From: Flagellimonas meishanensis
GTDB taxonomy: Bacteria; Bacteroidota; Bacteroidia; Flavobacteriales; Flavobacteriaceae
Assembly (NCBI RefSeq): GCF_019880545.1
Contig: NZ_JAINVW010000003.1
Span: forward strand, 1,364,001-1,428,000
DNA length: 64,000 nt
Direction: 5' to 3'
The position numbers and the translations under genes were made by a program. The notes beneath the pieces were generated by a model. That model was not told the DNA's origin and ran no database searches. It saw only the letters and a list, made by a program, of their open reading frames with translations. Positions 1 to 64,000 of this stretch are shown here, in pieces. The first letter of the stretch is position 1; every line of letters begins with the position of its first letter.

Positions 1-1
1 C

Positions 2-568
2 AATGGGACCAATGACATTGTTTTGAGCAAAAAATACCACGATACCTATGTGCCGGTTAGGGGAAGGGAATGTTCATCACAACAAATGCCCTTTATCAAA
101 GAAAAATTTGAAACTTACTCTGAATTTGCCAATGCAAGTTTGGTGGACATCTATGGTGAAAAGCTCGAAAATTCGTATGAAAACAGCGTTACGGAGTTCC
201 AGTCCATCATATTGATCAACAAGGGTGACAACCAATTTGAAAAAGCCGTGCTACCAATAGATGTACAAACCTTTCCTCTCATGGATTGTGTCTTTATGGA
301 TATCAATCATGATGGTTTTGAGGACATTGTTGCGGCAGGAAACATCTATGAAACGGAAGTGGAAACCCCAAGGTTGGACGCTATTTCTGGAATTGTACTG
401 CTCTCCAATGGCAAAGATGGTTACACCAGTGTGCCTCAGCAGGATTCGGGTCTTTGGCTGGAAGGCAATGTAAAAAGTTTGGATACCTTTACCAATGCTG
501 GCAAGGAAATGTTTTTGCTAAGCGCAGCGAACAATGGTCCTTTAAGGGCCTACAAATTACTTCAATAA
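2..568 (+). CDS. VCBS/FG-GAP repeat protein, C-terminal part
   Basis: The 5' part is cut off by the window edge: the frame is open to base 2, leaving about 188 residues and a TAA stop. The fragment holds a calcium-loop motif of the D-x-N-x-D-G-x-x-D type (DINHDGFEDIV, near bases 297-330), typical of FG-GAP/VCBS beta-propeller repeats in large extracellular or surface proteins of Bacteroidota. Such proteins often carry an ASPIC/UnbV domain, but none can be seen in this fragment. It ends 9 bp before rlmB, so the two are probably co-transcribed by read-through. The substrate or partner cannot be told from the fragment. Confidence 0.75.
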   Translation, partial: NGTNDIVLSKKYHDTYVPVRGRECSSQQMPFIKEKFETYSEFANASLVDIYGEKLENSYENSVTEFQSIILINKGDNQFEKAVLPIDVQTFPLMDCVFMDINHDGFEDIVAAGNIYETEVETPRLDAISGIVLLSNGKDGYTSVPQQDSGLWLEGNVKSLDTFTNAGKEMFLLSAANNGPLRAYKLLQ

Positions 569-577
569 ACATTCCCT

Positions 578-1309
578 ATGAACAGCCAAATCTACGGTAT
601 CCGGGCCATACTGGAGGCCATTGCCGCCGAACAGCCCATAAACAAGATTTTCCTTCAAAAAGGACTCAAAGGAGAGTTGTACCAGGAATTGGAGGCGACC
701 ATTCGCAAAACGGGCATCAGTCGGTCCTATGTTCCCGTTGAAAAGCTCAATAGGCTGACCAGGAACAACCACCAAGGTGCGGTCGCGCAGATTTCCCCGG
801 TCTCCTTTCACGATTTTGAAGTTTTGGTTGAAGCAGTCATCCAAAAAGAAACCAAGCCCTTCTTGTTATTGTTGGACCAAGTCTCTGACGTCAGAAATTT
901 TGGAGCCATTATCAGAACGGCCGAATGTTCTGGTGTTCACGGCATTATAATCCCCAAAACAGGTGCGGCACCCATTACCGAGGATACCGTAAAAACGTCG
1001 GCAGGTGCCATCTTCAACATCCCGATAGCAAAGGTGGAGCATTTAAAGGATGCCATTTTTTATCTACAATCTTCAGGTATTTCGGTGGTGGCCGCCACAG
1101 AAAAAACGGACATCGAGCTTTATGATGTGGATTTTGACCGCCCGTGTGCCATAATCATGGGTTCTGAGGGCCATGGAATTTCGCCTTCCATACTTGCACT
1201 GGTGGATGAACAGGCCAAACTTCCCTTATTGGGTTCTATTGGTTCCTTGAACGTTTCAGTGGCCTGTGGAGTTTTTCTATATGAAGTGGTTCGGCAAAGA
1301 AAAGGGTAG
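578..1309 (+). CDS. rlmB: 23S rRNA 2'-O-ribose methyltransferase RlmB (TrmH/SpoU family)
   Basis: 243 residues, the usual length. An N-terminal L30e-like RNA-binding region (about 1-75) precedes a SpoU/SPOUT knotted methylase domain (about 95-243). All three family motifs are visible: LDQVSDVRNFGAIIRTA with the catalytic Arg/Asn signature, MGSEGHGIS in the SAM-binding knot, and SLNVSVA near the C-terminus. RlmB methylates G2251 of 23S rRNA; TrmH tRNA methylases are close relatives, so the exact target nucleotide is inferred from the N-terminal domain. The ATG lies 9 bp after the preceding gene. The gene converges on the rhomboid protease with 2 bp between the stop codons. Confidence 0.9.
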   Translation: MNSQIYGIRAILEAIAAEQPINKIFLQKGLKGELYQELEATIRKTGISRSYVPVEKLNRLTRNNHQGAVAQISPVSFHDFEVLVEAVIQKETKPFLLLLDQVSDVRNFGAIIRTAECSGVHGIIIPKTGAAPITEDTVKTSAGAIFNIPIAKVEHLKDAIFYLQSSGISVVAATEKTDIELYDVDFDRPCAIIMGSEGHGISPSILALVDEQAKLPLLGSIGSLNVSVACGVFLYEVVRQRKG

Positions 1310-1311
1310 CC

Positions 1312-2040
1312 TTACTCCTTATCCTTCTTTTTGTAATGATATTGAACGGAAACATGGTCCTTCTGGTCATCGTCCAAATTACCCTCAATGAAATTGCCAT
1401 CCTCATCAAAGTGTTTTAAAAAAGGATCTTCCTCCTCATTGTAATCTTCCCTTTCCCAAGCATACTTTTTCTCTTTGGGTACCTTCACCCTAATCATCAA
1501 AGCAAGGAAGAGTCCTGTCAGGAATCCTGAAAGATGCCCTTCCCAAGATATTCCGTCCTTTACCGGAAAAATGTACCAGATCATACTTCCATAGATGAAA
1601 ACCACTACCAGGGAAATAGCGACCAATCTAAAATGCTTGGTCAAAATCCCTTTAAAGAAAATAAAACTCGCCAGTACATAGATCAGCCCACTGGCCCCAA
1701 TATGAAAGGACGGCCTGCCAATGAACCACGTCAATAATCCAGAGATGAGCACGCCAAGGATAACGATCCGTAATGCCTGTTTTTGATAAAAATAGAACAG
1801 GAAAGAAGTCAACACGGCCAAAGGCAATGTGTTGTTATAAAGATGCTCAACAGAGCCATGGATGAATGGACTGAACAAAACACCCTTCAACCCACTGATT
1901 TTCCTTGGATGAATCCCAAAATCGTTCAGGTTGACCCCCAAACGCAGTTCAGCCCAAAAAACCGTCCAAATGGCCAAAATGGCCACCAATGGTGCCAAGA
2001 TCACGGAATTGGAAATCTTAAAATGATCGCTTGTTGACAT
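1312..2040 (-). CDS. Rhomboid family intramembrane serine protease
   Basis: 242 residues with about six hydrophobic helices between residues 12 and 185. The catalytic dyad is recognisable: Ser117 in the GASG motif and His169 in WEGHLSG. The conserved H-x-x-x-N before the second helix is also present (HLYNN, 66-70). Rhomboids cleave transmembrane substrates within the inner membrane. The last 55 residues (about 188-242) form a hydrophilic, Asp/Glu-rich cytoplasmic tail, common in flavobacterial rhomboids and not catalytic. The gene is divergent from rarA with 122 bp between the starts. Its substrate is unknown. Confidence 0.9.
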   Translation of the reverse strand: MSTSDHFKISNSVILAPLVAILAIWTVFWAELRLGVNLNDFGIHPRKISGLKGVLFSPFIHGSVEHLYNNTLPLAVLTSFLFYFYQKQALRIVILGVLISGLLTWFIGRPSFHIGASGLIYVLASFIFFKGILTKHFRLVAISLVVVFIYGSMIWYIFPVKDGISWEGHLSGFLTGLFLALMIRVKVPKEKKYAWEREDYNEEEDPFLKHFDEDGNFIEGNLDDDQKDHVSVQYHYKKKDKE

Positions 2041-2162
2041 ATTGCATAATGAATCAATTAATCGGCCATAAAGTTGAATTTACACAAATTGTCAGTTTCA
2101 AATGGATATCCTTTCAAAAATGACTGCCCCAGTGCCTACAAATTTGTTTTATTTTTATCCTC

Positions 2163-3440
2163 ATGAACGAACCCTTGGCAGAGCGCATACGGCCCAAATC
2201 ATTGGAAGATTACATTAGCCAAAGTCATTTGGTGGGTGAAAATGGGGCGTTGACCCTTCAAATCAAAAAGGGGATTGTTCCCTCCTTGATTTTCTGGGGG
2301 CCACCCGGAACTGGAAAGACCACTTTGGCGAATATCATCGCCAATGAAAGCGAAAGGCCTTTTTATACCCTAAGTGCCATAAGCAGCGGGGTGAAAGATG
2401 TGAGGGAAGTTATTGAAAAAGCAAAGCAAAGCGGGGGTCTTTTTACTTCAAAAAATCCCATTTTGTTTATTGATGAGATTCATCGATTTAGTAAATCGCA
2501 GCAAGATTCTTTGCTGGGCGCCGTGGAAAAAGGCTGGGTAACCCTGATTGGCGCTACCACCGAAAATCCGAGTTTTGAGGTTATCCCCGCACTCCTTTCC
2601 CGATGTCAGGTATACGTGTTGAAACCATTTGACAAAACGGATTTGGAAGCCCTTTTGCACCGGGCAATGACTACTGATACGGTGTTACGCGCAAAAAAAA
2701 TCGTTCTTAAGGAAACGGAGGCCCTGCTTCGGCTTTCGGGTGGTGATGCCAGAAAATTATTGAACATTTTTGAGCTGATAGTCAATTCTGAGACAGAAGA
2801 ACCCATCACCATCACAAACGACTCTGTGCTTAACAAAGTTCAGAAAAACACAGTCCTCTACGACAAAACCGGGGAGCAACACTACGATATCATTTCTGCA
2901 TTTATCAAATCCATACGGGGAAGTGACCCCAATGCAGCGGTGTACTGGCTTGCCCGAATGATTGAGGGTGGCGAGGACGTAAAGTTCATTGCGAGGAGGA
3001 TGGTGATCCTGGCTTCCGAGGATATTGGCAATGCAAATCCAACGGCATTGGTCATGGCGAACACCACTTTTCAGGCGGTGAACACCATTGGACATCCTGA
3101 GGCAAGAATCATTTTGAGCCAATGCGCTACGTATTTGGCTTGTTCGCCCAAAAGCAATGCCAGCTATGTTGCCATAAAAGAAGCTCAAAAAACGGTGGGT
3201 GAAACAGGGGATCTGTCGGTTCCTTTGGCCATTAGAAATGCCCCGACCAAACTGATGAAGGATTTGGGGTATGGGGCCAACTACGACTATGCCCATGATC
3301 ATGAAGGAAACTTTGTGGATTTTGAGTTTCTCCCGGAAGAAATTTCGGGAACGGCCTTTTACCGACCAGGAAACAATCCCCGTGAAAATGCATTGCGTGA
3401 TTTTCTAAAAAAGCTTTGGAAAAAAAAGTACGGCTATTAG
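2163..3440 (+). CDS. rarA: Replication-associated recombination protein A (RarA/MgsA AAA+ ATPase)
   Basis: 425 residues, full length. A AAA+ domain carries Walker A GPPGTGKT (46-53), Walker B with DEIH (104-107), sensor residues around [10 protein letters not shown], and the Arg finger region SRCQVYVL. The C-terminal MgsA/RarA clamp-loader-like oligomerisation region follows (about 190-425, including [17 protein letters not shown]). RarA works at stalled replication forks with SSB. The ATG follows an AT-rich stretch containing CAAATTTG, a near match to the TAnnTTTG -7 box. The 3' end overlaps the convergent secreted-protein gene by 4 bp. Confidence 0.93.
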
Positions 3441-4324
3441 AATTTGATATTGAGCTCCTCTAAACGTTTCTCACCGTTTTCGGCGTATTCAAGCATCCAT
3501 TTGTCGTCTTTTTTGAAGACAACGGCATTGTTGCCCTTATAGTCTGTCAAAAAAATGTCTTGCATAGAAGTTTCCTGAAGTTTGAGTATCACATTGGAAG
3601 CATTGTCCATCAAATGATATCCATTTTCAACGGATTGGGCAACCATCTGATCCCCAAGCCGAAAGTCTTTGGATAGCGATAACACAGGTGCTTGTTCCTC
3701 GTTGATTTCTTCCACGGGTTCCGCCTTTACCATATTTGAACCTATCGGCTCTTTACTTTTGTAGAACTGTTCTTTCGGTGTAGCTTTTTGTTCTACGACT
3801 TTAGGGTTGGGAGCATTGCCAACCGACTTTATATCATCTTTGAAGCTTATTGTAATGGTCTCGTCGTTTTTGGACTTGGTTTCTTTTTTTTCTTTGGGTG
3901 TGTACCTATAGTCCATCCCAGCAAAAGAAATAAAGGATTCTTCCAACGCCTCTTTATAAGCATCACGATATTCTTTTTCTTTGCTCCTTCCCTCAATGGT
4001 CCTAAAGATTTCTTTCCCATTGCAGTCGGTAAGTACTATAAATGTCTTTGTGGAGAATAGGGTGGAAAAATCCAACAGTTCAGCAGTCAAAGCAAGACAT
4101 GGTTCCTCCACTAAATCCACTTGTATTGCATCATCATAAATTGCATTGAATCCATATTGGGTAAAATAGTGTTTCACCATGGTGCTTGTCATATGCAAGT
4201 TTTCCGAATTGAATGCCTCGAACTTTTTAGGCACAATAATATACTTGTAGCTGTTCAGCTGCCCATTTACGGTTCCACTAATTCCTATGGCAAAAAGCGC
4301 TATATATACAATTCTTAACCTCAT
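3437..4324 (-). CDS. Secreted protein of unknown function, third gene of an envelope operon
   Basis: 295 residues. A signal peptide (about 1-21, ending near VNGQ) indicates export to the periplasm or surface. Residues 25-150 look like a compact alpha/beta domain (YKYIIVPKKFEAF start, then TFIVLTDCNGKEIFRT), reminiscent of small Bacteroidota envelope proteins annotated only as hypothetical. A charged linker rich in Lys/Glu/Pro follows (155-215), then a C-terminal segment of short beta strands (220-295). It starts 12 bp after the DUF5723 barrel gene and is probably co-transcribed with it. I do not recognise a named family. Confidence 0.75.
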   Translation of the reverse strand: MRLRIVYIALFAIGISGTVNGQLNSYKYIIVPKKFEAFNSENLHMTSTMVKHYFTQYGFNAIYDDAIQVDLVEEPCLALTAELLDFSTLFSTKTFIVLTDCNGKEIFRTIEGRSKEKEYRDAYKEALEESFISFAGMDYRYTPKEKKETKSKNDETITISFKDDIKSVGNAPNPKVVEQKATPKEQFYKSKEPIGSNMVKAEPVEEINEEQAPVLSLSKDFRLGDQMVAQSVENGYHLMDNASNVILKLQETSMQDIFLTDYKGNNAVVFKKDDKWMLEYAENGEKRLEELNIKF

Positions 4325-4336
4325 ATCTACCTTAAA

Positions 4337-5791
4337 TCAATTATCGTTCCAAGATATAATATTAAATCCGAATTGTAAAGATGCATAGTGGCTTCCGGCT
4401 ATATTTTGATAGCCCAACAGGTTGTCGCCAAGGATATAAAAATTCACTGGACCAGCCTGAAAATTGAGTCCCAATCCCACATTTGTAAACGAATATTTAT
4501 CCACGGTATAGGTGGTCTTCATGGAGAAGGCCCTTCCAAGCCTTTTTTGGTAGAACCCTGTGAGGGCAGGCTGAAAACCCCTTGGCCTTTTGATCAGATA
4601 GAGTTGCCCACCTACGCTGTTCTTATAAAATTCCTGGTTTTGGCCACTGACAACATTGATTCCGCAACCGCAATTTTCGTTTTTGCTTTGGCCCTGGCCA
4701 AAATCATAGCGAATGGAACCATAGGCCTTTAAGGGCCTGAAAGATAGATATCCGGAGCTGTTTTCCCCATAAGGCAGGGACTCCTCAATATCGTCCACCA
4801 AATCCTGCCAAAGATCATTATCGATTTCATTCACATCATCGGGCAAAAAAACGGTGATTCCCTCGGTTTCGGCCCTCCCCCGTAGCGTATAATTCTTTAC
4901 GTCTTTGGATTGATAAATAAACCCCAGATCCAAAATACTGCCCGTAATGGTCGTCTGCGGATTGAGGTTATAACTGAACCCAAGATCCAGCCCGAGGCCC
5001 AGGTTACCGCCCAAGAACACTCTTTTGGCGAAAAGCCGGGTTAGGTCCCTTTGTGTGGTGGAGGTGTCCTCGTCCAAAATATTGATGATGCCATTGGCCC
5101 CTGCGGTTTGAAGTTCCATATCCGCTACAATGGTACTTCTGTATATGTTGTCCTGCCCCTGTGTGGTCACAAAAGAACCCGAATTGTTGATGGACTGAAA
5201 CTGAAAAATACTGGAATACAGCTTGGCACGGGCGCCTACGGTAAGGGTATTGCTCATTTTTCTGTTGATGCCAAAATGAAAGACATTAACCATTTCTCCC
5301 CTGACACTAAGATCGCCCAAATCAAAACTACGTCCTATATTGGTGCCCCCATTGCCTTCAAAGGCCAAAATGGCCAAATCCCTTGGCCAATATACAATCA
5401 CATCGGTCTCACCGTATATCCCAAAAGAATAGTAGTCATCAGGTCGGTTTCTTCCCCTAAAACCCACATTGAACCCTTCAATTTGGCTTGTGGTGCTAAA
5501 ATCGTCCCTTCTGCTCATGGCATCCAAGACCCTTTCCCTTACTTTGGTCGTAAAATCGATGCCATCGTTTGCAAAGAGATCGTTTACCGTCACGCCACTT
5601 GTTCCTGCCTGAAACGACAATCCTGAAATAAAGGGTACACCGGTATGCCATCGTTCCATGGTCTTTACCCCGGGGTTGACCATCAACGATTGGGGAATCT
5701 CATAAAAATCATATAATAATTGCTTGTTTTGGGACAACAACGGGGTTATTCCCAATAGCATAAAGGAAAAAAGTGACAAGCTCAACCTCAT
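4337..5791 (-). CDS. DUF5723 family outer-membrane beta-barrel protein
   Basis: 484 residues with a signal peptide (about 1-20). The rest alternates short amphipathic strands and turns rich in Gly, Asn and aromatic residues, and ends in an aromatic-containing strand, as in outer-membrane barrels. The N-terminal part (YEIPQSLMVNPGV, GLSFQAGTSGVTVNDLF) fits the DUF5723 group of Bacteroidota, related in fold to PorV/PorP-like barrels. The start ATG overlaps the stop of the upstream lipoprotein gene (ATGA), suggesting translational coupling. No experimental role is known to me; a structural or transport role in the outer membrane is inference. Confidence 0.75.
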   Translation of the reverse strand: MRLSLSLFSFMLLGITPLLSQNKQLLYDFYEIPQSLMVNPGVKTMERWHTGVPFISGLSFQAGTSGVTVNDLFANDGIDFTTKVRERVLDAMSRRDDFSTTSQIEGFNVGFRGRNRPDDYYSFGIYGETDVIVYWPRDLAILAFEGNGGTNIGRSFDLGDLSVRGEMVNVFHFGINRKMSNTLTVGARAKLYSSIFQFQSINNSGSFVTTQGQDNIYRSTIVADMELQTAGANGIINILDEDTSTTQRDLTRLFAKRVFLGGNLGLGLDLGFSYNLNPQTTITGSILDLGFIYQSKDVKNYTLRGRAETEGITVFLPDDVNEIDNDLWQDLVDDIEESLPYGENSSGYLSFRPLKAYGSIRYDFGQGQSKNENCGCGINVVSGQNQEFYKNSVGGQLYLIKRPRGFQPALTGFYQKRLGRAFSMKTTYTVDKYSFTNVGLGLNFQAGPVNFYILGDNLLGYQNIAGSHYASLQFGFNIISWNDN

Positions 5792-6339
5792 TGCAATTCA
5801 AATAGAAATTCCGCAGCGGATCTGAATATGATCTTTGGGTCGGTTTCAGAGGAAGTGCTGGAGTTATCGCCAAGGTTGCTGCCAACAATCCTAAGTGCGG
5901 AAGTAGCTACCAGTATGTCCAAGCTCTTGCCCGTGGGACCATAGGCCACTTCCCGTGTTAGAATGCCAGACGGTGCGGGCTCTATGCTAAAAGTTTCAGT
6001 ATCCAGAATGTTCCCGGTTTCATCCAAAAACTCAACAACAAAACTGATATTTTTGCTGGTGGTGTTCTCCACTTCGAAGATTATGGTACCTTCCAAGAGC
6101 CTTTCCGCCACAAATTGCTCATTGAAAGCATCAAAATTGACATCTTCACTATAAAAAGATTCAGAGGTACCGGAAGCGTTGATGAACTCCTCTGTGGACT
6201 CCAAATAGAAAATACTCGAAACCAGTAAAGGGGTTACCTGCAAGTCATCAAACTGATCAAAGTCCTGCTCTTCGGAACAAGAAATGGGCAAGCACAAAAC
6301 CAGCAATGCAAAGGCAAGCTTGAAAAGATTTCTTTTCAT
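5788..6339 (-). CDS. Hypothetical lipoprotein upstream of DUF5723 barrel
   Basis: I chose the internal ATG (MKRNLFKLAF) because it gives a proper signal peptide with a lipobox ending at LPISC; an ATG 21 bp upstream (6360) would only add MIKAPLP. The mature protein of about 165 residues is acidic at its N-terminus and rich in beta strands and Ser/Thr, and is probably anchored in the outer membrane. It overlaps the DUF5723 gene by 4 bp, so the two products are likely made together and may interact. No named domain is recognised. Confidence 0.7.
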   Translation of the reverse strand: MKRNLFKLAFALLVLCLPISCSEEQDFDQFDDLQVTPLLVSSIFYLESTEEFINASGTSESFYSEDVNFDAFNEQFVAERLLEGTIIFEVENTTSKNISFVVEFLDETGNILDTETFSIEPAPSGILTREVAYGPTGKSLDILVATSALRIVGSNLGDNSSTSSETDPKIIFRSAAEFLFELQ

Positions 6340-6396
6340 GGGCAATGGGGCTTTTATCATATAACAATTGAGAGACCAGATCTCCTAACTATAACT

Positions 6397-7086
6397 CTAC
6401 AAAAAGCCTTTTATTTCAATAAGATTGTTAATCATTGGGGCCACCTTATGCGCGGATTCCCCGTTGCAATTGAAGTGTATCGCTTCCATACCAACAGCTT
6501 TTGCCCCTTGGATATCGGCTGCGAGATTATCGCCTATCATCATCGAATTCCGCGGTGAGGTTTTGGCCTTCGTCAGCGCAAGCTCAAAAATATAGGGGTG
6601 AGGTTTTTTCACTCCTGCTGTCTCGGAATTTACAATTTGGTTGAAGTAGTCCCGTATTTTGCTTCCTTTCAGCTTTTTTTCCTGAACTTCCTGAAACCCA
6701 TTGGTGATGATATGCAACCGATACTTTGGGGCGAGGTACCCCAGAATTTCCATGGTGTTCGGCATCAGATGCGTAAAGGATGACAAATGTGCAATATAAT
6801 CATGTGCCAAAGCGTCGATGGTCACATCCGATACCTGTGTGCCCAATTGATCAAAGGTGAGTTTCAATCGGCGATACCGCAGTTGGGGTTTGCTTATCCT
6901 GTTCTCCCGATAAAGTTTCCAAAATTCTAGATTGATAGGAGAATAGATGGTTAAAAAGTCATCCAGGTCAACTCCGATCTGATGTTCTTCAAATATTTTC
7001 TGGAACGTGAGTGCCGAGTTTTTCTCAAAGTCCCAAAGCGTGTGGTCTAGATCAAAGAAAACATCGGTTATCCCATGGCTAAACAT
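6397..7086 (-). CDS. YjjG-family noncanonical pyrimidine nucleotidase (HAD superfamily)
   Basis: 229 residues. HAD motif I FFDLDHTLWDF lies at about 9-19 with the nucleophile and general-acid Asp pair. Motif II is in LHIITNGFQ, motif III Lys in AGVKKPHPYIF, and motif IV in MIGDNLAADIQGAKAVGM. The cap domain between motifs I and II and the phrase KKPHPYIF match YjjG-type nucleotidases, which hydrolyse noncanonical dUMP/dTMP-like monophosphates in house-cleaning. It overlaps the upstream deacetylase-like gene by 8 bp, so it is the last gene of a radC-led operon. Confidence 0.85.
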   Translation of the reverse strand: MFSHGITDVFFDLDHTLWDFEKNSALTFQKIFEEHQIGVDLDDFLTIYSPINLEFWKLYRENRISKPQLRYRRLKLTFDQLGTQVSDVTIDALAHDYIAHLSSFTHLMPNTMEILGYLAPKYRLHIITNGFQEVQEKKLKGSKIRDYFNQIVNSETAGVKKPHPYIFELALTKAKTSPRNSMMIGDNLAADIQGAKAVGMEAIHFNCNGESAHKVAPMINNLIEIKGFL

Positions 7087-8374
7087 AGTATCGTTTTAAA
7101 AAGGATTTGTATAGCTCAATCCAGTTTATTTGATGGCTCCCGCCCAACAACTCATTGGAAAAGATACAGACCATGCTTCCATTTAGCTGTTTTACGTTCC
7201 TGTAGATAGCATCCATTTTTTCAAAAATTGCCGCCTGGGCATCATAGTTCAAAAGTGCATAATCGTGTACCGCGAAGGGGTGTACCTTCAAGGGCTGGCG
7301 CACCTCCATATTGATGTCATAAAAGTAAAAGGGGGTGCAGGTTCCGGCCCTGAAGCCAATCTCATGGGTATAGCCCATTGAAAAATCATCGGTGAACTCG
7401 GTTTCCACCAAATTGCGATAGGTGGTCGGCACACTTACCCGATTATAGCGCAATCTGGAATAACGAACGGGCCTGTTTATCAAATTGCTCAGGCGGTCCT
7501 TTTCTTCTTTTAAAACGGTTTTATCCGTGGATGAAACATAGGATGTGCTAAGCGAAACGATGCTGTAATCCGCCACGGACTTTATCAGATAACGGAACTT
7601 GCTGTTGTTTGGGGATATATTTTTATCATGTGCGGAGTGTTCGGCCATTTGAAAGAAGAACATGGTCTTGATGGGAAATTTTTTATGGATTTTTATCAAT
7701 TGACCAAAATTGTCATAAGGATCCTTCTTAAAACCCATCAAAACCGATGCACGGTCAACTATGCTCTTAAATCTTAGATTTCCCAGATCTAATAAAAAGC
7801 CGCCGAACGTCCTTGCAACCCCACGCAGTGCATAGCTATGTGAGGTGGTTACGTTTATGACCGATGTAAAATTGTAAGCCCTTTTTTTGCGTTTCATATT
7901 GGGAAATCGCTGCATAAGGGCATCCAATAACCTATATGCCCAGATATCCACTACAGGGAGCTCCAAAAACTTGTTCTGGTACGCCAGGCTTTCCTTTACG
8001 GGATACCTTCCCACGCTGTCCTTTACATGTGGCAAATATTCTTCATAGCGGGTAAGCAGGAAAAAACTGGCTGAAAAAATATCGTAAGGGATCGTGCTTT
8101 TTTCCCCGCTTGAAAAAAAACAGGGGACTCCATCCCAATCCGATACCTTGATGTCCAGATCGTTGATTCCCTGTTCAAACAATAAATCGTTGCTTCGGAT
8201 AAAAAATTCATTCTGTAACGGTTGCTTGGAATAGGTGATCTTGGGACCGGAATGTTTTATGAAATCCTCCACCTTGGTGGTAAATGAAACCTCAATACCC
8301 AAGATTCCCTCAAAAATCTGCCTGGCCGTATAGGCCAGCCTATTGGTAATTTTATGGGTAAATATCAAAAGCAT
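7079..8374 (-). CDS. Polysaccharide deacetylase-like protein, catalytic motifs apparently lost
   Basis: 431 residues. The overall pattern matches the Bacteroidota family annotated as polysaccharide deacetylase with an N-terminal DUF7033-type domain (about 1-160) and a NodB-like half (about 165-420, including GFRAGTCTPFYFYD at about 362-375). In the homologues I remember, the metal-binding part reads D-I-D near residue 174 and H-P-S-Y near 276. Here those places read INVTTSHSY (173-181) and SLSTSY (274-279). If the alignment is right, the metal ligands are missing and the protein may not be an active deacetylase. It sits 12 bp after radC and overlaps the HAD gene. Confidence 0.75.
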   Translation of the reverse strand: MLLIFTHKITNRLAYTARQIFEGILGIEVSFTTKVEDFIKHSGPKITYSKQPLQNEFFIRSNDLLFEQGINDLDIKVSDWDGVPCFFSSGEKSTIPYDIFSASFFLLTRYEEYLPHVKDSVGRYPVKESLAYQNKFLELPVVDIWAYRLLDALMQRFPNMKRKKRAYNFTSVINVTTSHSYALRGVARTFGGFLLDLGNLRFKSIVDRASVLMGFKKDPYDNFGQLIKIHKKFPIKTMFFFQMAEHSAHDKNISPNNSKFRYLIKSVADYSIVSLSTSYVSSTDKTVLKEEKDRLSNLINRPVRYSRLRYNRVSVPTTYRNLVETEFTDDFSMGYTHEIGFRAGTCTPFYFYDINMEVRQPLKVHPFAVHDYALLNYDAQAAIFEKMDAIYRNVKQLNGSMVCIFSNELLGGSHQINWIELYKSFLKRYYV

Positions 8375-8386
8375 ATTACAGTGTGT

Positions 8387-9085
8387 CTACAGTATTCCTT
8401 GATCGGCAAAGCTAAGGTATTCGTGTTGGGTCAAAATTAAATGATCCAAAACTTTAATGTCGAGTGCCTCTGCGGCCGTTTTCAATTTTTGGGTGATTTT
8501 TTTGTCCGAAGCACTCGGCCTCAGTGTTCCGGAAGGATGGTTGTGTGCCAGTACAATGCCAACCGCGCCAAGTTCCAGCGCTTTTCTCAAAACGAGCCTG
8601 ACATCCACCAAAGTCCCTGTAATGCCTCCTTTGCTCAATTGGGACTTGTGTATGACCTTGTTGGAATTATTCACATATACGATCCAAAACTCTTCGTGCT
8701 GCAGTTCCCCGATCAAGGGAAACAACAGTTCAAAAACATCCTTGCTGCCCGTGATCTTCAAAACTCTCTTGTGGTCTGGTCCCCTTCGGCGCCTCCCAAC
8801 CTCCATGGCAGCGGCTATGGTAATCGCCTTGGCCTCTCCAATGCCCTTGAACCGCATCAGTTGGTTGATTGATAGTTTTCCAAGCTCGTTTAAATCGTTA
8901 TCCACCGAGGCCAAAATTCGTTTTGAGAGTTCAACCGCGCTCTCATTTCTGTTCCCCGAACCGATAAGGATGGCGATAAGCTCTGCATCGGACAACATTG
9001 AACTGCCCTTTGCCACCAATTTTTCCCTGGGCTTGTCATCCATGGCCCAGTTTTTTATGGAAAAAGATGCCGTTTTTTGTTGCAT
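8387..9085 (-). CDS. radC: RadC family JAB-domain protein
   Basis: 232 residues, typical length. The N-terminal helix-hairpin-helix part (about 30-100, with MRFKGIGEAKAITI) is followed by an MPN/JAB metalloprotease-like domain. The JAMM motif is complete: H181, H183 and Asp194 in HNHPSG-x7-SASD. RadC proteins are implicated in DNA repair or natural transformation, but their biochemical role remains uncertain. Divergent from a DUF1569 gene with 55 bp between starts; the minus strand there holds TATATTTA, one mismatch from the TAnnTTTG box. Confidence 0.92.
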   Translation of the reverse strand: MQQKTASFSIKNWAMDDKPREKLVAKGSSMLSDAELIAILIGSGNRNESAVELSKRILASVDNDLNELGKLSINQLMRFKGIGEAKAITIAAAMEVGRRRRGPDHKRVLKITGSKDVFELLFPLIGELQHEEFWIVYVNNSNKVIHKSQLSKGGITGTLVDVRLVLRKALELGAVGIVLAHNHPSGTLRPSASDKKITQKLKTAAEALDIKVLDHLILTQHEYLSFADQGIL

Positions 9086-9140
9086 AGTCTAAATATAGCG
9101 GATTAATTTTATGTAATTTTCAAAACAAAATCCTTGGTAC

Positions 9141-9593
9141 ATGAAATCACTTTTCGACACGGAAACGCATTCAGAAATCCTCTCAAGGATTGATAAGCTG
9201 ACCGATTCTTCCAAAGGGCAATGGGGAAAAATGGAGGTTGGACAGATGTTGTATCACTGTCAGTTTCCCCTAAAGATTGCATTGAAACGATACAATTTTA
9301 CGAAAAAACCCAATCCTTTTATGAAACTGCTTTTCAAAAGTTTCAAAAAGAACATGTACAACGATAAAACTTGGAAACCCAATTTGCCTACTGCCAAGGG
9401 TTTACGGGTAACAGTGCCAAAAGTTTATGCGGAAGAGAAGGGTAAGCTGATTGATTTGATCAATGATTTTTACAAAGAAAGAAGTCGAAAATCCTGGGAT
9501 CCCCACCCCATGTTTGGCCATTTTACCTACGACCAATGGGGGCAGATGCAATACAAGCATTTGGACCATCATCTGAGGCAGTTTGGTGTGTAG
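9141..9593 (+). CDS. DUF1569 / DinB-like four-helix protein
   Basis: 150 residues, mostly helical. MEVGQMLYHCQFPLKIAL (about 34-51) and the C-terminal HPMFGHFTYDQWGQMQYKHLDHHLRQFGV block match the DUF1569/DinB superfamily. In these proteins three conserved His form a metal site: His in YHCQ and in KHLDHHLRQF are good candidates here. Family members include metal-dependent thiol transferases, but no substrate can be assigned. It is monocistronic: convergent with mpl, 21 bp between ends. Confidence 0.75.
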   Translation: MKSLFDTETHSEILSRIDKLTDSSKGQWGKMEVGQMLYHCQFPLKIALKRYNFTKKPNPFMKLLFKSFKKNMYNDKTWKPNLPTAKGLRVTVPKVYAEEKGKLIDLINDFYKERSRKSWDPHPMFGHFTYDQWGQMQYKHLDHHLRQFGV

Positions 9594-9614
9594 CACCAAA
9601 AACTGATTCCCCTT

Positions 9615-10970
9615 TTATGCAAATCTTCTTTTAACCTCATTAAAGTCCAGCCCTCCATAATTGCCAGAACTCATCAGCAATAATGAGGTGTTATCAAAAT
9701 TTTGGGAGAAAAGATATTCCTGAAACTTTTCGGGTTCGGTGTATATCTTGATGTCCTTCCTATTAAGGGCCATTGAAATCTGTTCGGAGGTCACTTCCTG
9801 CAATCCTTTTATTTTTACCGCGTCTGGAGAGTAAAAAACCACCGCTTCGTCGGCTGCATCCAAGGCACCCTTGTATTCTTTCAGGAATTTGGCATTTAGG
9901 CTGCTATACGTATGCAGTTCCAAGCAGGCCAATAACCGATAGTCTGGATATTGGGCCTTTACCGCTTCTGTGGTCGCCTTCACCTTGCTGGGAGAATGGG
10001 CAAAATCCTTATATGCCACGGAGGTCTTTCCCTTGGCTATTCGCTCTAACCGCTTGGACGCCCCCTTGAAGGTGGCAATGGCCTCATAAAAATCCATTTC
10101 ATCGACTCCCATTTGCTGACAAATCCATTTCGCACCAGCCAAATTATTGAGGTTATGTTCCCCAAAGATTTCCAAGGGCATCTCCCCTTCTTGGGTTTCC
10201 AAAAGGGTCACACCATCTACCACACTGAAGTTGGGCGTACCATAAGGAAATCTGCGGATGGTATTTTCGGAAGATTCCACCAAATCTTTCAAGATGGGGT
10301 CTTCCATGTTATAGGTTATGCTTCCCCCTTTTACGACACTGTCCACAAAAATCTGGAACTGCTCCACATAATTCTCAAAAGTGGGAAACACGTTGATGTG
10401 ATCCCATGCAATGCCGCTCAACAAGGCAATATTGGGTTGGTAAAGATGAAACTTGGGTCTTCTGTCTATGGGAGAGGATAGGTATTCATCCCCTTCAAGC
10501 ACCATGAAATCGTTATCCTGGGTCAAATGGACCATGCGGTCAAAACCGTCCAGTTGGGCCCCGACCATAAAGTCAACTTCAATGCTATGGTATTGCAGCA
10601 CATGCAGGATCATGGATGTTATGGTCGTTTTTCCATGGCTCCCCCCAATCACCACCCTGGTTTTGTGCCTGGACTGCTCAAAAAGAAACTCGGGATAGGA
10701 ATGTATTTTCAATCCAAGCTCTTGGGCCCGGGCCAACTCTGGATTGTCCGGTTTGGCGTGCATGCCCAAGATCACGGCGTCCAGCCCTTCGTGAATCTTG
10801 GCCGGAAACCACCCAAATTCCTGGGGCAACAGCCCCTCCGCATCCAATCGGCTTTTGGAAGGTTCAAAAATCACATCGTCGCTTCCGGTAACCTGATAAC
10901 CCTTGTGCTTCAATGCAAGGGCGAGATTGTGCATTGCACTTCCTCCTATGGCAATGAAATGAATGTTCAT
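9615..10970 (-). CDS. mpl: Murein tripeptide ligase Mpl (UDP-MurNAc:L-Ala-gamma-D-Glu-mDap ligase)
   Basis: 451 residues. The Mur ligase layout is clear: N-terminal Rossmann-like domain (MNIHFIAIGGSAMHNLA), ATP-binding GSHGKTTITS (P-loop about 110-119), the His/Glu core around GDEYLSSPIDRRPKFH, and the C-terminal domain with HSPSKVKAT. The N-terminal GGSAMHNLA and the H-S-P-S-K motif distinguish Mpl from MurC. Mpl re-attaches recycled tripeptide to UDP-MurNAc in peptidoglycan recycling. The ATG at 10970 is preferred; the codon just before it is TTG. It is divergent from the first cupin gene. Confidence 0.9.
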   Translation of the reverse strand: MNIHFIAIGGSAMHNLALALKHKGYQVTGSDDVIFEPSKSRLDAEGLLPQEFGWFPAKIHEGLDAVILGMHAKPDNPELARAQELGLKIHSYPEFLFEQSRHKTRVVIGGSHGKTTITSMILHVLQYHSIEVDFMVGAQLDGFDRMVHLTQDNDFMVLEGDEYLSSPIDRRPKFHLYQPNIALLSGIAWDHINVFPTFENYVEQFQIFVDSVVKGGSITYNMEDPILKDLVESSENTIRRFPYGTPNFSVVDGVTLLETQEGEMPLEIFGEHNLNNLAGAKWICQQMGVDEMDFYEAIATFKGASKRLERIAKGKTSVAYKDFAHSPSKVKATTEAVKAQYPDYRLLACLELHTYSSLNAKFLKEYKGALDAADEAVVFYSPDAVKIKGLQEVTSEQISMALNRKDIKIYTEPEKFQEYLFSQNFDNTSLLLMSSGNYGGLDFNEVKRRFA

Positions 10971-11082
10971 CAAAATGGTTTATCCTCCAAAAATAACCAA
11001 TGGTCAAACCAATGCCAACAAGAATCTCTACATAATAATTTTATACCTTGGTATTAATTTGATTCAATAACAAACATTCAAA

Positions 11083-11556
11083 ATGAAAAAACTGGCTGCA
11101 ATACTATTCGCAACATTACCCCTCATTTTTTATGGGCAAAATCCTGGGTATAAAATATCGTCCTTTATGACTGAAGGCATCAAGGCACCAAATACCCACC
11201 ACATGGGTGATGCTTGGCTAAACTTCTTGCTTAAAGCGGAAAACGATTGGGACCACAACATTACCCAAGCCACTTTTAGTCCAAATTCCACCTTGGACTG
11301 GCACAAGCACAGCACCCCACAGGTCCTAATCATTATTGAGGGCGAAGGCTACTATCAAGAAAGAGGGAAAGAGCCCATTATACTTAAAAAGGGCGATGTA
11401 ATCAAATGCGAAAAAGATATAGAGCATTGGCATACCTCCACGGTGGACAGTAAAGTATCCTATATCGCAATTTATGGCAGTGAGCCCACGGTTTGGACCG
11501 AAAAGCTGACCAAAGAATACTATGATAGTGTGGCCGAAAAGCTGCGGCCCAATTGA
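11083..11556 (+). CDS. Secreted cupin-domain protein
   Basis: 157 residues with a short signal peptide (about 1-20, LPLIFYGQ). The mature part is a single cupin barrel: motif 1 TLDWHKHSTPQVLIIIEGEGYYQERG with two His and a Gln, and motif 2 KKGDVIKCEKDIEHWHTS with the fourth ligand His. This resembles the QdoI/carboxymuconolactone-linked cupins (HKHxxPQ). The natural substrate is unknown. It is first in a possible run with the KdgF-like cupin and the SDR, 65 bp upstream of the former. Confidence 0.8.
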   Translation: MKKLAAILFATLPLIFYGQNPGYKISSFMTEGIKAPNTHHMGDAWLNFLLKAENDWDHNITQATFSPNSTLDWHKHSTPQVLIIIEGEGYYQERGKEPIILKKGDVIKCEKDIEHWHTSTVDSKVSYIAIYGSEPTVWTEKLTKEYYDSVAEKLRPN

Positions 11557-11621
11557 GAAACTCAGTTAATCCTCTCTGTTAACACCACAAACGGATGGGT
11601 ACCATTGCCTAATTTCATATT

Positions 11622-11933
11622 ATGAACCTAAAAGACATAGCAAGTAAAGAACTGATCAAGGGTTACCATGGCAAAATGGTCCATAGCAAATCCATGACAT
11701 GGGTTTTTTGGGAAGTGGAAAAAAATGCTGAAGTACCGGAGCACCATCATGTGCACGAACAGATAATGCATGTGGTGCAAGGAAGGTTTGAGTTTACCCT
11801 TGATGGAAAAACCGCCGTTTATGAACCTGGCGACGTCGTTCTGATACCCTCTAACATTCCACATAGTGGAAAAGCTTTGACAGATTGCAAGTTAATGGAC
11901 GTCTTTAGTCCTGTGCGGGAAGAATACAGATAG
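11622..11933 (+). CDS. KdgF-like cupin
   Basis: 103 residues, one cupin domain. The pattern HHHVHEQIMHVVQGRFEF, then PGDVVLIPSNIPHSGKA and the C-terminal LMDVFSPVREEY closely follows KdgF proteins, which open unsaturated uronate sugars (from pectin or alginate) to the linear ketouronate. Metal ligands would be the His/His/Gln of motif 1 and His of IPHSG. Only 3 bp separate it from the SDR downstream, so they form an operon. No polysaccharide lyase lies nearby, so a uronate substrate is an inference from sequence similarity only. Confidence 0.75.
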   Translation: MNLKDIASKELIKGYHGKMVHSKSMTWVFWEVEKNAEVPEHHHVHEQIMHVVQGRFEFTLDGKTAVYEPGDVVLIPSNIPHSGKALTDCKLMDVFSPVREEYR

Positions 11934-11936
11934 TTT

Positions 11937-12722
11937 ATGAACATATCCATCAAAGGTAAAAATGCCCTGGTTGGCGGAAGCAGCAAAGGAATTGGAAAGG
12001 CCATTGCCGTTCAATTGGCGGCCAGCGGTGCAAATGTTACCCTTATGGCCAGAAATGAGGCCGATCTTAAAACGGTTGTCTCGGAACTGGACACCGCTTT
12101 AGGGCAGAAACATGGTTATTTGCTCGTGGATTTTTCTGATTTTGAGTCCTTCAACAAAGTGATGACCAAGTTCTTCAAAAACGCCACTATCGATATATTG
12201 GTCAACAACACCCAAGGCCCGGCGGGCGGTGGGGCATTGGAAAAAAGCGTTGATGATTACCAACAGGCATTCAATTTGTTGTTCAAGTCCGTGGTCTTGA
12301 CCACCCAGTTGGCCTTGGGAAACATGCAAAAAAACCAATGGGGACGTATCATCAACGTCGCTTCCATTTCGGTCAAGGAACCGTTGAGCTACCTTGCCCT
12401 ATCAAATTCCATTAGAGCCGCAGTGGTCACCTGGGCCAAAAGCTTGTCCATAGATGTTGGAAAGGATGGCATTACGGTCAACAACATTTTAACGGGCTAT
12501 TTTGATACCGACCGGATTGCTTCGCTCAATGAAAAAAAAGCCGAAAAAATGGGAATATTCCCGCATGAGGTCAGAACGGCAATGGAATCCCAGGTTCCGG
12601 TCAAGCGTATTGGAAAACCAGAGGAATACGGTTATTTGGTGGCTTTTTTGGCTTCGGACAAAGCGGCCTATATCAACGGGGCCAACATTCCCATTGATGG
12701 TGGTTTATTAAAATCCCTCTAA
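11937..12722 (+). CDS. SDR-family protein with atypical active site
   Basis: 261 residues, classical SDR length. Nucleotide-binding loop GGSSKGIGKAIA (13-24), the NNTQGPAGGG segment after beta4 (the usual NNAG region) and the C-terminal INGANIPIDGG are conserved. The usual catalytic Y-x-x-x-K is absent: aligned to KSL in helix alpha5, the place reads S-N-S-I-R. A subgroup of SDRs annotated as 3-oxoacyl-ACP reductase-like has this S-N-x-x-R signature, so it is a real subfamily rather than an error. Function unknown; the KdgF-like cupin 3 bp upstream suggests a sugar-acid substrate. Confidence 0.8.
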   Translation: MNISIKGKNALVGGSSKGIGKAIAVQLAASGANVTLMARNEADLKTVVSELDTALGQKHGYLLVDFSDFESFNKVMTKFFKNATIDILVNNTQGPAGGGALEKSVDDYQQAFNLLFKSVVLTTQLALGNMQKNQWGRIINVASISVKEPLSYLALSNSIRAAVVTWAKSLSIDVGKDGITVNNILTGYFDTDRIASLNEKKAEKMGIFPHEVRTAMESQVPVKRIGKPEEYGYLVAFLASDKAAYINGANIPIDGGLLKSL

Positions 12723-12730
12723 GATATTCA

Positions 12731-13477
12731 ATGAAACATTTTAGGCCCTTTTTAAAAAATCGATTGGAGTTTGGCCCAAGTACAGGTCTTTTCCTAATCC
12801 TGCTTTTTGGTATCCCAAGATTCGTTGCCGTGCTCCATGCGAGTAGTAGAGGCGATTATAGGTTTACCTCAATCATTTTTGTAATAATGTGGATTTTACC
12901 CTTTCTCCTATTGACCAAATCCGGGAAAAATGAAATTGGGCTCAAAAAACCCATTGGGTTTGTTTCAATGATCACAGGTTTTGTTTTGGGGGGATTGGTC
13001 TGTTTGGGTATATGGACCCTGGGACAGTGGTTTTACGGCAATACCATGCAAAACTGGTTGGTCTATATCTCGCGTTCATATCAGGTTCCAGGAAGTTTGG
13101 ATATTGAAACTGTGCGGTTCCAATATTTTATGCTCTTTGCTGTCGTGGGAATGCTGTTCAGTCCCATTGGGGAAGAGTTTTTATACCGAGGCCTTATCCA
13201 TCGCTGTTTTACCGAAAGGTTTGGTGAGAACAAAGCCTCTATTATTGATAGCCTTGCTTTTGGCCTCACCCATTTGGCTCATTTTGGGATTCTCTTTATT
13301 GATGGGCATTGGATCTTTGTGTTTGCTCCAGCGCTACTTTGGGTGGTCCTAATGTTTATTACTGCCAGGGTCTTTTTTTATGTGAAACTCAAAACACATT
13401 CCTTATGGGGCGCTGTGGTATGCCATGCTGGTTTCAATCTTGCCATGACCTATTTCACTTTTTATCATATTTTCTGA
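12731..13477 (+). CDS. CPBP family intramembrane glutamic endopeptidase (Rce1-like)
   Basis: 248 residues with about seven hydrophobic segments. The three CPBP motifs are present: EEFLYRG with Glu148, Glu149 and Arg153; FGLTHLAHFG with His181; and CHAGFN with His232. These form the glutamate-based active site of Rce1-type membrane proteases. It follows the SDR stop by 8 bp, so it may be co-transcribed, although no functional link is evident. The substrate is unknown. Confidence 0.85.
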   Translation: MKHFRPFLKNRLEFGPSTGLFLILLFGIPRFVAVLHASSRGDYRFTSIIFVIMWILPFLLLTKSGKNEIGLKKPIGFVSMITGFVLGGLVCLGIWTLGQWFYGNTMQNWLVYISRSYQVPGSLDIETVRFQYFMLFAVVGMLFSPIGEEFLYRGLIHRCFTERFGENKASIIDSLAFGLTHLAHFGILFIDGHWIFVFAPALLWVVLMFITARVFFYVKLKTHSLWGAVVCHAGFNLAMTYFTFYHIF

Positions 13478-13564
13478 AACCAAAGAATCTCCAGATTATG
13501 TTGAGTACTGAATTATTCGCATTTTTTAGCTACTTTTAGTATATAACCAATAAAATATTATTCT

Positions 13565-13939
13565 ATGAATTCAAAAGTTTTTATGGTAGTCCGCATCCTT
13601 TTGGGGCTGTTTGTCCTGATTTTTGGGTTGAACAAATTCTTTCATTTTATACCCATGGGAGAAATGCCGGAAGCCGTGATGGGCTATTTTGGGGCATTAT
13701 CGTCCACTCACACCTTGACCTTGGTGGCCCTTGTGGAGGTTTTGACCGGTGTGGCCTTGATCTTTAACAAGTATGGGGCACTTATGTCCTTGATTTTGAT
13801 GAGTGTTTCTGTGTGTGCGGTGCTGTTCCATGCCACTATGGCCCCAGAAGGCATTGGCCCAGCTTTAGGACTGCTGATTTTGAATGTTTTGGCTTTGGTC
13901 GGTTATAAAGACAGATATAAGGACCTATTGCGCGCATAA
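13565..13939 (+). CDS. DoxX-family small membrane protein
   Basis: 124 residues, four predicted transmembrane helices (about 5-23, 45-65, 68-88, 95-115). The opening RILLGLFVLIFGLNKFFHFIP is characteristic of DoxX/DoxD-like proteins. Family members have been linked to redox or thiosulfate processes in some bacteria, but that cannot be assumed here. Preceded by 87 bp of AT-rich DNA; followed at once by a terminator hairpin that also separates it from the convergent LytTR regulator. Confidence 0.8.
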   Translation: MNSKVFMVVRILLGLFVLIFGLNKFFHFIPMGEMPEAVMGYFGALSSTHTLTLVALVEVLTGVALIFNKYGALMSLILMSVSVCAVLFHATMAPEGIGPALGLLILNVLALVGYKDRYKDLLRA

Positions 13940-13948
13940 CCCCGAAAC

Positions 13949-13972
13949 AAGCCTCCAATTGGGGGCTTTTTC
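13949..13972 (+). terminator. Rho-independent terminator after the DoxX gene
   Basis: AAGCCTCC, a 4-nt loop AATT and GGGGGCTT form an 8-bp stem with one T-G wobble, followed by a T run. It sits 9 bp after the DoxX stop and ends next to the convergent LytTR gene. Confidence 0.75.
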
Positions 13973-13974
13973 AT

Positions 13975-14700
13975 TTATAGGCTCATTTTATCCTTGAATA
14001 TGTAGGATTGCCTCCGTGAGACTTCCACCTCTTCCCCATTTTTCATGGTCAGTTTCAACTTGCCGTTGAACCACGGGACCACATTCTCAATAAAATTTGT
14101 GTTGACAATTTGTTGTCTGTTGGCCCTAAAGAAAGATTCGTCCGGAAGTTTTTCTTCAATTTGATTCAAGGATTTGTAAAGCAAGGGTTTTTTATCCTCA
14201 AAGAACACCCGGGTGTAATTGCCCACTATTTCAAAATGTGAAATGTCCCCAATCCTCACCAACCAGCAAGATTCCCCATCTTTGATGAAAATTTGACTGC
14301 TTCCCAGGAGTTTTTTGCTCTCCTGATTTTTTGATTGGTTGCCTTCCAATTTCGCCCTCACCTTTTCCAAGGCCATGGCAAAACGTTTTTCGTTCACGGG
14401 CTTTAAAAGGTAGTCCAGGGCATTGTACTCAAAAGATTTTATGGCATATTCATCAAAGGCCGTGGTGAATATGGTTATGGGGACTTCATCTAGCATTTCG
14501 AGGAGTTCAAACCCATCTTTCTCAGGCATGTTGATATCCAAAAGCAGCATATCCGGATTCTTATTGGCAATAAGTTCGTATCCTTCATCAACATTTTCTG
14601 CCTCACCCACCAACTCAATGTCATGATACCGCTTTAAAAGCTCTTTGAGCTCATTGCGGGCCAATCTTGAGTCCTCAACAATCACTGTTTTTATTTTCAT
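13975..14700 (-). CDS. LytTR-family response regulator
   Basis: 241 residues. An N-terminal receiver domain (1-125) has the acidic pair at residues 9-10, phospho-acceptor Asp55 in LLLDINMPEKDG and the conserved Lys in LLKPVNEKRF. The C-terminal LytTR DNA-binding domain (about 140-241) includes VGNYTRVFFEDKKPLLYKSLNQIEEKLP and FFRANRQQIVN. LytTR domains bind pairs of short direct repeats about two helical turns apart. Its start overlaps the kinase stop (ATGA). It is the last gene of a four-gene operon whose promoter region carries a matching repeat pair at 16511-16546. Confidence 0.92.
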   Translation of the reverse strand: MKIKTVIVEDSRLARNELKELLKRYHDIELVGEAENVDEGYELIANKNPDMLLLDINMPEKDGFELLEMLDEVPITIFTTAFDEYAIKSFEYNALDYLLKPVNEKRFAMALEKVRAKLEGNQSKNQESKKLLGSSQIFIKDGESCWLVRIGDISHFEIVGNYTRVFFEDKKPLLYKSLNQIEEKLPDESFFRANRQQIVNTNFIENVVPWFNGKLKLTMKNGEEVEVSRRQSYIFKDKMSL

Positions 14701-15758
14701 GACGTCAACGGTATTTTTATCCTGGCCATCACCGTATCCTCTTCTTCCGTAAGGGTAAAGGAGGCCCGTTCGGCGTACAAAAGGCTTAAACGTTGCCTTA
14801 TATTGTTGATGCCCAATTGGGTCGAAGTCTTTGAAACCTTCAGTTTTCCAGTATTTCTTACCTCAATGTACAATTGCCCATCCTGTTGCCCAATGGTAAG
14901 CGCTATTTTTCCTCCCTGCTTAAGATTGGAAATGCCATGCTTTATGGCATTTTCTATCAGTAATTGTATGATCATTGGAGGAATGTTCAATTCCAGACTA
15001 TCTTTTTCCACATTTTTGATGAACTCCAGGCGTACCTCGAACTGTATTTTGGATAGGTCGATGTAATTATCCACCACCTCCAATTCTTCTTTGACCGTTA
15101 TGGAATTGATATTGTTCTTGGTAAGGGAGTATCGCAGGATTTCCGATAGCTTGGTAAGCATCTCCCTGGATTTTTCGACATCTTCGAGCATCAATCCACG
15201 GATATTGTTCAAACTGTTGAACATAAAATGGGGATTGATCTGTCCCTTCAGCGTGTCCAATTGAGCCTGTTTCAGATTGGTGTTGAGTTCCAATCGTTCA
15301 ATCCTATCCTTGTTTAACTTCAAAAGCAACTTGATGACCAAATACGTAATGACCCATGCCCCAATTAAAAAGAGGGCGTTGAGCACCTGTATCCACAAAC
15401 TATCGTAATGTTTGAACAATTGGGTTTCCTCTGGGGTCAGTGTGGGGCCGAATTTGACATAAATATAGCCAAAGGCTACATTAAGCAATCCAAAAAGCAA
15501 AGACCCGGCAAGCACGGATGCAACGACCTTGATCAAGTCCTGGACACCAAAAGAATCAAAAGAAATATTTCGCTTTAAATACCATCGCAGCACAGAAGTG
15601 GAAAAAATGCCAATCCCTGTTCCCACTACCACGGAATACACAACGAATTCTACGCTTACCTTTTTAAGGACAAAAAGGGAAATTAAGTTGATAAAGCCCC
15701 AGCCCACAAGCTGAAGGACCCAAAATGCGGTGTTTTGTTTTTTTCTGGTTAAATGCAT
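14697..15758 (-). CDS. LytS-type sensor histidine kinase (His_kinase PF06580 class)
   Basis: 353 residues. Four hydrophobic segments (about 12-32, 38-58, 76-100, 122-146) anchor it in the inner membrane; no large extracellular sensor domain is seen. A short coiled-coil linker leads to the His box with His177 in QINPHFMFNSLNNIR, then an ATPase part with PPMIIQLLIENAIKHG (N box) and GIGINN-like LGINNIRQRL (G box). It partners the LytTR regulator encoded by the overlapping next gene. The signal is unknown; the two small membrane proteins upstream are candidates for sensing partners or targets. Confidence 0.92.
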   Translation of the reverse strand: MHLTRKKQNTAFWVLQLVGWGFINLISLFVLKKVSVEFVVYSVVVGTGIGIFSTSVLRWYLKRNISFDSFGVQDLIKVVASVLAGSLLFGLLNVAFGYIYVKFGPTLTPEETQLFKHYDSLWIQVLNALFLIGAWVITYLVIKLLLKLNKDRIERLELNTNLKQAQLDTLKGQINPHFMFNSLNNIRGLMLEDVEKSREMLTKLSEILRYSLTKNNINSITVKEELEVVDNYIDLSKIQFEVRLEFIKNVEKDSLELNIPPMIIQLLIENAIKHGISNLKQGGKIALTIGQQDGQLYIEVRNTGKLKVSKTSTQLGINNIRQRLSLLYAERASFTLTEEEDTVMARIKIPLTS

Positions 15759-15802
15759 GCCCTGAAAAATGTGCCGTAAAGATAGTTGTGTTTGGTCGAG
15801 TA

Positions 15803-16141
15803 TTACCAGTTGACCAAATGATATAGCGTTCTGCCCACGCCAAGACCCAGTCCAAAACCTATAAAAATTACCGAAAACGTCAGGAATTCTACCTGAAAAC
15901 GAACCACTCTATCCATTTTTTTCGCTGTACCGCCCAAAATAACCCTCTTTGAGGAATCCCGAATTTCGGAAAAACTACCAGTGAGCTGTGTTTTCCCGAT
16001 ATAGCAGACCAGGAAAAGTCCTGCTGCCAAAAAGCATAACAACGGGACCACAATGCCCTCTTGCCCGTTTGAATTGATATAGCCCATCACCGTAAGAATG
16101 GCCGCACTGGCTAACATTACTATTCTATTGATTCCTTTCAT
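15803..16141 (-). CDS. Small hypothetical membrane protein in LytTR operon
   Basis: 112 residues with three likely transmembrane segments (about 7-24, 30-48, 84-106) and a basic cytoplasmic loop between the second and third. No family recognised. It lies 5 bp after the other small membrane-protein gene and 44 bp before the kinase, so it is translated from the same message as the two-component system. Possible roles are signal input or control of kinase activity, by analogy with other small proteins encoded beside LytTR kinases; this is inference. Confidence 0.65.
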   Translation of the reverse strand: MKGINRIVMLASAAILTVMGYINSNGQEGIVVPLLCFLAAGLFLVCYIGKTQLTGSFSEIRDSSKRVILGGTAKKMDRVVRFQVEFLTFSVIFIGFGLGLGVGRTLYHLVNW

Positions 16142-16146
16142 GATCC

Positions 16147-16359
16147 TTATTGTTTTTTTCCAAAAATCCGCTTAAAGAAAGTCCGTTCACAATTGTTCTT
16201 GTCATCCAAGAAGGCAATCCACATAAATGTGAGTCCTGTGTACATGGGAATGAAATAGCTTTTGTGTTCCCAACCGTTCCATTTTCCATAAATCCCGGTA
16301 ATCACACCCACAATGCCCAATATCAGAATAACTTTTTGTGCTGTATTCAATTTTCTCAT
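16147..16359 (-). CDS. Small hypothetical two-helix membrane protein, first gene of LytTR operon
   Basis: 70 residues from the chosen ATG (MRKLNTAQK); an in-frame ATG at 16386 would add nine residues (MGFNLNGFI) before a natural membrane N-terminus, so I prefer the shorter form. Two hydrophobic helices (about 9-28 and 36-52) flank a loop with WNGWEHKSYF; the C-terminus is Lys/Arg-rich and presumably cytoplasmic. No family recognised. It is the promoter-proximal gene of the four-gene operon, downstream of the direct-repeat pair. Confidence 0.6.
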   Translation of the reverse strand: MRKLNTAQKVILILGIVGVITGIYGKWNGWEHKSYFIPMYTGLTFMWIAFLDDKNNCERTFFKRIFGKKQ

Positions 16360-16510
16360 AATAAATCCATTTAAGTTGAAACCCATTGGGTTAAATCAGA
16401 ATGTTCAAGAGTAAAGAGATTATCAATTTTGCCAGAGTTATCATCCTTTTGATTTTTTGAATTAACAAGACGAAAATAGTGTACTATCCTTGCCTTTAAA
16501 AAGGAATTAT

Positions 16511-16546
16511 GGTCAGCGGTAAAATGGCAAAGGTCAGCGGTAAAAT
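16511..16546 (-). promoter_or_regulatory. Probable LytTR operator: two perfect 15-bp direct repeats, 21-bp period
   Basis: GGTCAGCGGTAAAAT occurs at 16511-16525 and again at 16532-16546 with no mismatch, start to start 21 bp (two helical turns). Read on the minus strand the unit is ATTTTACCGCTGACC; its ACCGCTGA core is close to the general LytTR half-site W-M-M-G-T-T-N-R-K. The pair lies about 150 bp upstream of the operon that encodes a LytTR regulator. Downstream on the minus strand a TATTTTCG (16471-16478) is one mismatch from the Bacteroidota -7 box, which puts the repeats just upstream of the -33 region. Confidence 0.6.
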
Positions 16547-16571
16547 CAACAAAGATCCCTGTTCTTAAGCA

Positions 16572-16604
16572 TAAAAAAAGGGAACCAATGTTGGTTCCCT
16601 TTCT
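16572..16604 (-). terminator. Terminator of the S9 peptidase gene
   Basis: GGGAACCAA (16580-16588) and TTGGTTCCC (16591-16599) form a perfect stem, with A/T pairs extending it on both sides. On the minus strand it ends in a run of seven T, directly after the S9 peptidase stop codon. Confidence 0.85.
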
Positions 16605-16620
16605 TACCAGTTGTATCCAA

Positions 16621-18645
16621 TCAGTCCTTCAAGGGCTGGGGTATTTCCTCTTTGTCCAAATGCTTTGCATAAAAGCCCATCATGGCCTTATATAGCTCCA
16701 AGCGGTTTTCTTCCTTGCCAAAACCGTGTCCCTCATCATACTTGACCATATAGGGCACGTCGAATCCTTTGGCCCTGAGTGCACTGACTATCTGGTCGGA
16801 TTCATCAATGTTTACCCTGGGATCGTTTGCACCCTGGACCACGAACAAGGGTTTTTTGATTTTATCCACATTGTATACCGGGGATACTTCCTCCATGATC
16901 GCTTTCTCCTCTGCAACGTCCTCATCATACCAAATTTCTTTGATGATCTTCAAATAGGGTTTCCAATATGGGGGAATGGTCTTCATAAAAGTGAAAAGAT
17001 TGGACACGCCAACGTAATCCACACCACAAGCGTACAGGTCCGGGGTTTTGGTCAAACCTCTCAACACGGCATAGCCGCCATGACTGCCACCATAAATGGC
17101 TGCCTTCTCTGGATCTACCCAACCTTGGTCCACAACATATTGCAATCCATCTTCCACATCGTCCATGGCCTTTCTTCCAATCTGCTTGAATCCGGATTCC
17201 AGGAATTCCCTTCCATAACCGCCAGAAATCCTAAAGTTGACCTGAAGTGTCGCATATCCCCTACTGGCAAATAATTGTGACTCCGGATTAAATCCCCAGG
17301 AATCACGAATACCCTGGGGACCCCCATGTGGATTTACGACCACGGGCACTTTCTGTCCGGCCAGGGCCGCTTTGGGGAGGGTAATGTACCCATGAAGCGT
17401 GATACCATCCCTACTTGTAAAGGTAATGGGTCTCATGTCGGCCATATCCTCCTCCTTAAGATGGGGCATCGTATTGTAAAGCTCGCTCAACTCATCTTTG
17501 GAAACATCGTATGCATAATATATGCCGTATACACGATCACTGCTCACATATACCATATACAGATTTTCGTCGTCGGTCATATCCAGCACCTGATATTGTT
17601 TTCCTGGCAGTTGTTCCTTCATTTTGGCATCCAATGCTTTGTAGGCATCACTTACGGGAACCACAATGCTTTTTTCTCCTTCGTACGAGAAATAATCAAT
17701 CTCATAGTTTCTTGCCCTGGAAAGGCCCATCCCCTGCACATCGTATTGATCATGGGCAAATACCCGATCTATCATTTTGTCCTCCATTAGGTCGTAAAGG
17801 ACCACCTCAGCCTTGTCGCTTTCCAAATTGGAGACTACGTAAGCATCATGGGCATAAGCAGTGGCATAGTTAAAATCTGCAATAAAAAAATTGTCCTTCC
17901 AATTGAGACTCTTGAGCAATCTGTAGTTGCCATTGCCATCTTCATAATAGATGTCCTGTTCCACCCCGTCCCTTATTTTTGTATAGGCTTTTAGATTCCC
18001 ATCCTTGTCAAAATTGTATCCAAAAATGGGGTTGTTGGGATCATCATTGGCGTAAAGTTGCTCCAATTCCCCTGTTTTATGGTTCACCTTGTAGGGTTCA
18101 AACACCTGTGGATTGTTCTTGTTCATCGAAATGATGATGTGCTGCTCGTCATCCCTCAACAGTTCTGTAAATTGTGCCCGCACCCCATCAAATGGCGTTA
18201 GGTCCTTTAGGTTGCTTCCATCTATATCCACGGCGTAGATGTGATAGTTCTCGTTACCACCCTTGTCCATGGAAAAATACAGTCTGCCGTTGTTGAGCCA
18301 TCCGTAGGCCCGCACCAGCTCCTCTTTTTCCTCAATGGCCATTTTCGCTTCCCCTGTGGCTACATCTTTTACATAGATGTGACGTTTGCCATGTTCATCC
18401 GATTCCCGATATGAAATGTACTTACCGTCTGGGGAAAATCTAAAGGTAATCGCCTTTGGATTGGCAAAATAATCCTCAACGGTATACCGATAATCCCCGC
18501 TGTCCAAAGAGGCCAGGGCACTCAGTTCTTCCTCTGAACTGACCAAGTTCGGGTCTCCAGGCAAATCCTGTGCTTGTATGGTCATCCCCAGTAGAAAAAA
18601 TAGGGAAACCCCATAAATCATTTTAATTTTTGGTGTTGTTTTCAT
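16621..18645 (-). CDS. S9 family serine peptidase (prolyl oligopeptidase/acylaminoacyl peptidase type)
   Basis: 674 residues. A signal peptide (about 1-25, ending TIQAQ) is followed by a seven-bladed beta-propeller region (about 50-400) with TolB-like repeats such as FRFSPDGKYISYRESDEHG. The alpha/beta hydrolase domain (about 420-674) has the nucleophile Ser in GGSHGGYA (about 522), Asp in GANDPRVN (about 606) and His in EGHGFG (about 640). It is probably periplasmic and cleaves short peptides. It is monocistronic, with its own terminator downstream. Confidence 0.92.
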   Translation of the reverse strand: MKTTPKIKMIYGVSLFFLLGMTIQAQDLPGDPNLVSSEEELSALASLDSGDYRYTVEDYFANPKAITFRFSPDGKYISYRESDEHGKRHIYVKDVATGEAKMAIEEKEELVRAYGWLNNGRLYFSMDKGGNENYHIYAVDIDGSNLKDLTPFDGVRAQFTELLRDDEQHIIISMNKNNPQVFEPYKVNHKTGELEQLYANDDPNNPIFGYNFDKDGNLKAYTKIRDGVEQDIYYEDGNGNYRLLKSLNWKDNFFIADFNYATAYAHDAYVVSNLESDKAEVVLYDLMEDKMIDRVFAHDQYDVQGMGLSRARNYEIDYFSYEGEKSIVVPVSDAYKALDAKMKEQLPGKQYQVLDMTDDENLYMVYVSSDRVYGIYYAYDVSKDELSELYNTMPHLKEEDMADMRPITFTSRDGITLHGYITLPKAALAGQKVPVVVNPHGGPQGIRDSWGFNPESQLFASRGYATLQVNFRISGGYGREFLESGFKQIGRKAMDDVEDGLQYVVDQGWVDPEKAAIYGGSHGGYAVLRGLTKTPDLYACGVDYVGVSNLFTFMKTIPPYWKPYLKIIKEIWYDEDVAEEKAIMEEVSPVYNVDKIKKPLFVVQGANDPRVNIDESDQIVSALRAKGFDVPYMVKYDEGHGFGKEENRLELYKAMMGFYAKHLDKEEIPQPLKD

Positions 18646-18801
18646 GCTATTTAGTGCTATTTTGATTGTTTGTGATTCCAGACATCTTATTTAAGACGCC
18701 CTTTTTTGACAGATGTTACATCCTAAAATCAAAAATAAGCTGTGAACTTGAGAGCAGGAGTGCTTTTATGACCAATGGCAAATACCGAAAGCGAACGGGG
18801 G

Positions 18802-19341
18802 TTATTTGGATTTGGGCGGAAACTTGGAAAGGACCTTTTTTACCAAATTCTTCAACAATGCTTCCCGAACACTGGGTGATGCATTGTCCCGATAACCACT
18901 TTCACTGATGGCCTGCCAAAAAAGCGCGTCCCTTTGTGCGTCCACAAAGTCAAATTGTATCATACGTTGAAGCCCTGAATTGGAAATGGGCAATCCAATG
19001 GAAACTCCCCCGCCAACATTCCTGCCGGTTCCACCTATGCCGACACCAACAGCACTGTTAGGGGCAGTTCTATATTCTTCACTGAGAATGTTTATGAAAA
19101 AATCTGGCTCCTCGGTCAAATGATAGCCTTTTGACTGCAAAGTCGAGTCCAATGCCCGAATCAGTCTTTTCTCGTCCAATCCACTCAATCCCGTTTGTAT
19201 ATCGGAAAAGTAATTGTATGTGGTATAGGCCGAAAAATCGGTTTGTGCATCATAATCATAATTGACCCGGATAGCGTTGCAGGAAAGCAGAAGGCTACCC
19301 ATAACCAAGGCCAAGATATATTTGGAACTGCATTTTGGCAT
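18802..19341 (-). CDS. DUF4136 domain lipoprotein
   Basis: 179 residues from the chosen ATG (MPKCSSKYIL). This start gives a signal peptide with a lipobox at SLLLSC; a longer frame reaches 19383 but would bury the signal sequence. The mature part (VNYDYDAQTDFSAYTTYNYF, later SLDSTLQSKGYHL and FFINILSEEY) is the DUF4136 pattern common in Bacteroidota outer-membrane lipoproteins. A Gly-rich stretch (GVGIGGTGRNVGGGVSIGLP) follows. Function unknown. It starts 46 bp after obgE ends on the same strand, so it may be read from the obgE transcript. Confidence 0.8.
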   Translation of the reverse strand: MPKCSSKYILALVMGSLLLSCNAIRVNYDYDAQTDFSAYTTYNYFSDIQTGLSGLDEKRLIRALDSTLQSKGYHLTEEPDFFINILSEEYRTAPNSAVGVGIGGTGRNVGGGVSIGLPISNSGLQRMIQFDFVDAQRDALFWQAISESGYRDNASPSVREALLKNLVKKVLSKFPPKSK

Positions 19342-19387
19342 ACTTAAAGATACGGAATATCCCCTTTGGGAAACAGCACCCAAAGGC

Positions 19388-20389
19388 TTATTCGTTCAAA
19401 AGCTTCCAGAGGGTATCCTTCAGCTCTTGAATGCCCATCTGACTGACGGAAGAAATAAAAATATAGGGGATGTCCTTGAAATCGGCCTTCATTTCCTCTT
19501 TCATCTCCTGAATCAGTTCCTCATCGAGCAGATCACATTTAGAAATGGCCAACAAGCGGTTCTTGTCCAAAAGTTCGGGATTATAGCGTCGAAGTTCATC
19601 CAAAAGAATTTCATATTCCCTGCTAATGTCCTTGCTATCGGCAGGAATCAAAAAAAGTAGGGTGGCATTGCGTTCAATATGTCGCAAAAAATAATGCCCA
19701 AGCCCTTTACCCTCGGCAGCTCCCTCAATGATTCCAGGAATATCGGCCATCACAAAACTTTGGAAATCACGGTATTGGACAATTCCCAAATTGGGTTTTA
19801 GGGTAGTAAACTCGTAGTCGGCAATCTTGGGTTTGGCGGAGGTCATAACGGAAAGCAGTGTGGATTTTCCCGCGTTGGGGAATCCCACCAGGCCAACATC
19901 GGCCAAAACCTTTAATTCCAATGTGATTTGGGCATCCTGTCCTGAAATTCCCGGTTGGGCATACCTCGGGGTTTGGTTGGTGGCACTTTTAAAGTGCCAA
20001 TTGCCCCGACCCCCCATGCCGCCTTCCAGGATTATTCTTTCCTCTTGATCCTCGGTAATCTCAAACAAGATGTTGTTGGATGCACTATCACGGATCACTG
20101 TTCCCAGGGGCACTTCTAGAAAAACATCCTCTCCATCGGCTCCCGTGCTCCGCTGTTTGCCTCCATGTTCACCGTGTCCGGCCTTAAAATGTCTCTTGAA
20201 TTTGTAATGTATAAGTGTCCAAAGGTTCTTGTTCCCCTTTATGATGACATGGCCTCCACGGCCGCCATCACCGCCATCGGGACCTCCCTTGGCAACATAT
20301 TTTTCGCGGCGCAAATGCGCCGAGCCTTTGCCCCCGTTACCAGAAGAAATATGCACTTTTACATAATCAACAAAATTGCCTTCTGTCAT
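19388..20389 (-). CDS. obgE: GTPase Obg/CgtA
   Basis: 333 residues. The Gly-rich Obg fold (about 1-158, with [10 protein letters not shown] and [13 protein letters not shown]) precedes a G domain with G1 GFPNAGKS, switch [18 protein letters not shown] and G4 SKCD. There is no C-terminal OCT domain, as is usual in Bacteroidota. Obg binds late 50S assembly intermediates and links ribosome maturation with growth. Located 60 bp downstream of the hpt-adk fusion on the same strand, an arrangement I associate with flavobacteria; co-transcription is likely. Confidence 0.93.
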
Positions 20390-20449
20390 AACAAGTGGTT
20401 TTCAATTGAAAGAATAGGGTAACAGGAGTAGATTTAGATTGGATTTCTA

Positions 20450-21556
20450 TTACAAAGCTTCAATTACCTTGCTTAACCGTTCTGTGATCTCCTTGATCTC
20501 TCCGATACCATTCACAGAATGGAACTTACCCTGTTTTTCATAATAGGCTTTTAAGGGTGCCGTTTTTTGATTGTATTCATCAAAGCGGTTGCGGATCTTG
20601 CCTTCATCTTGATCGTCGGAACGACCACTGCTCTTGCCACGTTCCAACAATCTGGCAACCAATATATCATCATCGGCTTCCAATGCAATTGTGGCATTCA
20701 CTTTCATGTCCTTGGAGTCCAAAAAATTATCCAATGCTTCCGCTTGGGCTGCGGTCCTTGGAAATCCATCAAAAATGAAGCCCGCCGCATCGGGATTCTT
20801 CTCCACTTCGGCCTTGAGCATGTCTACGGTTACCTCATCGGGCACCAGATCCCCTTTATCAATATATGATTTGGCCAATTTTCCCAAATTAGTCCCATTT
20901 TTTATGTTGTAACGGAAGACATCCCCTGTTGAAATGTGCTTCAGATTGTATTTTTCCTTTAAAACTCCGGCTTGTGTTCCCTTGCCGGCTCCTGGCTTTC
21001 CAAAAAGCACTAGGTTGATCATATCTGCTTGATTTATTTGATATACTTCTCTCAGGTTTCTTCCCAATTCATTGTAATCCAAGCCATACCCCACTATAAA
21101 ATTGTCCGGGATTTCCATGCCAACATAATCGATGGCATATTCCCCATTATAGACCTCGGACTTGTAAAACAGGGTGGCAATCTTAAACTCCTTTACGTTG
21201 GTCTGGGAGAAAAGGTGCACGAGTTGCTTCAGCGTCCTTCCCGTGTCTACTACATCCTCTAGGATTATCACGCTTTTGCCATCAATTTCTTGGGGAATAT
21301 CCAATAAGGTTTCCACGATTCCGGTAGAGGTCAGGCCCTGATATGAGCTCAATCGAACAAACGAAACTTGACATGGATGGGGATATGCCTTCAAAAAATC
21401 GGACACGAACATAAAGGCTCCATTGAGGACGCCCACAAAAATGGGAACCTCATCCTTGTAGTCCCTGGCAATTTCATTGGCCACCTTTTCAACGGCCGCC
21501 AAAATTTGCTCCTCCCTTAAAAAAGGTTTAAAATATTTATCATTGAGTTTGATCAA
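20450..21556 (-). CDS. adk: Hypoxanthine phosphoribosyltransferase-adenylate kinase fusion
   Basis: 368 residues in one frame. Residues 1-175 are a type I phosphoribosyltransferase with the PRPP loop VIILEDVVDTG (96-106) and a base-binding end near YGLDYNELGRNL. Residues 179-368 are adenylate kinase: P-loop GKPGAGKGT (186-194), DGFPRT (263-268) and a short zinc-free LID (GRSDDQ region, about 311-330). The fusion makes IMP/GMP by salvage and also interconverts AMP, ADP and ATP. The start is a TTG at 21556: the codon just before it is TAA and no ATG occurs in frame until residue 49, inside the fold. A -7 box lies 25 bp upstream. Confidence 0.92.
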   Translation of the reverse strand: MIKLNDKYFKPFLREEQILAAVEKVANEIARDYKDEVPIFVGVLNGAFMFVSDFLKAYPHPCQVSFVRLSSYQGLTSTGIVETLLDIPQEIDGKSVIILEDVVDTGRTLKQLVHLFSQTNVKEFKIATLFYKSEVYNGEYAIDYVGMEIPDNFIVGYGLDYNELGRNLREVYQINQADMINLVLFGKPGAGKGTQAGVLKEKYNLKHISTGDVFRYNIKNGTNLGKLAKSYIDKGDLVPDEVTVDMLKAEVEKNPDAAGFIFDGFPRTAAQAEALDNFLDSKDMKVNATIALEADDDILVARLLERGKSSGRSDDQDEGKIRNRFDEYNQKTAPLKAYYEKQGKFHSVNGIGEIKEITERLSKVIEAL

Positions 21557-21580
21557 TTAGTCTTCCATTTATCAGGTGCG

Positions 21581-21588
21581 CAAAGATA
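21581..21588 (-). promoter_or_regulatory. -7 box of the hpt-adk promoter
   Basis: On the minus strand the sequence reads TATCTTTG, a perfect match to the Bacteroidota TAnnTTTG -7 element, followed by CGCACC. Transcription would start around 21574, about 17 nt before the TTG start codon. No clear TTG is seen at the expected -33 position. Confidence 0.6.
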
Positions 21589-21614
21589 ACATTTTTTAGG
21601 GGTGGTTTTCCCTG

Positions 21615-21650
21615 TTGGTTTCCCCGCTTCATGGAATTCATGTATTTTTG
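21615..21650 (+). promoter_or_regulatory. Promoter of purK-purE
   Basis: TATTTTTG at 21643-21650 matches TAnnTTTG; a TTG at 21615-21617 is a possible -33 element, with a rather long 25-bp spacer. The predicted transcript starts near 21657, which supports the ATG at 21674 and excludes the upstream in-frame codon at 21602. Confidence 0.55.
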
Positions 21651-21673
21651 CTTTCATTCCAATCTGCAGGCCA

Positions 21674-22828
21674 ATGCATTTTTTTTCTTCCGATTTTAAA
21701 CTGGGTATTCTTGGGGGCGGACAACTGGGTAAGATGTTGCTCTATGAAACCCGTAAATGGGATATACAGACCAAGGTGATGGATGCTTCCCCCGAGGCCC
21801 CATGCAAAATTTCATGTAACAAGTTTGTTCAGGGCGACCTTATGGATTTTGACGCGGTCTATAATTTTGGAAAAGATGTGGATGTACTCACCATAGAAAT
21901 AGAAAATGTGAACATCGATGCCCTGGAAAAACTGGAGGATGAGGGCATAAAGGTATACCCGCCCTCCAGGGCCCTAAGGACAATTCAGAACAAGGCAAAA
22001 CAAAAATTGTTCTATACCGACCACGATATTCCCACGGTACCGTTCACGCGTTTCGCCTATACTTCTGAAATTGAGGATAGCATTCAAAACGGTGGGGTTC
22101 AACTTCCCTTTGTATGGAAAAGTGCCCAGTTTGGGTACGATGGGCAGGGCGTTAAGATCGTCAGGCACTTGGATGACCTGAAAAATCTTCCCAATGTGGA
22201 ATGCATTGCGGAGCGTTTGGTAGATTTCAAGAATGAACTTGCAGTTATCGTGGCCAGAAATACTTCAGGGGAGGTAAGGACCTACCCGGTCGTGGAAATG
22301 GAATTCCATCCAGAGGCCAATCAGGTGGAATATGTGATATGTCCCGCCCGCATCGACGAAGCCGTGGCAGAAAAAGCGCAGAAAGTGGCATTAAAGGTAT
22401 CGGAACATTTGAATCATGTTGGGCTATTGGCGGTGGAACTTTTCCAAACGCAGGAAGATGCCATTTTGGTGAACGAGGTAGCGCCAAGGCCTCATAATAG
22501 TGGGCATTATAGCATAGAGGCCAGTTATACCAATCAATTTGAACAACATATCCGTGCCATTTTGGACCTGCCATTGGGCAAAACGGACAGCAAGCTGGCC
22601 GGCATCATGGTGAACTTGGTGGGCTCGGAAGGGCATACCGGCGACGTGGTCTATGAAAACATGGAGGCCATTTTACAAATGGATGGGGTTACCCCACATA
22701 TTTATGGCAAGAAACAGACCCGTCCGTTTCGCAAAATGGGCCATGTGACCATTGTGGATGAAAATATGGCCCGGGCCCGGGAAGTGGCACAAAAAGTAAA
22801 GGAAACCATTAACGTAGTAAGCAGATAA
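21674..22828 (+). CDS. purK: 5-(carboxyamino)imidazole ribonucleotide synthase PurK
   Basis: 384 residues from the ATG at 21674 (MHFFSSDFKLGILGGGQLGKM). The N-terminal GILGGGQLGKML, the ATP-grasp core (FVWKSAQFGYDGQGVKIV) and NEVAPRPHNSGHYSIEA are all PurK hallmarks. PurK uses ATP and bicarbonate to make N5-CAIR from AIR in de novo purine synthesis. It is 3 bp upstream of purE, which uses its product. The operon is divergent from the hpt-adk salvage gene, so synthesis and salvage share one control region. Confidence 0.95.
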   Translation: MHFFSSDFKLGILGGGQLGKMLLYETRKWDIQTKVMDASPEAPCKISCNKFVQGDLMDFDAVYNFGKDVDVLTIEIENVNIDALEKLEDEGIKVYPPSRALRTIQNKAKQKLFYTDHDIPTVPFTRFAYTSEIEDSIQNGGVQLPFVWKSAQFGYDGQGVKIVRHLDDLKNLPNVECIAERLVDFKNELAVIVARNTSGEVRTYPVVEMEFHPEANQVEYVICPARIDEAVAEKAQKVALKVSEHLNHVGLLAVELFQTQEDAILVNEVAPRPHNSGHYSIEASYTNQFEQHIRAILDLPLGKTDSKLAGIMVNLVGSEGHTGDVVYENMEAILQMDGVTPHIYGKKQTRPFRKMGHVTIVDENMARAREVAQKVKETINVVSR

Positions 22829-22831
22829 AGT

Positions 22832-23323
22832 ATGAGCAAAGTAGCCGTAATCATGGGAAGCACGAGCGACCTTCCCGTAATGCAGGAAGCCATAGATATT
22901 TTAAAGGGATTCGACATTGAAGTGGAGGTGGATATCGTTTCAGCCCACCGCACCCCTGAAAAACTGTTCGATTTTGGTAAAAATGCCCATAAAAAAGGAT
23001 TTTCCGTCATTATTGCGGGTGCCGGTGGTGCCGCCCATCTACCAGGTATGGTAGCTTCCTTGTCACCACTTCCAGTAATCGGTGTACCTGTAAAAAGCAG
23101 TAATTCCATCGATGGGTGGGATTCCGTCCTTTCCATTCTACAAATGCCGGGAGGTGTGCCGGTGGCCACCGTAGCTCTGAACGGTGCCAAAAATGCAGGC
23201 ATATTGGCCGCGCAGATCATTGGAAGTTCAGACAGATGTGTCCTGGATAAGATTGAAGCCTACAAAGAGGGACTGAAGGAAAAGGTCATCAAAGGGGCGG
23301 AATCCATCAAAAAAGGAAAGTGA
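22832..23323 (+). CDS. purE: 5-(carboxyamino)imidazole ribonucleotide mutase PurE
   Basis: 163 residues, class I PurE length. GSTSDLPVM at the N-terminus binds phosphate; SAHRTPEK carries the catalytic His; GAGGAAHLPGM is the conserved active-site loop. It converts N5-CAIR to CAIR. Its ATG is 3 bp after the purK stop; the M3 peptidase gene follows 49 bp later, possibly in the same transcript. Confidence 0.95.
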   Translation: MSKVAVIMGSTSDLPVMQEAIDILKGFDIEVEVDIVSAHRTPEKLFDFGKNAHKKGFSVIIAGAGGAAHLPGMVASLSPLPVIGVPVKSSNSIDGWDSVLSILQMPGGVPVATVALNGAKNAGILAAQIIGSSDRCVLDKIEAYKEGLKEKVIKGAESIKKGK

Positions 23324-23372
23324 ACAACTAAAAAAATTCCATTACCAAAATATAATATCCCATATCCAGCAA

Positions 23373-25403
23373 ATGAACAATCCATTGCTCCAACCTTTTA
23401 ATGAAGCCCCATTTTCAAAAATCACGAACGAACACTTCAAACCCGCTTTTTTGGAAGCCATTGAAAACGCAAAAAAGGAAATAGATGACATCGTGCAAAA
23501 TCCAGAACCGCCGTCCTTTCAGAACACCTTGGAGGCCCTAGAATTTTCTGGGCAGCAACTAGATCGGATTTCCAGCATTTTCTTCAACCTGAATTCTGCG
23601 GAGACCAATGATGAAATTCAAAAAATAGCCCAAGAGGTCTCCCCAATGCTATCCGAGTTCAATAACGATGCTATTTTGAATGCGGGGCTTTTTGAACGGA
23701 TCAAATCGGTTTACAACCAAAAAGCCAGCTTGGACCTTACCCCCGAACAGGATACTTTACTCGAAAAACGGTACAAAAAATTCAGTCGCAATGGGGCCAA
23801 TCTTAAGGAAGAGCAAAAAATAAGACTGCGGGAAATCGATGCCGAGCTATCCAAATTGAAGTTGAAGTTTGGTGAAAATGTATTGGCCGAAACCAATAAA
23901 TATGAACTATTGCTTGCCTCCGAAGAAGATGTAAAAGGGCTTCCCGAAGGAATCATGGAGGCCGCTGCCCAATTGGCCAAGTCAAAGGACAAAGAAGGCT
24001 GGCTTATCACCCTGGACTACCCCAGCTACATTCCCTTTATGAAATATGCAGAAAATAGGGCATTGCGAAAAGAATTATCCTTGGCCTTTGGCAGCAAAGG
24101 GTTCCATGGCGATGCGCTGGATAACCAAGACAACGTCCTGAAAATAGCAGGTCTCAGACATGAAAGGGCCAATCTATTGGGATATCGGACCCATGCACAT
24201 TTTGTTTTGGAGGAACGCATGGCCGAAACCCCCGAAAAGGTAATGGATTTCCTCAACGAACTTTTGGAGAAAGCCATGCCCGCAGCCAAAAAGGAATTCA
24301 AGGAATTGGAAACGTTCGCAAAAGATCTGGATGGGATTGACCGTTTGGAAAAATGGGATAGTGCCTATTACTCCGAAAAGTTGAAGCAAAAAAAGTTCAA
24401 TCTGGATGATGAAAAGCTGAAACCATATTTTAAACTGGAAAACGTAATCAACGGAGTATTTCAGGTTGCAGAAAAGTTGTTTGGGCTCCGTTTCCAAGAA
24501 GTCTTTGACGTGGACAAATACCATGATGAGGTAAAAACATACAGGGTGTTTGACGAATCCGAAAACTTCATTTCCCTGTTTTATGCCGATTTTCATCCCA
24601 GACCAGGAAAACGGGGTGGCGCCTGGATGACTTCCTATAGGTCACAATACATTCAAAATGGTGAAAACAACCGACCCCATATCTCCAATGTGTGCAATTT
24701 CACAAGATCAACAGCCTCCAAACCGTCTTTGCTCACTTTCAACGAAGTGACCACGCTCTTCCATGAGTTTGGGCATGCTTTGCATGGTATGCTGGCCAAC
24801 ACCACCTATCCGGGCCTTTCCGGAACCTCTGTTTACTGGGATTTTGTGGAACTCCCCAGCCAGATCATGGAAAACTGGTGTTACGAGAAAGAGGCCTTAG
24901 CTCTTTTTGCGCACCATTATGAGACCGGCGAAGTGATTCCGATGGAATTGGTGGAAAAAATTAAGGAATCTGCCACCTTTCAGGAGGGGATGGCCACGGT
25001 AAGGCAATTGAGCTTTGGGTTTTTGGATATGGCTTGGCATGGCACCGACCCATCCCAGGCGGACGATGTGAAGACCCATGAGATTGAGGCGTTTAAGAAT
25101 ACCTCATTGTTTCCAGAAACGCCAGAAACCTGCATGAGCACATCGTTCTCCCATATTTTTCAAGGTGGGTATTCCTCTGGCTACTACAGCTACAAATGGG
25201 CTGAGGTATTGGATGCAGATGCTTTTGCGTTTTTTAAGGAACACGGCATTTTCAACAAGGAAATAGCAAATAAGTTCAAGGAACATATACTTTCAAAAGG
25301 AGGTACCGAGAACCCGATGGAACTGTACAAACGTTTCAGGGGTGCCGAACCCCAAATTGAGCCCTTGTTGGAGCGTGCAGGTCTCATCAAAAAGGCAAGT
25401 TGA
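23373..25403 (+). CDS. M3 family metallopeptidase (peptidyl-dipeptidase Dcp type)
   Basis: 676 residues with no signal peptide, so cytoplasmic. The HEFGH zinc motif lies at about 464-468 in LFHEFGHALHG, with the third ligand Glu about 25-30 residues downstream (VYWDFVELPSQIMENW). The C-terminal YSSGYYSYKWAEVLDADAF block is the substrate-binding Tyr/His loop of Dcp/OpdA enzymes. It removes dipeptides or cleaves short peptides made by proteases. The product of M3 Dcp versus oligopeptidase A cannot be told from motifs alone; the pattern NPLLQPFNEAPFSKI fits Dcp. Confidence 0.92.
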   Translation: MNNPLLQPFNEAPFSKITNEHFKPAFLEAIENAKKEIDDIVQNPEPPSFQNTLEALEFSGQQLDRISSIFFNLNSAETNDEIQKIAQEVSPMLSEFNNDAILNAGLFERIKSVYNQKASLDLTPEQDTLLEKRYKKFSRNGANLKEEQKIRLREIDAELSKLKLKFGENVLAETNKYELLLASEEDVKGLPEGIMEAAAQLAKSKDKEGWLITLDYPSYIPFMKYAENRALRKELSLAFGSKGFHGDALDNQDNVLKIAGLRHERANLLGYRTHAHFVLEERMAETPEKVMDFLNELLEKAMPAAKKEFKELETFAKDLDGIDRLEKWDSAYYSEKLKQKKFNLDDEKLKPYFKLENVINGVFQVAEKLFGLRFQEVFDVDKYHDEVKTYRVFDESENFISLFYADFHPRPGKRGGAWMTSYRSQYIQNGENNRPHISNVCNFTRSTASKPSLLTFNEVTTLFHEFGHALHGMLANTTYPGLSGTSVYWDFVELPSQIMENWCYEKEALALFAHHYETGEVIPMELVEKIKESATFQEGMATVRQLSFGFLDMAWHGTDPSQADDVKTHEIEAFKNTSLFPETPETCMSTSFSHIFQGGYSSGYYSYKWAEVLDADAFAFFKEHGIFNKEIANKFKEHILSKGGTENPMELYKRFRGAEPQIEPLLERAGLIKKAS

Positions 25404-25467
25404 TGGTATTCTCGATACAAAAAGAACATATAGCGTTAAAGCCATGTAGTGATTGTGCAAAATCCAC

Positions 25468-25475
25468 TATTTTTG
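25468..25475 (+). promoter_or_regulatory. -7 box before the sigma factor gene
   Basis: TATTTTTG is a perfect TAnnTTTG match; transcription would begin a few bases before the ATG at 25490. No TTG at the right distance for a -33 element was found, so the box stands alone. Confidence 0.4.
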
Positions 25476-25489
25476 AGCTTCGATAAACC

Positions 25490-26044
25490 ATGGCAGCACA
25501 TAAACTTCATCCTGAAAACTGGGTAGACCACTATGCGGATTACTTGTTCAATTACGCAGTGGCCCGGGTCAGTGATGCGGAGATTGCCAAGGACCTGGTC
25601 CAGGAAACCTTTATCGCCGGACTGAACTCCGCAAAAAATTATAAGGGGGATGCGGCCGAACGTACATGGCTCATTGCCATCTTAAAACGGAAGGTGATCG
25701 ATCATTACCGAAAAATCAATTCCAAGAAAGGAAAGGCTGAAGTGCGAATCAACTATAGCGATAATACCGATTCGGAAGGAGATTGGCTGGAAGAACAGGT
25801 GGCGGACCCTTTTAGCCAAGATGGCGACAATATCCTTGAAAATGAGGAACTTGGCCTGGCCATCCAGGAATGTATATCAAAATTGCCAAAAAAGCAGTCG
25901 CAAGTATTTATGATGAAAACGGTGCAGGGAATGGCCACCGAAGATATTTGTAATGAACTGGGCATAAATCCGTCCAATCTGTGGGTAATGATCCACAGGG
26001 CAAGAACGGCACTCATGGGTTGTTTAAATGAAAATTGGTTTTAG
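25490..26044 (+). CDS. RNA polymerase sigma-70 family (ECF-like) sigma factor
   Basis: 184 residues. Region 2 spans about 12-75 (DYLFNYAVARVSDAEIAKDLVQETFIAGL, with RTWLIAILKRKVIDHYRK), and region 4 about 125-180 (ISKLPKKQSQVFMMKTVQGMATEDICNELGINPSNLWVMIHRARTAL), joined by an acidic linker. No region 3, so an ECF-type factor. The next gene, 2 bp downstream, encodes a small Cys/His-containing protein that is probably its zinc-binding anti-sigma-like partner. The regulon cannot be read from this window. Confidence 0.9.
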   Translation: MAAHKLHPENWVDHYADYLFNYAVARVSDAEIAKDLVQETFIAGLNSAKNYKGDAAERTWLIAILKRKVIDHYRKINSKKGKAEVRINYSDNTDSEGDWLEEQVADPFSQDGDNILENEELGLAIQECISKLPKKQSQVFMMKTVQGMATEDICNELGINPSNLWVMIHRARTALMGCLNENWF

Positions 26045-26046
26045 TT

Positions 26047-26277
26047 ATGAAGATTTCATGTGAAGAGGCATCACATATCTGCACCAGATCTCAATATGAA
26101 GAGGCAAGCTTTTGGGAAATCCTGAAGCTTCGCTTGCATATTCTTTATTGTAAAGCGTGTGCTAAATTCTCCAAAAAGAATAAAACACTGACCTCACTTT
26201 GTGATCGAGCCGACCTGCACACCCTTTCTGATAGCGAGAAAGAGGCCATGAAAAATGAATTGGAGAAACAATTTTAG
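26047..26277 (+). CDS. Small putative zinc-binding anti-sigma-like protein
   Basis: 76 residues from ATG 26047. It has C-E-E-A-S-H-I-C near the start and HILYCKAC (about residues 30-37): His/Cys spacing like a ZAS (H-x3-C-x2-C) zinc site of anti-sigma factors. There is no transmembrane helix or sensor domain, so if it regulates the sigma factor it does so as a soluble protein. It is 2 bp downstream of the sigma gene; its 3' end overlaps the convergent UbiA-like gene by 4 bp. Similar short partners follow this kind of sigma factor in other flavobacteria, as far as I recall. Confidence 0.65.
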   Translation: MKISCEEASHICTRSQYEEASFWEILKLRLHILYCKACAKFSKKNKTLTSLCDRADLHTLSDSEKEAMKNELEKQF

Positions 26278-27098
26278 AAAAATCGGTCGGCCAACCTGAA
26301 AAGCATAAGCCATAAAATCGGTATACCCTCTACCCAAAAAGACGCAAAATAGTTCGATTGCCGCCTTTGGTCAATCAAAAAAAGCACCATCAGAACAATG
26401 ACCAAAACGGAACGCAATACGATTTCCTTCAGAGCAATAGCATCCCGAAAAAAGGTCAATGTGTAAAAAACAATGATCAACAGCATACCTAATCTTTGGG
26501 TTCTTGAGGGGCCCATCACCTGAGGCAAAGTCCTCAAAGCCCTATCGTCCCGCTCCATATCCCGAATCTCAAAAGGCAATATCAACACCAAAACAAGAAT
26601 GAACCGCTGGAAGAACAGTATCCACAAATCCCATGTTGGGGAAAGTGCAGCATCCAACACGGGGAGCAGGAACGTGAAACCAGTCCATACCAAGGCCACA
26701 ATATAAATCTTAAACCCTCCCAAACTCCTCAGGTTCTTTGCATTGGGCAACATGGGAACCGCGTAGAGTGCCGACAGGACTCCCAAAACAAGAACGGCAA
26801 TCCAAATATTCAAGGAAAGATGCCATAAAAAAAAGATGGCCAAACCAAAGGAGAAAAAGCTGAAGATTTGGATGGCCCTTTGGTAAGCCGTGGAGACAAT
26901 CAAATATTTATGTGCCTCCACCCCATACTTCACAAAATTGTAGCAGACCACAGTACCAAAAAAAACAAACCCAAGCAGCAAAAAATTATAGGGAATTAAC
27001 AGCAATTCAAAAGAAATGGCAGTAAGCGAAGCAACAGCCAAAGACACGTGTACACTGGCATTGATGTAAAAATTTAGGACGAACTTTAGTGTGCGCAT
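26274..27098 (-). CDS. UbiA-like polytopic membrane protein
   Basis: 274 residues with eight or nine hydrophobic helices. One Asp-rich segment, [23 protein letters not shown] (about 176-198), matches the second catalytic motif of UbiA prenyltransferases. At the place of the first motif (usually N-D-x-x-D) the protein reads [11 protein letters not shown], without aspartates. It may thus be a diverged UbiA-fold protein with altered activity. Divergent from gcvP with 126 bp between the starts. The substrate is unknown. Confidence 0.65.
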
Positions 27099-27170
27099 CG
27101 ATCCAAGAATTGGTTGGAACCGCCGATGGTTGATTTGCGGTTAACAACTTTGATTTGGTCTCCATCAAAA

Positions 27171-27204
27171 TTGCCTTTTTTCATCGAATTTATCCCTAAT
27201 TTTG
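27171..27204 (+). promoter_or_regulatory. Promoter of gcvP
   Basis: TTG (27171-27173) and TAATTTTG (27197-27204), a perfect TAnnTTTG box, are 23 bp apart, within the range of Bacteroidota promoters. The transcript should start near 27211, giving a short leader before the ATG at 27225 and arguing against the upstream in-frame start at 27114. Confidence 0.6.
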
Positions 27205-27224
27205 TGCACTTTATTGGATTGAAT

Positions 27225-30077
27225 ATGAATACAGAAGTATTTGCTGCCAGACACATTGGCATAACAGAAAGGGATTTGCCAAAAATGTTTGGGACCATCG
27301 GTGTGGAAACCTTGGAACAATTGATTTATGAGACCATTCCCAATGACATCAAACTGAAACAGCCGCTAAACCTTCCAAAAGGCGTAAGTGAGCATGAGTT
27401 TTTGAACCACCTCCAGGAACTGTCAAACAAAAACAAGGTGTTCAAGACCTTCATCGGATTGGGTTACCATGAATCATTGACTCCATCTGTGATCAAGAGA
27501 AATATTCTTGAAAACCCAGGTTGGTATACGGCCTATACGCCTTATCAAGCCGAAATTGCTCAAGGAAGATTGGAAGCACTGCTCAATTTTCAAACCATGG
27601 TGAGCGACCTAACTGGAATGGAACTTGCAAATGCTTCCCTTTTGGATGAAAGCACCGCCGCAGCAGAAGCCATGACCATGTTGTTCGATGTCCGCTCCAG
27701 ACAACAGAAAAAAGACGGTGCAGTCAAATTTTTTGTATCCGAGGAAATCCTTCCGCAGACCCTGAGCCTGCTCAAAACCCGTTCCATTCCATTGGGGATT
27801 GAACTGATTGTTGGCAACCATGAGACTTTTGATTTCTCCGAAGATTGTTATGGCGCCATACTACAATATCCTGGAAAACACGGACAGATTCACGATTATG
27901 CCGGTTTTGTGCAAAAAGCGAAGGAAAAGGACATAAAAGTGGCTGTAGCTGCCGATATTCTGAGCCTGGTCCTACTTACACCTCCAGGAGAATGGGGAGT
28001 GGACGTGGTTGTGGGCACCACCCAGCGATTTGGAATTCCTTTGGGCTATGGTGGGCCCCATGCAGCCTTCTTTGCCACCAAGGAAGAATACAAAAGAAGC
28101 ATTCCGGGAAGAATAATCGGGGTTACCAAGGACACCGATGGCAATCGAGCCCTCAGAATGGCGCTGCAGACTCGGGAACAGCACATAAAAAGGGATAAGG
28201 CCACTTCCAACATCTGCACGGCACAGGTATTGCTGGCCGTAATGGCTGGTATGTATGCCGTGTACCATGGCCCGGAAGGACTGAAATACATTGCGGGCAA
28301 AGTGCATTCACAAACCAAGCGATTGGCCCAAGGCCTGGAGGATTTGGGCATAAAACAACGCAACACGGCCTTTTTTGATACAATCCAATTACAGGTACCG
28401 AATGTTGCTTCGCTTAGAAAATTAATGGAAGAAAAAAGTATCAACCTGAACTATATTGATGATACCCATGTCTCCATTTCATTAAATGAAGCCACCTCCG
28501 AACAAGATCTTGAGCGGGTTTTGGAGTGTTTTGCCTCATCACAAAAAACAAAAGACAATGCTGCGCTTCCTTCCGGGGCAAAAGAAGTGTTGCCTGCTTC
28601 CCTTAGGCGCAAATCATCTTTTTTGGAGCATGATGTATTCAATTCATACCATTCTGAAACCGAATTGATGCGCTACATCAAAAAGCTGGAACGCAAGGAC
28701 CTTGCATTGAACCATTCCATGATCTCATTGGGCAGCTGCACCATGAAATTGAACGCCGCTTCGGAAATGTTGCCGCTGAGTTGGGCCAATTGGGGCAACA
28801 TTCACCCCTTTGTTCCATTGGACCAAGCAAAAGGATACCAAGAAATGATTACATCCCTGGAGCACCAACTGAATGAGATCACAGGGTTTGCAGCCACTTC
28901 CCTACAGCCAAATTCTGGGGCGCAAGGCGAATATGCAGGGCTCATGGTAATCCGAGCCTATCATGAATCCCGAGGGGAAGGACATCGCAACATATGCATC
29001 ATTCCTGCTTCCGCCCACGGTACCAATCCGGCATCCGCCGTAATGGCCGGCATGCAGGTTGTTGTGACCAAAACCGATGAAAGAGGAAACATTGATGTCA
29101 TAGATCTGGAAGAAAAAGTAAAACTCCATTCAGAAAACTTGGCAGCTTTGATGGTCACCTACCCATCCACCCATGGCGTTTTCGAATCTTCCATAATCAA
29201 GATAACACAATTGATACACGAGCACGGCGGACAAGTATATATGGACGGTGCCAATATGAACGCGCAAGTTGGACTGACAAATCCAGCCACCATTGGAGCC
29301 GACGTTTGTCACCTGAACCTGCACAAGACCTTTGCCATTCCCCACGGAGGAGGAGGTCCCGGTGTGGGGCCCATCTGTGTGGCCGAACAACTGAAACCCT
29401 TTCTTCCAGGCAATCCGGTGGTGGAAACTGGTGGAAAACAGGCCATAACGGCCATTTCTGCTGCTCCTTGGGGCAGTGCCCTGGCGTGCCTTATATCCTA
29501 CGGATATATAAAGATGTTGGGCGCGGAAGGATTGACCAATGCCACAAAAGTGGCCATTCTCAATGCCAATTACATCAAGGGCCGTCTTAAGGGGAAATTT
29601 GAAGTGCTGTATACCGGAGAAAGAGGAAGAGCGGCCCACGAAATGATCATTGACTGTAGGCCATTCAAGGAACAGGGAATCGAAGTGACTGATATTGCCA
29701 AAAGATTGATGGATTATGGGTTCCATGCCCCTACCGTTTCATTTCCGGTTGCAGGGACCATGATGATAGAGCCAACGGAAAGTGAGAGTTTGGTGGAACT
29801 GGACAAATTCTGCGATGCCATGATCTCCATCCGAAGTGAAATTGATGAGGCAACCGCCGATGAACCGAACAACGTTTTGAAAAATGCGCCCCATACCTTG
29901 GACATGGTTACCAGCGATTCCTGGGAGTATCCATACAGCCGACAAAAGGCCGCATTCCCATTGCCTTACGTTTCGGAGAACAAATTTTGGCCCAGTATCC
30001 GACGGACTGATGAAGCTTTTGGGGATCGTAATTTAATCTGCACCTGTGCACCCATAGAAGCATACGCCGAGGTATAG
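27225..30077 (+). CDS. gcvP: Glycine dehydrogenase (decarboxylating), P-protein of glycine cleavage
   Basis: 950 residues from the ATG at 27225 ([17 protein letters not shown]). Single-chain P-protein: the N-terminal half (to about 440) and C-terminal half are both PLP-fold type I domains. The PLP lysine is in [17 protein letters not shown] (about residue 701). [36 protein letters not shown] is intact, consistent with an active enzyme. It decarboxylates glycine and passes the aminomethyl group to the lipoyl H-protein. No gcvT or gcvH lies in the window; they are probably elsewhere, as is usual in flavobacteria. A strong terminator follows. Confidence 0.95.
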
Positions 30078-30102
30078 GAAAAGTCGGAAATACATCGATT
30101 TC

Positions 30103-30138
30103 AGTGGAAATATTCTAGAAGTATTTCCACTTTTTTTT
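30103..30138 (+). terminator. Terminator of gcvP
   Basis: AGTGGAAATA (30103-30112) and TATTTCCACT (30122-30131) are perfect reverse complements around a 9-nt loop, followed by a run of seven to eight T. Confidence 0.9.
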
Positions 30139-30237
30139 GCAAATACAGGGTGAAAGTAATATTGAGCATCGTAGAAAACATGGGGCTGGCATGCCCCACT
30201 GGTACCAAAGCAACTATCTTTCCTGTAAAACCTCGAT

Positions 30238-31296
30238 ATGAAAATAGGCATTAGCGGTACAGGAAGTTACATTCCATCCATCATCACAAAAAATGAAGCT
30301 TTTCTGCATCATGATTTTTTGAGCACTGATGGAACCAAAATTGGGTACGAGAATGCCGTTATCATCGAAAAATTTCAATCCATTACCGGAATTTCCGAAA
30401 GACGCTATGCTAGACCGGAGCTGAACACTTCAGATTTGGGGCATTTGGCAGCTGAAAAAGCAATCGAAGATGCCGGTATTGACCGCGAAGCGTTGGATTA
30501 TATCATCTTCGCGCACAACTTTGGGGATATTGAGCATGGAAAAATTCAAGGGGACACGCTTCCAAGTCTTGCCACCCGAGTAAAGCATTTGCTAAGGGTA
30601 AAAAACCCAAAATGCGTGGCGTACGATATGATCTTCGGTTGCCCTGGTTGGATTGAGGGTGTAATCCAGGCCAATGCCTTTATCAAAAGTGGGATGGCCA
30701 AAACCTGTTTGGTGATTGGTGCAGAGACCCTTTCCAGGGTTGTTGATGAACATGATAGGGACAGCATGATCTATTCGGATGGCGCTGGAGCGGCAATAGT
30801 TCAAGCCAATACAGAAAATGGGGAAATATTGGGCCACGCATCGGTCACCCATGCCAATGGTGAGGCCTATTACCTGTTTTTTGACAAGACCAATAACGAG
30901 GAAGGCTGTCCGAACACACGATACATCAAAATGCATGGCCGAAAAATCTATGAATTTGCATGTACCCACGTTCCAACAGCAATGGCCGAGTGTTTGGACA
31001 ATAGTGGCATTACCATTGATGAGGTGAAGAAAATATTCATCCATCAGGCCAATGAAAAAATGGACGAGGCCATCATCAAACGATTCTACAGATTATATAA
31101 CAAAGAAGTTCCAGAGGATATCATGCCCATGAGTATTCATAAATTGGGCAACAGCTCCGTAGCCACAATTCCCACCCTGTTCGATCTGGTGCGAAAAGGG
31201 GAAATGCAACCTCATAAGGTGGACAAGGGAGATGTTGTGATTTTTGCCAGTGTGGGTGCCGGAATGAACATCAATGCCATTGTTTATCGATATTAG
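30238..31296 (+). CDS. 3-oxoacyl-ACP synthase III family protein (FabH-like)
   Basis: 352 residues. The Cys-His-Asn triad of KAS III is present: Cys135 in FGCPGWIEG, His269 in IHQANEKM and Asn305 in LGNSS. The thiolase fold is otherwise complete (ISGTGSYIPS at the start, GAGAAIVQ at about 182-189). It is longer than housekeeping FabH and differs around the acyl pocket, as in KAS III paralogues that prime special lipids or transfer acyl groups to other acceptors. A methyltransferase and a family 2 glycosyltransferase follow on the same strand, which hints at a role in a surface lipid or glycolipid; this is inference. Confidence 0.85.
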   Translation: MKIGISGTGSYIPSIITKNEAFLHHDFLSTDGTKIGYENAVIIEKFQSITGISERRYARPELNTSDLGHLAAEKAIEDAGIDREALDYIIFAHNFGDIEHGKIQGDTLPSLATRVKHLLRVKNPKCVAYDMIFGCPGWIEGVIQANAFIKSGMAKTCLVIGAETLSRVVDEHDRDSMIYSDGAGAAIVQANTENGEILGHASVTHANGEAYYLFFDKTNNEEGCPNTRYIKMHGRKIYEFACTHVPTAMAECLDNSGITIDEVKKIFIHQANEKMDEAIIKRFYRLYNKEVPEDIMPMSIHKLGNSSVATIPTLFDLVRKGEMQPHKVDKGDVVIFASVGAGMNINAIVYRY

Positions 31297-31388
31297 GACC
31301 AAAAACACCGTCTTGCTTTCCCGTCTAGCTTAAACACAGGATGCAAATTTCATTGGGATTTCTAATTTGTTTTTTGGACTTTTAGCAA

Positions 31389-31913
31389 ATGTATGACAAC
31401 AACTTTCCAAGCAAGCGCTACCGACACACACTTGCCTTTTTGAAAAAGCACGTAACCCCCGCAGAAACCATTTTGGATCTAGGCGTGGAAAATCCCTTTT
31501 CCATCATCATGAAGGAAAACGGCTATACCGTGAACAATACACAAGGCCAAGATCTTGATTTGGATATCGGGGAAGTAAGGAAATCCAATGCCGATGTGAT
31601 TACCGCCTTCGAGATTTTTGAGCATATGGTGGCCCCATTCAACGTGCTCCGTGAAATCCAAGCAAAGAAGCTTGTTGCCAGTATTCCACTTAAATTATGG
31701 TTTGCATCGGCTTACAAAAGCAAAACTGACCCTTGGGACCGTCATTATCATGAATTCGAGGATTGGCAGTTCGATTGGCTGTTGGAAAAGGCCGGTTGGT
31801 TGATTAAAGATTCTTCCAAATGGACCAATCCCACCAAAAAGATAGGCATTAGGCCTTTTCTACGTCTCTTCACACCTAGATATTACATTGTTTACGCTGA
31901 AAGGAAATCCTAG
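31389..31913 (+). CDS. Class I SAM-dependent methyltransferase-like protein
   Basis: 174 residues. Strand beta1 and loop read TILDLGVENPF, where the usual D-x-G-x-G-x-G glycine loop is reduced to a single Gly, and ITAFEIFEHM (about 77-86) is a good post-II motif (E-x-x-E-H). IPLKLWFASAYKSKTDPWDRHYHEFEDWQF resembles the His/Asp-containing insert of small SAM methyltransferases near glycosyltransferases. The short length and weak glycine loop mean the substrate, and even activity, are uncertain. 92 bp after the KAS III gene. Confidence 0.7.
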   Translation: MYDNNFPSKRYRHTLAFLKKHVTPAETILDLGVENPFSIIMKENGYTVNNTQGQDLDLDIGEVRKSNADVITAFEIFEHMVAPFNVLREIQAKKLVASIPLKLWFASAYKSKTDPWDRHYHEFEDWQFDWLLEKAGWLIKDSSKWTNPTKKIGIRPFLRLFTPRYYIVYAERKS

Positions 31914-32066
31914 GCTATAATTACGAAAGCAGTAGAGAAATACTTCATGGCCTCAGGCATTGAAGATAAAAATATAAAGGGCAAAAGGTTAAGCCAATAC
32001 ATGCTATTTACAAAGAACATGGAAACTTATTTGGGATAAGTGTTCAGTTTTTTGGAATTTTAGCCC

Positions 32067-32912
32067 ATGCGGATAAGCATTATCATACCGGCCCATAATG
32101 AAGCTGAAAATTTGGCCGACTGTCTTGACTCCTTTGTTGCACAGACCACTGTGCCGAACGAGTTGATCATTGTAGATGACAACAGTACCGATACTACCTT
32201 CAAAATTGCCATAGGCTACGCTGAAAAGCACGACTGGATAAAAGTTTTGCAACGAAAATCCACCAACGAGCATATTCCAGGGAAAAAAGTAGTGGACACA
32301 TTCAATTTTGGCCTTCAAAGCGCTTCAGATTTTGATTTAATAGGCAAGTTTGATGCGGACATCATTTTACCACCTAATTATTTTGAGGTGATGCTCAACC
32401 ATTTCCAGTCCAATTGGAAGTTGGGTATCTGTGGTGGGCTTTTATACATCAAAAAAGGCGGGGAATGGACCTATGAGAACATTGCGGACAAGAGCCATAT
32501 CCGAGGCCCCATAAAACTGTACCACAAAGCTTGTTTCAGCAAAATTGGAGGGCTTCGCCCCGGGGTAGGGTGGGATACTGTGGATGTGTTGCTTGCCAAA
32601 TTCCATGATTTCCATACGTTGGTCGACCAATCATTAAAGGTAAGGCATCTTCGACCCACGGGGCTCGGGTACAACTCAAAAAAGGGAGTTGCGAAGGGAG
32701 AGGCTCTTTATAAAATGAGGTATGGTGTTATCCTAACAAAAATAGCTGCCCTAAAAATGGCATGGCTGGCAAGAAGCCCATTTTTGTGCTTTCAGATACT
32801 CCTTGGTTACGTCAAATCCGCTATTGGCAGATTGCCTCGATATGTTACCAAGGATGAAGGTGTTTTTATTAGAAAATATCGGTGGAAAGGGGTAAAAAGC
32901 AGCCTATTCTAA
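32067..32912 (+). CDS. Family 2 glycosyltransferase
   Basis: 281 residues. The GT-A fold start MRISIIIPAHNEAENLADCLDSF and IIVDDNSTDTT are typical of GT2; LIGKFDADIILPPNYFEVML carries the DxD metal site (D-A-D). The C-terminal part (about 215-281) is basic and hydrophobic, possibly membrane associated, with no clear transmembrane helices. Donor and acceptor unknown. It is third in the run after the KAS III and methyltransferase genes; its 3' end overlaps convergent pafA by 9 bp. Confidence 0.88.
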   Translation: MRISIIIPAHNEAENLADCLDSFVAQTTVPNELIIVDDNSTDTTFKIAIGYAEKHDWIKVLQRKSTNEHIPGKKVVDTFNFGLQSASDFDLIGKFDADIILPPNYFEVMLNHFQSNWKLGICGGLLYIKKGGEWTYENIADKSHIRGPIKLYHKACFSKIGGLRPGVGWDTVDVLLAKFHDFHTLVDQSLKVRHLRPTGLGYNSKKGVAKGEALYKMRYGVILTKIAALKMAWLARSPFLCFQILLGYVKSAIGRLPRYVTKDEGVFIRKYRWKGVKSSLF

Positions 32913-34574
32913 CACCGCTTCAATAGGATTTCCTGTTGTCCCGTTCGGGAATGCGATGCCCAACAAGGTGGCAATAGTTGGAGCAATGTCAGTAACCTCG
33001 GTTCTGGCTGTGGTGCTTCCGGCTTTTATGCCTGTTCCATAGAACAACAAGGGAACATGGGTATCGTAAACAAATGGTGACCCATGATCTGTACCTGCTT
33101 CCCGATAGGGAATATATCCCGCGGGTGGGATGAACAAAATGTCACCCGATCTTTTCTGATGGTATCCTCGCTGCAACAAACCTGCCAACTGATCTGTAAA
33201 TTGATATTGAGACATCTGATAACCGGTAAAAACCTGTTGTACTTTATCGTTCTTCAATAATTGTTGCCCTATTTCCCACTGTAAATCTCCCATGGCCATA
33301 TCCAAATTTTCAACAATATCCCTATCCAAAAAAACCTGAAAATTGGAAATATTCTTAAGAATATCGGTCGTGCCATACCTGTAGCTCAGAAACTCCTGTA
33401 GTTCTTCTTTCATTGCATGCTCACTCAAAAATCCGCCAGGAATTCCAACATCCTGTAAATAACCAGGTGCAGGTGGCACCCCATGATCTGCTGTTAAAAA
33501 CACCATGTAATCATCCTTGCCCACTTTCTGGTCCAGCGACTCGAGTAAACGTTGAATATCCTTATCCAATCTCAAGTAGGCATCCTGGACCTCAATGGAA
33601 TTGACCCCATAAGCATGACCTACATAATCTGTGCTTGAGTAGCTAATGGCCAAAAAATCCGTAACATTATCCGTGCCCAAGTTCTCGCCGTCAATAGCTG
33701 CCATAGCAAAGTCCGTTGTGAGGCTATTGCCAAAAGGGGTCTCACGAAGCATCTCAAACTTTTCGTTGGCATCCCATAGTTCGGGTAAGGCGTGTGGAAA
33801 TGTACTGGAGACTTCTCCCCTGAACTTTCTCTCATATTCATTGGCATCCTTCGCACTCTCAACATATAAGTTGATATCCTTTAATGTTTCCCAAGGTCTT
33901 TTATACTTTTCCGCTGCTTCAGAACTGTTGAATGCGGTTACCCATGTAGGAAGTTGGTCCATATAAAATGAACTGCTTATCCAATTTCCGGTCTCCTTGC
34001 CTTCAAACCAATAGGCTGCATTTGCTGTAAAGCCGGCTGGTAATATGGCCCCTCTATCCTTTATGGCAATGCCTATAGTTTTTGCCCTCATTTGGGTATT
34101 GACGCGTAATTCATCCGTTATCGTGGATACCAACATTCTGTGGGGCGACATCCTCCCCGCGTCCAAGTCAGTTCCGATTGGGTTTTGGTTGTCGTCTGAC
34201 ACACAGTACACTGATTTTCCATCCAATCTGTCGTACCACCAATTACCCAATACCCCATGAACGGATGGAGTGGTTCCTGTATATATGGAAGCGTGGCCCG
34301 GTGCGGTTTTGGTCGGCATATAGTTAAAATGATGGTTCTTGCAATTGAAACCTTCGCCCACAAGTCGCTTAAACCCACCTTCTCCATAGTGGTTCCAAAA
34401 ACGGGTCAAATAGTCATAGCGCATCTGGTCCACTACAATCCCTACCACCAATTTGGGATTTTGGGCAATCTCAATGGCCGGCATCTCCACCTTATCCTTT
34501 TTGCCCCGCTGTGCATGAATGGCACACACCGAGAGAAGCATAAAAATGATGGAGATAAGATTACGGTTTCCCAT
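32904..34574 (-). CDS. pafA: PafA-type alkaline phosphatase
   Basis: 556 residues from the ATG at 34574 (MGNRNLISIIF); the upstream in-frame start at 34601 is TTG. A signal peptide ends near AIHAQ. Alkaline phosphatase superfamily signatures: VVDQMRYDYL with the first metal-binding Asp, nucleophile Thr in MPTKTAPGHASIYTG (about residue 90), and FLTADHGVPPAPG and GTDHGSPF for further ligands. The T-K-T-A-P-G-H nucleophile motif is that of PafA of flavobacteria, a broad phosphomonoesterase in the periplasm that frees phosphate from organic esters. It could instead hydrolyse other phosphate esters; no Pho-box-like site was sought successfully. Confidence 0.88.
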   Translation of the reverse strand: MGNRNLISIIFMLLSVCAIHAQRGKKDKVEMPAIEIAQNPKLVVGIVVDQMRYDYLTRFWNHYGEGGFKRLVGEGFNCKNHHFNYMPTKTAPGHASIYTGTTPSVHGVLGNWWYDRLDGKSVYCVSDDNQNPIGTDLDAGRMSPHRMLVSTITDELRVNTQMRAKTIGIAIKDRGAILPAGFTANAAYWFEGKETGNWISSSFYMDQLPTWVTAFNSSEAAEKYKRPWETLKDINLYVESAKDANEYERKFRGEVSSTFPHALPELWDANEKFEMLRETPFGNSLTTDFAMAAIDGENLGTDNVTDFLAISYSSTDYVGHAYGVNSIEVQDAYLRLDKDIQRLLESLDQKVGKDDYMVFLTADHGVPPAPGYLQDVGIPGGFLSEHAMKEELQEFLSYRYGTTDILKNISNFQVFLDRDIVENLDMAMGDLQWEIGQQLLKNDKVQQVFTGYQMSQYQFTDQLAGLLQRGYHQKRSGDILFIPPAGYIPYREAGTDHGSPFVYDTHVPLLFYGTGIKAGSTTARTEVTDIAPTIATLLGIAFPNGTTGNPIEAVLE

Positions 34575-34691
34575 GGATTTTATGTTTATAGAACGACGCA
34601 AATCTATTTAATAAAACTATTATACAATTTAAATGAAGGTTAAATGCGTACAATATTGTTATTTTTATCCACGCAAGACCAAATTGAATAC

Positions 34692-35429
34692 ATGAACTAC
34701 CTTGAAGCGATTGGAAAATACTTCATAATGATTTGGGAAGTATTTAAGAAACCTACCAAGTGGCCCATTATGAAATCCCTTATCCTAAAGGAAATTGATG
34801 AGCTGATCTATGGTTCCATGGGCATCATCATCTTTATTTCCTTTTTTATCGGAGGGGTTGTCACCATACAGACCGCTTTAAATCTCAATAGTCCGTTTTT
34901 GCCAAAAAGTCTCATCGGTTTTGCTACCAGGCAATCCGTAATATTGGAATTTGCGCCCACCTTCACCTCCATCATCATGGCGGGAAAGGTAGGATCATAC
35001 ATTACATCGAGCATCGGGACCATGCGGGTCACCGAACAGATTGATGCCCTTGAGGTAATGGGGGTAAATTCACTGAACTATCTGGTATTTCCAAAGATAA
35101 TTGCCATGCTCCTGTATCCCTTTGCAGTGGCCATTGCCATGTTCGTGGGCATCTGGGGCGGTTGGACAGCGGCCATTTTTGGCGGTTATGCCCCAAGTGG
35201 CGAATTCATAAAGGGGTTACAGTTGGATTTTGATGCTTTTCATGTTACCTATGCCTTTATAAAGACCTTTTTCTTTGCCTTCATAATAGCCACCCTGCCA
35301 TCATACCATGGATTTTATATGCGCGGGGGAGCATTGGAAGTGGGCAAGGCCAGCACTACCGCCTTTGTTTGGACCAGTGTGGTCATTATCGTTTTGAACT
35401 ACCTATTAACGCAATTACTACTGGGCTGA
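34692..35429 (+). CDS. MlaE-type ABC transporter permease
   Basis: 245 residues from the ATG at 34692 (MNYLEAIGKYF); an earlier in-frame start exists at 34644 but would add a non-family N-terminus. Five or six hydrophobic helices with the MlaE signature: SFFIGGVVTIQTALNL, ATRQSVILEFAPTFTSIIMAGKVGSYITSSIGTMRVTEQIDALEVMG. MlaE permeases work with an ATPase and an MCE-domain protein in phospholipid transport between membranes. The ATPase gene overlaps its stop (TGATG). No MCE protein gene is adjacent; in Bacteroidota it is often elsewhere. Confidence 0.92.
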   Translation: MNYLEAIGKYFIMIWEVFKKPTKWPIMKSLILKEIDELIYGSMGIIIFISFFIGGVVTIQTALNLNSPFLPKSLIGFATRQSVILEFAPTFTSIIMAGKVGSYITSSIGTMRVTEQIDALEVMGVNSLNYLVFPKIIAMLLYPFAVAIAMFVGIWGGWTAAIFGGYAPSGEFIKGLQLDFDAFHVTYAFIKTFFFAFIIATLPSYHGFYMRGGALEVGKASTTAFVWTSVVIIVLNYLLTQLLLG

Positions 35430-36196
35430 TGATCACTGTTGAAAACCTACATAAATCGTTTGGCAACAACCACGTGTTGAAGGGGATCAGTACCACTTTT
35501 GACCAGGGAAAGACCAACTTGATCATTGGACAGAGTGGTTCTGGAAAAACCGTCTTTTTAAAATGTCTCTTGGGCCTTTTTGAACCCGAGGAGGGGCAAA
35601 TATGCTATAATGGACAATATTATTCCGAACTTTCCCTAAAAGAGAGAAGGGACCTTCGGCAGGAAATGGGCATGGTCTTCCAGGGAAGTGCCCTATTTGA
35701 TTCCATGACGGTGGAAGGCAATGTTATGTTTCCATTGGATATGTTCACCAAGCAGTCCAGGTCTGAGATGCAGGATCGAGTCAATTTTGTGCTGAAACGG
35801 GTAAATCTTATCGATGCCCACAAAAAATACCCTTCCGAAATTTCTGGGGGAATGAAAAAGCGCGTTGCCATTGCCCGTGCCATCGTGATGAATCCAAAAT
35901 ACTTGTTTTGTGACGAACCCAACTCCGGACTTGATCCAAAAACTGCCATATTGATTGATAACCTAATACTGGAAATTACCGAGGAATACAATATCACCAC
36001 CGTGATCAACACACACGATATGAACTCGGTAATGGAAATTGGGGAGAAAATCATCTTCTTAAAAGATGGGCACAAGGAATGGGAAGGCACCAATAAGGAA
36101 ATCTTTAAAACTGACAATAAGGCTGTTACGGATTTTGTTTATTCCTCTGAACTGTTCAAGAAAGTGAGGCAGATGTATTTGGAAGAGCGCAACTGA
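35429..36196 (+). CDS. MlaF-type ABC transporter ATP-binding protein
   Basis: 255 residues from the ATG at 35429, which shares its A with the TGA of the permease gene. Walker A GQSGSGKT, ABC signature EISGGMKKRVAIARAI and Walker B YLFCDEPNSGLDP are all present, with the H-loop NTHDMNS. The GGMKKRVAIARA and EPNSGLDP forms are those of MlaF/Ttg2A. Together with the permease it probably energises lipid movement for outer-membrane asymmetry; direction is debated in the family. Confidence 0.93.
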   Translation: MITVENLHKSFGNNHVLKGISTTFDQGKTNLIIGQSGSGKTVFLKCLLGLFEPEEGQICYNGQYYSELSLKERRDLRQEMGMVFQGSALFDSMTVEGNVMFPLDMFTKQSRSEMQDRVNFVLKRVNLIDAHKKYPSEISGGMKKRVAIARAIVMNPKYLFCDEPNSGLDPKTAILIDNLILEITEEYNITTVINTHDMNSVMEIGEKIIFLKDGHKEWEGTNKEIFKTDNKAVTDFVYSSELFKKVRQMYLEERN

Positions 36197-36246
36197 TTTT
36201 TAGGATTCAAAACCTGCAGATCTACTCGTTCATCTTACTTCCGTAC

Positions 36247-36306
36247 GTCTGATATCCCATAGTCTGATGTCTGACCACACAAGTCCGATATCAGATGCAC
36301 AAGTCT
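36247..36306. repeat. Short degenerate intergenic repeats (GTCTGATRTC units)
   Basis: Between the convergent MlaF and DUF389 genes lie GTCTGATATC (36247-36256), AGTCTGATGTCTGA (36261-36274) and AAGTCCGATATCAGAT (36281-36296), plus CACAAGTC twice (36278-36285, 36298-36305). TCTGATATC and GATATCAGA are exact reverse complements. No U-rich tract follows. Confidence 0.55.
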
Positions 36307-36338
36307 AAATTGCACCTAAGAACGGCCAACGAATTAGT

Positions 36339-37790
36339 CTAATCCACCTCCTTAACAACTATCGTTGTATCCTGAAGCCTCAATTTTAACCAAGTCCCTA
36401 TTTTTTTGGCTTCATCCTCTTTTTGGTTCTGGCGGATTCCATCCTTCCACTTCACTTCAAAAACAGGAATTGTATCCAATTTATTGAAATCAGTCTGTAT
36501 TTTGTAAGCGAAACTTAGGCCGGCTATGTTTTCATAATTTATCCTGGCTTCTTTGCTTATATCATTAAAGGGGATTTGTTTTCCGGCATTTTTGGTCCAA
36601 TTCTCCACCTCTTCCTTTAGTAAACGTATCTGCTCATCCTTATTCAGCAAATCGGCCTTGTTCCTCTCATAGAGTTCGCTCACATAGTTGAATTTTTCCT
36701 CGGAATCGTCCCGACCGCCTTGAATTAGGTTCAGCTGGGCATCGCGCAACCGCGAGTATTGATTTTTTTGGGTTCTCCAAGTGTTAACAATGTTCTCCGG
36801 AATCAATTCATCGCCCATGCAGACCAATTCGATCAAAGGACTTTCTCCATCATTGTATTCAATTTTGGTAAGATTGTCCACATATCTTCCTTCGGAATTG
36901 AATTGATACACCTCGATTGTTTCCCGTAAAAATTCTTGCGCCTGCTTTTTAAAAAGTGATTCCTGGAATACCTGGTAAAAAGTAAATCCAGCAGGAATCA
37001 TGACCAGAATACCGGTAAGCGAGGCAACCCGGGCAATAAATCTTCTTCTTTGCGAATTGGCATAGCGCACCATCGGAAAACGCAAAAATTTGATGACCAA
37101 AAAGGTGGCAAGTCCTATAAAAATGGTATTGATGATAAAAAGGTACATGGCCCCCGCAGCATACCACGGTTTGCCAATGGCCAGTCCAAAACCTACGGTA
37201 CAAAGTGGCGGCATCAGTGCCGTTGCAATGGCCACTCCAAAAATGACACTTGCAATGGTCCCTTTCTTTGCCCGGGCGATGACCAAGGCCAATCCACCAA
37301 AAAAGGCTATCAACACATCCCTTATATCTGGCTGGGTTCTGGCCAAAAGTTCGGAAGATTCATCCCGAAGGGGAAAAAGGTAGAAAAACAGAAAGGCGGT
37401 TATGACACTCAAGACCACCATTACCGTGAAATTTTTCAACGAACGTCGTAAAGTATCTATATCGTTGATTGCCAGTGACATACCCATTCCCAAAATAGGA
37501 CCCATCAATGGTGAAATAAGCATGGCACCTATCACAACCGCAGTGGAATTCGCATTCAATCCCACGGAGGCTATGAAAATGGAACAGATCAAAATCCAAG
37601 AGGTGTGTCCCTTGAATGGGATATCGGCAATTATGGAATCCTTGGTAGCAACCGCATCGGTGTTGGTCCTAATTTCCAAAAGGTCCGAAAGAAATTTTCG
37701 GATACTTCCCAATAGTCCCTTGAAGTCTTTTTTTACCTCGTCACCACTATCGGAAGTAGGTGTAATGTTATCTTGATCTAGTTGGTCCAT
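36339..37790 (-). CDS. DUF389 (TIGR00341 group) membrane protein
   Basis: 483 residues. Five or six transmembrane segments lie between about 60 and 265, containing the family block MLISPLMGPILGMGMSLAINDID and the pattern ATALMPPLCTVGFGLA. The hydrophilic C-terminal half (about 285-483) is Lys/Glu-rich and includes a possible coiled-coil (about 340-415). DUF389 proteins are widespread and of unknown function. The gene ends convergent with MlaF, and starts 5 bp after the mannose-1-phosphate guanylyltransferase gene on the same strand, so they are co-transcribed. Confidence 0.85.
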   Translation of the reverse strand: MDQLDQDNITPTSDSGDEVKKDFKGLLGSIRKFLSDLLEIRTNTDAVATKDSIIADIPFKGHTSWILICSIFIASVGLNANSTAVVIGAMLISPLMGPILGMGMSLAINDIDTLRRSLKNFTVMVVLSVITAFLFFYLFPLRDESSELLARTQPDIRDVLIAFFGGLALVIARAKKGTIASVIFGVAIATALMPPLCTVGFGLAIGKPWYAAGAMYLFIINTIFIGLATFLVIKFLRFPMVRYANSQRRRFIARVASLTGILVMIPAGFTFYQVFQESLFKKQAQEFLRETIEVYQFNSEGRYVDNLTKIEYNDGESPLIELVCMGDELIPENIVNTWRTQKNQYSRLRDAQLNLIQGGRDDSEEKFNYVSELYERNKADLLNKDEQIRLLKEEVENWTKNAGKQIPFNDISKEARINYENIAGLSFAYKIQTDFNKLDTIPVFEVKWKDGIRQNQKEDEAKKIGTWLKLRLQDTTIVVKEVD

Positions 37791-37795
37791 AATTA

Positions 37796-38875
37796 TTAGG
37801 CATATTGATCCCCAAACCTGTCTTTTACCTGTCCCAAGACATTTTTAATATCCTGTTGTTTGGATTTTGGATAAATCAACAAGACTTCTTCCTTGTCCAC
37901 AATAATATAGTCTTCCAAGCCATCCACTACCACAATTTTTCCCTTTGGGGACCGGATCATGTTGCCACTTGCATTTTCCAAAAAAGTGCTGGCGTTAACA
38001 ACAGCGTTGTCCCGATTATCCTTATCGAGTTTGTCATACAATGCTCCCCAAGTACCCAGATCGTTCCAATCAAAAGTGGCAGGTAAGGTGTAAATGGCAT
38101 TCGACCTTTCCAAGATAGCATAATCAATGGAGATGTTTTCCGCCTTGGCATAGTTTTCTTGGATAAAACCATGTTCCTCGGGTGTGTTGTAACAGGAGAT
38201 TCCACCCTCAAACAGTTGAAATTGCTGCGGCTGATAGGCTTTGAATGCTTTCACAATGGTGTTCACGCCCCACATAAAGATTCCTGCATTCCACAGAAAG
38301 TTTCCCTGTGCCAAAAACTCTTTTGCGGTTTCATAGTCGGGTTTTTCCCGAAATTGGGCCACTTTTTTAAGTTTTTCCCTACTTCCTTTCTCAAACTCGA
38401 TATAGCCAAAGCCTGTATTGGGAAATGTGGGCTGTATGCCCAAAGTACAGAGCACCTCTTCTTTTTCGCATTTGTCAAAACAAGCGGTCACGTCATTTTC
38501 AAAAGCATCTTCATCCTCAATCCAGTGATCACTGGGTGCCACGATCATCACCGCGTTGGGGTTCATTTTTTGAATTTTCAATGCAGCGTATAAAATACAG
38601 GGTGCCGTATTTCGCATGGCGGGCTCCAAAACCACTTGTTCTTGCGTCACCTGGGGAAGTTGTTCCAAGACCAGGTCGTTATAGCGCTCATTGGTCAAGA
38701 TCAGAATGTTTTCCGTAGGGATAAAACGGTTCAGCCGATCAAAGGTTTTTTGGATAAGCGTCTTACCCGTACCCAACATATCGTGGAACTGTTTGGGGTT
38801 GGCCGTGGTGCTCACTGGCCAAAATCGGGAGCCAACCCCCCCTGCCATCAACACTGCGTAGTAATTTTTGTTCAT
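37796..38875 (-). CDS. Mannose-1-phosphate guanylyltransferase
   Basis: 359 residues. The nucleotidyltransferase start YYAVLMAGGVGSRFWPVS, the EPAMRNTAPCILYA segment and the Lys/Glu-containing REKPDY motif match the ManC/RfbM GDP-mannose pyrophosphorylase. FDWNDLGTWGALYDKL near the C-terminus is typical. It makes GDP-mannose from GTP and mannose-1-phosphate for surface polysaccharide or protein glycosylation. There is no isomerase (ManA) domain fused. It heads a two-gene unit with DUF389. Confidence 0.93.
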   Translation of the reverse strand: MNKNYYAVLMAGGVGSRFWPVSTTANPKQFHDMLGTGKTLIQKTFDRLNRFIPTENILILTNERYNDLVLEQLPQVTQEQVVLEPAMRNTAPCILYAALKIQKMNPNAVMIVAPSDHWIEDEDAFENDVTACFDKCEKEEVLCTLGIQPTFPNTGFGYIEFEKGSREKLKKVAQFREKPDYETAKEFLAQGNFLWNAGIFMWGVNTIVKAFKAYQPQQFQLFEGGISCYNTPEEHGFIQENYAKAENISIDYAILERSNAIYTLPATFDWNDLGTWGALYDKLDKDNRDNAVVNASTFLENASGNMIRSPKGKIVVVDGLEDYIIVDKEEVLLIYPKSKQQDIKNVLGQVKDRFGDQYA

Positions 38876-38892
38876 TTTTATTTATTTCATAG

Positions 38893-38957
38893 TGTCGTTT
38901 CGAAATGGGCAAATCAATTGGGAACTTCCTTACTTCTCCACCGCGCTCGAAGTGACA
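38893..38957. repeat. Intergenic inverted-repeat element, copy A
   Basis: TGTCGTTTCGA (38893-38903) and TCGAAGTGACA (38947-38957) are inverted arms of the consensus TGTCAYTTCGA (9 of 11 positions pair). The element lies between the SprT gene end and the start of the guanylyltransferase gene. Confidence 0.6.
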
Positions 38958-38958
38958 T

Positions 38959-39558
38959 TTATTCTACCAATTCTACCTCTGCATTGGGTTGGAACAAATA
39001 TAATCTGCCCGTGGACAATTCCACACATTCGTACCGCTTTACTTTTTTATTGCCCTTTTTAAAAAGTTTACCGTTATAAAGTCGAAATATACTTCCAGCA
39101 GGGAGTTCGTAAACGTAGCTACCGTTTCGTTCCACAGGGTCAAAGGTCTTTAGTGCAATGGACAAACGGGCATCCGTGCTGCTGCTGGCCTTTGGATTTT
39201 TAAAGTGATTGGCGATTATGGGCAATAACTGGGATGGAAATATTTCGGGTCGGATAAAGGGTACCATCAAATGTTGGAAAGTCCTTTTCCACTCCATTCC
39301 ATGCGGTTTTATGCGTCGGCCATGATTCTCAAAGGCCACCAAATGGGCAATTTCGTGCACCAGGGTAATCAGAAATCGGTATTTGTTGAGGGAAGCATTA
39401 ACCGTGATTTGATGCAATCCGTTTGGCATTCTGCGATAATCACCATGTCGCGTAACGCGATGATTGACGATTTTAAGATGCACACCATAGGTTTTGATAA
39501 GCTCAAAACAGGGTTCAACCGCTCGTTCTGGAAGATATTTTTGAAGGGTGGTGTTCAT
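38959..39558 (-). CDS. SprT-like zinc metalloprotease-domain protein
   Basis: 199 residues from the ATG at 39558 (MNTTLQKYLPERAV); the in-frame start at 39588 is TTG. HEIAH lies at 68-72 in TLVHEIAHLVAFENHG, followed by HGMEW (86-90), the third zinc ligand of the SprT fold. The C-terminal tail contains YVYELPAGSIFRLYNGKLFKKGNKKVKRYECVELSTGRLYLF, a beta-rich zinc-ribbon-like end without its usual Cys pairs. SprT-like proteins resemble SPRTN-type DNA-protein crosslink peptidases; the bacterial role is unproven. Divergent from an AT-rich orphan. Confidence 0.8.
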   Translation of the reverse strand: MNTTLQKYLPERAVEPCFELIKTYGVHLKIVNHRVTRHGDYRRMPNGLHQITVNASLNKYRFLITLVHEIAHLVAFENHGRRIKPHGMEWKRTFQHLMVPFIRPEIFPSQLLPIIANHFKNPKASSSTDARLSIALKTFDPVERNGSYVYELPAGSIFRLYNGKLFKKGNKKVKRYECVELSTGRLYLFQPNAEVELVE

Positions 39559-39641
39559 ATTCGTCAAACGAAAATAGGGTTTTGTCAATTATTGCTGCTA
39601 TTCCCTTGTAGCAATATTTAATTTACCGAAAAGTATAATAT

Positions 39642-40559
39642 ATGAAAGCTTCATTCTTATTATTAAGTGCCTTTTATTCAATAGCCATGTTTTGTCAACA
39701 TGATACAAATCTAAGTGAGGCACTTTGGGCAAGGGTACAAAATTGTTACTCATTATTTGAAGATGAGGATGGAAATGGCATTCCTGATTATAATAAAATA
39801 GATGATTCTCAAAATGGTTATCTGAAAGTTTATGGAGATTGGCCTACTTGTGGCTGTTCCTGCACTTCAACAGTAGGGGCTTATAAAGACTCTAATGGAG
39901 ATTACTGTTTTGTTCAACAGGAGGTGTATACTTGTGAATGGAAAAAATCCATTACATCAAATAGAGATTTGGCAGAGATTCTTCCAGAGAACTTTGGAAT
40001 AGATACTTTCTCAAAAGAAAAAGTAAAGCATGACTCAACTCGCTCAATGTTTTATTTGGAAGTAGAGATACCAAGAGTTGGAACAGACACCGAGTTTACA
40101 TTAAAACTTATTCCCTTTGGAATTACAATTGAATCCAGTTCTTTAATCACTTTTGGATATTCTGAGAATCATCCAGAAAAAAAAGGCTGGCACTCCCAAG
40201 CAGAACTTTTGTATAAAATCAAGAATCTTGCACGCTTAATAGACGATGATAGGACTCTTGATTTGTTAATCAAAGGAGAATATGATCTAATAGAATCTTC
40301 TGAAATGGACTATATTAGTCAGCAAATGATTGGAACTGATTACTGGGGACAATTTGAATCATTGGAGATACTGTCAAAAAAACTGAAATTTCTGAAGTCT
40401 ACCTATGACATTTACTTCCAATTGGATTTTACAACTGCATTAATGAAATGGGATAGGATAAAAGCTAAATTTGAAATCAAATCATTAGACAATAAACCAG
40501 AAAAAATATCTTTTAAGGAATTCTTATTGCTAAATTATTATTGGCAACCTGTATGTTAA
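39642..40559 (+). CDS. AT-rich secreted orphan protein
   Basis: 305 residues with a signal peptide (about 1-18, MFCQ). DEDGNGIPDYN (about 42-52) is like a calcium-binding DxDxDG loop; CGCSC and CEW (residues 70-103) give four Cys that may form disulfides in an otherwise Cys-poor envelope proteome. The rest has no recognised domain. Base composition is visibly more AT-rich and codon use less biased (many AAA, AAT, ATA, TTA) than in neighbours. It lies between SprT and the SDR gene without an operon partner; recent acquisition is likely. Confidence 0.65.
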   Translation: MKASFLLLSAFYSIAMFCQHDTNLSEALWARVQNCYSLFEDEDGNGIPDYNKIDDSQNGYLKVYGDWPTCGCSCTSTVGAYKDSNGDYCFVQQEVYTCEWKKSITSNRDLAEILPENFGIDTFSKEKVKHDSTRSMFYLEVEIPRVGTDTEFTLKLIPFGITIESSSLITFGYSENHPEKKGWHSQAELLYKIKNLARLIDDDRTLDLLIKGEYDLIESSEMDYISQQMIGTDYWGQFESLEILSKKLKFLKSTYDIYFQLDFTTALMKWDRIKAKFEIKSLDNKPEKISFKEFLLLNYYWQPVC

Positions 40560-40609
40560 AAAATTGCCTTAGGTTCGGGCCAATAATGTTTATGATTTAA
40601 AGCAGTCTT

Positions 40610-41287
40610 TCAAGGCGTGCTATTGCTTACCTGCAACAACTTACCATTATAGAGTTTTTGCCCAGTTAGGGCGAAATCCTTGACGTATGTCGCCATTTCC
40701 AAAGCGGTTACCGGAGCTTGATAGCCTGGAAAGGCCTCGGCCAACATTTCAGTCTGTACGGCGCCGAGTGCCAATACATTGAAGCTTGGGCCTGTTTCCT
40801 TGAATTCCTCGGCCCAGAGTTCCGTTAGCGTGATCACAGCTCCCTTGCTAGAGCTATATGCAGCTAGCCCCGGAAACTTCATGCTGCCCTGCACGCCTCC
40901 CATGGAACTTATGGTCACCACATGGCCCTCCTTGCCCATTTTGGGCAACACCATCTTGGTCATCCCTGCCACGCCGAACACATTTACTTTGTAAACCGCT
41001 TCAAATTCTTCTTGGGAAGTTTCCAAAAACGGCTTGTTCAACAGTTTGCCAGCATTGTTTATCAAAACATCGACCCTATCCCACGTTTCCAAAAAATTCG
41101 TCAGCTTTTCATAATCCCTGGGTTGGCCTAAATCGAAAGAAAAAGTGTGGACATTTGAAAACTTTAGATCCAATACAGGTTGGGCATTTCGGGACAATGC
41201 CAAAACTTGGTGCCCTTCCTCTGCAAAAAGTTTGACCAATTCATAGCCTATGCCCCTGCTTGTTCCCGTAATGATGATGTTTGCCAT
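40610..41287 (-). CDS. Short-chain dehydrogenase/reductase (SDR)
   Basis: 225 residues. TGTSRGIGYELV at the N-terminus binds NAD(P); NNAG is present (VLINNAGKLLN); SSMGGVQGSMKFPGLAAYSSSK carries the catalytic Ser and Tyr-x-x-x-Lys. Unlike the SDR at 11937, this one has a complete active site. Substrate unknown. Downstream of the M28 peptidase gene on the same strand, with an inverted-repeat element between them. Confidence 0.88.
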   Translation of the reverse strand: MANIIITGTSRGIGYELVKLFAEEGHQVLALSRNAQPVLDLKFSNVHTFSFDLGQPRDYEKLTNFLETWDRVDVLINNAGKLLNKPFLETSQEEFEAVYKVNVFGVAGMTKMVLPKMGKEGHVVTISSMGGVQGSMKFPGLAAYSSSKGAVITLTELWAEEFKETGPSFNVLALGAVQTEMLAEAFPGYQAPVTALEMATYVKDFALTGQKLYNGKLLQVSNSTP

Positions 41288-41298
41288 ACTATTGGTTT

Positions 41299-41375
41299 TG
41301 TCACTTCGATACCAAGGGAGAAATCCAAATAACTTTTAATTTTTTCACCCTTTTGCAAATGGATTCGAAATGACA
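41299..41375. repeat. Intergenic inverted-repeat element, copy B
   Basis: TGTCACTTCGA (41299-41309) and TCGAAATGACA (41365-41375) pair at 10 of 11 positions; inner parts AAATCC and GGATT also pair. Located between the SDR start and the M28 stop. It is the best-preserved copy of the family. Confidence 0.7.
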
Positions 41376-41384
41376 TGGATCAAG

Positions 41385-42419
41385 TTAGTTCATTTTTATT
41401 TCCTGGGTGGGTGCATTGGCAATTCCCTCCAACACGGGCAACATTTTGTTCACCAAGGTGGCCATGTGCTCAAAATCCATGATGTCAGCCTCGTCCCCTA
41501 CTTTGTGATAGTGGTCAAAATTGGTGAAATCAAACGTACAATACGTATGGGAAGGCACCCCAAATTCTTTATGGAAAGGATAGTTATCCGACCGCTGGAA
41601 CAGGCTATACTCCTTTGCCGTAGGCAAGAACCCCACCAGATTCTCCCCCGCATATGTATTGCTTACCTCGGCTAAATTTGATTTTTCATATCCCGTGATA
41701 TAAACAAAATAGTCCCTTCCCCTAAGCGGTACTCCGGTCATCTCAAAATTGAGCATGGCATACAGATTCAATTCTTGTTCCTTTAATTTTTTGGCCAAAT
41801 GCTCCGATCCCAGCAAGCCTTTTTCTTCGGCACTGAACAGGGCGAAGATCAGACTTCGCTTGTTGGTTTTTTCGGTTCCAAAATATCGTGCCATTTCCAA
41901 CACTGAAGTTGTTCCTGAGGCATTGTCATTCGCTCCATTGGCGATATAATCGCCATTTTCAGGTGCAATGGTACCAATGTGGTCGTAATGTGCCCCTATT
42001 ACAATATATTCGTTCTTTAAAATGGAATCACTTCCCTCCACGATACCGACGATGTTGTACGATGGTTTCTTGAAATTGGAAAGGGTGTCCCGGTATGATT
42101 CAAAATAAGGTGCAAGCCCATATGATTTAAAATAGTTCTCAATATACTTGGCGGCCATTTCTATGCCCTCGCTGCCCGAATCTCGACCCTTAAGATCGTC
42201 CGAGGCCAAAAAGTTCATCATTTCCCCTATACGTTCCGAAGTAGTAAAAACTGGGGTTGAAACCAGTTCACCATCATTTAGAACACTTCCAACGGCACTC
42301 CCCCTGAAGGCGTCACTTTGGGATGGGACAACGGTTTTGGTCTCAATCACTTGGGCAGAACCGCAGCTCAATAATACTGTGGCGCAAATGCAACTTAAGA
42401 TTTTCTTCATTTTATTCAA
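41385..42419 (-). CDS. M28 family zinc aminopeptidase/carboxypeptidase-like protein
   Basis: 344 residues, with a lipobox-like LLSCGSAQ near residue 18, so an exported lipoprotein. The M28 ligands are visible: His in IGAHYDHIG, Asp in NGANDNASGT, Glu-Glu in FSAEEKGLLGSEH, and a final His in SHTYCTFDFTNFDHYHKVGD. The di-zinc exopeptidases release N-terminal amino acids from peptides. A terminator lies between the E2 gene and this one, so it has its own promoter; it is read in the same direction as the SDR gene. Confidence 0.88.
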   Translation of the reverse strand: MNKMKKILSCICATVLLSCGSAQVIETKTVVPSQSDAFRGSAVGSVLNDGELVSTPVFTTSERIGEMMNFLASDDLKGRDSGSEGIEMAAKYIENYFKSYGLAPYFESYRDTLSNFKKPSYNIVGIVEGSDSILKNEYIVIGAHYDHIGTIAPENGDYIANGANDNASGTTSVLEMARYFGTEKTNKRSLIFALFSAEEKGLLGSEHLAKKLKEQELNLYAMLNFEMTGVPLRGRDYFVYITGYEKSNLAEVSNTYAGENLVGFLPTAKEYSLFQRSDNYPFHKEFGVPSHTYCTFDFTNFDHYHKVGDEADIMDFEHMATLVNKMLPVLEGIANAPTQEIKMN

Positions 42420-42434
42420 TTTACATTTTTAAAG

Positions 42435-42463
42435 ATAAAAAAAGCATCCTTAAAAGGATGCTT
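42435..42463 (-). terminator. Terminator of the pyruvate dehydrogenase operon
   Basis: AAGCATCCTT (42442-42451) and AAGGATGCTT (42454-42463) are perfect reverse complements. On the minus strand the stem is followed by T-rich sequence (42436-42441), so it terminates cdd-pdhA-E2 transcripts. Confidence 0.85.
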
Positions 42464-42483
42464 CAATATAATACGTTCTCTTT

Positions 42484-42512
42484 GGTCCCTTCGACTATGG
42501 CCAGAGTGAAAA
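42484..42512. repeat. Intergenic inverted-repeat element, degenerate copy C
   Basis: GGTCCCTTCGA at 42484-42494 matches the arm consensus TGTCAYTTCGA at 9 of 11 positions; the second arm CAGAGTGA is only a remnant. It sits between the E2 stop and the M28 gene. Confidence 0.35.
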
Positions 42513-42518
42513 CGAACA

Positions 42519-44153
42519 TTAGGCCAACATGGTCACCGGGTTTTCCAAATAAGCCCTAAGGGTCTGTAAAAATTGTGCCCCTGTGGCTCCATCCACGGTT
42601 CGATGGTCACAGGCCAAGGTCACCTTCATGGTGCTACCAGGTACAATTGCACCGTTTTTCACCACAGGTTTGTCCACAATGGCACCAACCGACAAAATTG
42701 CGGAGTTGGGCTGATTTATTATGGAGGTGAACTCCAATATACCAAACATGCCCAAATTGGAAACCGTAAAGGTGCTTCCTTCCATTTCATCGGGTTTGAT
42801 TTTCTTGTCCCTCGCCCTTCCCGCTAGATCTTTTACAGCAGCACCGATTTGGGTCAAACTCAATTGGTCGGCAAATTTGATCACCGGTACCACAAGACCT
42901 TCATCCACGGCGACGGCCACGCCCATATGCACATGATGCTTATAAATTGTGCTATCCCCATTCCATGATGTATTTACCTGAGGATGTTTTTTCAATGCCA
43001 TGGCACAGGCCTTCAATACCATATCGTTGAAGGACACCTTGGTATCGGGCAATTCGTTTATCTGTGCTCTGGACGCCTTGGCGTTGTCCATATCCACTTC
43101 GATAGTGAGGTAGTAGTGCGGTGCCGAAAACTTGGATTCGCCCAAACGTTTGGCTATCACTTTTCGCATGGTGGAATTTTTCACCTCTTCCATGCTTTCT
43201 TCTCCCACTGGCAGGTTTACTGGTGCCACAGAAGTTGCCGGAGCTTCTGAAGTTTTCTGGACTGCTGGCGCCGTTTGTTTGGATGGTTGAAAGGTTTCCA
43301 CATCCCGTTTCACGATTCTCCCGTGATCTCCCGAGCCCTTAATATCAGATAGTTTGATGCCTTTCTCCTCAGCTATTTTCTTTGCCAAAGGAGAAGCAAA
43401 GATACGTTCGCCTTCTGCTACGGTCGAGGTGGTCTCTTTTTTCTCTTCTGGTTTGGATTCTTCAGATTTTTCAGGCTTTGCGGAACTTGAGCTTTCCTGA
43501 ACAGATTCCCCTGATTGCGCATTTAGCACCGCATTCACGTCTGTTCCCTCAGGACCAATGATTGCCAACAACGAATCTACAGGTGCCCCTTCGCCTTCCT
43601 GAATGCCAATATGGAGCAATGTCCCGGAATAGAAGGATTCAAACTCCATCGTGGCCTTGTCCGTTTCGATTTCGGCTAAAATATCGCCTTCTTCAACGGT
43701 GTCGCCCACTTTTTTCAACCAACTGGCCACGGTTCCTTCCTCCATGGTATCGCTCAATCGCGGCATGGTTATGATTTCAACCCCTTCAGGAATCTCAGCA
43801 GGTCCGACAGCCGAAACTTTTGGCTCTTCGGATTTGTTTTCGGCCGTCGGTTCGGTCTTTTCATCTGCCTTTGGAGCATGTCCACCACCGTTCAACAACG
43901 CCGAAATATCCTCTCCTTCTTCACCAATGATGGCCAACAGTGAATCAACGGGAGCACCGTCTCCTTCTTCAATTCCAATATGAAGCAGAGTGCCTTCATG
44001 GAAAGATTCAAATTCCATGGTGGCCTTGTCGGTTTCAATTTCGGCCAAAATATCGCCTTCTTCCACTTTATCCCCTACTTTTTTGAGCCATTTGGCCACG
44101 GTGCCTTCCTCCATGGTATCGCTCAGTCTCGGCATATTGATTACCTCTGCCAT
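42519..44153 (-). CDS. pdhC: Pyruvate dehydrogenase E2, dihydrolipoamide acetyltransferase
   Basis: 544 residues. Two lipoyl domains with lipoylated lysines at 43 and 166, each in EIETDKATMEFES (residues about 38-50 and 161-173). An Ala/Pro/Glu/Lys/Ser linker (about 211-250) leads to a peripheral subunit-binding domain (252-284, ASPLAKKIAEEKG). The catalytic domain (about 315-544) ends with CDHRTVDGATGAQFL, holding the His and Asp of the acyltransferase. It transfers acetyl to CoA in the core of the complex. It follows pdhA by 4 bp. The E1beta and E3 genes are not in this window. Confidence 0.94.
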   Translation of the reverse strand: MAEVINMPRLSDTMEEGTVAKWLKKVGDKVEEGDILAEIETDKATMEFESFHEGTLLHIGIEEGDGAPVDSLLAIIGEEGEDISALLNGGGHAPKADEKTEPTAENKSEEPKVSAVGPAEIPEGVEIITMPRLSDTMEEGTVASWLKKVGDTVEEGDILAEIETDKATMEFESFYSGTLLHIGIQEGEGAPVDSLLAIIGPEGTDVNAVLNAQSGESVQESSSSAKPEKSEESKPEEKKETTSTVAEGERIFASPLAKKIAEEKGIKLSDIKGSGDHGRIVKRDVETFQPSKQTAPAVQKTSEAPATSVAPVNLPVGEESMEEVKNSTMRKVIAKRLGESKFSAPHYYLTIEVDMDNAKASRAQINELPDTKVSFNDMVLKACAMALKKHPQVNTSWNGDSTIYKHHVHMGVAVAVDEGLVVPVIKFADQLSLTQIGAAVKDLAGRARDKKIKPDEMEGSTFTVSNLGMFGILEFTSIINQPNSAILSVGAIVDKPVVKNGAIVPGSTMKVTLACDHRTVDGATGAQFLQTLRAYLENPVTMLA

Positions 44154-44157
44154 CTAG

Positions 44158-45156
44158 TTATAGTTTATGTTGTAAAAATGGGTAGTCCTTTTGCTCGTAT
44201 ACGGTGTCGTACAATTGTTCAATTGGGGGAAAATCGGATTCTTCCGCAAACTTCTCGCATTCGGCCACCAAATCTTTTACTTTTTTGTCAATTTCCTTAA
44301 GCTCTTCTTGGGATGCATATCCTTTTTCAAGAATTACATCTTTTACCTGGGTGATCGGGTCTATCTTCTTGTATTCCTCAACCTCTTCCTTTGTCCTGTA
44401 ATGCTGTGCATCGGACATGGAATGTCCGCGATATCGGTAGGTCTTCATTTCCAGGAACGTAGGGCCTCCTCCGGTCCTTGCCCTTTCAACGGCCTTGTCA
44501 ACTTCCTTGGCCACGATGGCGGGATCCATTCCGTCCACAGGAGCGCAGGGCATTTCGTAGCCCAAGCCCAATTTCCAAATTTCGGTGGTGTGGGCGGTAC
44601 GGGCCACAGATGTTCCCATGGCATATCCGTTGTTTTCGCAGATGAAAACTACTGGTAGCTGCCATAACATGGCCAAATTGAATGCCTCATGCAACGAACC
44701 CTGCCTTACTGCTCCGTCTCCCATATAACAAAGTGTCACGGCATCCCTTTTGAAGTATTTATCGGCAAAGGCCAGGCCAGCTCCCAAGGGAATCTGTCCG
44801 CCTACAATGCCATGTCCGCCATAAAAGCGGTGTTCCTTTGAAAAAATATGCATGGATCCTCCCATTCCCTTGGATGTTCCGGTCACCTTTCCGTAAAGTT
44901 CCGCCATTACCCTTCTGGGGTCCACACCCATCCCGATGGGCTGCACGTGGTTTCGATAGGCCGTTATCATTCGGTCCTTGGTAAGGTCCATGGCATGCAA
45001 CGATCCTGCCAAAACAGCTTCCTGGCCATTGTACAAATGCAGAAACCCGCGTACTTTTTGTTGGATGTAGACGGCGGCAAGTTTGTCCTCGAACTTTCTC
45101 CAGAACAACATATCCTCGTACCACTTTAAATAAACTTCCTTGGTGATTTTTTTCAT
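44158..45156 (-). CDS. pdhA: Pyruvate dehydrogenase E1 component, alpha subunit
   Basis: 332 residues from the ATG at 45156 (MKKITKEVYLKWYEDML), 83 bp after the cdd stop; an in-frame extension to 45399 would run through the end of cdd and has no family match. The thiamine-diphosphate motif GDGAVRQGSLHEAFNLAMLWQLPVVFICENN is present (GDG...NN), as are the phosphorylation-loop-like YRYRGHSMSDAQHYRTKEEV and AVYIQQKVRGFLHLYNGQEA. Decarboxylates pyruvate together with E1beta, whose gene is not nearby. Confidence 0.93.
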   Translation of the reverse strand: MKKITKEVYLKWYEDMLFWRKFEDKLAAVYIQQKVRGFLHLYNGQEAVLAGSLHAMDLTKDRMITAYRNHVQPIGMGVDPRRVMAELYGKVTGTSKGMGGSMHIFSKEHRFYGGHGIVGGQIPLGAGLAFADKYFKRDAVTLCYMGDGAVRQGSLHEAFNLAMLWQLPVVFICENNGYAMGTSVARTAHTTEIWKLGLGYEMPCAPVDGMDPAIVAKEVDKAVERARTGGGPTFLEMKTYRYRGHSMSDAQHYRTKEEVEEYKKIDPITQVKDVILEKGYASQEELKEIDKKVKDLVAECEKFAEESDFPPIEQLYDTVYEQKDYPFLQHKL

Positions 45157-45239
45157 CAGTGGTTGTTGTATTATGTGATTATCCCCCAATTGGAGAAAAG
45201 CAAAAATACATATATATCTGTTTTGGAAAAAGAATTGAT

Positions 45240-45731
45240 TTAAGAATCCCCCAAAAATGAACTGCCGAAGGCCAAGGGCAGAATATCGGCCACGGAAGTG
45301 CAGGAATAAATGGGTCCTTTTTCGGCTCTCATTATTAGGGTGATCGGGGATTTTTGACGTTGTTCGTATTCTATGATGGACTGTCGGCAATTGCCGCATG
45401 GGGCCGCGGGAACCTCTAAAAGATGTTCTTTTGAGGCAGCACTTATGGCAATGGAAACTATGGCCACGCCGGGATATCTTGCCCCGGCCTGAAACACGGC
45501 CACCCTTTCCGCACAGAGCCCCGAGGGATATGAGGCATTTTCTTGGTTGTTTCCAATAATGATCTGACCATTTTCCAAGAGAAGTGCGGCTCCCACCTGA
45601 AAATTGGAATAGGGAGCATAGGCATCATAACGGGCAGCCTCGGCGGTTTCCAATAATTTTTTTTCATCTTTGGATAGCTCATCGGATGTTTCAAAAATGG
45701 AAAGCTCAAAACCAATCTGCTTCTTTTTCAT
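45240..45731 (-). CDS. cdd: Cytidine deaminase
   Basis: 163 residues. Homotetrameric type: zinc ligands Cys in SGLCAERVAVF and in APCGNCRQSI, catalytic Glu in CAER. It deaminates cytidine/deoxycytidine to uridine/deoxyuridine for salvage. It sits between porV (with a terminator) and pdhA on the same strand. I recall cdd next to porV in other flavobacteria. Confidence 0.92.
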   Translation of the reverse strand: MKKKQIGFELSIFETSDELSKDEKKLLETAEAARYDAYAPYSNFQVGAALLLENGQIIIGNNQENASYPSGLCAERVAVFQAGARYPGVAIVSIAISAASKEHLLEVPAAPCGNCRQSIIEYEQRQKSPITLIMRAEKGPIYSCTSVADILPLAFGSSFLGDS

Positions 45732-45751
45732 AATGTGCCAAGTTACCCATC

Positions 45752-45782
45752 AAAAATAAAAAAACCCGTCCAAGGACAGGTT
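45752..45782 (-). terminator. Terminator of porV
   Basis: AACCCGTCC (45763-45771) and GGACAGGTT (45774-45782) form a 9-bp stem whose single mismatch becomes a U-G wobble on the minus-strand RNA, followed there by a T-rich tract (45752-45762). It lies just past the porV stop. Confidence 0.8.
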
Positions 45783-45802
45783 TTATTCTCAAGGTTTGTT
45801 TT

Positions 45803-46948
45803 TTAGTCGTTCAAATATTCTTCCCCAAAATTAAAGGTAAGCGAAAAACGCAGGGTGTTCTCCAGAGGATTCCTTACTTGGGAGGTTGAGAAGAGATAGG
45901 AAAGGTCTATCTGGGCCGTCTTGAACTTAAACCCGGCTCCAAGGGTGAAAAACTTTCTGGCTCCCTTGTCTTCACTTTCGTTGAAATACCCTCCGCGTAG
46001 CATGAACGCCTCGCGATACTTGTATTCTGCCCCCAAGGCCCATGTGATTTCCTTGAGCTCTTCACTGAAACCATCCGGTGCATCGCCAAAGGATTCGAAC
46101 ACGCCATTAAAGAACGATATATTCTGATATTCATCATTGTCCTCTGCGGTAATCAATCCATCTCCCGTAAAATCCCTAGGTGTCGGGACCAATAATTTGT
46201 TTATTTCGGTATGCACCCCCAACACATTGTCCTGATCGAATATAAAATCAAAACCACCACCCAGCTTTAGGTTAGTAGGCAGGAAGTTCTGCTGGCCGCC
46301 TTCATCATACTGCAAAGATCCCCCAAGATTGGAAATGCTGAACCCGGCCCTCCAACGACCATCATAGTTATTGTATGCGATTTCCCTGGATCTGTAAAAA
46401 CCGGCAATGTCCACTGCAAATGCATTGGCCGCCTGGGAATCCTGTAGTCCATCCTGAAATCTCAAGTTGGAGCTTATGAACCTTCCCCCTACGGCCATGG
46501 AAAAGGTTTGGCTCAATTTTAAGGAGTAGGAACCATCAATGGCAAATTCATTGGGCTTCACCAGGGTGGGTTCTTCATCAATGGTCTGCCTTAGCTCGAT
46601 TTCTCCCAAGCCGAAGTAACGTAGCCCAAAAGCAAATGCACTGCGATCGTTCAGTTTGTTATAGAATGCCGCGTTCAACAGCGAGACATCATTTACAATG
46701 CTTTCCAAATAAGGTGTATAACTTACACCGATCCCAGTTTTTTGGGTGGCAAAGGCATACTTGGCCGGATTCCACTGTTGGGAAAACACATCAAAGGAGG
46801 TGGCAACGCCCATATCTCCCATACCCGATGCCCTTGCATCGGCTGCTATGGTCAAAAAAGGAACGGCGGTTGTAATTACTCTTTCTTGTTGCGCGCTCAG
46901 GTGTGGCAACATACCCCCCAGCGCCACCAATATCAGTAACTTTTTCAT
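45803..46948 (-). CDS. porV: Type IX secretion system outer-membrane protein PorV (LptO)
   Basis: 381 residues, signal peptide 1-20 (LSAQQ). The FadL-like barrel family member starts with TTAVPFLTIAADARASGMGDMGVATSFDVFSQQWNPAKYAF and continues with GIGVSYTPYLESIVNDVSLLNAAFYNK, hallmark PorV sequence. PorV receives cargo from the Sov/SprA channel and carries it to the PorU sortase attachment complex. The gene is divergent from gldJ; no porU lies beside it. The terminator at 45752-45782 ends its transcript. Confidence 0.93.
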   Translation of the reverse strand: MKKLLILVALGGMLPHLSAQQERVITTAVPFLTIAADARASGMGDMGVATSFDVFSQQWNPAKYAFATQKTGIGVSYTPYLESIVNDVSLLNAAFYNKLNDRSAFAFGLRYFGLGEIELRQTIDEEPTLVKPNEFAIDGSYSLKLSQTFSMAVGGRFISSNLRFQDGLQDSQAANAFAVDIAGFYRSREIAYNNYDGRWRAGFSISNLGGSLQYDEGGQQNFLPTNLKLGGGFDFIFDQDNVLGVHTEINKLLVPTPRDFTGDGLITAEDNDEYQNISFFNGVFESFGDAPDGFSEELKEITWALGAEYKYREAFMLRGGYFNESEDKGARKFFTLGAGFKFKTAQIDLSYLFSTSQVRNPLENTLRFSLTFNFGEEYLND

Positions 46949-47330
46949 TCTATTCTTTTAGCGTTTAGTACGTATTGAGGTCCATGTACAGTGCTGGACA
47001 TATTACAAGTAAACGGCTTTTTGTCCGAATTCTTGTAATAAAGGATAGATTTTTTGCTCAAGTTGATTGTCTGGACCATACGCGGCCTTTCTTTTTTCAC
47101 TTTTAACGCATGAAGGACCCGAGATAAATCAAAGCTTTCATACTATTTTCAAATGATTCACGTTACAACAATATGACATTTTCCCTTTGTGGCATTGCCA
47201 AAATAATCGATGGGCACAAAATATTATGGTCAATACATCGTTTAAATGCCAACAAAGGATTATAAAATCAAAACAAATTGAAGTTTCTGAGGGTCCAGAA
47301 CCCTTTTTTTAAAGTACTCAAGCCCAAATT
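46949..47330. other. 382-bp intergenic region between porV and gldJ
   Basis: No gene found. Contains the inverted repeat at 47001-47040 and AT-rich promoter-like DNA for two divergent genes. A short GGGTCC/ACCC stem followed by T (about 47294-47310) near gldJ is too weak to be called a terminator. Confidence 0.6.
47001..47040. promoter_or_regulatory. Symmetric nested inverted repeat between porV and gldJ
   Basis: TATTACAAG (47001-47009) and CTTGTAATA (47032-47040) are exact reverse complements. Inside, CGG and CCG pair, each separated from the outer arm by 4 bp (TAAA, AATT). It is 53-92 bp upstream of the porV ATG and could be a protein-binding operator or an RNA hairpin in the porV leader. 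Confidence 0.45.
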
Positions 47331-48986
47331 ATGAAAAAGCACTTTTTAAAAGTTGTACTTTCCTGCGCCATTGTAATGGGAAGTTTTACTGCATGTAAAA
47401 ATTCCTCTTCATCATCCAAAAACGTTTCCAGAGCCACGGGATGGAAAATAAATGCCAAGGAAGGTGGATTTCAGTACAATTCTGATTTCAAGGAGCAAGA
47501 GACTCCTCCCGGAACGGTATTCATCGAGGGGGGAACCTTTACCAAAGGTAAGGTCCAGGACGATATTATGCACGACTGGAACAATACTCCTACCCAGCAG
47601 CACGTGCAGTCGTTCTATATGGATGAGACCGAGGTGACGAACGTGATGTATTTGGAATATCTGGATTACCTAAAATCCGTGTACCCTCCAGAGAATCCCA
47701 ACTATGCCAATATATATAAAGGTGCCTTACCAGATACCTTGGTATGGAGAAACAGACTGGGCTTCAACGAGACAATGACCAATAATTACCTACGTCACCC
47801 GGCCTATGCGGAATATCCGGTGGTTGGTGTGAACTGGGTCCAAGCTTCGCAATATGCCGAATGGAGGACCGACAGGGTGAACGAGGCGATGTTGGAACGG
47901 GAAGGATTTTTGGCCCAAGACGCAAAATATCAGGTGTTGAACGGTGAAATAGGCGGTACATTTAGCACCGAGGCCTATTTGAACAATCCAGAATCTGTAT
48001 ATGGTGGTGAAATTGATTCACTCCAAGGAAAACAAAAAAGGGACTCCATCAATGTTTTTGCCAAAAGAAGTAGCGGTGTGCTCATGCCAGAATACAGGCT
48101 CCCCACTGAGACCGAATGGGAATATGCTGCGCAAGCGCTTGTTGGTTCAAGGGAATACAACAATTACAGAGGTAGAAAAAAATATCCCTGGGAAGGAGAT
48201 TACACCCGAAATGGACAGCGTGTGGGTAGAGGTGACCAGTTGGCCAACTTTAAACAAGGAAAAGGAGATTATGGTGGAATCGCAGGATGGTCTGACGATG
48301 GTGCGGACATCACGGCAGAGGTGAAATCATATAAACCAAACGATTTTGGTCTTTATGACATGGCCGGTAACGTTAGCGAATGGGTTGCCGATGTTTACCG
48401 TCCCATTGTGGATGATGAGATAAGTGATTTCAATTACTACCGTGGTAACGTGTTCTTGAAGAAGGCCATTGGCGAGGATGGAAAAGTGGAAATCTTGACC
48501 GATAAAATCGTTTATGATACACTGCCCAATGGAAAAATCGTTGCCATAAATCTTCCGGGAGAGATAAAAGAAGTGCCAGTGACCGATGAGGAAACCTATT
48601 TGAGAACCAATTTTGACCATAGCGATAACCGGGGTTACCGCGACGGAGATCCAGGTTCATCAAGATTCTTTGCTAGGTTCAGCGACGAGGCAGAAAATAG
48701 AAAAATGTACGATTCACCAAAGCATAAGGTGGAACGTGACTCAACAGGAAAAATACTCCGCCAGTACGATACCTCCAATTACCGAACGTCCTTGATCAAC
48801 GATGAGGTACGGGTGTACAAGGGTGGATCGTGGAGAGATCGAGCATTTTGGTTAGATCCATCACAACGGAGATACCTTCCGCAATATATGGCAACGGACG
48901 ACATAGGTTTCCGATGCGCCATGTCCAGAGTAGGATCCAAATCCAAAACCAAGAATAAGACCATACGTCACAAAAAAGCTAAATAG
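47331..48986 (+). CDS. gldJ: Gliding motility lipoprotein GldJ
   Basis: 551 residues. Lipobox ends at Cys22 (GSFTACKNSSSSS). The FGE-sulfatase-like domain includes GTVFIEGGTFTKG, FYMDETEVTNVMYLEYLDYL, YRLPTETEWEYAAQA and the C-terminal DEVRVYKGGSWRDRAFWLDPSQRRYLPQYMATDDIGFRC. The catalytic Cys pair of formylglycine-generating enzymes is not present, as in other GldJ/GldK proteins. GldJ is an outer-membrane-linked lipoprotein needed to stabilise the T9SS motor and gliding. Followed by its own terminator and then murF. Confidence 0.94.
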   Translation: MKKHFLKVVLSCAIVMGSFTACKNSSSSSKNVSRATGWKINAKEGGFQYNSDFKEQETPPGTVFIEGGTFTKGKVQDDIMHDWNNTPTQQHVQSFYMDETEVTNVMYLEYLDYLKSVYPPENPNYANIYKGALPDTLVWRNRLGFNETMTNNYLRHPAYAEYPVVGVNWVQASQYAEWRTDRVNEAMLEREGFLAQDAKYQVLNGEIGGTFSTEAYLNNPESVYGGEIDSLQGKQKRDSINVFAKRSSGVLMPEYRLPTETEWEYAAQALVGSREYNNYRGRKKYPWEGDYTRNGQRVGRGDQLANFKQGKGDYGGIAGWSDDGADITAEVKSYKPNDFGLYDMAGNVSEWVADVYRPIVDDEISDFNYYRGNVFLKKAIGEDGKVEILTDKIVYDTLPNGKIVAINLPGEIKEVPVTDEETYLRTNFDHSDNRGYRDGDPGSSRFFARFSDEAENRKMYDSPKHKVERDSTGKILRQYDTSNYRTSLINDEVRVYKGGSWRDRAFWLDPSQRRYLPQYMATDDIGFRCAMSRVGSKSKTKNKTIRHKKAK

Positions 48987-49009
48987 TTTTTTGGTAAAGT
49001 TGTTTATCG

Positions 49010-49038
49010 GCCCTGATTTTTAATCAGGGCTTTTTTTT
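49010..49038 (+). terminator. Terminator of gldJ
   Basis: GCCCTGATT (49010-49018) and AATCAGGGC (49022-49030) are perfect reverse complements with a 3-nt T loop, followed by eight T. It ends 12 bp before the murF ATG. Confidence 0.9.
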
Positions 49039-49049
49039 ATCTTCGATTA

Positions 49050-50345
49050 ATGACATTGGACAAACTTCATGCGCTCTTCTTGGAGCACCCAAACATTTGC
49101 ACGGACAGTCGCAAAATCACAAAGGATTGCCTCTTTTTTGCCTTGAAAGGCCCAAACTTCAATGGGAACGAATTTGCCCAGAGCGCACTTGAAAAAGGTG
49201 CCGCGTACGCCATTATCGACGAAGAAGGGCATAGCGTTTCCGACAGATGCATACTTGTGGATGATGTGCTTGGAACCTTGCAGCAATTGGCCACACATCA
49301 TAGGCATTTTTGTAAGGCCAAGGTAATCTCGCTTACCGGAAGCAATGGCAAGACCACCACCAAGGAACTTATCAGCGCGGTCCTATCCAAAAAATATCGG
49401 ACGGTTTCGACCCATGGCAATCTCAACAACCATATTGGGGTTCCACTGACCTTATTGTCCATTAAAAAGGATACTGAAATCGCCATTGTGGAAATGGGCG
49501 CCAATCACCAAGGCGAAATTGCGTTTTTGAGCAATATAGCCCAACCCGATTTTGGCTACATCACAAACTTTGGCAAAGCGCACTTGGAAGGTTTTGGAGG
49601 GGTTGAGGGTGTAATCAAGGGCAAAAGTGAACTGTATAATTACCTTACCTCCCATGACAAACACACATTTTTGAACGCTGATGACCCAATTCAAGCGGAA
49701 AAATTGTCATCCTATGTAAAAAAGATTGGGTACAGCACCACGGACCACCAATACTACATTATTTCTTTGGTTGAAACCAATCCGCACGTTGTGCTTGAAA
49801 TGGAAGGCACACGGTGCCATACCCAACTTGTGGGCGCGTACAATTTCCCCAATTGTTGTGCCTCCATATTGATGGGCAAATACTTCAACGTGCCCTTGGG
49901 AGATATTAAGGATGCCATCGAATCGTACCGCCCCCAAAACAACCGTTCGCAGGTAATCGAACGTAATGGCCTCACCATCATATTGGATGCCTACAATGCT
50001 AACCCAACGAGTATGAGGGCAGCGTTGGATCATTTCAAAACCATTAAGGTCTCCGATAAGTTTTTGGTCTTGGGGGACATGTTTGAGCTTGGCGAGGACG
50101 CCGCAAAGGAACACCAAGAAATGGCTGATTACTGTCATGCTTCCGGCTTTGAGCAAGTTTTTTTGGCTGGTGAGAATTTCAATCAAGTACGGACCTCCTT
50201 CAAAAAATTCAAAACGTTTGACGCCCTTAAGGATTTTTTGGCCGCCAATCCCATTCAAAAAGGCCATGTTTTGATAAAAGGTTCGCGGGGAATGGCACTT
50301 GAGCGGGTGTTGGACCATATTGGACAATTGAACCCCAAATCATAA
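49050..50345 (+). CDS. murF: UDP-MurNAc-tripeptide--D-alanyl-D-alanine ligase MurF
   Basis: 431 residues. N-terminal domain with TDSRKITKDCLFFALKG (uridine-binding), ATP loop GSNGKTTTKE (97-106), central EMGANHQGEIAFL and C-terminal DAYNANPTSMRAAL with the D-A-Y-N-A-N-P motif of MurF. It adds D-Ala-D-Ala to the peptidoglycan precursor. It follows gldJ's terminator by 12 bp, so it needs its own promoter or partial read-through. A DCC protein follows. Confidence 0.94.
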   Translation: MTLDKLHALFLEHPNICTDSRKITKDCLFFALKGPNFNGNEFAQSALEKGAAYAIIDEEGHSVSDRCILVDDVLGTLQQLATHHRHFCKAKVISLTGSNGKTTTKELISAVLSKKYRTVSTHGNLNNHIGVPLTLLSIKKDTEIAIVEMGANHQGEIAFLSNIAQPDFGYITNFGKAHLEGFGGVEGVIKGKSELYNYLTSHDKHTFLNADDPIQAEKLSSYVKKIGYSTTDHQYYIISLVETNPHVVLEMEGTRCHTQLVGAYNFPNCCASILMGKYFNVPLGDIKDAIESYRPQNNRSQVIERNGLTIILDAYNANPTSMRAALDHFKTIKVSDKFLVLGDMFELGEDAAKEHQEMADYCHASGFEQVFLAGENFNQVRTSFKKFKTFDALKDFLAANPIQKGHVLIKGSRGMALERVLDHIGQLNPKS

Positions 50346-50431
50346 AATTTTCAAAAATCTTAGGATTAAGGCCTTTGTTCCTGAAATGAATGGCGTTCCA
50401 TAACGAACTAAGTTCAATAAACTGTTCAGGA

Positions 50432-50818
50432 ATGGAAAAAAGTATCATAATCTTTGACGGTGAATGCAACCTTTGCAACGGAGTGGTGGCTTGGCTTATC
50501 CGCACCTCGAATTCATCCTTTTTTGATTTTGTTCCATTTCAATCCGCTAGGGGTCAACAAATTTTAGCTTGCAACGGACTTGAAACGGATACGCTGGAAA
50601 CCGTTGTACTTGTGGACGAAAATGGGCTTCATACACTATCAGACGGTTTTTTAAAGATAATTGGAAAAGTGCCAAAATATCAATTGCTTGCAAGGGTGTT
50701 GGGCCTGCCCCCAAGATTTGCAAGAGATGGTTTTTATTCCTTTGTGGCCAAGAATCGGGTGCGTTTGTTTGGGAAATCAGCGTACTGCCGGGTCCATTTG
50801 CAACAGAATTTTGGTTGA
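50432..50818 (+). CDS. Thiol-disulfide oxidoreductase DCC family protein (DUF393)
   Basis: 128 residues from the ATG at 50432 (MEKSIIIFDGECNLCN); the ATG at 50390 would add 14 residues of no family match. The N-terminal D-G-E-C-N-L-C motif with Cys pair names the family; CRVH at the end is typical. Thioredoxin-like fold with unknown partners. 86 bp after murF on the same strand. Confidence 0.85.
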   Translation: MEKSIIIFDGECNLCNGVVAWLIRTSNSSFFDFVPFQSARGQQILACNGLETDTLETVVLVDENGLHTLSDGFLKIIGKVPKYQLLARVLGLPPRFARDGFYSFVAKNRVRLFGKSAYCRVHLQQNFG

Positions 50819-51184
50819 CCCATCCATCGTTTAACCTTTCGGCATTGTCTCATTCCTGAATCCCTTGACCATTTGTCAAAAGATTTTTTTCACTTTATTC
50901 TTTACTCGATTTTTTTTGATTTCATTGTGATTGATTCCTAGGCATTCAACTCCCAACGATAACTATTAGAACCACAGGTTTCCCCATACTTTCTGTTATA
51001 TGGGCGATGTGGTGTACTTCTGAGCATGCCCCTTTCCAATGGCCAAACGGGCTTGGTTATCCCTACAAAAATGATGGAATAAGTAAAGTAACCCGAAGAA
51101 ACTTAACGTAAATCCTTATCGGAAAAAACCATAACTCACTGATATTGTTGTAACTAGAAATACGAAAGTTTACAACCCAACCAG
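50819..51184. other. 366-bp intergenic region before the HTH gene
   Basis: I see no gene, RNA gene or strong promoter box. The DNA is AT-rich with short T tracts (about 50883-50890 and 50912-50919). The frame of the HTH gene has a TAG stop 24 bp upstream of its ATG, so there is no longer N-terminus hidden here. Confidence 0.5.
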
Positions 51185-51634
51185 ATGAGAAAACTATTTT
51201 CTACATTTTTTCCCATCAAGAGAGTATCCTCTAACGAGGAGAACGACTTCATGACGGTCAAATACGTCAAGTCCGGTTTAACCCAGGATGAGGCCTTGGA
51301 GATTAAACAAAAGATTGTTTTGGCCCTTGAAGAAGACAAGCTTTTTAAGGATGGGTCCATTGGACTCAATGAGCTTTCCGAGCACATAGACAAGGATCGA
51401 TACAAAGTATCCCAGGTGCTAAACGAGTATCTGCAAAAGAACTTCTACGCCTTATTGAATCATTACCGGGTAAAGGAAGCACAGGATTTGTTGCTTACCC
51501 AGCCCATGCTGAGTGTAAAAGCTGTGATGTATGAAGTAGGCTTCAACAGCAAAACAAGCTTTTATGGCGCCTTTAAGAAAGAGACGGGTCTAAACCCAAA
51601 TGACTATCGAAATCTGGTAATGTATACCTCCTGA
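51185..51634 (+). CDS. Stand-alone AraC-type helix-turn-helix protein
   Basis: 149 residues. After a short basic start, residues 27-50 (KYVKSGLTQDEALEIKQKIV) match the linker that usually follows the transmembrane part of flavobacterial 7TM-AraC regulators, and residues 55-145 form the two HTH motifs (LSEHIDKDRYKVSQVLNEYLQKNFYALLNHYRVKEAQ; VKAVMYEVGFNSKTSFYGAFKKETGLNP). No sensor or membrane domain is present. It is probably a DNA-binding regulator of the SusC operon that starts 415 bp downstream, but its signal is not evident. Confidence 0.8.
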   Translation: MRKLFSTFFPIKRVSSNEENDFMTVKYVKSGLTQDEALEIKQKIVLALEEDKLFKDGSIGLNELSEHIDKDRYKVSQVLNEYLQKNFYALLNHYRVKEAQDLLLTQPMLSVKAVMYEVGFNSKTSFYGAFKKETGLNPNDYRNLVMYTS

Positions 51635-52049
51635 TAACCACCGTTTCAGAATTTCTACTAGCTACTACGCACACATTTTTTGTCCTAATCATTCAAAATC
51701 AATGCTTTTAATTCCCAAATCCAATGGAAGAATCAGTATTTAGGATTATCCAAGCACTATTGTTTCAGATAAAAAAATGTTAAAAACAGTTCGTCCCGTT
51801 TGGCTTGGATTTTAAAGAAGTCCGTCCCGTTTTAGAAGTACCCCATTTTCTTCAGGTTGCGGTTGTTTTGTTACTGCAATTGTAAAGGTAAGGCGGTGAG
51901 AGGCCTTACTACCTTAATAAATAGAGACTTTCCATTAAGTTTTGTTTTCGTACTAGGGAGTATTATTTGAATTAGCTATCAAACACCTTCTCCCGCCTGC
52001 CTTTCTCAGTTGCGCTAACTCATTAATTACTAACAAAACTTTTAACTCT
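51635..52049. other. 415-bp region upstream of the SusC gene
   Basis: Non-coding. Holds the direct-repeat pair at 51788-51832 and an imperfect hairpin around 51885-51913 (AGGT-AAGGC / GCCTT-act-ACCT, 3-nt bulge). No perfect TAnnTTTG box was found. It is probably promoter plus a long 5' leader. Confidence 0.5.
51788..51832. promoter_or_regulatory. Probable tandem operator upstream of SusC: two 14-bp repeats 31 bp apart
   Basis: AGTTCGTCCCGTTT at 51788-51801 and AGTCCGTCCCGTTT at 51819-51832 differ at one base. The 31-bp period is close to three helical turns, so both face the same side of the DNA. They lie between the AraC-type gene and the SusC gene, about 220-260 bp before the SusC start. 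Confidence 0.55.
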
Positions 52050-55000
52050 ATGAAAGTAAAAAAACTGTTTGGGACACTGGTCTTTGTGTTGTTGTGCATG
52101 GCAACGGCACGGTCTCAAGAAAAAACAATTACGGGAACCATCATTGATCAAGCAGGGATTCCACTCCCAGGGGTCAATATTTTGGTTGAAGGCACTACCA
52201 ATGGTACCCAATCCGATTTTGATGGTAACTATGCCATAACCGCCAGTGTTGGACAAACGTTGGTATATACGTACATCGGCCAAAGACCTGAAAGTCGGTT
52301 GGTGGGAGCACAAGATGTTATAAACATTCAAATGGATGAGGACACACAAGCCTTGGAAGAGGTTGTGGTGACAGCTCTTGGTATCCGTAGGGAGAAACAG
52401 GCCCTGGGATATGCGGTTGCCGAAGTGGGTTCGGACCAGATTGAGCAAAGAGCCGAAGGGGATATTGGACGTGTGCTGTTGGGAAAAGCCTCTGGTGTGA
52501 ATATCACCCAACAGAGCGGTTTGTCCGGATCTGGTACCAACATTGTCATCCGGGGCTTCAACTCATTCAGTCAAAGCAACCAACCGTTGTTTATAGTTGA
52601 TGGGGTTCCTTTTAATGCAGATACCAATCCTTCCGGCCGGCAAGGCTCCCGTCAAGATTTTATCAACGGGAACAATGGCTCCAGTCGATTTTTGGACTTA
52701 GATCCCAATAGCATTGAGAGCGTGAACGTTTTGAAAGGTCTTGCAGCCGCAACACTTTATGGTTCCTTGGGACGTAACGGGGTTATCCTTATCACAACCA
52801 AAGCAGGTAAAGGAGGACAAGGAGCAAAAAAGACCGAGGTAACGGTAAGTTCCTCTTTCTTCTTTAATGAAATTGCATCCACCCCAAATTATCAAGACCA
52901 ATTTGGAAATGGTTTCGACCAATCTTTCGGCTGGTTCTTCAGTAACTGGGGGCCCAGTTTTGATCGTGGTGGAATTTCCGGTTGGGGCAATAGTGCTGCT
53001 TTTGATGCCAATGGTACCCTACCTCACCCCTATTCCATTTCCGCAGCTGGACAACAGGCTTTTCCAGAATTTGCAAACGCCAGATACGAATGGAGGCCCT
53101 ATGACAGTTTTGAGAATTTCTTCAGAACAGGAACAGTATCCAACTTATCTGTCAATGTTAGTGGCGCTTCAGACGATGGCAAAGTATCCTATAATGCCAA
53201 CTACGGCCATTTGAAGGATGAAGGATTCACCCCCGGTAACAGTCTGGGAAGAAATAACCTTGGTATTGGTGGTCGAGCACAGCTATCAAACAAATTTACC
53301 GTTACAGGTGCTTTGAACTATGCCAGGACCAAATTTATCTCACCTCCAGTGGCATTGAGCCAAGGTAATGGCGCAACTGGTTCTGGATCTTCTGTGTTTG
53401 GGGATCTATTCTTTACCCCTAGGAGTATCGATGTGGTAGGATTGCCGTTCCAAAGTCCCATTGACGGTAGCAGTATTTACTACAGAAATGGGAACGACAT
53501 TCAACACCCCCTGTGGACAGCCAATAATGCCGGAACAAGACAAGAGACCAACCGTGTTTTTGGAAACTTAGGACTACAATACGACATTAACGACAACTTG
53601 AATATCATCTACAGGGCCGGTATCGATGTTTATAGTGAGAACAATGTAAACTTCCAGAACAAGGGAGGAATAAACGGAAATGTACCCCAACCTAGACTAT
53701 CAAGTGGTATCTATGAGACTTGGAACAATACAAATACCATTTGGGACCACAATTTCGCGTTAAACGGTGATTACGACATTACTGAGAAGATTGGCACAAC
53801 ATTTAACCTAGGGGTCAATGGAAGAAGGGAAATATTTGATCAAAGCGGTGTTGCCAGTGATGCACAACAAGTATTCGGCGTATTGCGCCATTTCAACTTC
53901 TTGAACCAAAACGAGATACAGCAATCATCCGAGCGTAACTTGGTAGGATTCTATGGTCAGGTTGAATTTGACTACGACAACTATGTTTTCCTTACACTTG
54001 CCGGTAGGAACGATTGGGCTTCCAACCTTTCCAAGGCCAACAGGTCGCTGTTTTATCCAAGTGCAAGTATCTCATTTGTTCCCACAACGGCAATTGATGG
54101 CCTAAAGAGCGAGAATGTTTTGAACTACCTAAAGATTCGCGCAGGTTATGGAACATCAGCAGGTTTTCCTGATCTAAATTCCGATAACTACCCCGTAGCC
54201 AATCGATTGATTCTGGACACGCAGGATTTTCAAGATCCAACAGGAACCAATATTGTATCCAATACAAGCCCACTGACCTTGGGCAACCCGGATCTTAAAC
54301 CAGAGCGGGTCGATGAACTTGAAATTGGTGTGGAATCCAGATGGTGGGACGGAAGGATTACATTTGATGCGTCCGTGTTCCAACGTAATACAACGGATCT
54401 TATCGTAACGCAACCCTTGGACCCTTCTTCAGGATTCTTTAGGACGAATACCAATGTTGGTGAAATCCAAGGAGAAGGTATCGAGTTGGACTTAGGCCTT
54501 AATATATTCAGGCCTAAGAGCGAAGGTGGGTTCAACTGGCAAACCAACATCAACTTTACGGCCACTGAAACCGAAGTCACAGACCTTGGTGCCGACACTG
54601 ACCTTATTGTCTATTCAGGTTTTGGGAACTTGGGGAACGCCGCTATTGAAGGCCAACCACTAGGTGTCATTTATGGAACTCGAATTCTAAGGGACAGTAA
54701 TGGAGAGTTTGTGATAAATGCCATAGGTGACTTTGTACAAGATCCACAAGATGGGGTAATCGGAGATCCAAACCCAGATTGGGTCGGCAATATGATCAAC
54801 AGTTTTTCCTATAAAAACTTCAATTTCGGTTTCCAGTTGAGCTATACCAGCGGTGGCAATATCTACTCCAGTACAATCTCCACCTTGCTTGGTAGAGGTC
54901 TTATTGTAGAAACCTTGGATAGGGAGAACACCTTTGTGCTTCCAGGAGTACAACAGAGTGATGGGCGCGTGAACGATGTCCAAATAAACAATTCTGACTA

Positions 55001-55304
55001 TTTCTTCAATAATATTTTGAATGGACCATCTGAATTACAGGTATGGGATGCATCGGTAATCCGCTTGCAGGAAGTTAGTCTTGGTTATTCTTTACCCAAA
55101 AAGTTTTTGGATAAAACCCCCTTTGGAAGCTTGTCGTTCACCTTATCAGGTCAAAACCTTTGGTACGATGCCATAAACACTCCCGATGGGGCCAATTTTG
55201 ACCCCAATACCTCTGGAACCGGAGTTGGAAACGGATTTGGCTTCGAATTCCTTAATGGGCCAAGTTCAAGAAGATATGGTTTGAGTGTAAAAGCAACCTT
55301 TTAA
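52050..55304 (+). CDS. SusC/RagA family TonB-linked outer-membrane transporter
   Basis: 1084 residues. Signal peptide about 1-22 (ATARSQ). A carboxypeptidase-regulatory-like N-terminal domain (about 24-110: ITGTIIDQAGIPLPGVNILVEGT...) is followed by a TonB box region (LEEVVVTALGIRREKQ), a plug domain (about 115-240) and a 22-strand barrel. Imports a nutrient with its SusD partner, which starts 2 bp downstream. No glycoside hydrolase, lyase or peptidase is in the operon, so the substrate cannot be assigned. Confidence 0.94.
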   Translation: MKVKKLFGTLVFVLLCMATARSQEKTITGTIIDQAGIPLPGVNILVEGTTNGTQSDFDGNYAITASVGQTLVYTYIGQRPESRLVGAQDVINIQMDEDTQALEEVVVTALGIRREKQALGYAVAEVGSDQIEQRAEGDIGRVLLGKASGVNITQQSGLSGSGTNIVIRGFNSFSQSNQPLFIVDGVPFNADTNPSGRQGSRQDFINGNNGSSRFLDLDPNSIESVNVLKGLAAATLYGSLGRNGVILITTKAGKGGQGAKKTEVTVSSSFFFNEIASTPNYQDQFGNGFDQSFGWFFSNWGPSFDRGGISGWGNSAAFDANGTLPHPYSISAAGQQAFPEFANARYEWRPYDSFENFFRTGTVSNLSVNVSGASDDGKVSYNANYGHLKDEGFTPGNSLGRNNLGIGGRAQLSNKFTVTGALNYARTKFISPPVALSQGNGATGSGSSVFGDLFFTPRSIDVVGLPFQSPIDGSSIYYRNGNDIQHPLWTANNAGTRQETNRVFGNLGLQYDINDNLNIIYRAGIDVYSENNVNFQNKGGINGNVPQPRLSSGIYETWNNTNTIWDHNFALNGDYDITEKIGTTFNLGVNGRREIFDQSGVASDAQQVFGVLRHFNFLNQNEIQQSSERNLVGFYGQVEFDYDNYVFLTLAGRNDWASNLSKANRSLFYPSASISFVPTTAIDGLKSENVLNYLKIRAGYGTSAGFPDLNSDNYPVANRLILDTQDFQDPTGTNIVSNTSPLTLGNPDLKPERVDELEIGVESRWWDGRITFDASVFQRNTTDLIVTQPLDPSSGFFRTNTNVGEIQGEGIELDLGLNIFRPKSEGGFNWQTNINFTATETEVTDLGADTDLIVYSGFGNLGNAAIEGQPLGVIYGTRILRDSNGEFVINAIGDFVQDPQDGVIGDPNPDWVGNMINSFSYKNFNFGFQLSYTSGGNIYSSTISTLLGRGLIVETLDRENTFVLPGVQQSDGRVNDVQINNSDYFFNNILNGPSELQVWDASVIRLQEVSLGYSLPKKFLDKTPFGSLSFTLSGQNLWYDAINTPDGANFDPNTSGTGVGNGFGFEFLNGPSSRRYGLSVKATF

Positions 55305-55306
55305 TA

Positions 55307-57058
55307 ATGAAAAAAGATTCTAAAATGAAAAGAACAGTAAAATATATGAAATGGAGTCTTTTTGTAGGACTCTTAACATTGGCTTCATGTGAAGTTTCAG
55401 AACTGGACATTACGGAGGATCCAAACTTCTTGACACCAGAACTTTCTTCTCCCGATTTTTACATAACATCCATCCAGGAGGACTTTGCAAGGCATCTGGA
55501 CGGTGATGTAGCTGGAGATCCCAATGATAATTTTGTGACGGGTGGTTTTCAATTCGGAGATGGTCTGTCACCCTTGGGAATGGAACTCACCCGTGTAATG
55601 CAGATGAGTAGCAGGGATTACGAAAGTACCTACCAAGATAGTGATGTGGATGATGAATGGGACAATGCTTATCGGGGCATATTGAAGGACATTCGTTTGA
55701 TGACCCCCCTGGCGGAAGAATCTGGACTGACCAGACATTTGGGCATAACACAATTCATTGAGGCTTATGTAATAAGTTCCTTGGTCGATTTCTTTGGAGA
55801 TGTTCCCTACTCCGAGGCCGTTCAGGCACCGGAAATAGTAAATGCGGTCCTGGATAGTGGTGAATCTGTATATGATGCTGCCCAAGCTTTGCTAGACCAG
55901 GCCATTGTCAACTTTAGCAATGCGGCTACTTCAAATCCTGCAACAGACCTTGTCTATAATAACGATTATACAAAATGGTTAAAGGCAGCAAATACCTTGA
56001 AGATGAAGCTTTATCTTCAAACCCGATTGGTAGATCCGGGAGCCATTGATGCCTTTAATGCCATAGTTGCATCGGGAAACTATATTACGGACACCGCCGA
56101 TGATCTGGATTTCAACTGGCCGGGCACAAGTGCGGCACAGCCTGATAACAGGCACCCAAGGTACGGTCTTAACTATGTATCCAACGGGCCTGGGGACTAT
56201 GCCTCCAATTGGTTGATGAATGACATGCAGGTTAATGGAGATCCTAGATTGAGATATTACTTCTATCGCCAGACAAATGAAGTGCCTGGTGTGGAAATCG
56301 CACCGGACGAGCAAACCCTTAGGTGTTCCTTGCAAACACCTCCGGCCCATTATACTTCGGGAGGGTTTACATTTTGTAATCTACCCAACGGATACTGGGG
56401 TCGGGATCACGGAGATGACGAGGGCACTCCTCCTGACGGCCCGTTACGGACTACATGGGGAGTCTATCCCGCAGGGGGAAGTTTTGATGATGGAAGCTTC
56501 CGTACCGTGGCGCAGCCTACAGATCCGACATCTTTTGGTGGCGGAGGTGTTGGTGTAACCCCGATTCTCAATGCCTTTATGGTCGATTTTTGGAGAGCGG
56601 AAATCGCTTTGGCCCAAGGTAACGTAGCGGCAGCCCAAGGTTTTATGGAAGCCGGCATGATCAAGCAAATTGCGAAAGTTCAAAGTTTTGCTTCATTGGA
56701 CGCAAATGCCGACCTATCCTTTGAACCCTCCTCTGCAGATGTTACAGATTTCATCAATGCGGAAGTGACCGCCTTTAGTGCGGCCACAGGAGATGATCAA
56801 TGGAATATTTTGGCGGAAAACTACTTCATTGCACATTATGGAAACGGTATAGAAACTTATAATTTCTACCGTAGAACAGGATTCCCGAACAGTCTCCAAC
56901 CTAACAGGGAGCCTTCTCCTGGAAGTTTTCCAAGATCTATGTTCTACCCGAACCAAGCAGTGACCTCCAATTCGAACATTACCCAGAAGTCTTCACTGGC
57001 GGTACAGGTGTTTTGGGACAACAATCCAGCTGGACCATCATTCCCGCTTTCGAACTGA
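55307..57058 (+). CDS. SusD/RagB-like nutrient-binding outer-membrane lipoprotein
   Basis: 583 residues from the first ATG; a second in-frame ATG at 55325 (MKRTVKYMKW) gives a more regular signal peptide. Lipobox ends at LASC (Cys28). EDPNFLTPELSSPDFY, WDNAYRGILKDIRLM, KWLKAANTLKMKLYLQTRLVDPGAIDAFNAIVASGNYI and the C-terminal NAMEADFWRAEIALA-like segment (NAFMVDFWRAEIALAQGN) fit the SusD-like 2 class. It caps the SusC channel. A third secreted gene follows. Confidence 0.92.
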   Translation: MKKDSKMKRTVKYMKWSLFVGLLTLASCEVSELDITEDPNFLTPELSSPDFYITSIQEDFARHLDGDVAGDPNDNFVTGGFQFGDGLSPLGMELTRVMQMSSRDYESTYQDSDVDDEWDNAYRGILKDIRLMTPLAEESGLTRHLGITQFIEAYVISSLVDFFGDVPYSEAVQAPEIVNAVLDSGESVYDAAQALLDQAIVNFSNAATSNPATDLVYNNDYTKWLKAANTLKMKLYLQTRLVDPGAIDAFNAIVASGNYITDTADDLDFNWPGTSAAQPDNRHPRYGLNYVSNGPGDYASNWLMNDMQVNGDPRLRYYFYRQTNEVPGVEIAPDEQTLRCSLQTPPAHYTSGGFTFCNLPNGYWGRDHGDDEGTPPDGPLRTTWGVYPAGGSFDDGSFRTVAQPTDPTSFGGGGVGVTPILNAFMVDFWRAEIALAQGNVAAAQGFMEAGMIKQIAKVQSFASLDANADLSFEPSSADVTDFINAEVTAFSAATGDDQWNILAENYFIAHYGNGIETYNFYRRTGFPNSLQPNREPSPGSFPRSMFYPNQAVTSNSNITQKSSLAVQVFWDNNPAGPSFPLSN

Positions 57059-57086
57059 TTAAATCTAAAACGCAAAATATAAAACG

Positions 57087-57962
57087 ATGAAAACAATAAA
57101 AATTTATATAATTCTTATGATGGGATTGGTTTTTGCCATCTCATGTACCGAAGCGGACGAGATTGTAGATCAGGTTCAAGAAACGGTCTCCCGCGGACTT
57201 GTGCTGCGAACAGTTGCCAGCTTGGGGGATGACTTCAGCATTTCAGATCTGGAGTCGGTTTGGGGAAGAACCTTGGAAGTACAAGATGATCTAGGGGGTG
57301 GCCTTTTATCCCAAATCAATATATATGTAGCATTTTCAGATACTACCATTGAAGATGGAGATCCGGACCTGAGCACGGATGAAGGTCTTATAGGCACCGT
57401 TTCAGCATCAAGTTTCTCACCAGGACCTTTTGGTTTCCCAAGAGGGGACATATCATTCACCTATGCCGAGGCAATCGCTGCATCCGGAGTAGACTTTGAT
57501 GATATTGCCGGAGGGGATGTATTCAATTTTAGATTGGAGGCGCTTTTGACCGATGGACGTATTTTTACAAACAATGCCGCCGGAACCGTGGCCAACGGTT
57601 CGTTCTTTAGCTCTCCATATGCATATTCTTCCCCCGTGGTATGCCCGCCCACCGTACCCACAGCTGGTACGTGGTCCGTCGAGCTACAGGATTCGTTTGG
57701 TGATGGCTGGAACAACGCCAGCCTAGACATCACCATTGATGGGGAAACTACCTCCTATACTTTTGAAACTGGTGGTTCGGCAAGTTTTACATTTGAGGTG
57801 ACCGCAGATAACGAAGTCCTGGGAATCATTTTTACCTCCGGAGATTTTGATGAAGAAGTGACGGCCCAGGTAACATCTGCCAATGGCAATGTGGTACTGG
57901 ACCTTCAGCCAAGTCCCGCCGCCGGGGTGGAACTGCTGGATTATTGTTTGGATAATTTATAA
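57087..57962 (+). CDS. Lipoprotein third gene of the SusCD operon
   Basis: 291 residues. Lipobox ends at Cys20 (FAISCTEADE). The N-terminal half has VSRGLVLRTVASLGDDFSISD (about 33-53) and a beta-rich domain; residues about 192-285 resemble the D-S-F-G-D-G-W-N modules found in secreted bacterial proteins (PTAGTWSVELQDSFGDGWNNASLDI). No catalytic motif. Possibly an extra surface-exposed binding protein that helps the SusCD pair. It is 28 bp after SusD and is followed by a good terminator. Confidence 0.7.
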   Translation: MKTIKIYIILMMGLVFAISCTEADEIVDQVQETVSRGLVLRTVASLGDDFSISDLESVWGRTLEVQDDLGGGLLSQINIYVAFSDTTIEDGDPDLSTDEGLIGTVSASSFSPGPFGFPRGDISFTYAEAIAASGVDFDDIAGGDVFNFRLEALLTDGRIFTNNAAGTVANGSFFSSPYAYSSPVVCPPTVPTAGTWSVELQDSFGDGWNNASLDITIDGETTSYTFETGGSASFTFEVTADNEVLGIIFTSGDFDEEVTAQVTSANGNVVLDLQPSPAAGVELLDYCLDNL

Positions 57963-57992
57963 TTATACTTCACATACAGTGTTTTTTTTGAC

Positions 57993-58029
57993 AAGGGAAC
58001 CTCCCAAATTGGAGGTTCCTTTCTTTTAT
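57993..58029 (+). terminator. Terminator of the SusC-SusD-lipoprotein operon
   Basis: GGAACCTCC (57996-58004) and GGAGGTTCC (58011-58019) form a perfect stem with a 6-nt loop, extended by A/T pairs and followed by a T-rich tract. Confidence 0.85.
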
Positions 58030-58074
58030 GGAATTACGCTATGAAGGTTCATTACTTTTTCTTTGTTTTGTAGC

Positions 58075-58485
58075 ATGATTGCCACCATTTGCAGAAAAGC
58101 CCATTTCAATGCCGCCCACAGGCTGCACAATCCCAATTGGAGCATGGAAAAAAACATCGCTGTTTTTGGGAAATGCCACAGCCCTAACTACCATGGTCAT
58201 AATTTTGACCTGGAAGTAAGGATTAGGGGTGAGGTTGATCCTGAAACTGGTTTTGTAATGGACTTGGCGGTATTGGGAAAGCTCATCAAAGAGGAGATTG
58301 AAGATCGATTTGACCATAAAAACCTGAACGAGGACTGTCCAGAGTTCAAAGAACTGTTTCCAACTACGGAATATTTCGTAAAAATCATTTACGATATTTT
58401 AAAGCCCCATTTGAAAAAAGGGCATTTATTGCACATTACACTGCACGAAACCCAAAAGAATTCTGCGGAATATGGAGATTGGTGA
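58075..58485 (+). CDS. queD: 6-carboxy-5,6,7,8-tetrahydropterin synthase (QueD family)
   Basis: 136 residues from the ATG at 58075 (MIATICRKAHFNAAHRLHNP). The PTPS/QueD fold shows the zinc His set (FNAAHRLH, YHGHNF) and the catalytic Cys in FGKCHSPNYHGHN. QueD makes 6-carboxytetrahydropterin in the 7-deazaguanine (queuosine) pathway; a true 6-pyruvoyl-tetrahydropterin synthase is the alternative. Alone here, without queC/queE. It ends 30 bp before the tRNA-Val gene. Confidence 0.88.
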   Translation: MIATICRKAHFNAAHRLHNPNWSMEKNIAVFGKCHSPNYHGHNFDLEVRIRGEVDPETGFVMDLAVLGKLIKEEIEDRFDHKNLNEDCPEFKELFPTTEYFVKIIYDILKPHLKKGHLLHITLHETQKNSAEYGDW

Positions 58486-58515
58486 CAAATTTCCGATATT
58501 GCACCACCATTTTAG

Positions 58516-58590
58516 GGGATATTAGCTCAGTTGGTTTAGAGCGCTGCCTTGACAGGGCAGAGGTCACTGGTTCGAATCCAGTATGTCCCA
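58516..58590 (+). tRNA. tRNA-Val (anticodon GAC)
   Basis: 75 nt. Acceptor stem GGGATAT pairs with ATGTCCC (one G-T pair); D arm, anticodon stem CTGCC/GGCAG with loop TTGACAG and anticodon GAC, short variable loop, T stem ACTGG/CCAGT with loop TTCGAAT. Discriminator A at 58590; the CCA end is not encoded. Confidence 0.95.
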
Positions 58591-58599
58591 CATTACGCT

Positions 58600-58634
58600 A
58601 AAGGACGGTCAGTTGAATAACGGCTGTCCTTTTT
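58600..58634 (+). terminator. Terminator of tRNA-Val
   Basis: AAAGGAC pairs with GTCCTTT; inner G-T, G-C, T-G and C-G pairs extend the stem to 11 bp around an 11-nt loop, followed by T. It starts 10 bp after the tRNA. Confidence 0.75.
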
Positions 58635-59049
58635 CATGGAGTGTCACAAGTCGCGAATAGCACGAAACGCATGGGAGCGACCATTAGTTACCATTATATT
58701 CTTAATCCCCAATTGCTTTGCTTACCTTTGCCCTGGTGAACGTCAAACCTCACGAAACAGAGAACCAAAGAATCTTTGCCCTTGCCCATCCAATATTGAT
58801 GATCAACTGGATAGGCACATTCCGCATCCAGTATAGATTTTAAAGCTCAAACCGTAGTTGTTGATTACAGCCTCAAGATCGTGAAGTGATCATACCTTCA
58901 TCATCCCCTGATTTCTGTTTGTTCATTAAAAACCGATAAGATTTCTTGAAAGCGATTCGCTGTGGGTTTCAAGAATGATATCGCTTTATCCCGCATCAAA
59001 GGAAAAAACTAGAATTGCAAGGAGAAACATAATCTTTTAATAAAAAAAT
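58635..59049. other. Non-coding stretch and probable leader before the bS21 gene
   Basis: No reading frame here looks real. TACCTTTG at 58723-58730 is a perfect -7 box, so a transcript starting near 58737 would carry about 310 nt of leader. Within it TTCTTGAAA (58943-58951) and TTTCAAGAA (58967-58975) form a 9-bp hairpin with an inner AGCGA/TCGCT stem. Confidence 0.5.
58723..58730 (+). promoter_or_regulatory. -7 box upstream of the bS21-like gene
   Basis: TACCTTTG matches TAnnTTTG exactly, in a context (TTACCTTTGCCC) like other flavobacterial promoters. No TTG lies at the expected -33 distance. The nearest downstream gene on this strand is the bS21 gene at 59050. Confidence 0.4.
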
Positions 59050-59247
59050 ATGCTGAGAATCGAGATAAAATCAGGAGAAAACATTGAACGGGCCTTAAAG
59101 CGTTACAAAAGGAAGTTCCGAAACACGAAACGTTTGGAACAAATCCGTGAAAATCAAGAATTTACCAAAAAGTCCGAAAAAAAACGGATAACCCTGAAAA
59201 AAGCGCAGTATAGGGAACAATATATCATGGAGAAGGAAAACGAATAG
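59050..59247 (+). CDS. rpsU: Ribosomal protein bS21, divergent copy
   Basis: 65 residues, usual Bacteroidota length. GENIERALKRYKRKF (about 9-23) is the bS21 signature. The rest (RNTKRLEQIRENQEFTKKSEKKRITLKKAQYREQYIMEKENE) is more basic and diverged than the flavobacterial housekeeping bS21 I remember (which has T-G-T-M-R-x-L-R and K-P-S-V-x-K-R-A), so this is probably a second paralogue. bS21 helps hide the anti-Shine-Dalgarno tail of 16S rRNA in Bacteroidota. An AAGGAG (59019-59024) lies 25 nt before the ATG, too far for a normal Shine-Dalgarno. Confidence 0.85.
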   Translation: MLRIEIKSGENIERALKRYKRKFRNTKRLEQIRENQEFTKKSEKKRITLKKAQYREQYIMEKENE

Positions 59248-59370
59248 TGGCGACTTATTCCCAAAATCAAAAAAAATACCATTAAAATGGGTAATTAATG
59301 ACAGCGGTGATATATTCAAGACAATGCCAGCTTGCTAATTCAATTTGATGGGCAATGACTGCACACATGA

Positions 59371-60375
59371 TCAAATCACCTGAAAACCATGTGCATAGGG
59401 ATCACTGTCATCAATGGTAATGGTGTTTTTCCCATAAACATGTGCCCATCCCTTTATGCTTGGAATTATGGCTGTATTTCCGCCAATTGAGGTGACTTCC
59501 TCGATGCGGCCAATAAATTTGGAACCTATATAACTTTCGTGGATGAAATCCTCCTTGGGCTTTAAAAGGCCTTTGGCATGCAATTGCGCCATTCGGGCAG
59601 AAGTTCCAGTGCCACAGGGAGAACGATCGATGGCCTTATCTCCATAGAACACAGCATTTCGGCCCGAAGATTCCTTATCCAGTGGTGTTCCTGTCCACAG
59701 GATATGGCTAACATCCCTGATCGTTTCATTTTCAGGATGGATAAAATAATCGGGATATTTACTATTGATTTTCTTTCTTAACTCCTGACTGTATTGGATA
59801 ATTTTGGAGGCTGAAAACGCCTGGATTCCTTCAAAATTCTTCTGTGGATCCACAATCGCATAAAAATTACCGCCATAGGCAACGTCAAAGTTGAGGGGAC
59901 CCAATTCGGGGCAATCCACGGTAAGGGAGTCGGCGGCCAAATAGCTCTTAACATTATTGAACTTGACCCATTTTACCTTTCCTGCTTCCATTTCAAAGGT
60001 AATCTTTACCAGTCCTGCAGGAGCTTCCATGAGCAAAAGACCCTCTTTTTTTGGCTTTAAGAGACCTTCTTCCAAGGCTATGGTGATACTGCCTATGGTT
60101 CCGTGTCCGCACATGGGCAAACAACCGCTTGTTTCTATGAACAATATAGCAAAGTCGTTTTGGGGATCATGGGGAGGATACAAAATGCTACCGCTCATCA
60201 TATCATGGCCCCGGGGTTCGAACATTAGTCCCCTTCTTATCCAATCAAACTCCTCCATGAAATGCAGCCGCCTCTCATTCATGGATTTTCCCCTAAGTTC
60301 GGGTCCTCCATGAGCTACGAGCCTCACCGGATTGCCACAGGTATGTGCGTCTATACATTCAAACGTGTGCGTCAT
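59371..60375 (-). CDS. 4-hydroxyproline 2-epimerase (proline racemase family)
   Basis: 334 residues. Both catalytic Cys are present: MCGHGTIG (about residue 90) and DRSPCGTGTSARMAQLHAKG (about 253). Two Cys indicate an epimerase/racemase rather than the dehydratase branch, where the second is Thr. FECIDAHTCGNPVRLVAHG and the neighbours fit conversion of trans-4-hydroxy-L-proline to cis-4-hydroxy-D-proline. Last of three minus-strand catabolic genes, 60 bp after the aldehyde dehydrogenase gene. Confidence 0.88.
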   Translation of the reverse strand: MTHTFECIDAHTCGNPVRLVAHGGPELRGKSMNERRLHFMEEFDWIRRGLMFEPRGHDMMSGSILYPPHDPQNDFAILFIETSGCLPMCGHGTIGSITIALEEGLLKPKKEGLLLMEAPAGLVKITFEMEAGKVKWVKFNNVKSYLAADSLTVDCPELGPLNFDVAYGGNFYAIVDPQKNFEGIQAFSASKIIQYSQELRKKINSKYPDYFIHPENETIRDVSHILWTGTPLDKESSGRNAVFYGDKAIDRSPCGTGTSARMAQLHAKGLLKPKEDFIHESYIGSKFIGRIEEVTSIGGNTAIIPSIKGWAHVYGKNTITIDDSDPYAHGFQVI

Positions 60376-60435
60376 GCTATGAAAAATGATTCTTTATCGT
60401 TCATTTCCTTATCCAATTTCCCATTGCCTTTACAA

Positions 60436-62016
60436 TCATAACCTCTGGGAAGTATAATCGCCATTAAATTTTCGCAAAAGATTTAATGGATTGTCATTCT
60501 GAATGGGTGCCGGGAGCGCCGGATCTGGCCAATTTTGAAAAGCGACCGGACGTATCCATCGTTTTACCGCATCATCTCCAACGGAAGTAAACCTACTATC
60601 GGTTGTAGCGGGATATGGCCCACCATGCTGCATGGCCGAACAGACTTCCACACCTGTGGGAACACCGTTAAAAATAAGTCTACCCACTTTGGATTGCAGG
60701 CTTGCAATGGTATCGGCATAAGTCTCCAATTCCTCTTTGTTTGCCAAAATGGTTCCTGTCAATTGTCCTTCCAGGTTGGCAACCAATTTGTTAAGCTCCT
60801 CTTTATCGCGGCAACAAACCACCATGGAGAAAGGTCCGAAGACCTCTTGATGCAATTCAACATTACCCGTGAACATGGCCCCAGGGACTTTGACCAATCT
60901 GGGTACGGCAAAATTGGTGGTTTCGTCAGATTGTTTTCGATGCAGAACAATGGCTCCCAACTGCTCCATGCGATCTACTGACCTTCTATACGTTTCAAAA
61001 ATCTTGGGATGTAGCATGCAGGATGGCTTTTGCTCGGAAAGGGCATCGGCCAATTGATCTATAAACGTTGTGAAGGATGAATCTTCAATACCGATCAGCA
61101 GTCCTGGATTGGTACAAAATTGGCCCGCTCCCAAATTAATGCTCCCGGCAAGGGCCGTAGCCCAATGCAATCCCTGCTCTTCAATGATCTTGGGTAAGAC
61201 CACCACGGGATTGATGCTTCCCATTTCAGCAAATACGGGTATGGGATTTTCCCTTTCTTGCGAAAAACGATTTAATGCCAGGCCGCCTTTAAGGCTTCCC
61301 GTGAAACCTACTGCTTGAATCTCGGGATGCTTTACCAAAGCCTCCCCCACCGAATTGTCCCAATCCAAAAGATGCGAAAAAGTACCGTCGGGCATTTCAG
61401 TTTCCCTGGCAGCTCTGAAAATAGCTTGGGCCACAAGTGAGCTGGTACCAGAATGCATTGGGTGTGCCTTTACAAGCACTGGACAACCGACCGCGAAGGC
61501 ACTTACCGTATCACCCCCTGCAGTGGAAAATGCCAAGGGAAAATTGCTTGCCCCAAAAACCACAATTGGACCAATGGGCATGTTGGTCTTTCTTATGTCC
61601 ACATTATCCGTTATATCGATGATGGGCTCCGCCCATTGGCCTGTCCTGGCTATGTTGGCAAACCTATTGATCTGTCCCAAGGTGCGTGCAAACTCACCCT
61701 CTGCCCTACCCACGGGCAATCCAGATTCCGCAACATAAGTCTCCAAGATGGTTTCCCTGTTCGTCTCCATTTCCAAAGCTATTGCCTCTAAAAATGCAGC
61801 TCTTCTAGATCCAGGCAATGAAGAAAAGGTAGGGAACGCTTCCCTGGCTTTTTTTGCAGCTCTTTCTACCTCCTTGGAGCTTGCTTGACAAAAGATCCAA
61901 GGGTTTTCCTCATTGAGCAACGGATTGAATGTTTTGAACTTCAGTTCTCCCTCGGAAGAGTTTTCATACCCTATCAAATTTTCACCCAATACCCCCATTT
62001 TATCCTTTGTCATCAT
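60436..62016 (-). CDS. Aldehyde dehydrogenase, probable 2,5-dioxovalerate dehydrogenase
   Basis: 526 residues, longer than typical NAD ALDHs and like the 2-oxoglutarate-semialdehyde group. VVFGASNFPLAFSTAGGDTVSAFAVGCPVLVKAHP binds the cofactor; catalytic Cys in AGQFCTNPGL and Glu in PVFAEMGSINPV are present. In hydroxyproline breakdown it oxidises 2-oxoglutarate semialdehyde to 2-oxoglutarate. Between the DapA-like and epimerase genes, 14 bp after the former. Confidence 0.9.
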   Translation of the reverse strand: MMTKDKMGVLGENLIGYENSSEGELKFKTFNPLLNEENPWIFCQASSKEVERAAKKAREAFPTFSSLPGSRRAAFLEAIALEMETNRETILETYVAESGLPVGRAEGEFARTLGQINRFANIARTGQWAEPIIDITDNVDIRKTNMPIGPIVVFGASNFPLAFSTAGGDTVSAFAVGCPVLVKAHPMHSGTSSLVAQAIFRAARETEMPDGTFSHLLDWDNSVGEALVKHPEIQAVGFTGSLKGGLALNRFSQERENPIPVFAEMGSINPVVVLPKIIEEQGLHWATALAGSINLGAGQFCTNPGLLIGIEDSSFTTFIDQLADALSEQKPSCMLHPKIFETYRRSVDRMEQLGAIVLHRKQSDETTNFAVPRLVKVPGAMFTGNVELHQEVFGPFSMVVCCRDKEELNKLVANLEGQLTGTILANKEELETYADTIASLQSKVGRLIFNGVPTGVEVCSAMQHGGPYPATTDSRFTSVGDDAVKRWIRPVAFQNWPDPALPAPIQNDNPLNLLRKFNGDYTSQRL

Positions 62017-62030
62017 TTCCCTGGTTTTAA

Positions 62031-62960
62031 TTAAGATTTAGAGTCCTTCAAATGTTTATAATCCGGGAGAGCCGGCCTATTTTTTAATCCAGCTTCAATA
62101 ATCTTGACAACTTCCTCGCGTCGTTGACCATTTAGTGGCTGTCGTGGTTCCCGCACATATTCCGAACCAATTCCGGTATAAACCTCGGCCAATTTAATGT
62201 TTTGGACAAGCTGCGGATCAATATCCAGTTCCAACAAAGGTAAAAACCAACGATAGATTTGCAGGGCTTCCTCTATCCTACCTGCTTTTTGCAATTCGTA
62301 GATGGCAACGGTCTCGGCAGGAAAAGCACAGACCAGCCCGGCAATCCAACCATCTGCACCCATCAAAAGGCTTTCCAAAGCCAATGTATCTACCCCACAA
62401 AGTATCTTTAAACGATTACCAAATCGGTTTTTAATCCTTGTGGTATTGGAAATATCCCGTGTACTTTCCTTGACGGCCTGTATGTTCTCCTCTTCCAATA
62501 ACTCTTCAAACATATCCAGTGTCACCTCAATTTTGTAATCCACCGGATTGTTGTATACCATTATCGGCAAGGGAGTGCTCTTCGCAATCGCCTTGAAATA
62601 GGCCACCACTTCCTTATCCGTTGCCTTATAACGCATAGGAGGCAGTACCATTAGGCCATCCGCACCATTTTGTTCAGCATCTTTGGCCGCCAGAATGGCA
62701 TTTTTTGTGGTTTGTTCCGCAATGTTCATCAATACCGGAACCCTGTCACCGACCACTTCCCTGGTCTTTTTCAACAAGATGTTTTTTTCTTCATGTACCA
62801 ATGTGCTGGCCTCTCCCAAGGTGCCGCCGAGTACAATCCCATGGACACCGGCTGTCAGTTGGGCGTTTATGTTCAATTCAAAAAGTTCCAGATCCAAAGT
62901 GTCTTTTGGAGTGAACTTTGTGGTTACCGCGGGCATTACGCCTTCCCATTTGAACTTCAT
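62031..62960 (-). CDS. DapA-family lyase, probable 1-pyrroline-4-hydroxy-2-carboxylate deaminase
   Basis: 309 residues from the ATG at 62960 (MKFKWEG); the in-frame start at 62987 is TTG. TIM-barrel features: GGTLGEASTL (substrate-carboxylate loop), Tyr in MVYNNPVDYKIEV and the Schiff-base Lys in IQAVKESTRDISN. In this context it most likely deaminates 1-pyrroline-4-hydroxy-2-carboxylate to 2-oxoglutarate semialdehyde; related lyases for sialic acid or other keto acids are the alternative. Confidence 0.85.
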   Translation of the reverse strand: MKFKWEGVMPAVTTKFTPKDTLDLELFELNINAQLTAGVHGIVLGGTLGEASTLVHEEKNILLKKTREVVGDRVPVLMNIAEQTTKNAILAAKDAEQNGADGLMVLPPMRYKATDKEVVAYFKAIAKSTPLPIMVYNNPVDYKIEVTLDMFEELLEEENIQAVKESTRDISNTTRIKNRFGNRLKILCGVDTLALESLLMGADGWIAGLVCAFPAETVAIYELQKAGRIEEALQIYRWFLPLLELDIDPQLVQNIKLAEVYTGIGSEYVREPRQPLNGQRREEVVKIIEAGLKNRPALPDYKHLKDSKS

Positions 62961-63030
62961 AGATGCTACATTTTTAGGTTGGGTCAAAAATAAATACTCC
63001 TAGCGGTGAACAATAGGTAATAATTAGCAA

Positions 63031-63046
63031 AAAATATGCATATTTT
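63031..63046. promoter_or_regulatory. 16-bp palindrome between the hydroxyproline operon and its AraC regulator
   Basis: AAAATATGCATATTTT is a perfect palindrome, centred about 78 bp before the DapA-like ATG and 54 bp before the regulator start. A likely operator in a divergent control region; the AT-rich background lowers confidence. Confidence 0.4.
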
Positions 63047-63064
63047 ATCATGATTAATCTAATT

Positions 63065-63082
63065 TTATCTTTTTCAAGATAA
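63065..63082. promoter_or_regulatory. Short inverted repeat before the AraC regulator start
   Basis: TTATCTT (63065-63071) and AAGATAA (63076-63082) are exact reverse complements with a 4-nt spacer, ending 10 bp before the GTG start. It could be a hairpin in the leader or a binding site. Confidence 0.3.
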
Positions 63083-63092
63083 TAAAAGCATA

Positions 63093-63950
63093 GTGAAAGT
63101 ATATCCATTCAAAATACCCAAGACTGCCAATGATGCCCTAATCGTTCAGGAGGATGTGGAGGAGGAATTTTACAATAAACTGCATCAACACGAGGAGATT
63201 CAGCTAAGTTGTATCCTAAAGGGAACGGGCACACTTATTGTCGGTGACGCCATAAAACGATATAGGCCCGGAGATGTTTTTGTTTTTGGAAACAATCTGC
63301 CCCATGTATTCAAAAGTGACCTGAAAGGCCAAGGTAAGTCACATATGCTTTCCATTTTTTTTGTCAAGGCTAATTTTGGTGGTCAATTGTTCCAGATCAA
63401 TGAATTGGTATCACTCAATGGTTTTTTCGCTCAGGTCAATTCAGGATTCAAACTCACAGCACCAACCCAAAAACATGTTCGTTTTTTTTTAAAGATCAGG
63501 GACTGTATCGGGATAAATCGGTTTGTACTGTTTTTTGAGCTGCTCTCGTGCCTTACCAAAGAGCCAAAGACGCAACTATCTTCCAATGATTACAAGACCC
63601 GCCTTAGGGACATTGAGGGACAGCGTATGGGGAAGGTGTTTGACTATATGTTCTCCCATTTTCAGGAGCAGATTTCCTTAAAAGCGATTGCGGACGTTGC
63701 GTCGATGACGCCTACTGCCTTTTGCCGTTTCTTCAAGTTGCACACGCGAAAAACCTACACCCAATTTTTGCAGGAACTGCGACTGGAGCATGCCTGCAAG
63801 TTACTTGAAACCCATAGTGATAAAATCATGGTATCGGACATTGCGTTTCAATGTGGTTTTGGCTCTGTTTCAAACTTCAATCGGTTTTTTAAAAAAACAA
63901 AAGGGATGTCCCCACTTCACTACAAAAACTCGAAACGGGTACGCTTTTAA
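63093..63950 (+). CDS. AraC family transcriptional regulator with N-terminal cupin
   Basis: 285 residues starting at a GTG. The N-terminal cupin-like domain (about 10-110; HQHEEIQLSCILKGTGTLIVGD and RPGDVFVFGNNLPHVF) likely binds the effector. Two HTH motifs in the C-terminal 100 residues (ISLKAIADVASMTPTAFCRFFKLHTRKTYTQFLQELRLEHACKLL; VSDIAFQCGFGSVSNFNRFFKKTKGMSPLHYK) bind DNA. Divergent from the hydroxyproline catabolic genes and probably their activator. The effector is probably hydroxyproline or a pathway intermediate; this is inference. Confidence 0.88.
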   Translation: MKVYPFKIPKTANDALIVQEDVEEEFYNKLHQHEEIQLSCILKGTGTLIVGDAIKRYRPGDVFVFGNNLPHVFKSDLKGQGKSHMLSIFFVKANFGGQLFQINELVSLNGFFAQVNSGFKLTAPTQKHVRFFLKIRDCIGINRFVLFFELLSCLTKEPKTQLSSNDYKTRLRDIEGQRMGKVFDYMFSHFQEQISLKAIADVASMTPTAFCRFFKLHTRKTYTQFLQELRLEHACKLLETHSDKIMVSDIAFQCGFGSVSNFNRFFKKTKGMSPLHYKNSKRVRF

Positions 63951-64000
63951 TTTTTGGACATGGGTTATTTCATGCCCAGCGAATCAGGAGTCACTTTTTC

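Follow-up and report, generated by a model that had tools for sequence, protein, structure and literature searches.

Direct repeats of LytTR-operator type and a conserved predicted micropeptide in a probably autoregulated histidine-kinase operon of Flagellimonas and related Flavobacteriaceae

Two perfect direct repeats in a 64-kb stretch of the Flagellimonas meishanensis genome, hereafter the window, are very probably the switch by which a sensor-regulator pair controls its own genes, as judged by sequence comparison. The best explanation of our observations as a whole, and one that we hold with good confidence, is an autoregulated histidine-kinase/LytTR system whose operon is headed by a conserved amphipathic micropeptide. 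The predicted operator itself is a LytTR-type site, a kind already known, and a micropeptide heading a LytTR operon across much of the family is, as far as our searches of the open-access literature show, undescribed. To our knowledge, no LytTR operator has been defined in Bacteroidota; our searches of the open-access literature yielded no description of one, nor of the present operator and micropeptide. In the present case a base-level definition is available for the operator, its promoter and a few candidate targets, and it can be transferred to genera such as Maribacter, Cellulophaga, Winogradskyella and Gillisia. Although its ORF is so short that annotation usually passes it over, the micropeptide varies less in its occurrence than do the larger accessory genes beside it, and the role of the kinase and a possible peptide signalling in the phylum thereby become directly testable.

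The operator and the operon comprise the following features, given by window position:

16532-16546, minus strand: distal copy of the repeat (15-mer GGTCAGCGGTAAAAT), containing half-site 1, TTACCGCTG, at 16535-16543
16511-16525, minus strand: proximal copy of the repeat (15-mer GGTCAGCGGTAAAAT); half-site 2, TTACCGCTGACCATAA (16507-16522), reaches 16507
16471-16478, minus strand: -7 box TATTTTCG, 28 nt past the operator end
16391-16444, minus strand: 17-codon microORF MITLAKLIISLLLNILI, an unlisted ORF of which the earlier note made no mention
16147-16359, minus strand: P70, a 70-aa hydrophobic protein with no match in Pfam (E 0.01) or NCBIfam (0.1)
15803-16141, minus strand: P112, a 112-aa hydrophobic protein, found by tblastn (1e-3) in 4/34 genus loci
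14697-15758, minus strand: histidine kinase (His_kinase, PF06580)
13975-14700, minus strand: response regulator, with a receiver (PF00072) and a LytTR DNA-binding domain (PF04397)

The earlier note, made from the letters of the window, had described two identical 15-mers with a 21-bp period, upstream of an operon ending in a LytTR regulator. The repeats are indeed exact and lie where it had placed them, and the regulator is the last gene of the operon, on the minus strand. With words of two letters or fewer excluded, this pair is the sole exact 15-mer repeat of the 64-kb window with starts 15-60 bp apart, and none of 200 first-order Markov simulations of the window contained any such pair. Perfect identity of the copies is confined to the window, being imperfect in 33 aligned relatives, as might be expected of a recent local duplication or a functionless coincidence. 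The geometry of the half-sites, unlike this identity, is conserved: all 34 operators examined in the genus (window included) consist of half-sites TTACCGTTC and TTACCACTnGTCATAA 21 bp apart, and two half-sites at that distance also occur in 13/13 orthologous operons elsewhere, so that the proposed check of conservation in relatives came out in favour of the repeats. Since both half-sites are equally spaced in 34/34 operators, no duplication is needed; this conservation and the simulations contradict duplication or coincidence, to which we accord next to no credence.

These figures derive from a search with the regulator against 59 genomes, of which 36, counting the window's own, belong to its genus. 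An orthologue (at least 77% identity) is present in 34/35 same-genus relatives, the exception being an assembly (G006) in which the operator is present and the regulator was not found. All 34 orthologue loci were taken; one (L064) was left out because its contig stops short of the upstream region, so that the set consists of the window and 33 relatives. The 34 operators align ungapped across 78 columns, in the order half-site 1 (TTACCGTTC), 12 nt, half-site 2 (TTACCACTnGTCATAA), 28 nt and TAnnTT, with 1.2-2.0 bits per position in the half-site cores and 0.09-1.03 bits at the 12 spacer positions. The tail of half-site 2 contains an invariant CATA (34/34). A 39-bp operator model matched 56/60 genus genomes at E <= 1e-5, including 23 of the 26 outside its training set; the three exceptions there are G063 (1.4e-3), G065 (0.065) and G014 (cut contig), and one training genome, G021, gave 6.2e-4.

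The proposal that the geometry is that of a LytTR operator agrees with published spacing (articles are cited throughout from partial texts). LytTR sites are described as 9-bp repeats separated by 12 bp (PMC2766830), or as repeats of 9-11 nt spaced by 11-13 nt (PMC4847170), and the cores here are of 9 bp with a period of 21 in all 34 genus operators. The predicted site also stands just upstream of the target promoter, in 34/34 genus loci and in 74/79 of the more distant set of named loci described below. The half-site ACCGTTCG would fit the family consensus reportedly given by Nikolskaya and Galperin (2002). LytTR sites have also been presented as lacking a common consensus (PMC4847170). As for the suggestion that the 15-mer would serve to find the regulon, only part of it stands: exact matches in the genome are limited to its own two copies, and a profile finds more sites. 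With up to two mismatches, the 15-mer has eight matches in its own genome (the exact pair and six with two mismatches), and a reversed control pattern has five.

The kinase (PF06580) beside a PF00072-PF04397 regulator forms a two-component pair of LytS/LytTR type. LytS-type sensor domains are 5TM-5TMR_LYT and GAF. None was found in the kinase, whose Pfam matches to E 0.01 are PF06580 and PF02518 only, and as these are the sole domains matched we describe it as LytS-like in output and do not class it as LytS. The best NCBIfam match of the regulator is BtsR, at 167.6 bits, under the cut-off of 246; in the PDB it matches mostly receiver-domain chains, one chain (3d6w) spanning the LytTR part.

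The box downstream of the operator agrees with the published flavobacterial sigma-A, which recognises TAnnTTTG at -12 to -5 (PMC9723704). TAnnTT stands 28 nt past the operator in 34/34 genus operators, extended to TAnnTTnG in 31/34, and the -33 element of the operon promoter is poor; flavobacterial promoters lie outside the coverage of the sigma-70 scan. By the flavobacterial sigma-A rule, transcription would start at about 16466. Relative to this predicted start the operator occupies about -77 to -41 and its half-site cores are centred near -73 and -52. About 22 nt of leader would then precede the microORF.

We propose that the LytTR response regulator, whose gene closes the operon, recognises the repeats as its two half-sites. 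In this model the regulator, as a phosphorylated dimer, would contact the pair, which spans about -77 to -41 with two helical turns between the half-sites, and would bring RNA polymerase to the sigma-A promoter with its poor -33 element. It would thereby switch on its own operon and, more weakly, the adjacent S9 peptidase gene. We propose positive autoregulation because the site is in activator position relative to the predicted start; most LytTR regulators bound just upstream of a promoter are activators (PMC11347149). The regulator might instead repress its own operon, since LytTR repressors such as CoxC exist. The CoxC site, however, overlaps the -35 box (PMC11347149), whereas the site here ends about 41 nt upstream of the predicted start; its position is that seen at AgrA-activated promoters, where the promoter-proximal repeats are centred at about -60 (PMC4227749), and the -33 element is poor. 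Repression thus appears quite unlikely, and activation remains our preferred reading.

Beyond the genus, the family was searched through 149 genomes, one per genus. An orthologue of the regulator (at least 67% identity) occurs in the window's own genome and in 13 other genera, and a paralogue of about 47% identity in 8/149, one genome having both. A weight matrix trained on the genus found the operator in 13/13 orthologous operons of other genera (scores 8.8-38.2), followed by the -7 box at offset 28, or 27 in one case (L142). Applied to 13 loci of the paralogue (46-50% identity; six of the same genus, for which upstream sequence was read, and seven others), it found no operator in any, the best score being -2.0. 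These loci (L088-L093, L145-L151) carry a paralogous kinase/LytTR pair, which in the same-genus loci is preceded by a predicted lipoprotein gene, as read by eye.

A wider operator-promoter model was then built on 89 rows picked by score and offset, so that its -7 columns are partly so by construction; its training rows overlap some of the 14 orthologue genera. Its best match reaches E <= 2.4e-5 in 14/14 genera with the orthologue and in 0/135 others, and at this level the site is linked to the LytTR regulator and absent without it. Weaker matches, many of them partial, occur at E 1.1e-4 (G199) to 0.01 in 32/135 genera without the orthologue; as this is more than predicted, the E-values are optimistic and those near 0.01 mean little.

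The operator could nevertheless belong to a different regulator, the LytTR gene merely lying within the regulated operon. As the strong site adjoins the regulator gene, linkage does not separate the two readings and co-occurrence would equally suit another factor of the same operon; moreover, any of the 15 LytTR-domain matches in the genome could bind such a geometry. Against this stand the fit to the LytTR rule (PMC4847170, PMC2766830), the restriction of strong sites to the orthologue genera and the lack of an operator at the paralogue loci, which together make a different regulator very unlikely. We therefore keep to control by the operon's own LytTR protein as the predicted arrangement.

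A second set, the named loci, consists of the best 80 of the matches listed, of which 79 were used, one (L160) being too short. Their genera include Allomuricauda/Flagellimonas, Maribacter, Cellulophaga, Croceivirga, Winogradskyella, Psychroserpens, Gillisia, Kordia, Tenacibaculum and Flavobacterium; since some genomes are common to both, this set and the other loci are not independent. In 74/79 named loci, and in 49 of the 54 outside the genus, the top forward-strand score is higher than any score on the reverse strand (maximum 5.5). TAnnTT occurs at offset 28 in 74/79, the offset not having been required. Of the five loci not above the reverse-strand maximum (L181, L215, L228, L229, L231), L215 (4.8) and L228 (5.5) have borderline scores and the correct -7 offset. 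We observed a CATA-like tail on half-site 1 as well in eight loci of Winogradskyella and Psychroserpens (L202, L205-L209, L211, L227), which suggests a full half-site of about 16 bp whose tail is missing from half-site 1 in the window's genus.

The region upstream of the operon contains three further features:

16574-16605, minus strand: inverted repeat with a T run after it, in the gap separating the operator from the S9 gene
16621-18645, minus strand: gene of the S9 prolyl-oligopeptidase family, in the same orientation as the operon, a possible second target
18729-18798, minus strand: weak operator-promoter match upstream of the S9 gene, with -7 box TATTTTTG at an offset of 28 nt

The inverted repeat would be a terminator; it is absent from the terminator-scan list because its loop is of 2 nt, the scan minimum being 3. 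Elsewhere on the same strand (20450-21556), a 368-aa ORF resembles, by eye, a phosphoribosyltransferase fused to an adenylate kinase.

Among the matches of the wider model in the window's genome, the operon comes first (1.2e-11) and the S9 promoter second (0.0037), the rest being partial matches at 0.115 or above. These were dropped, the weight matrix giving no score above 0.3 in the three regions taken from among them (L245, L247, L248). The S9 site is degenerate, with an ungapped score of 2.5 and half-site 1 shifted by one base. Given background matches to E 0.01 elsewhere, this site is weak on its own, and its case rests mainly on relatives. An S9 homologue (at least 60% identity, operon strand) is found in 26 named loci, six of which have too little upstream sequence. 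The 20 testable relatives comprise 13 with a site scoring above 5.5, two with a weak site at the correct offset (L158, L159) and five with none. In G168, the fetched region showed no S9 gene next to the operon; another site on that contig (L243) lies ahead of an ORF of 768 aa, the start of which is similar to the S9 protein, with an N-terminal extension.

The operator also stands ahead of an alpha/beta hydrolase gene in Kordia, of a GldB-like lipoprotein gene (PF25594) in Tenacibaculum, and of genes for 44-46-aa proteins and ankyrin proteins in Cellulophaga and relatives. We noted the 44-46-aa proteins behind extra operator copies in Cellulophaga (L185, L187, L195, L189, L198) and an uncultured relative (L180), each with one likely membrane helix; they are possibly a second family of small proteins under the same control. 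As the candidate targets include small membrane proteins and probably exported enzymes, they suggest a function in the envelope.

The first gene of the predicted transcript would be the 17-codon microORF, about 22 nt from the start. In 34/34 genus operons, the first ATG past the -7 box opens this microORF or an in-frame extension of it, mostly of 17 aa and in a few cases of 18-20. In all 13 orthologous operons of other genera there is a microORF for a hydrophobic peptide of 17-24 aa, which begins 95-131 nt past the first base of the site; in three of the loci examined (L136, L140, L143) a short unrelated ORF begins slightly ahead of it. In those genus genomes outside the fetched loci that match the start pattern given next, the microORF starts some 94-107 nt from the site, as compared by eye. 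A DNA pattern of the microORF start has exactly one match in 48/60 genus genomes and none in 12, several of which have a variant sequence; the reversed pattern has none.

Codon statistics from 27 distinct genus sequences show coding constraint on the microORF at the amino-acid level: the in-frame pN/pS of 0.32 compares with 0.64 and 3.6 for the two alternative frames, and diversity by codon position is 0.36/0.07/0.53. The motif MI-[AT]-L-[AV]-K is common to many of the micropeptides. All 44 distinct 17-mers of the filtered set have Lys or Arg at position 6, but only 64/72 distinct peptides of all lengths do, two of the exceptions being register shifts from an earlier Met; outside these 72, Lys/Arg is missing in L139 and L144, and Cellulophaga peptides have Glu at this position. 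The helical moment lies on average 1.5 z above shuffles, with only 24/69 peptides beyond the 95th percentile, and 68/69 distinct micropeptides are without Cys. The predicted peptide thus appears hydrophobic and moderately amphipathic, with one central Lys.

Under a strict filter, a microORF lies behind the operator in 59 of the 79 named loci, against a background of 868/31,600 random positions (2.7%). Ten more loci have, by eye, a comparable peptide encoded upstream of the regulator (L176, L177, L178, L180, L181, L185, L187, L195, L198, L229), and one has a comparable micropeptide with a GTG start (L184). Seven of the 79 lack it, in Tenacibaculum (L203, L220, L222), Kordia (L224, L226) and Bizionia-like genomes (L215, L228), and two (L230, L231) are ambiguous. 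Most of the relatives sampled that possess the system have thus retained a predicted membrane-like micropeptide, of 17 aa in the window. Across operons it is steadier than P70 and P112: P70 was detected in 33/34 genus loci versus 1/13 loci of other genera, and the gene following the microORF varies between genera.

The microORF stops 8-35 nt ahead of P70 within the genus, where leader ORFs occur, and it might encode a leader peptide that acts through attenuation or translational coupling, the peptide itself being functionless. The leader of the window, however, folds no better than shuffles (z +1.65) and matches no Rfam family at gathering score, and a terminator scan of 16100-16700 returned no terminator-like site on the operon strand; in the window, neither a structured leader nor a terminator after the ORF was thus seen. 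Constraint acts at the amino-acid level, and the peptide stays while the following gene differs between genera. We consider a mere leader peptide unlikely, and favour a peptide with a role of its own.

What that role would be is more tentative. The micropeptide may reside in or on the cytoplasmic membrane and act there on the membrane kinase of its operon, or on whatever state of the envelope this kinase senses; modulation of the kinase is our preferred role, although we regard it as doubtful. Equally tentative is the broader proposal that the 17-24-aa membrane micropeptides of Flavobacteriaceae are either ligands or feedback modulators of the kinase or secreted modulin-like peptides. A co-regulated S9 peptidase could then remove the peptide, and the system, if this is true, would represent a peptide-based signalling loop in Bacteroidota. 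Shortness and place behind the operator fit a modulin-like peptide, and only 24/69 exceed the 95th percentile of shuffles.

The phenol-soluble modulins, which are short amphipathic peptides without a leader, are under direct control of AgrA. Unlike in the AgrA system, the 17-aa peptide here sits in the regulator's own operon. At P2/P3 of Staphylococcus aureus agr, the operon to which it belongs, AgrA binds as a LytTR dimer to a pair of direct repeats immediately ahead of the promoters (PMC4227749), an arrangement that is predicted here. The present operon differs from agr in its flavobacterial promoter type and in that the four operon proteins searched gave no Pfam or NCBIfam match to an AgrB- or AgrD-like family, that is, to an agr-type processing protease or pheromone precursor. 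In streptococci, SilA/SilB sites share the period of 21, with two 10-bp direct repeats and an 11-bp spacer, and the repeats are required to activate the sil promoters (PMC2766830); SilA/SilB differ in their half-site sequence and in serving peptide-pheromone quorum sensing, no such pheromone gene having been identified in the present operon. PMC10197871 and PMC5395568 between them report LytTR mutations, of unspecified effect, in evolved lines of Flavobacterium johnsoniae and the numbers of LytTR regulators. The YpdA/YpdB and BtsS/BtsR systems of Escherichia coli likewise pair a membrane kinase with a LytTR regulator, and the site of YpdB at its target yhjX is likewise an upstream direct repeat (PMC4847170). 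Those systems respond to pyruvate and have transport-type targets, and their kinases differ from ours, in which no LytS-type sensor domain was found; the apparent targets here are instead the system's own operon, with its micropeptide, and a serine peptidase gene.
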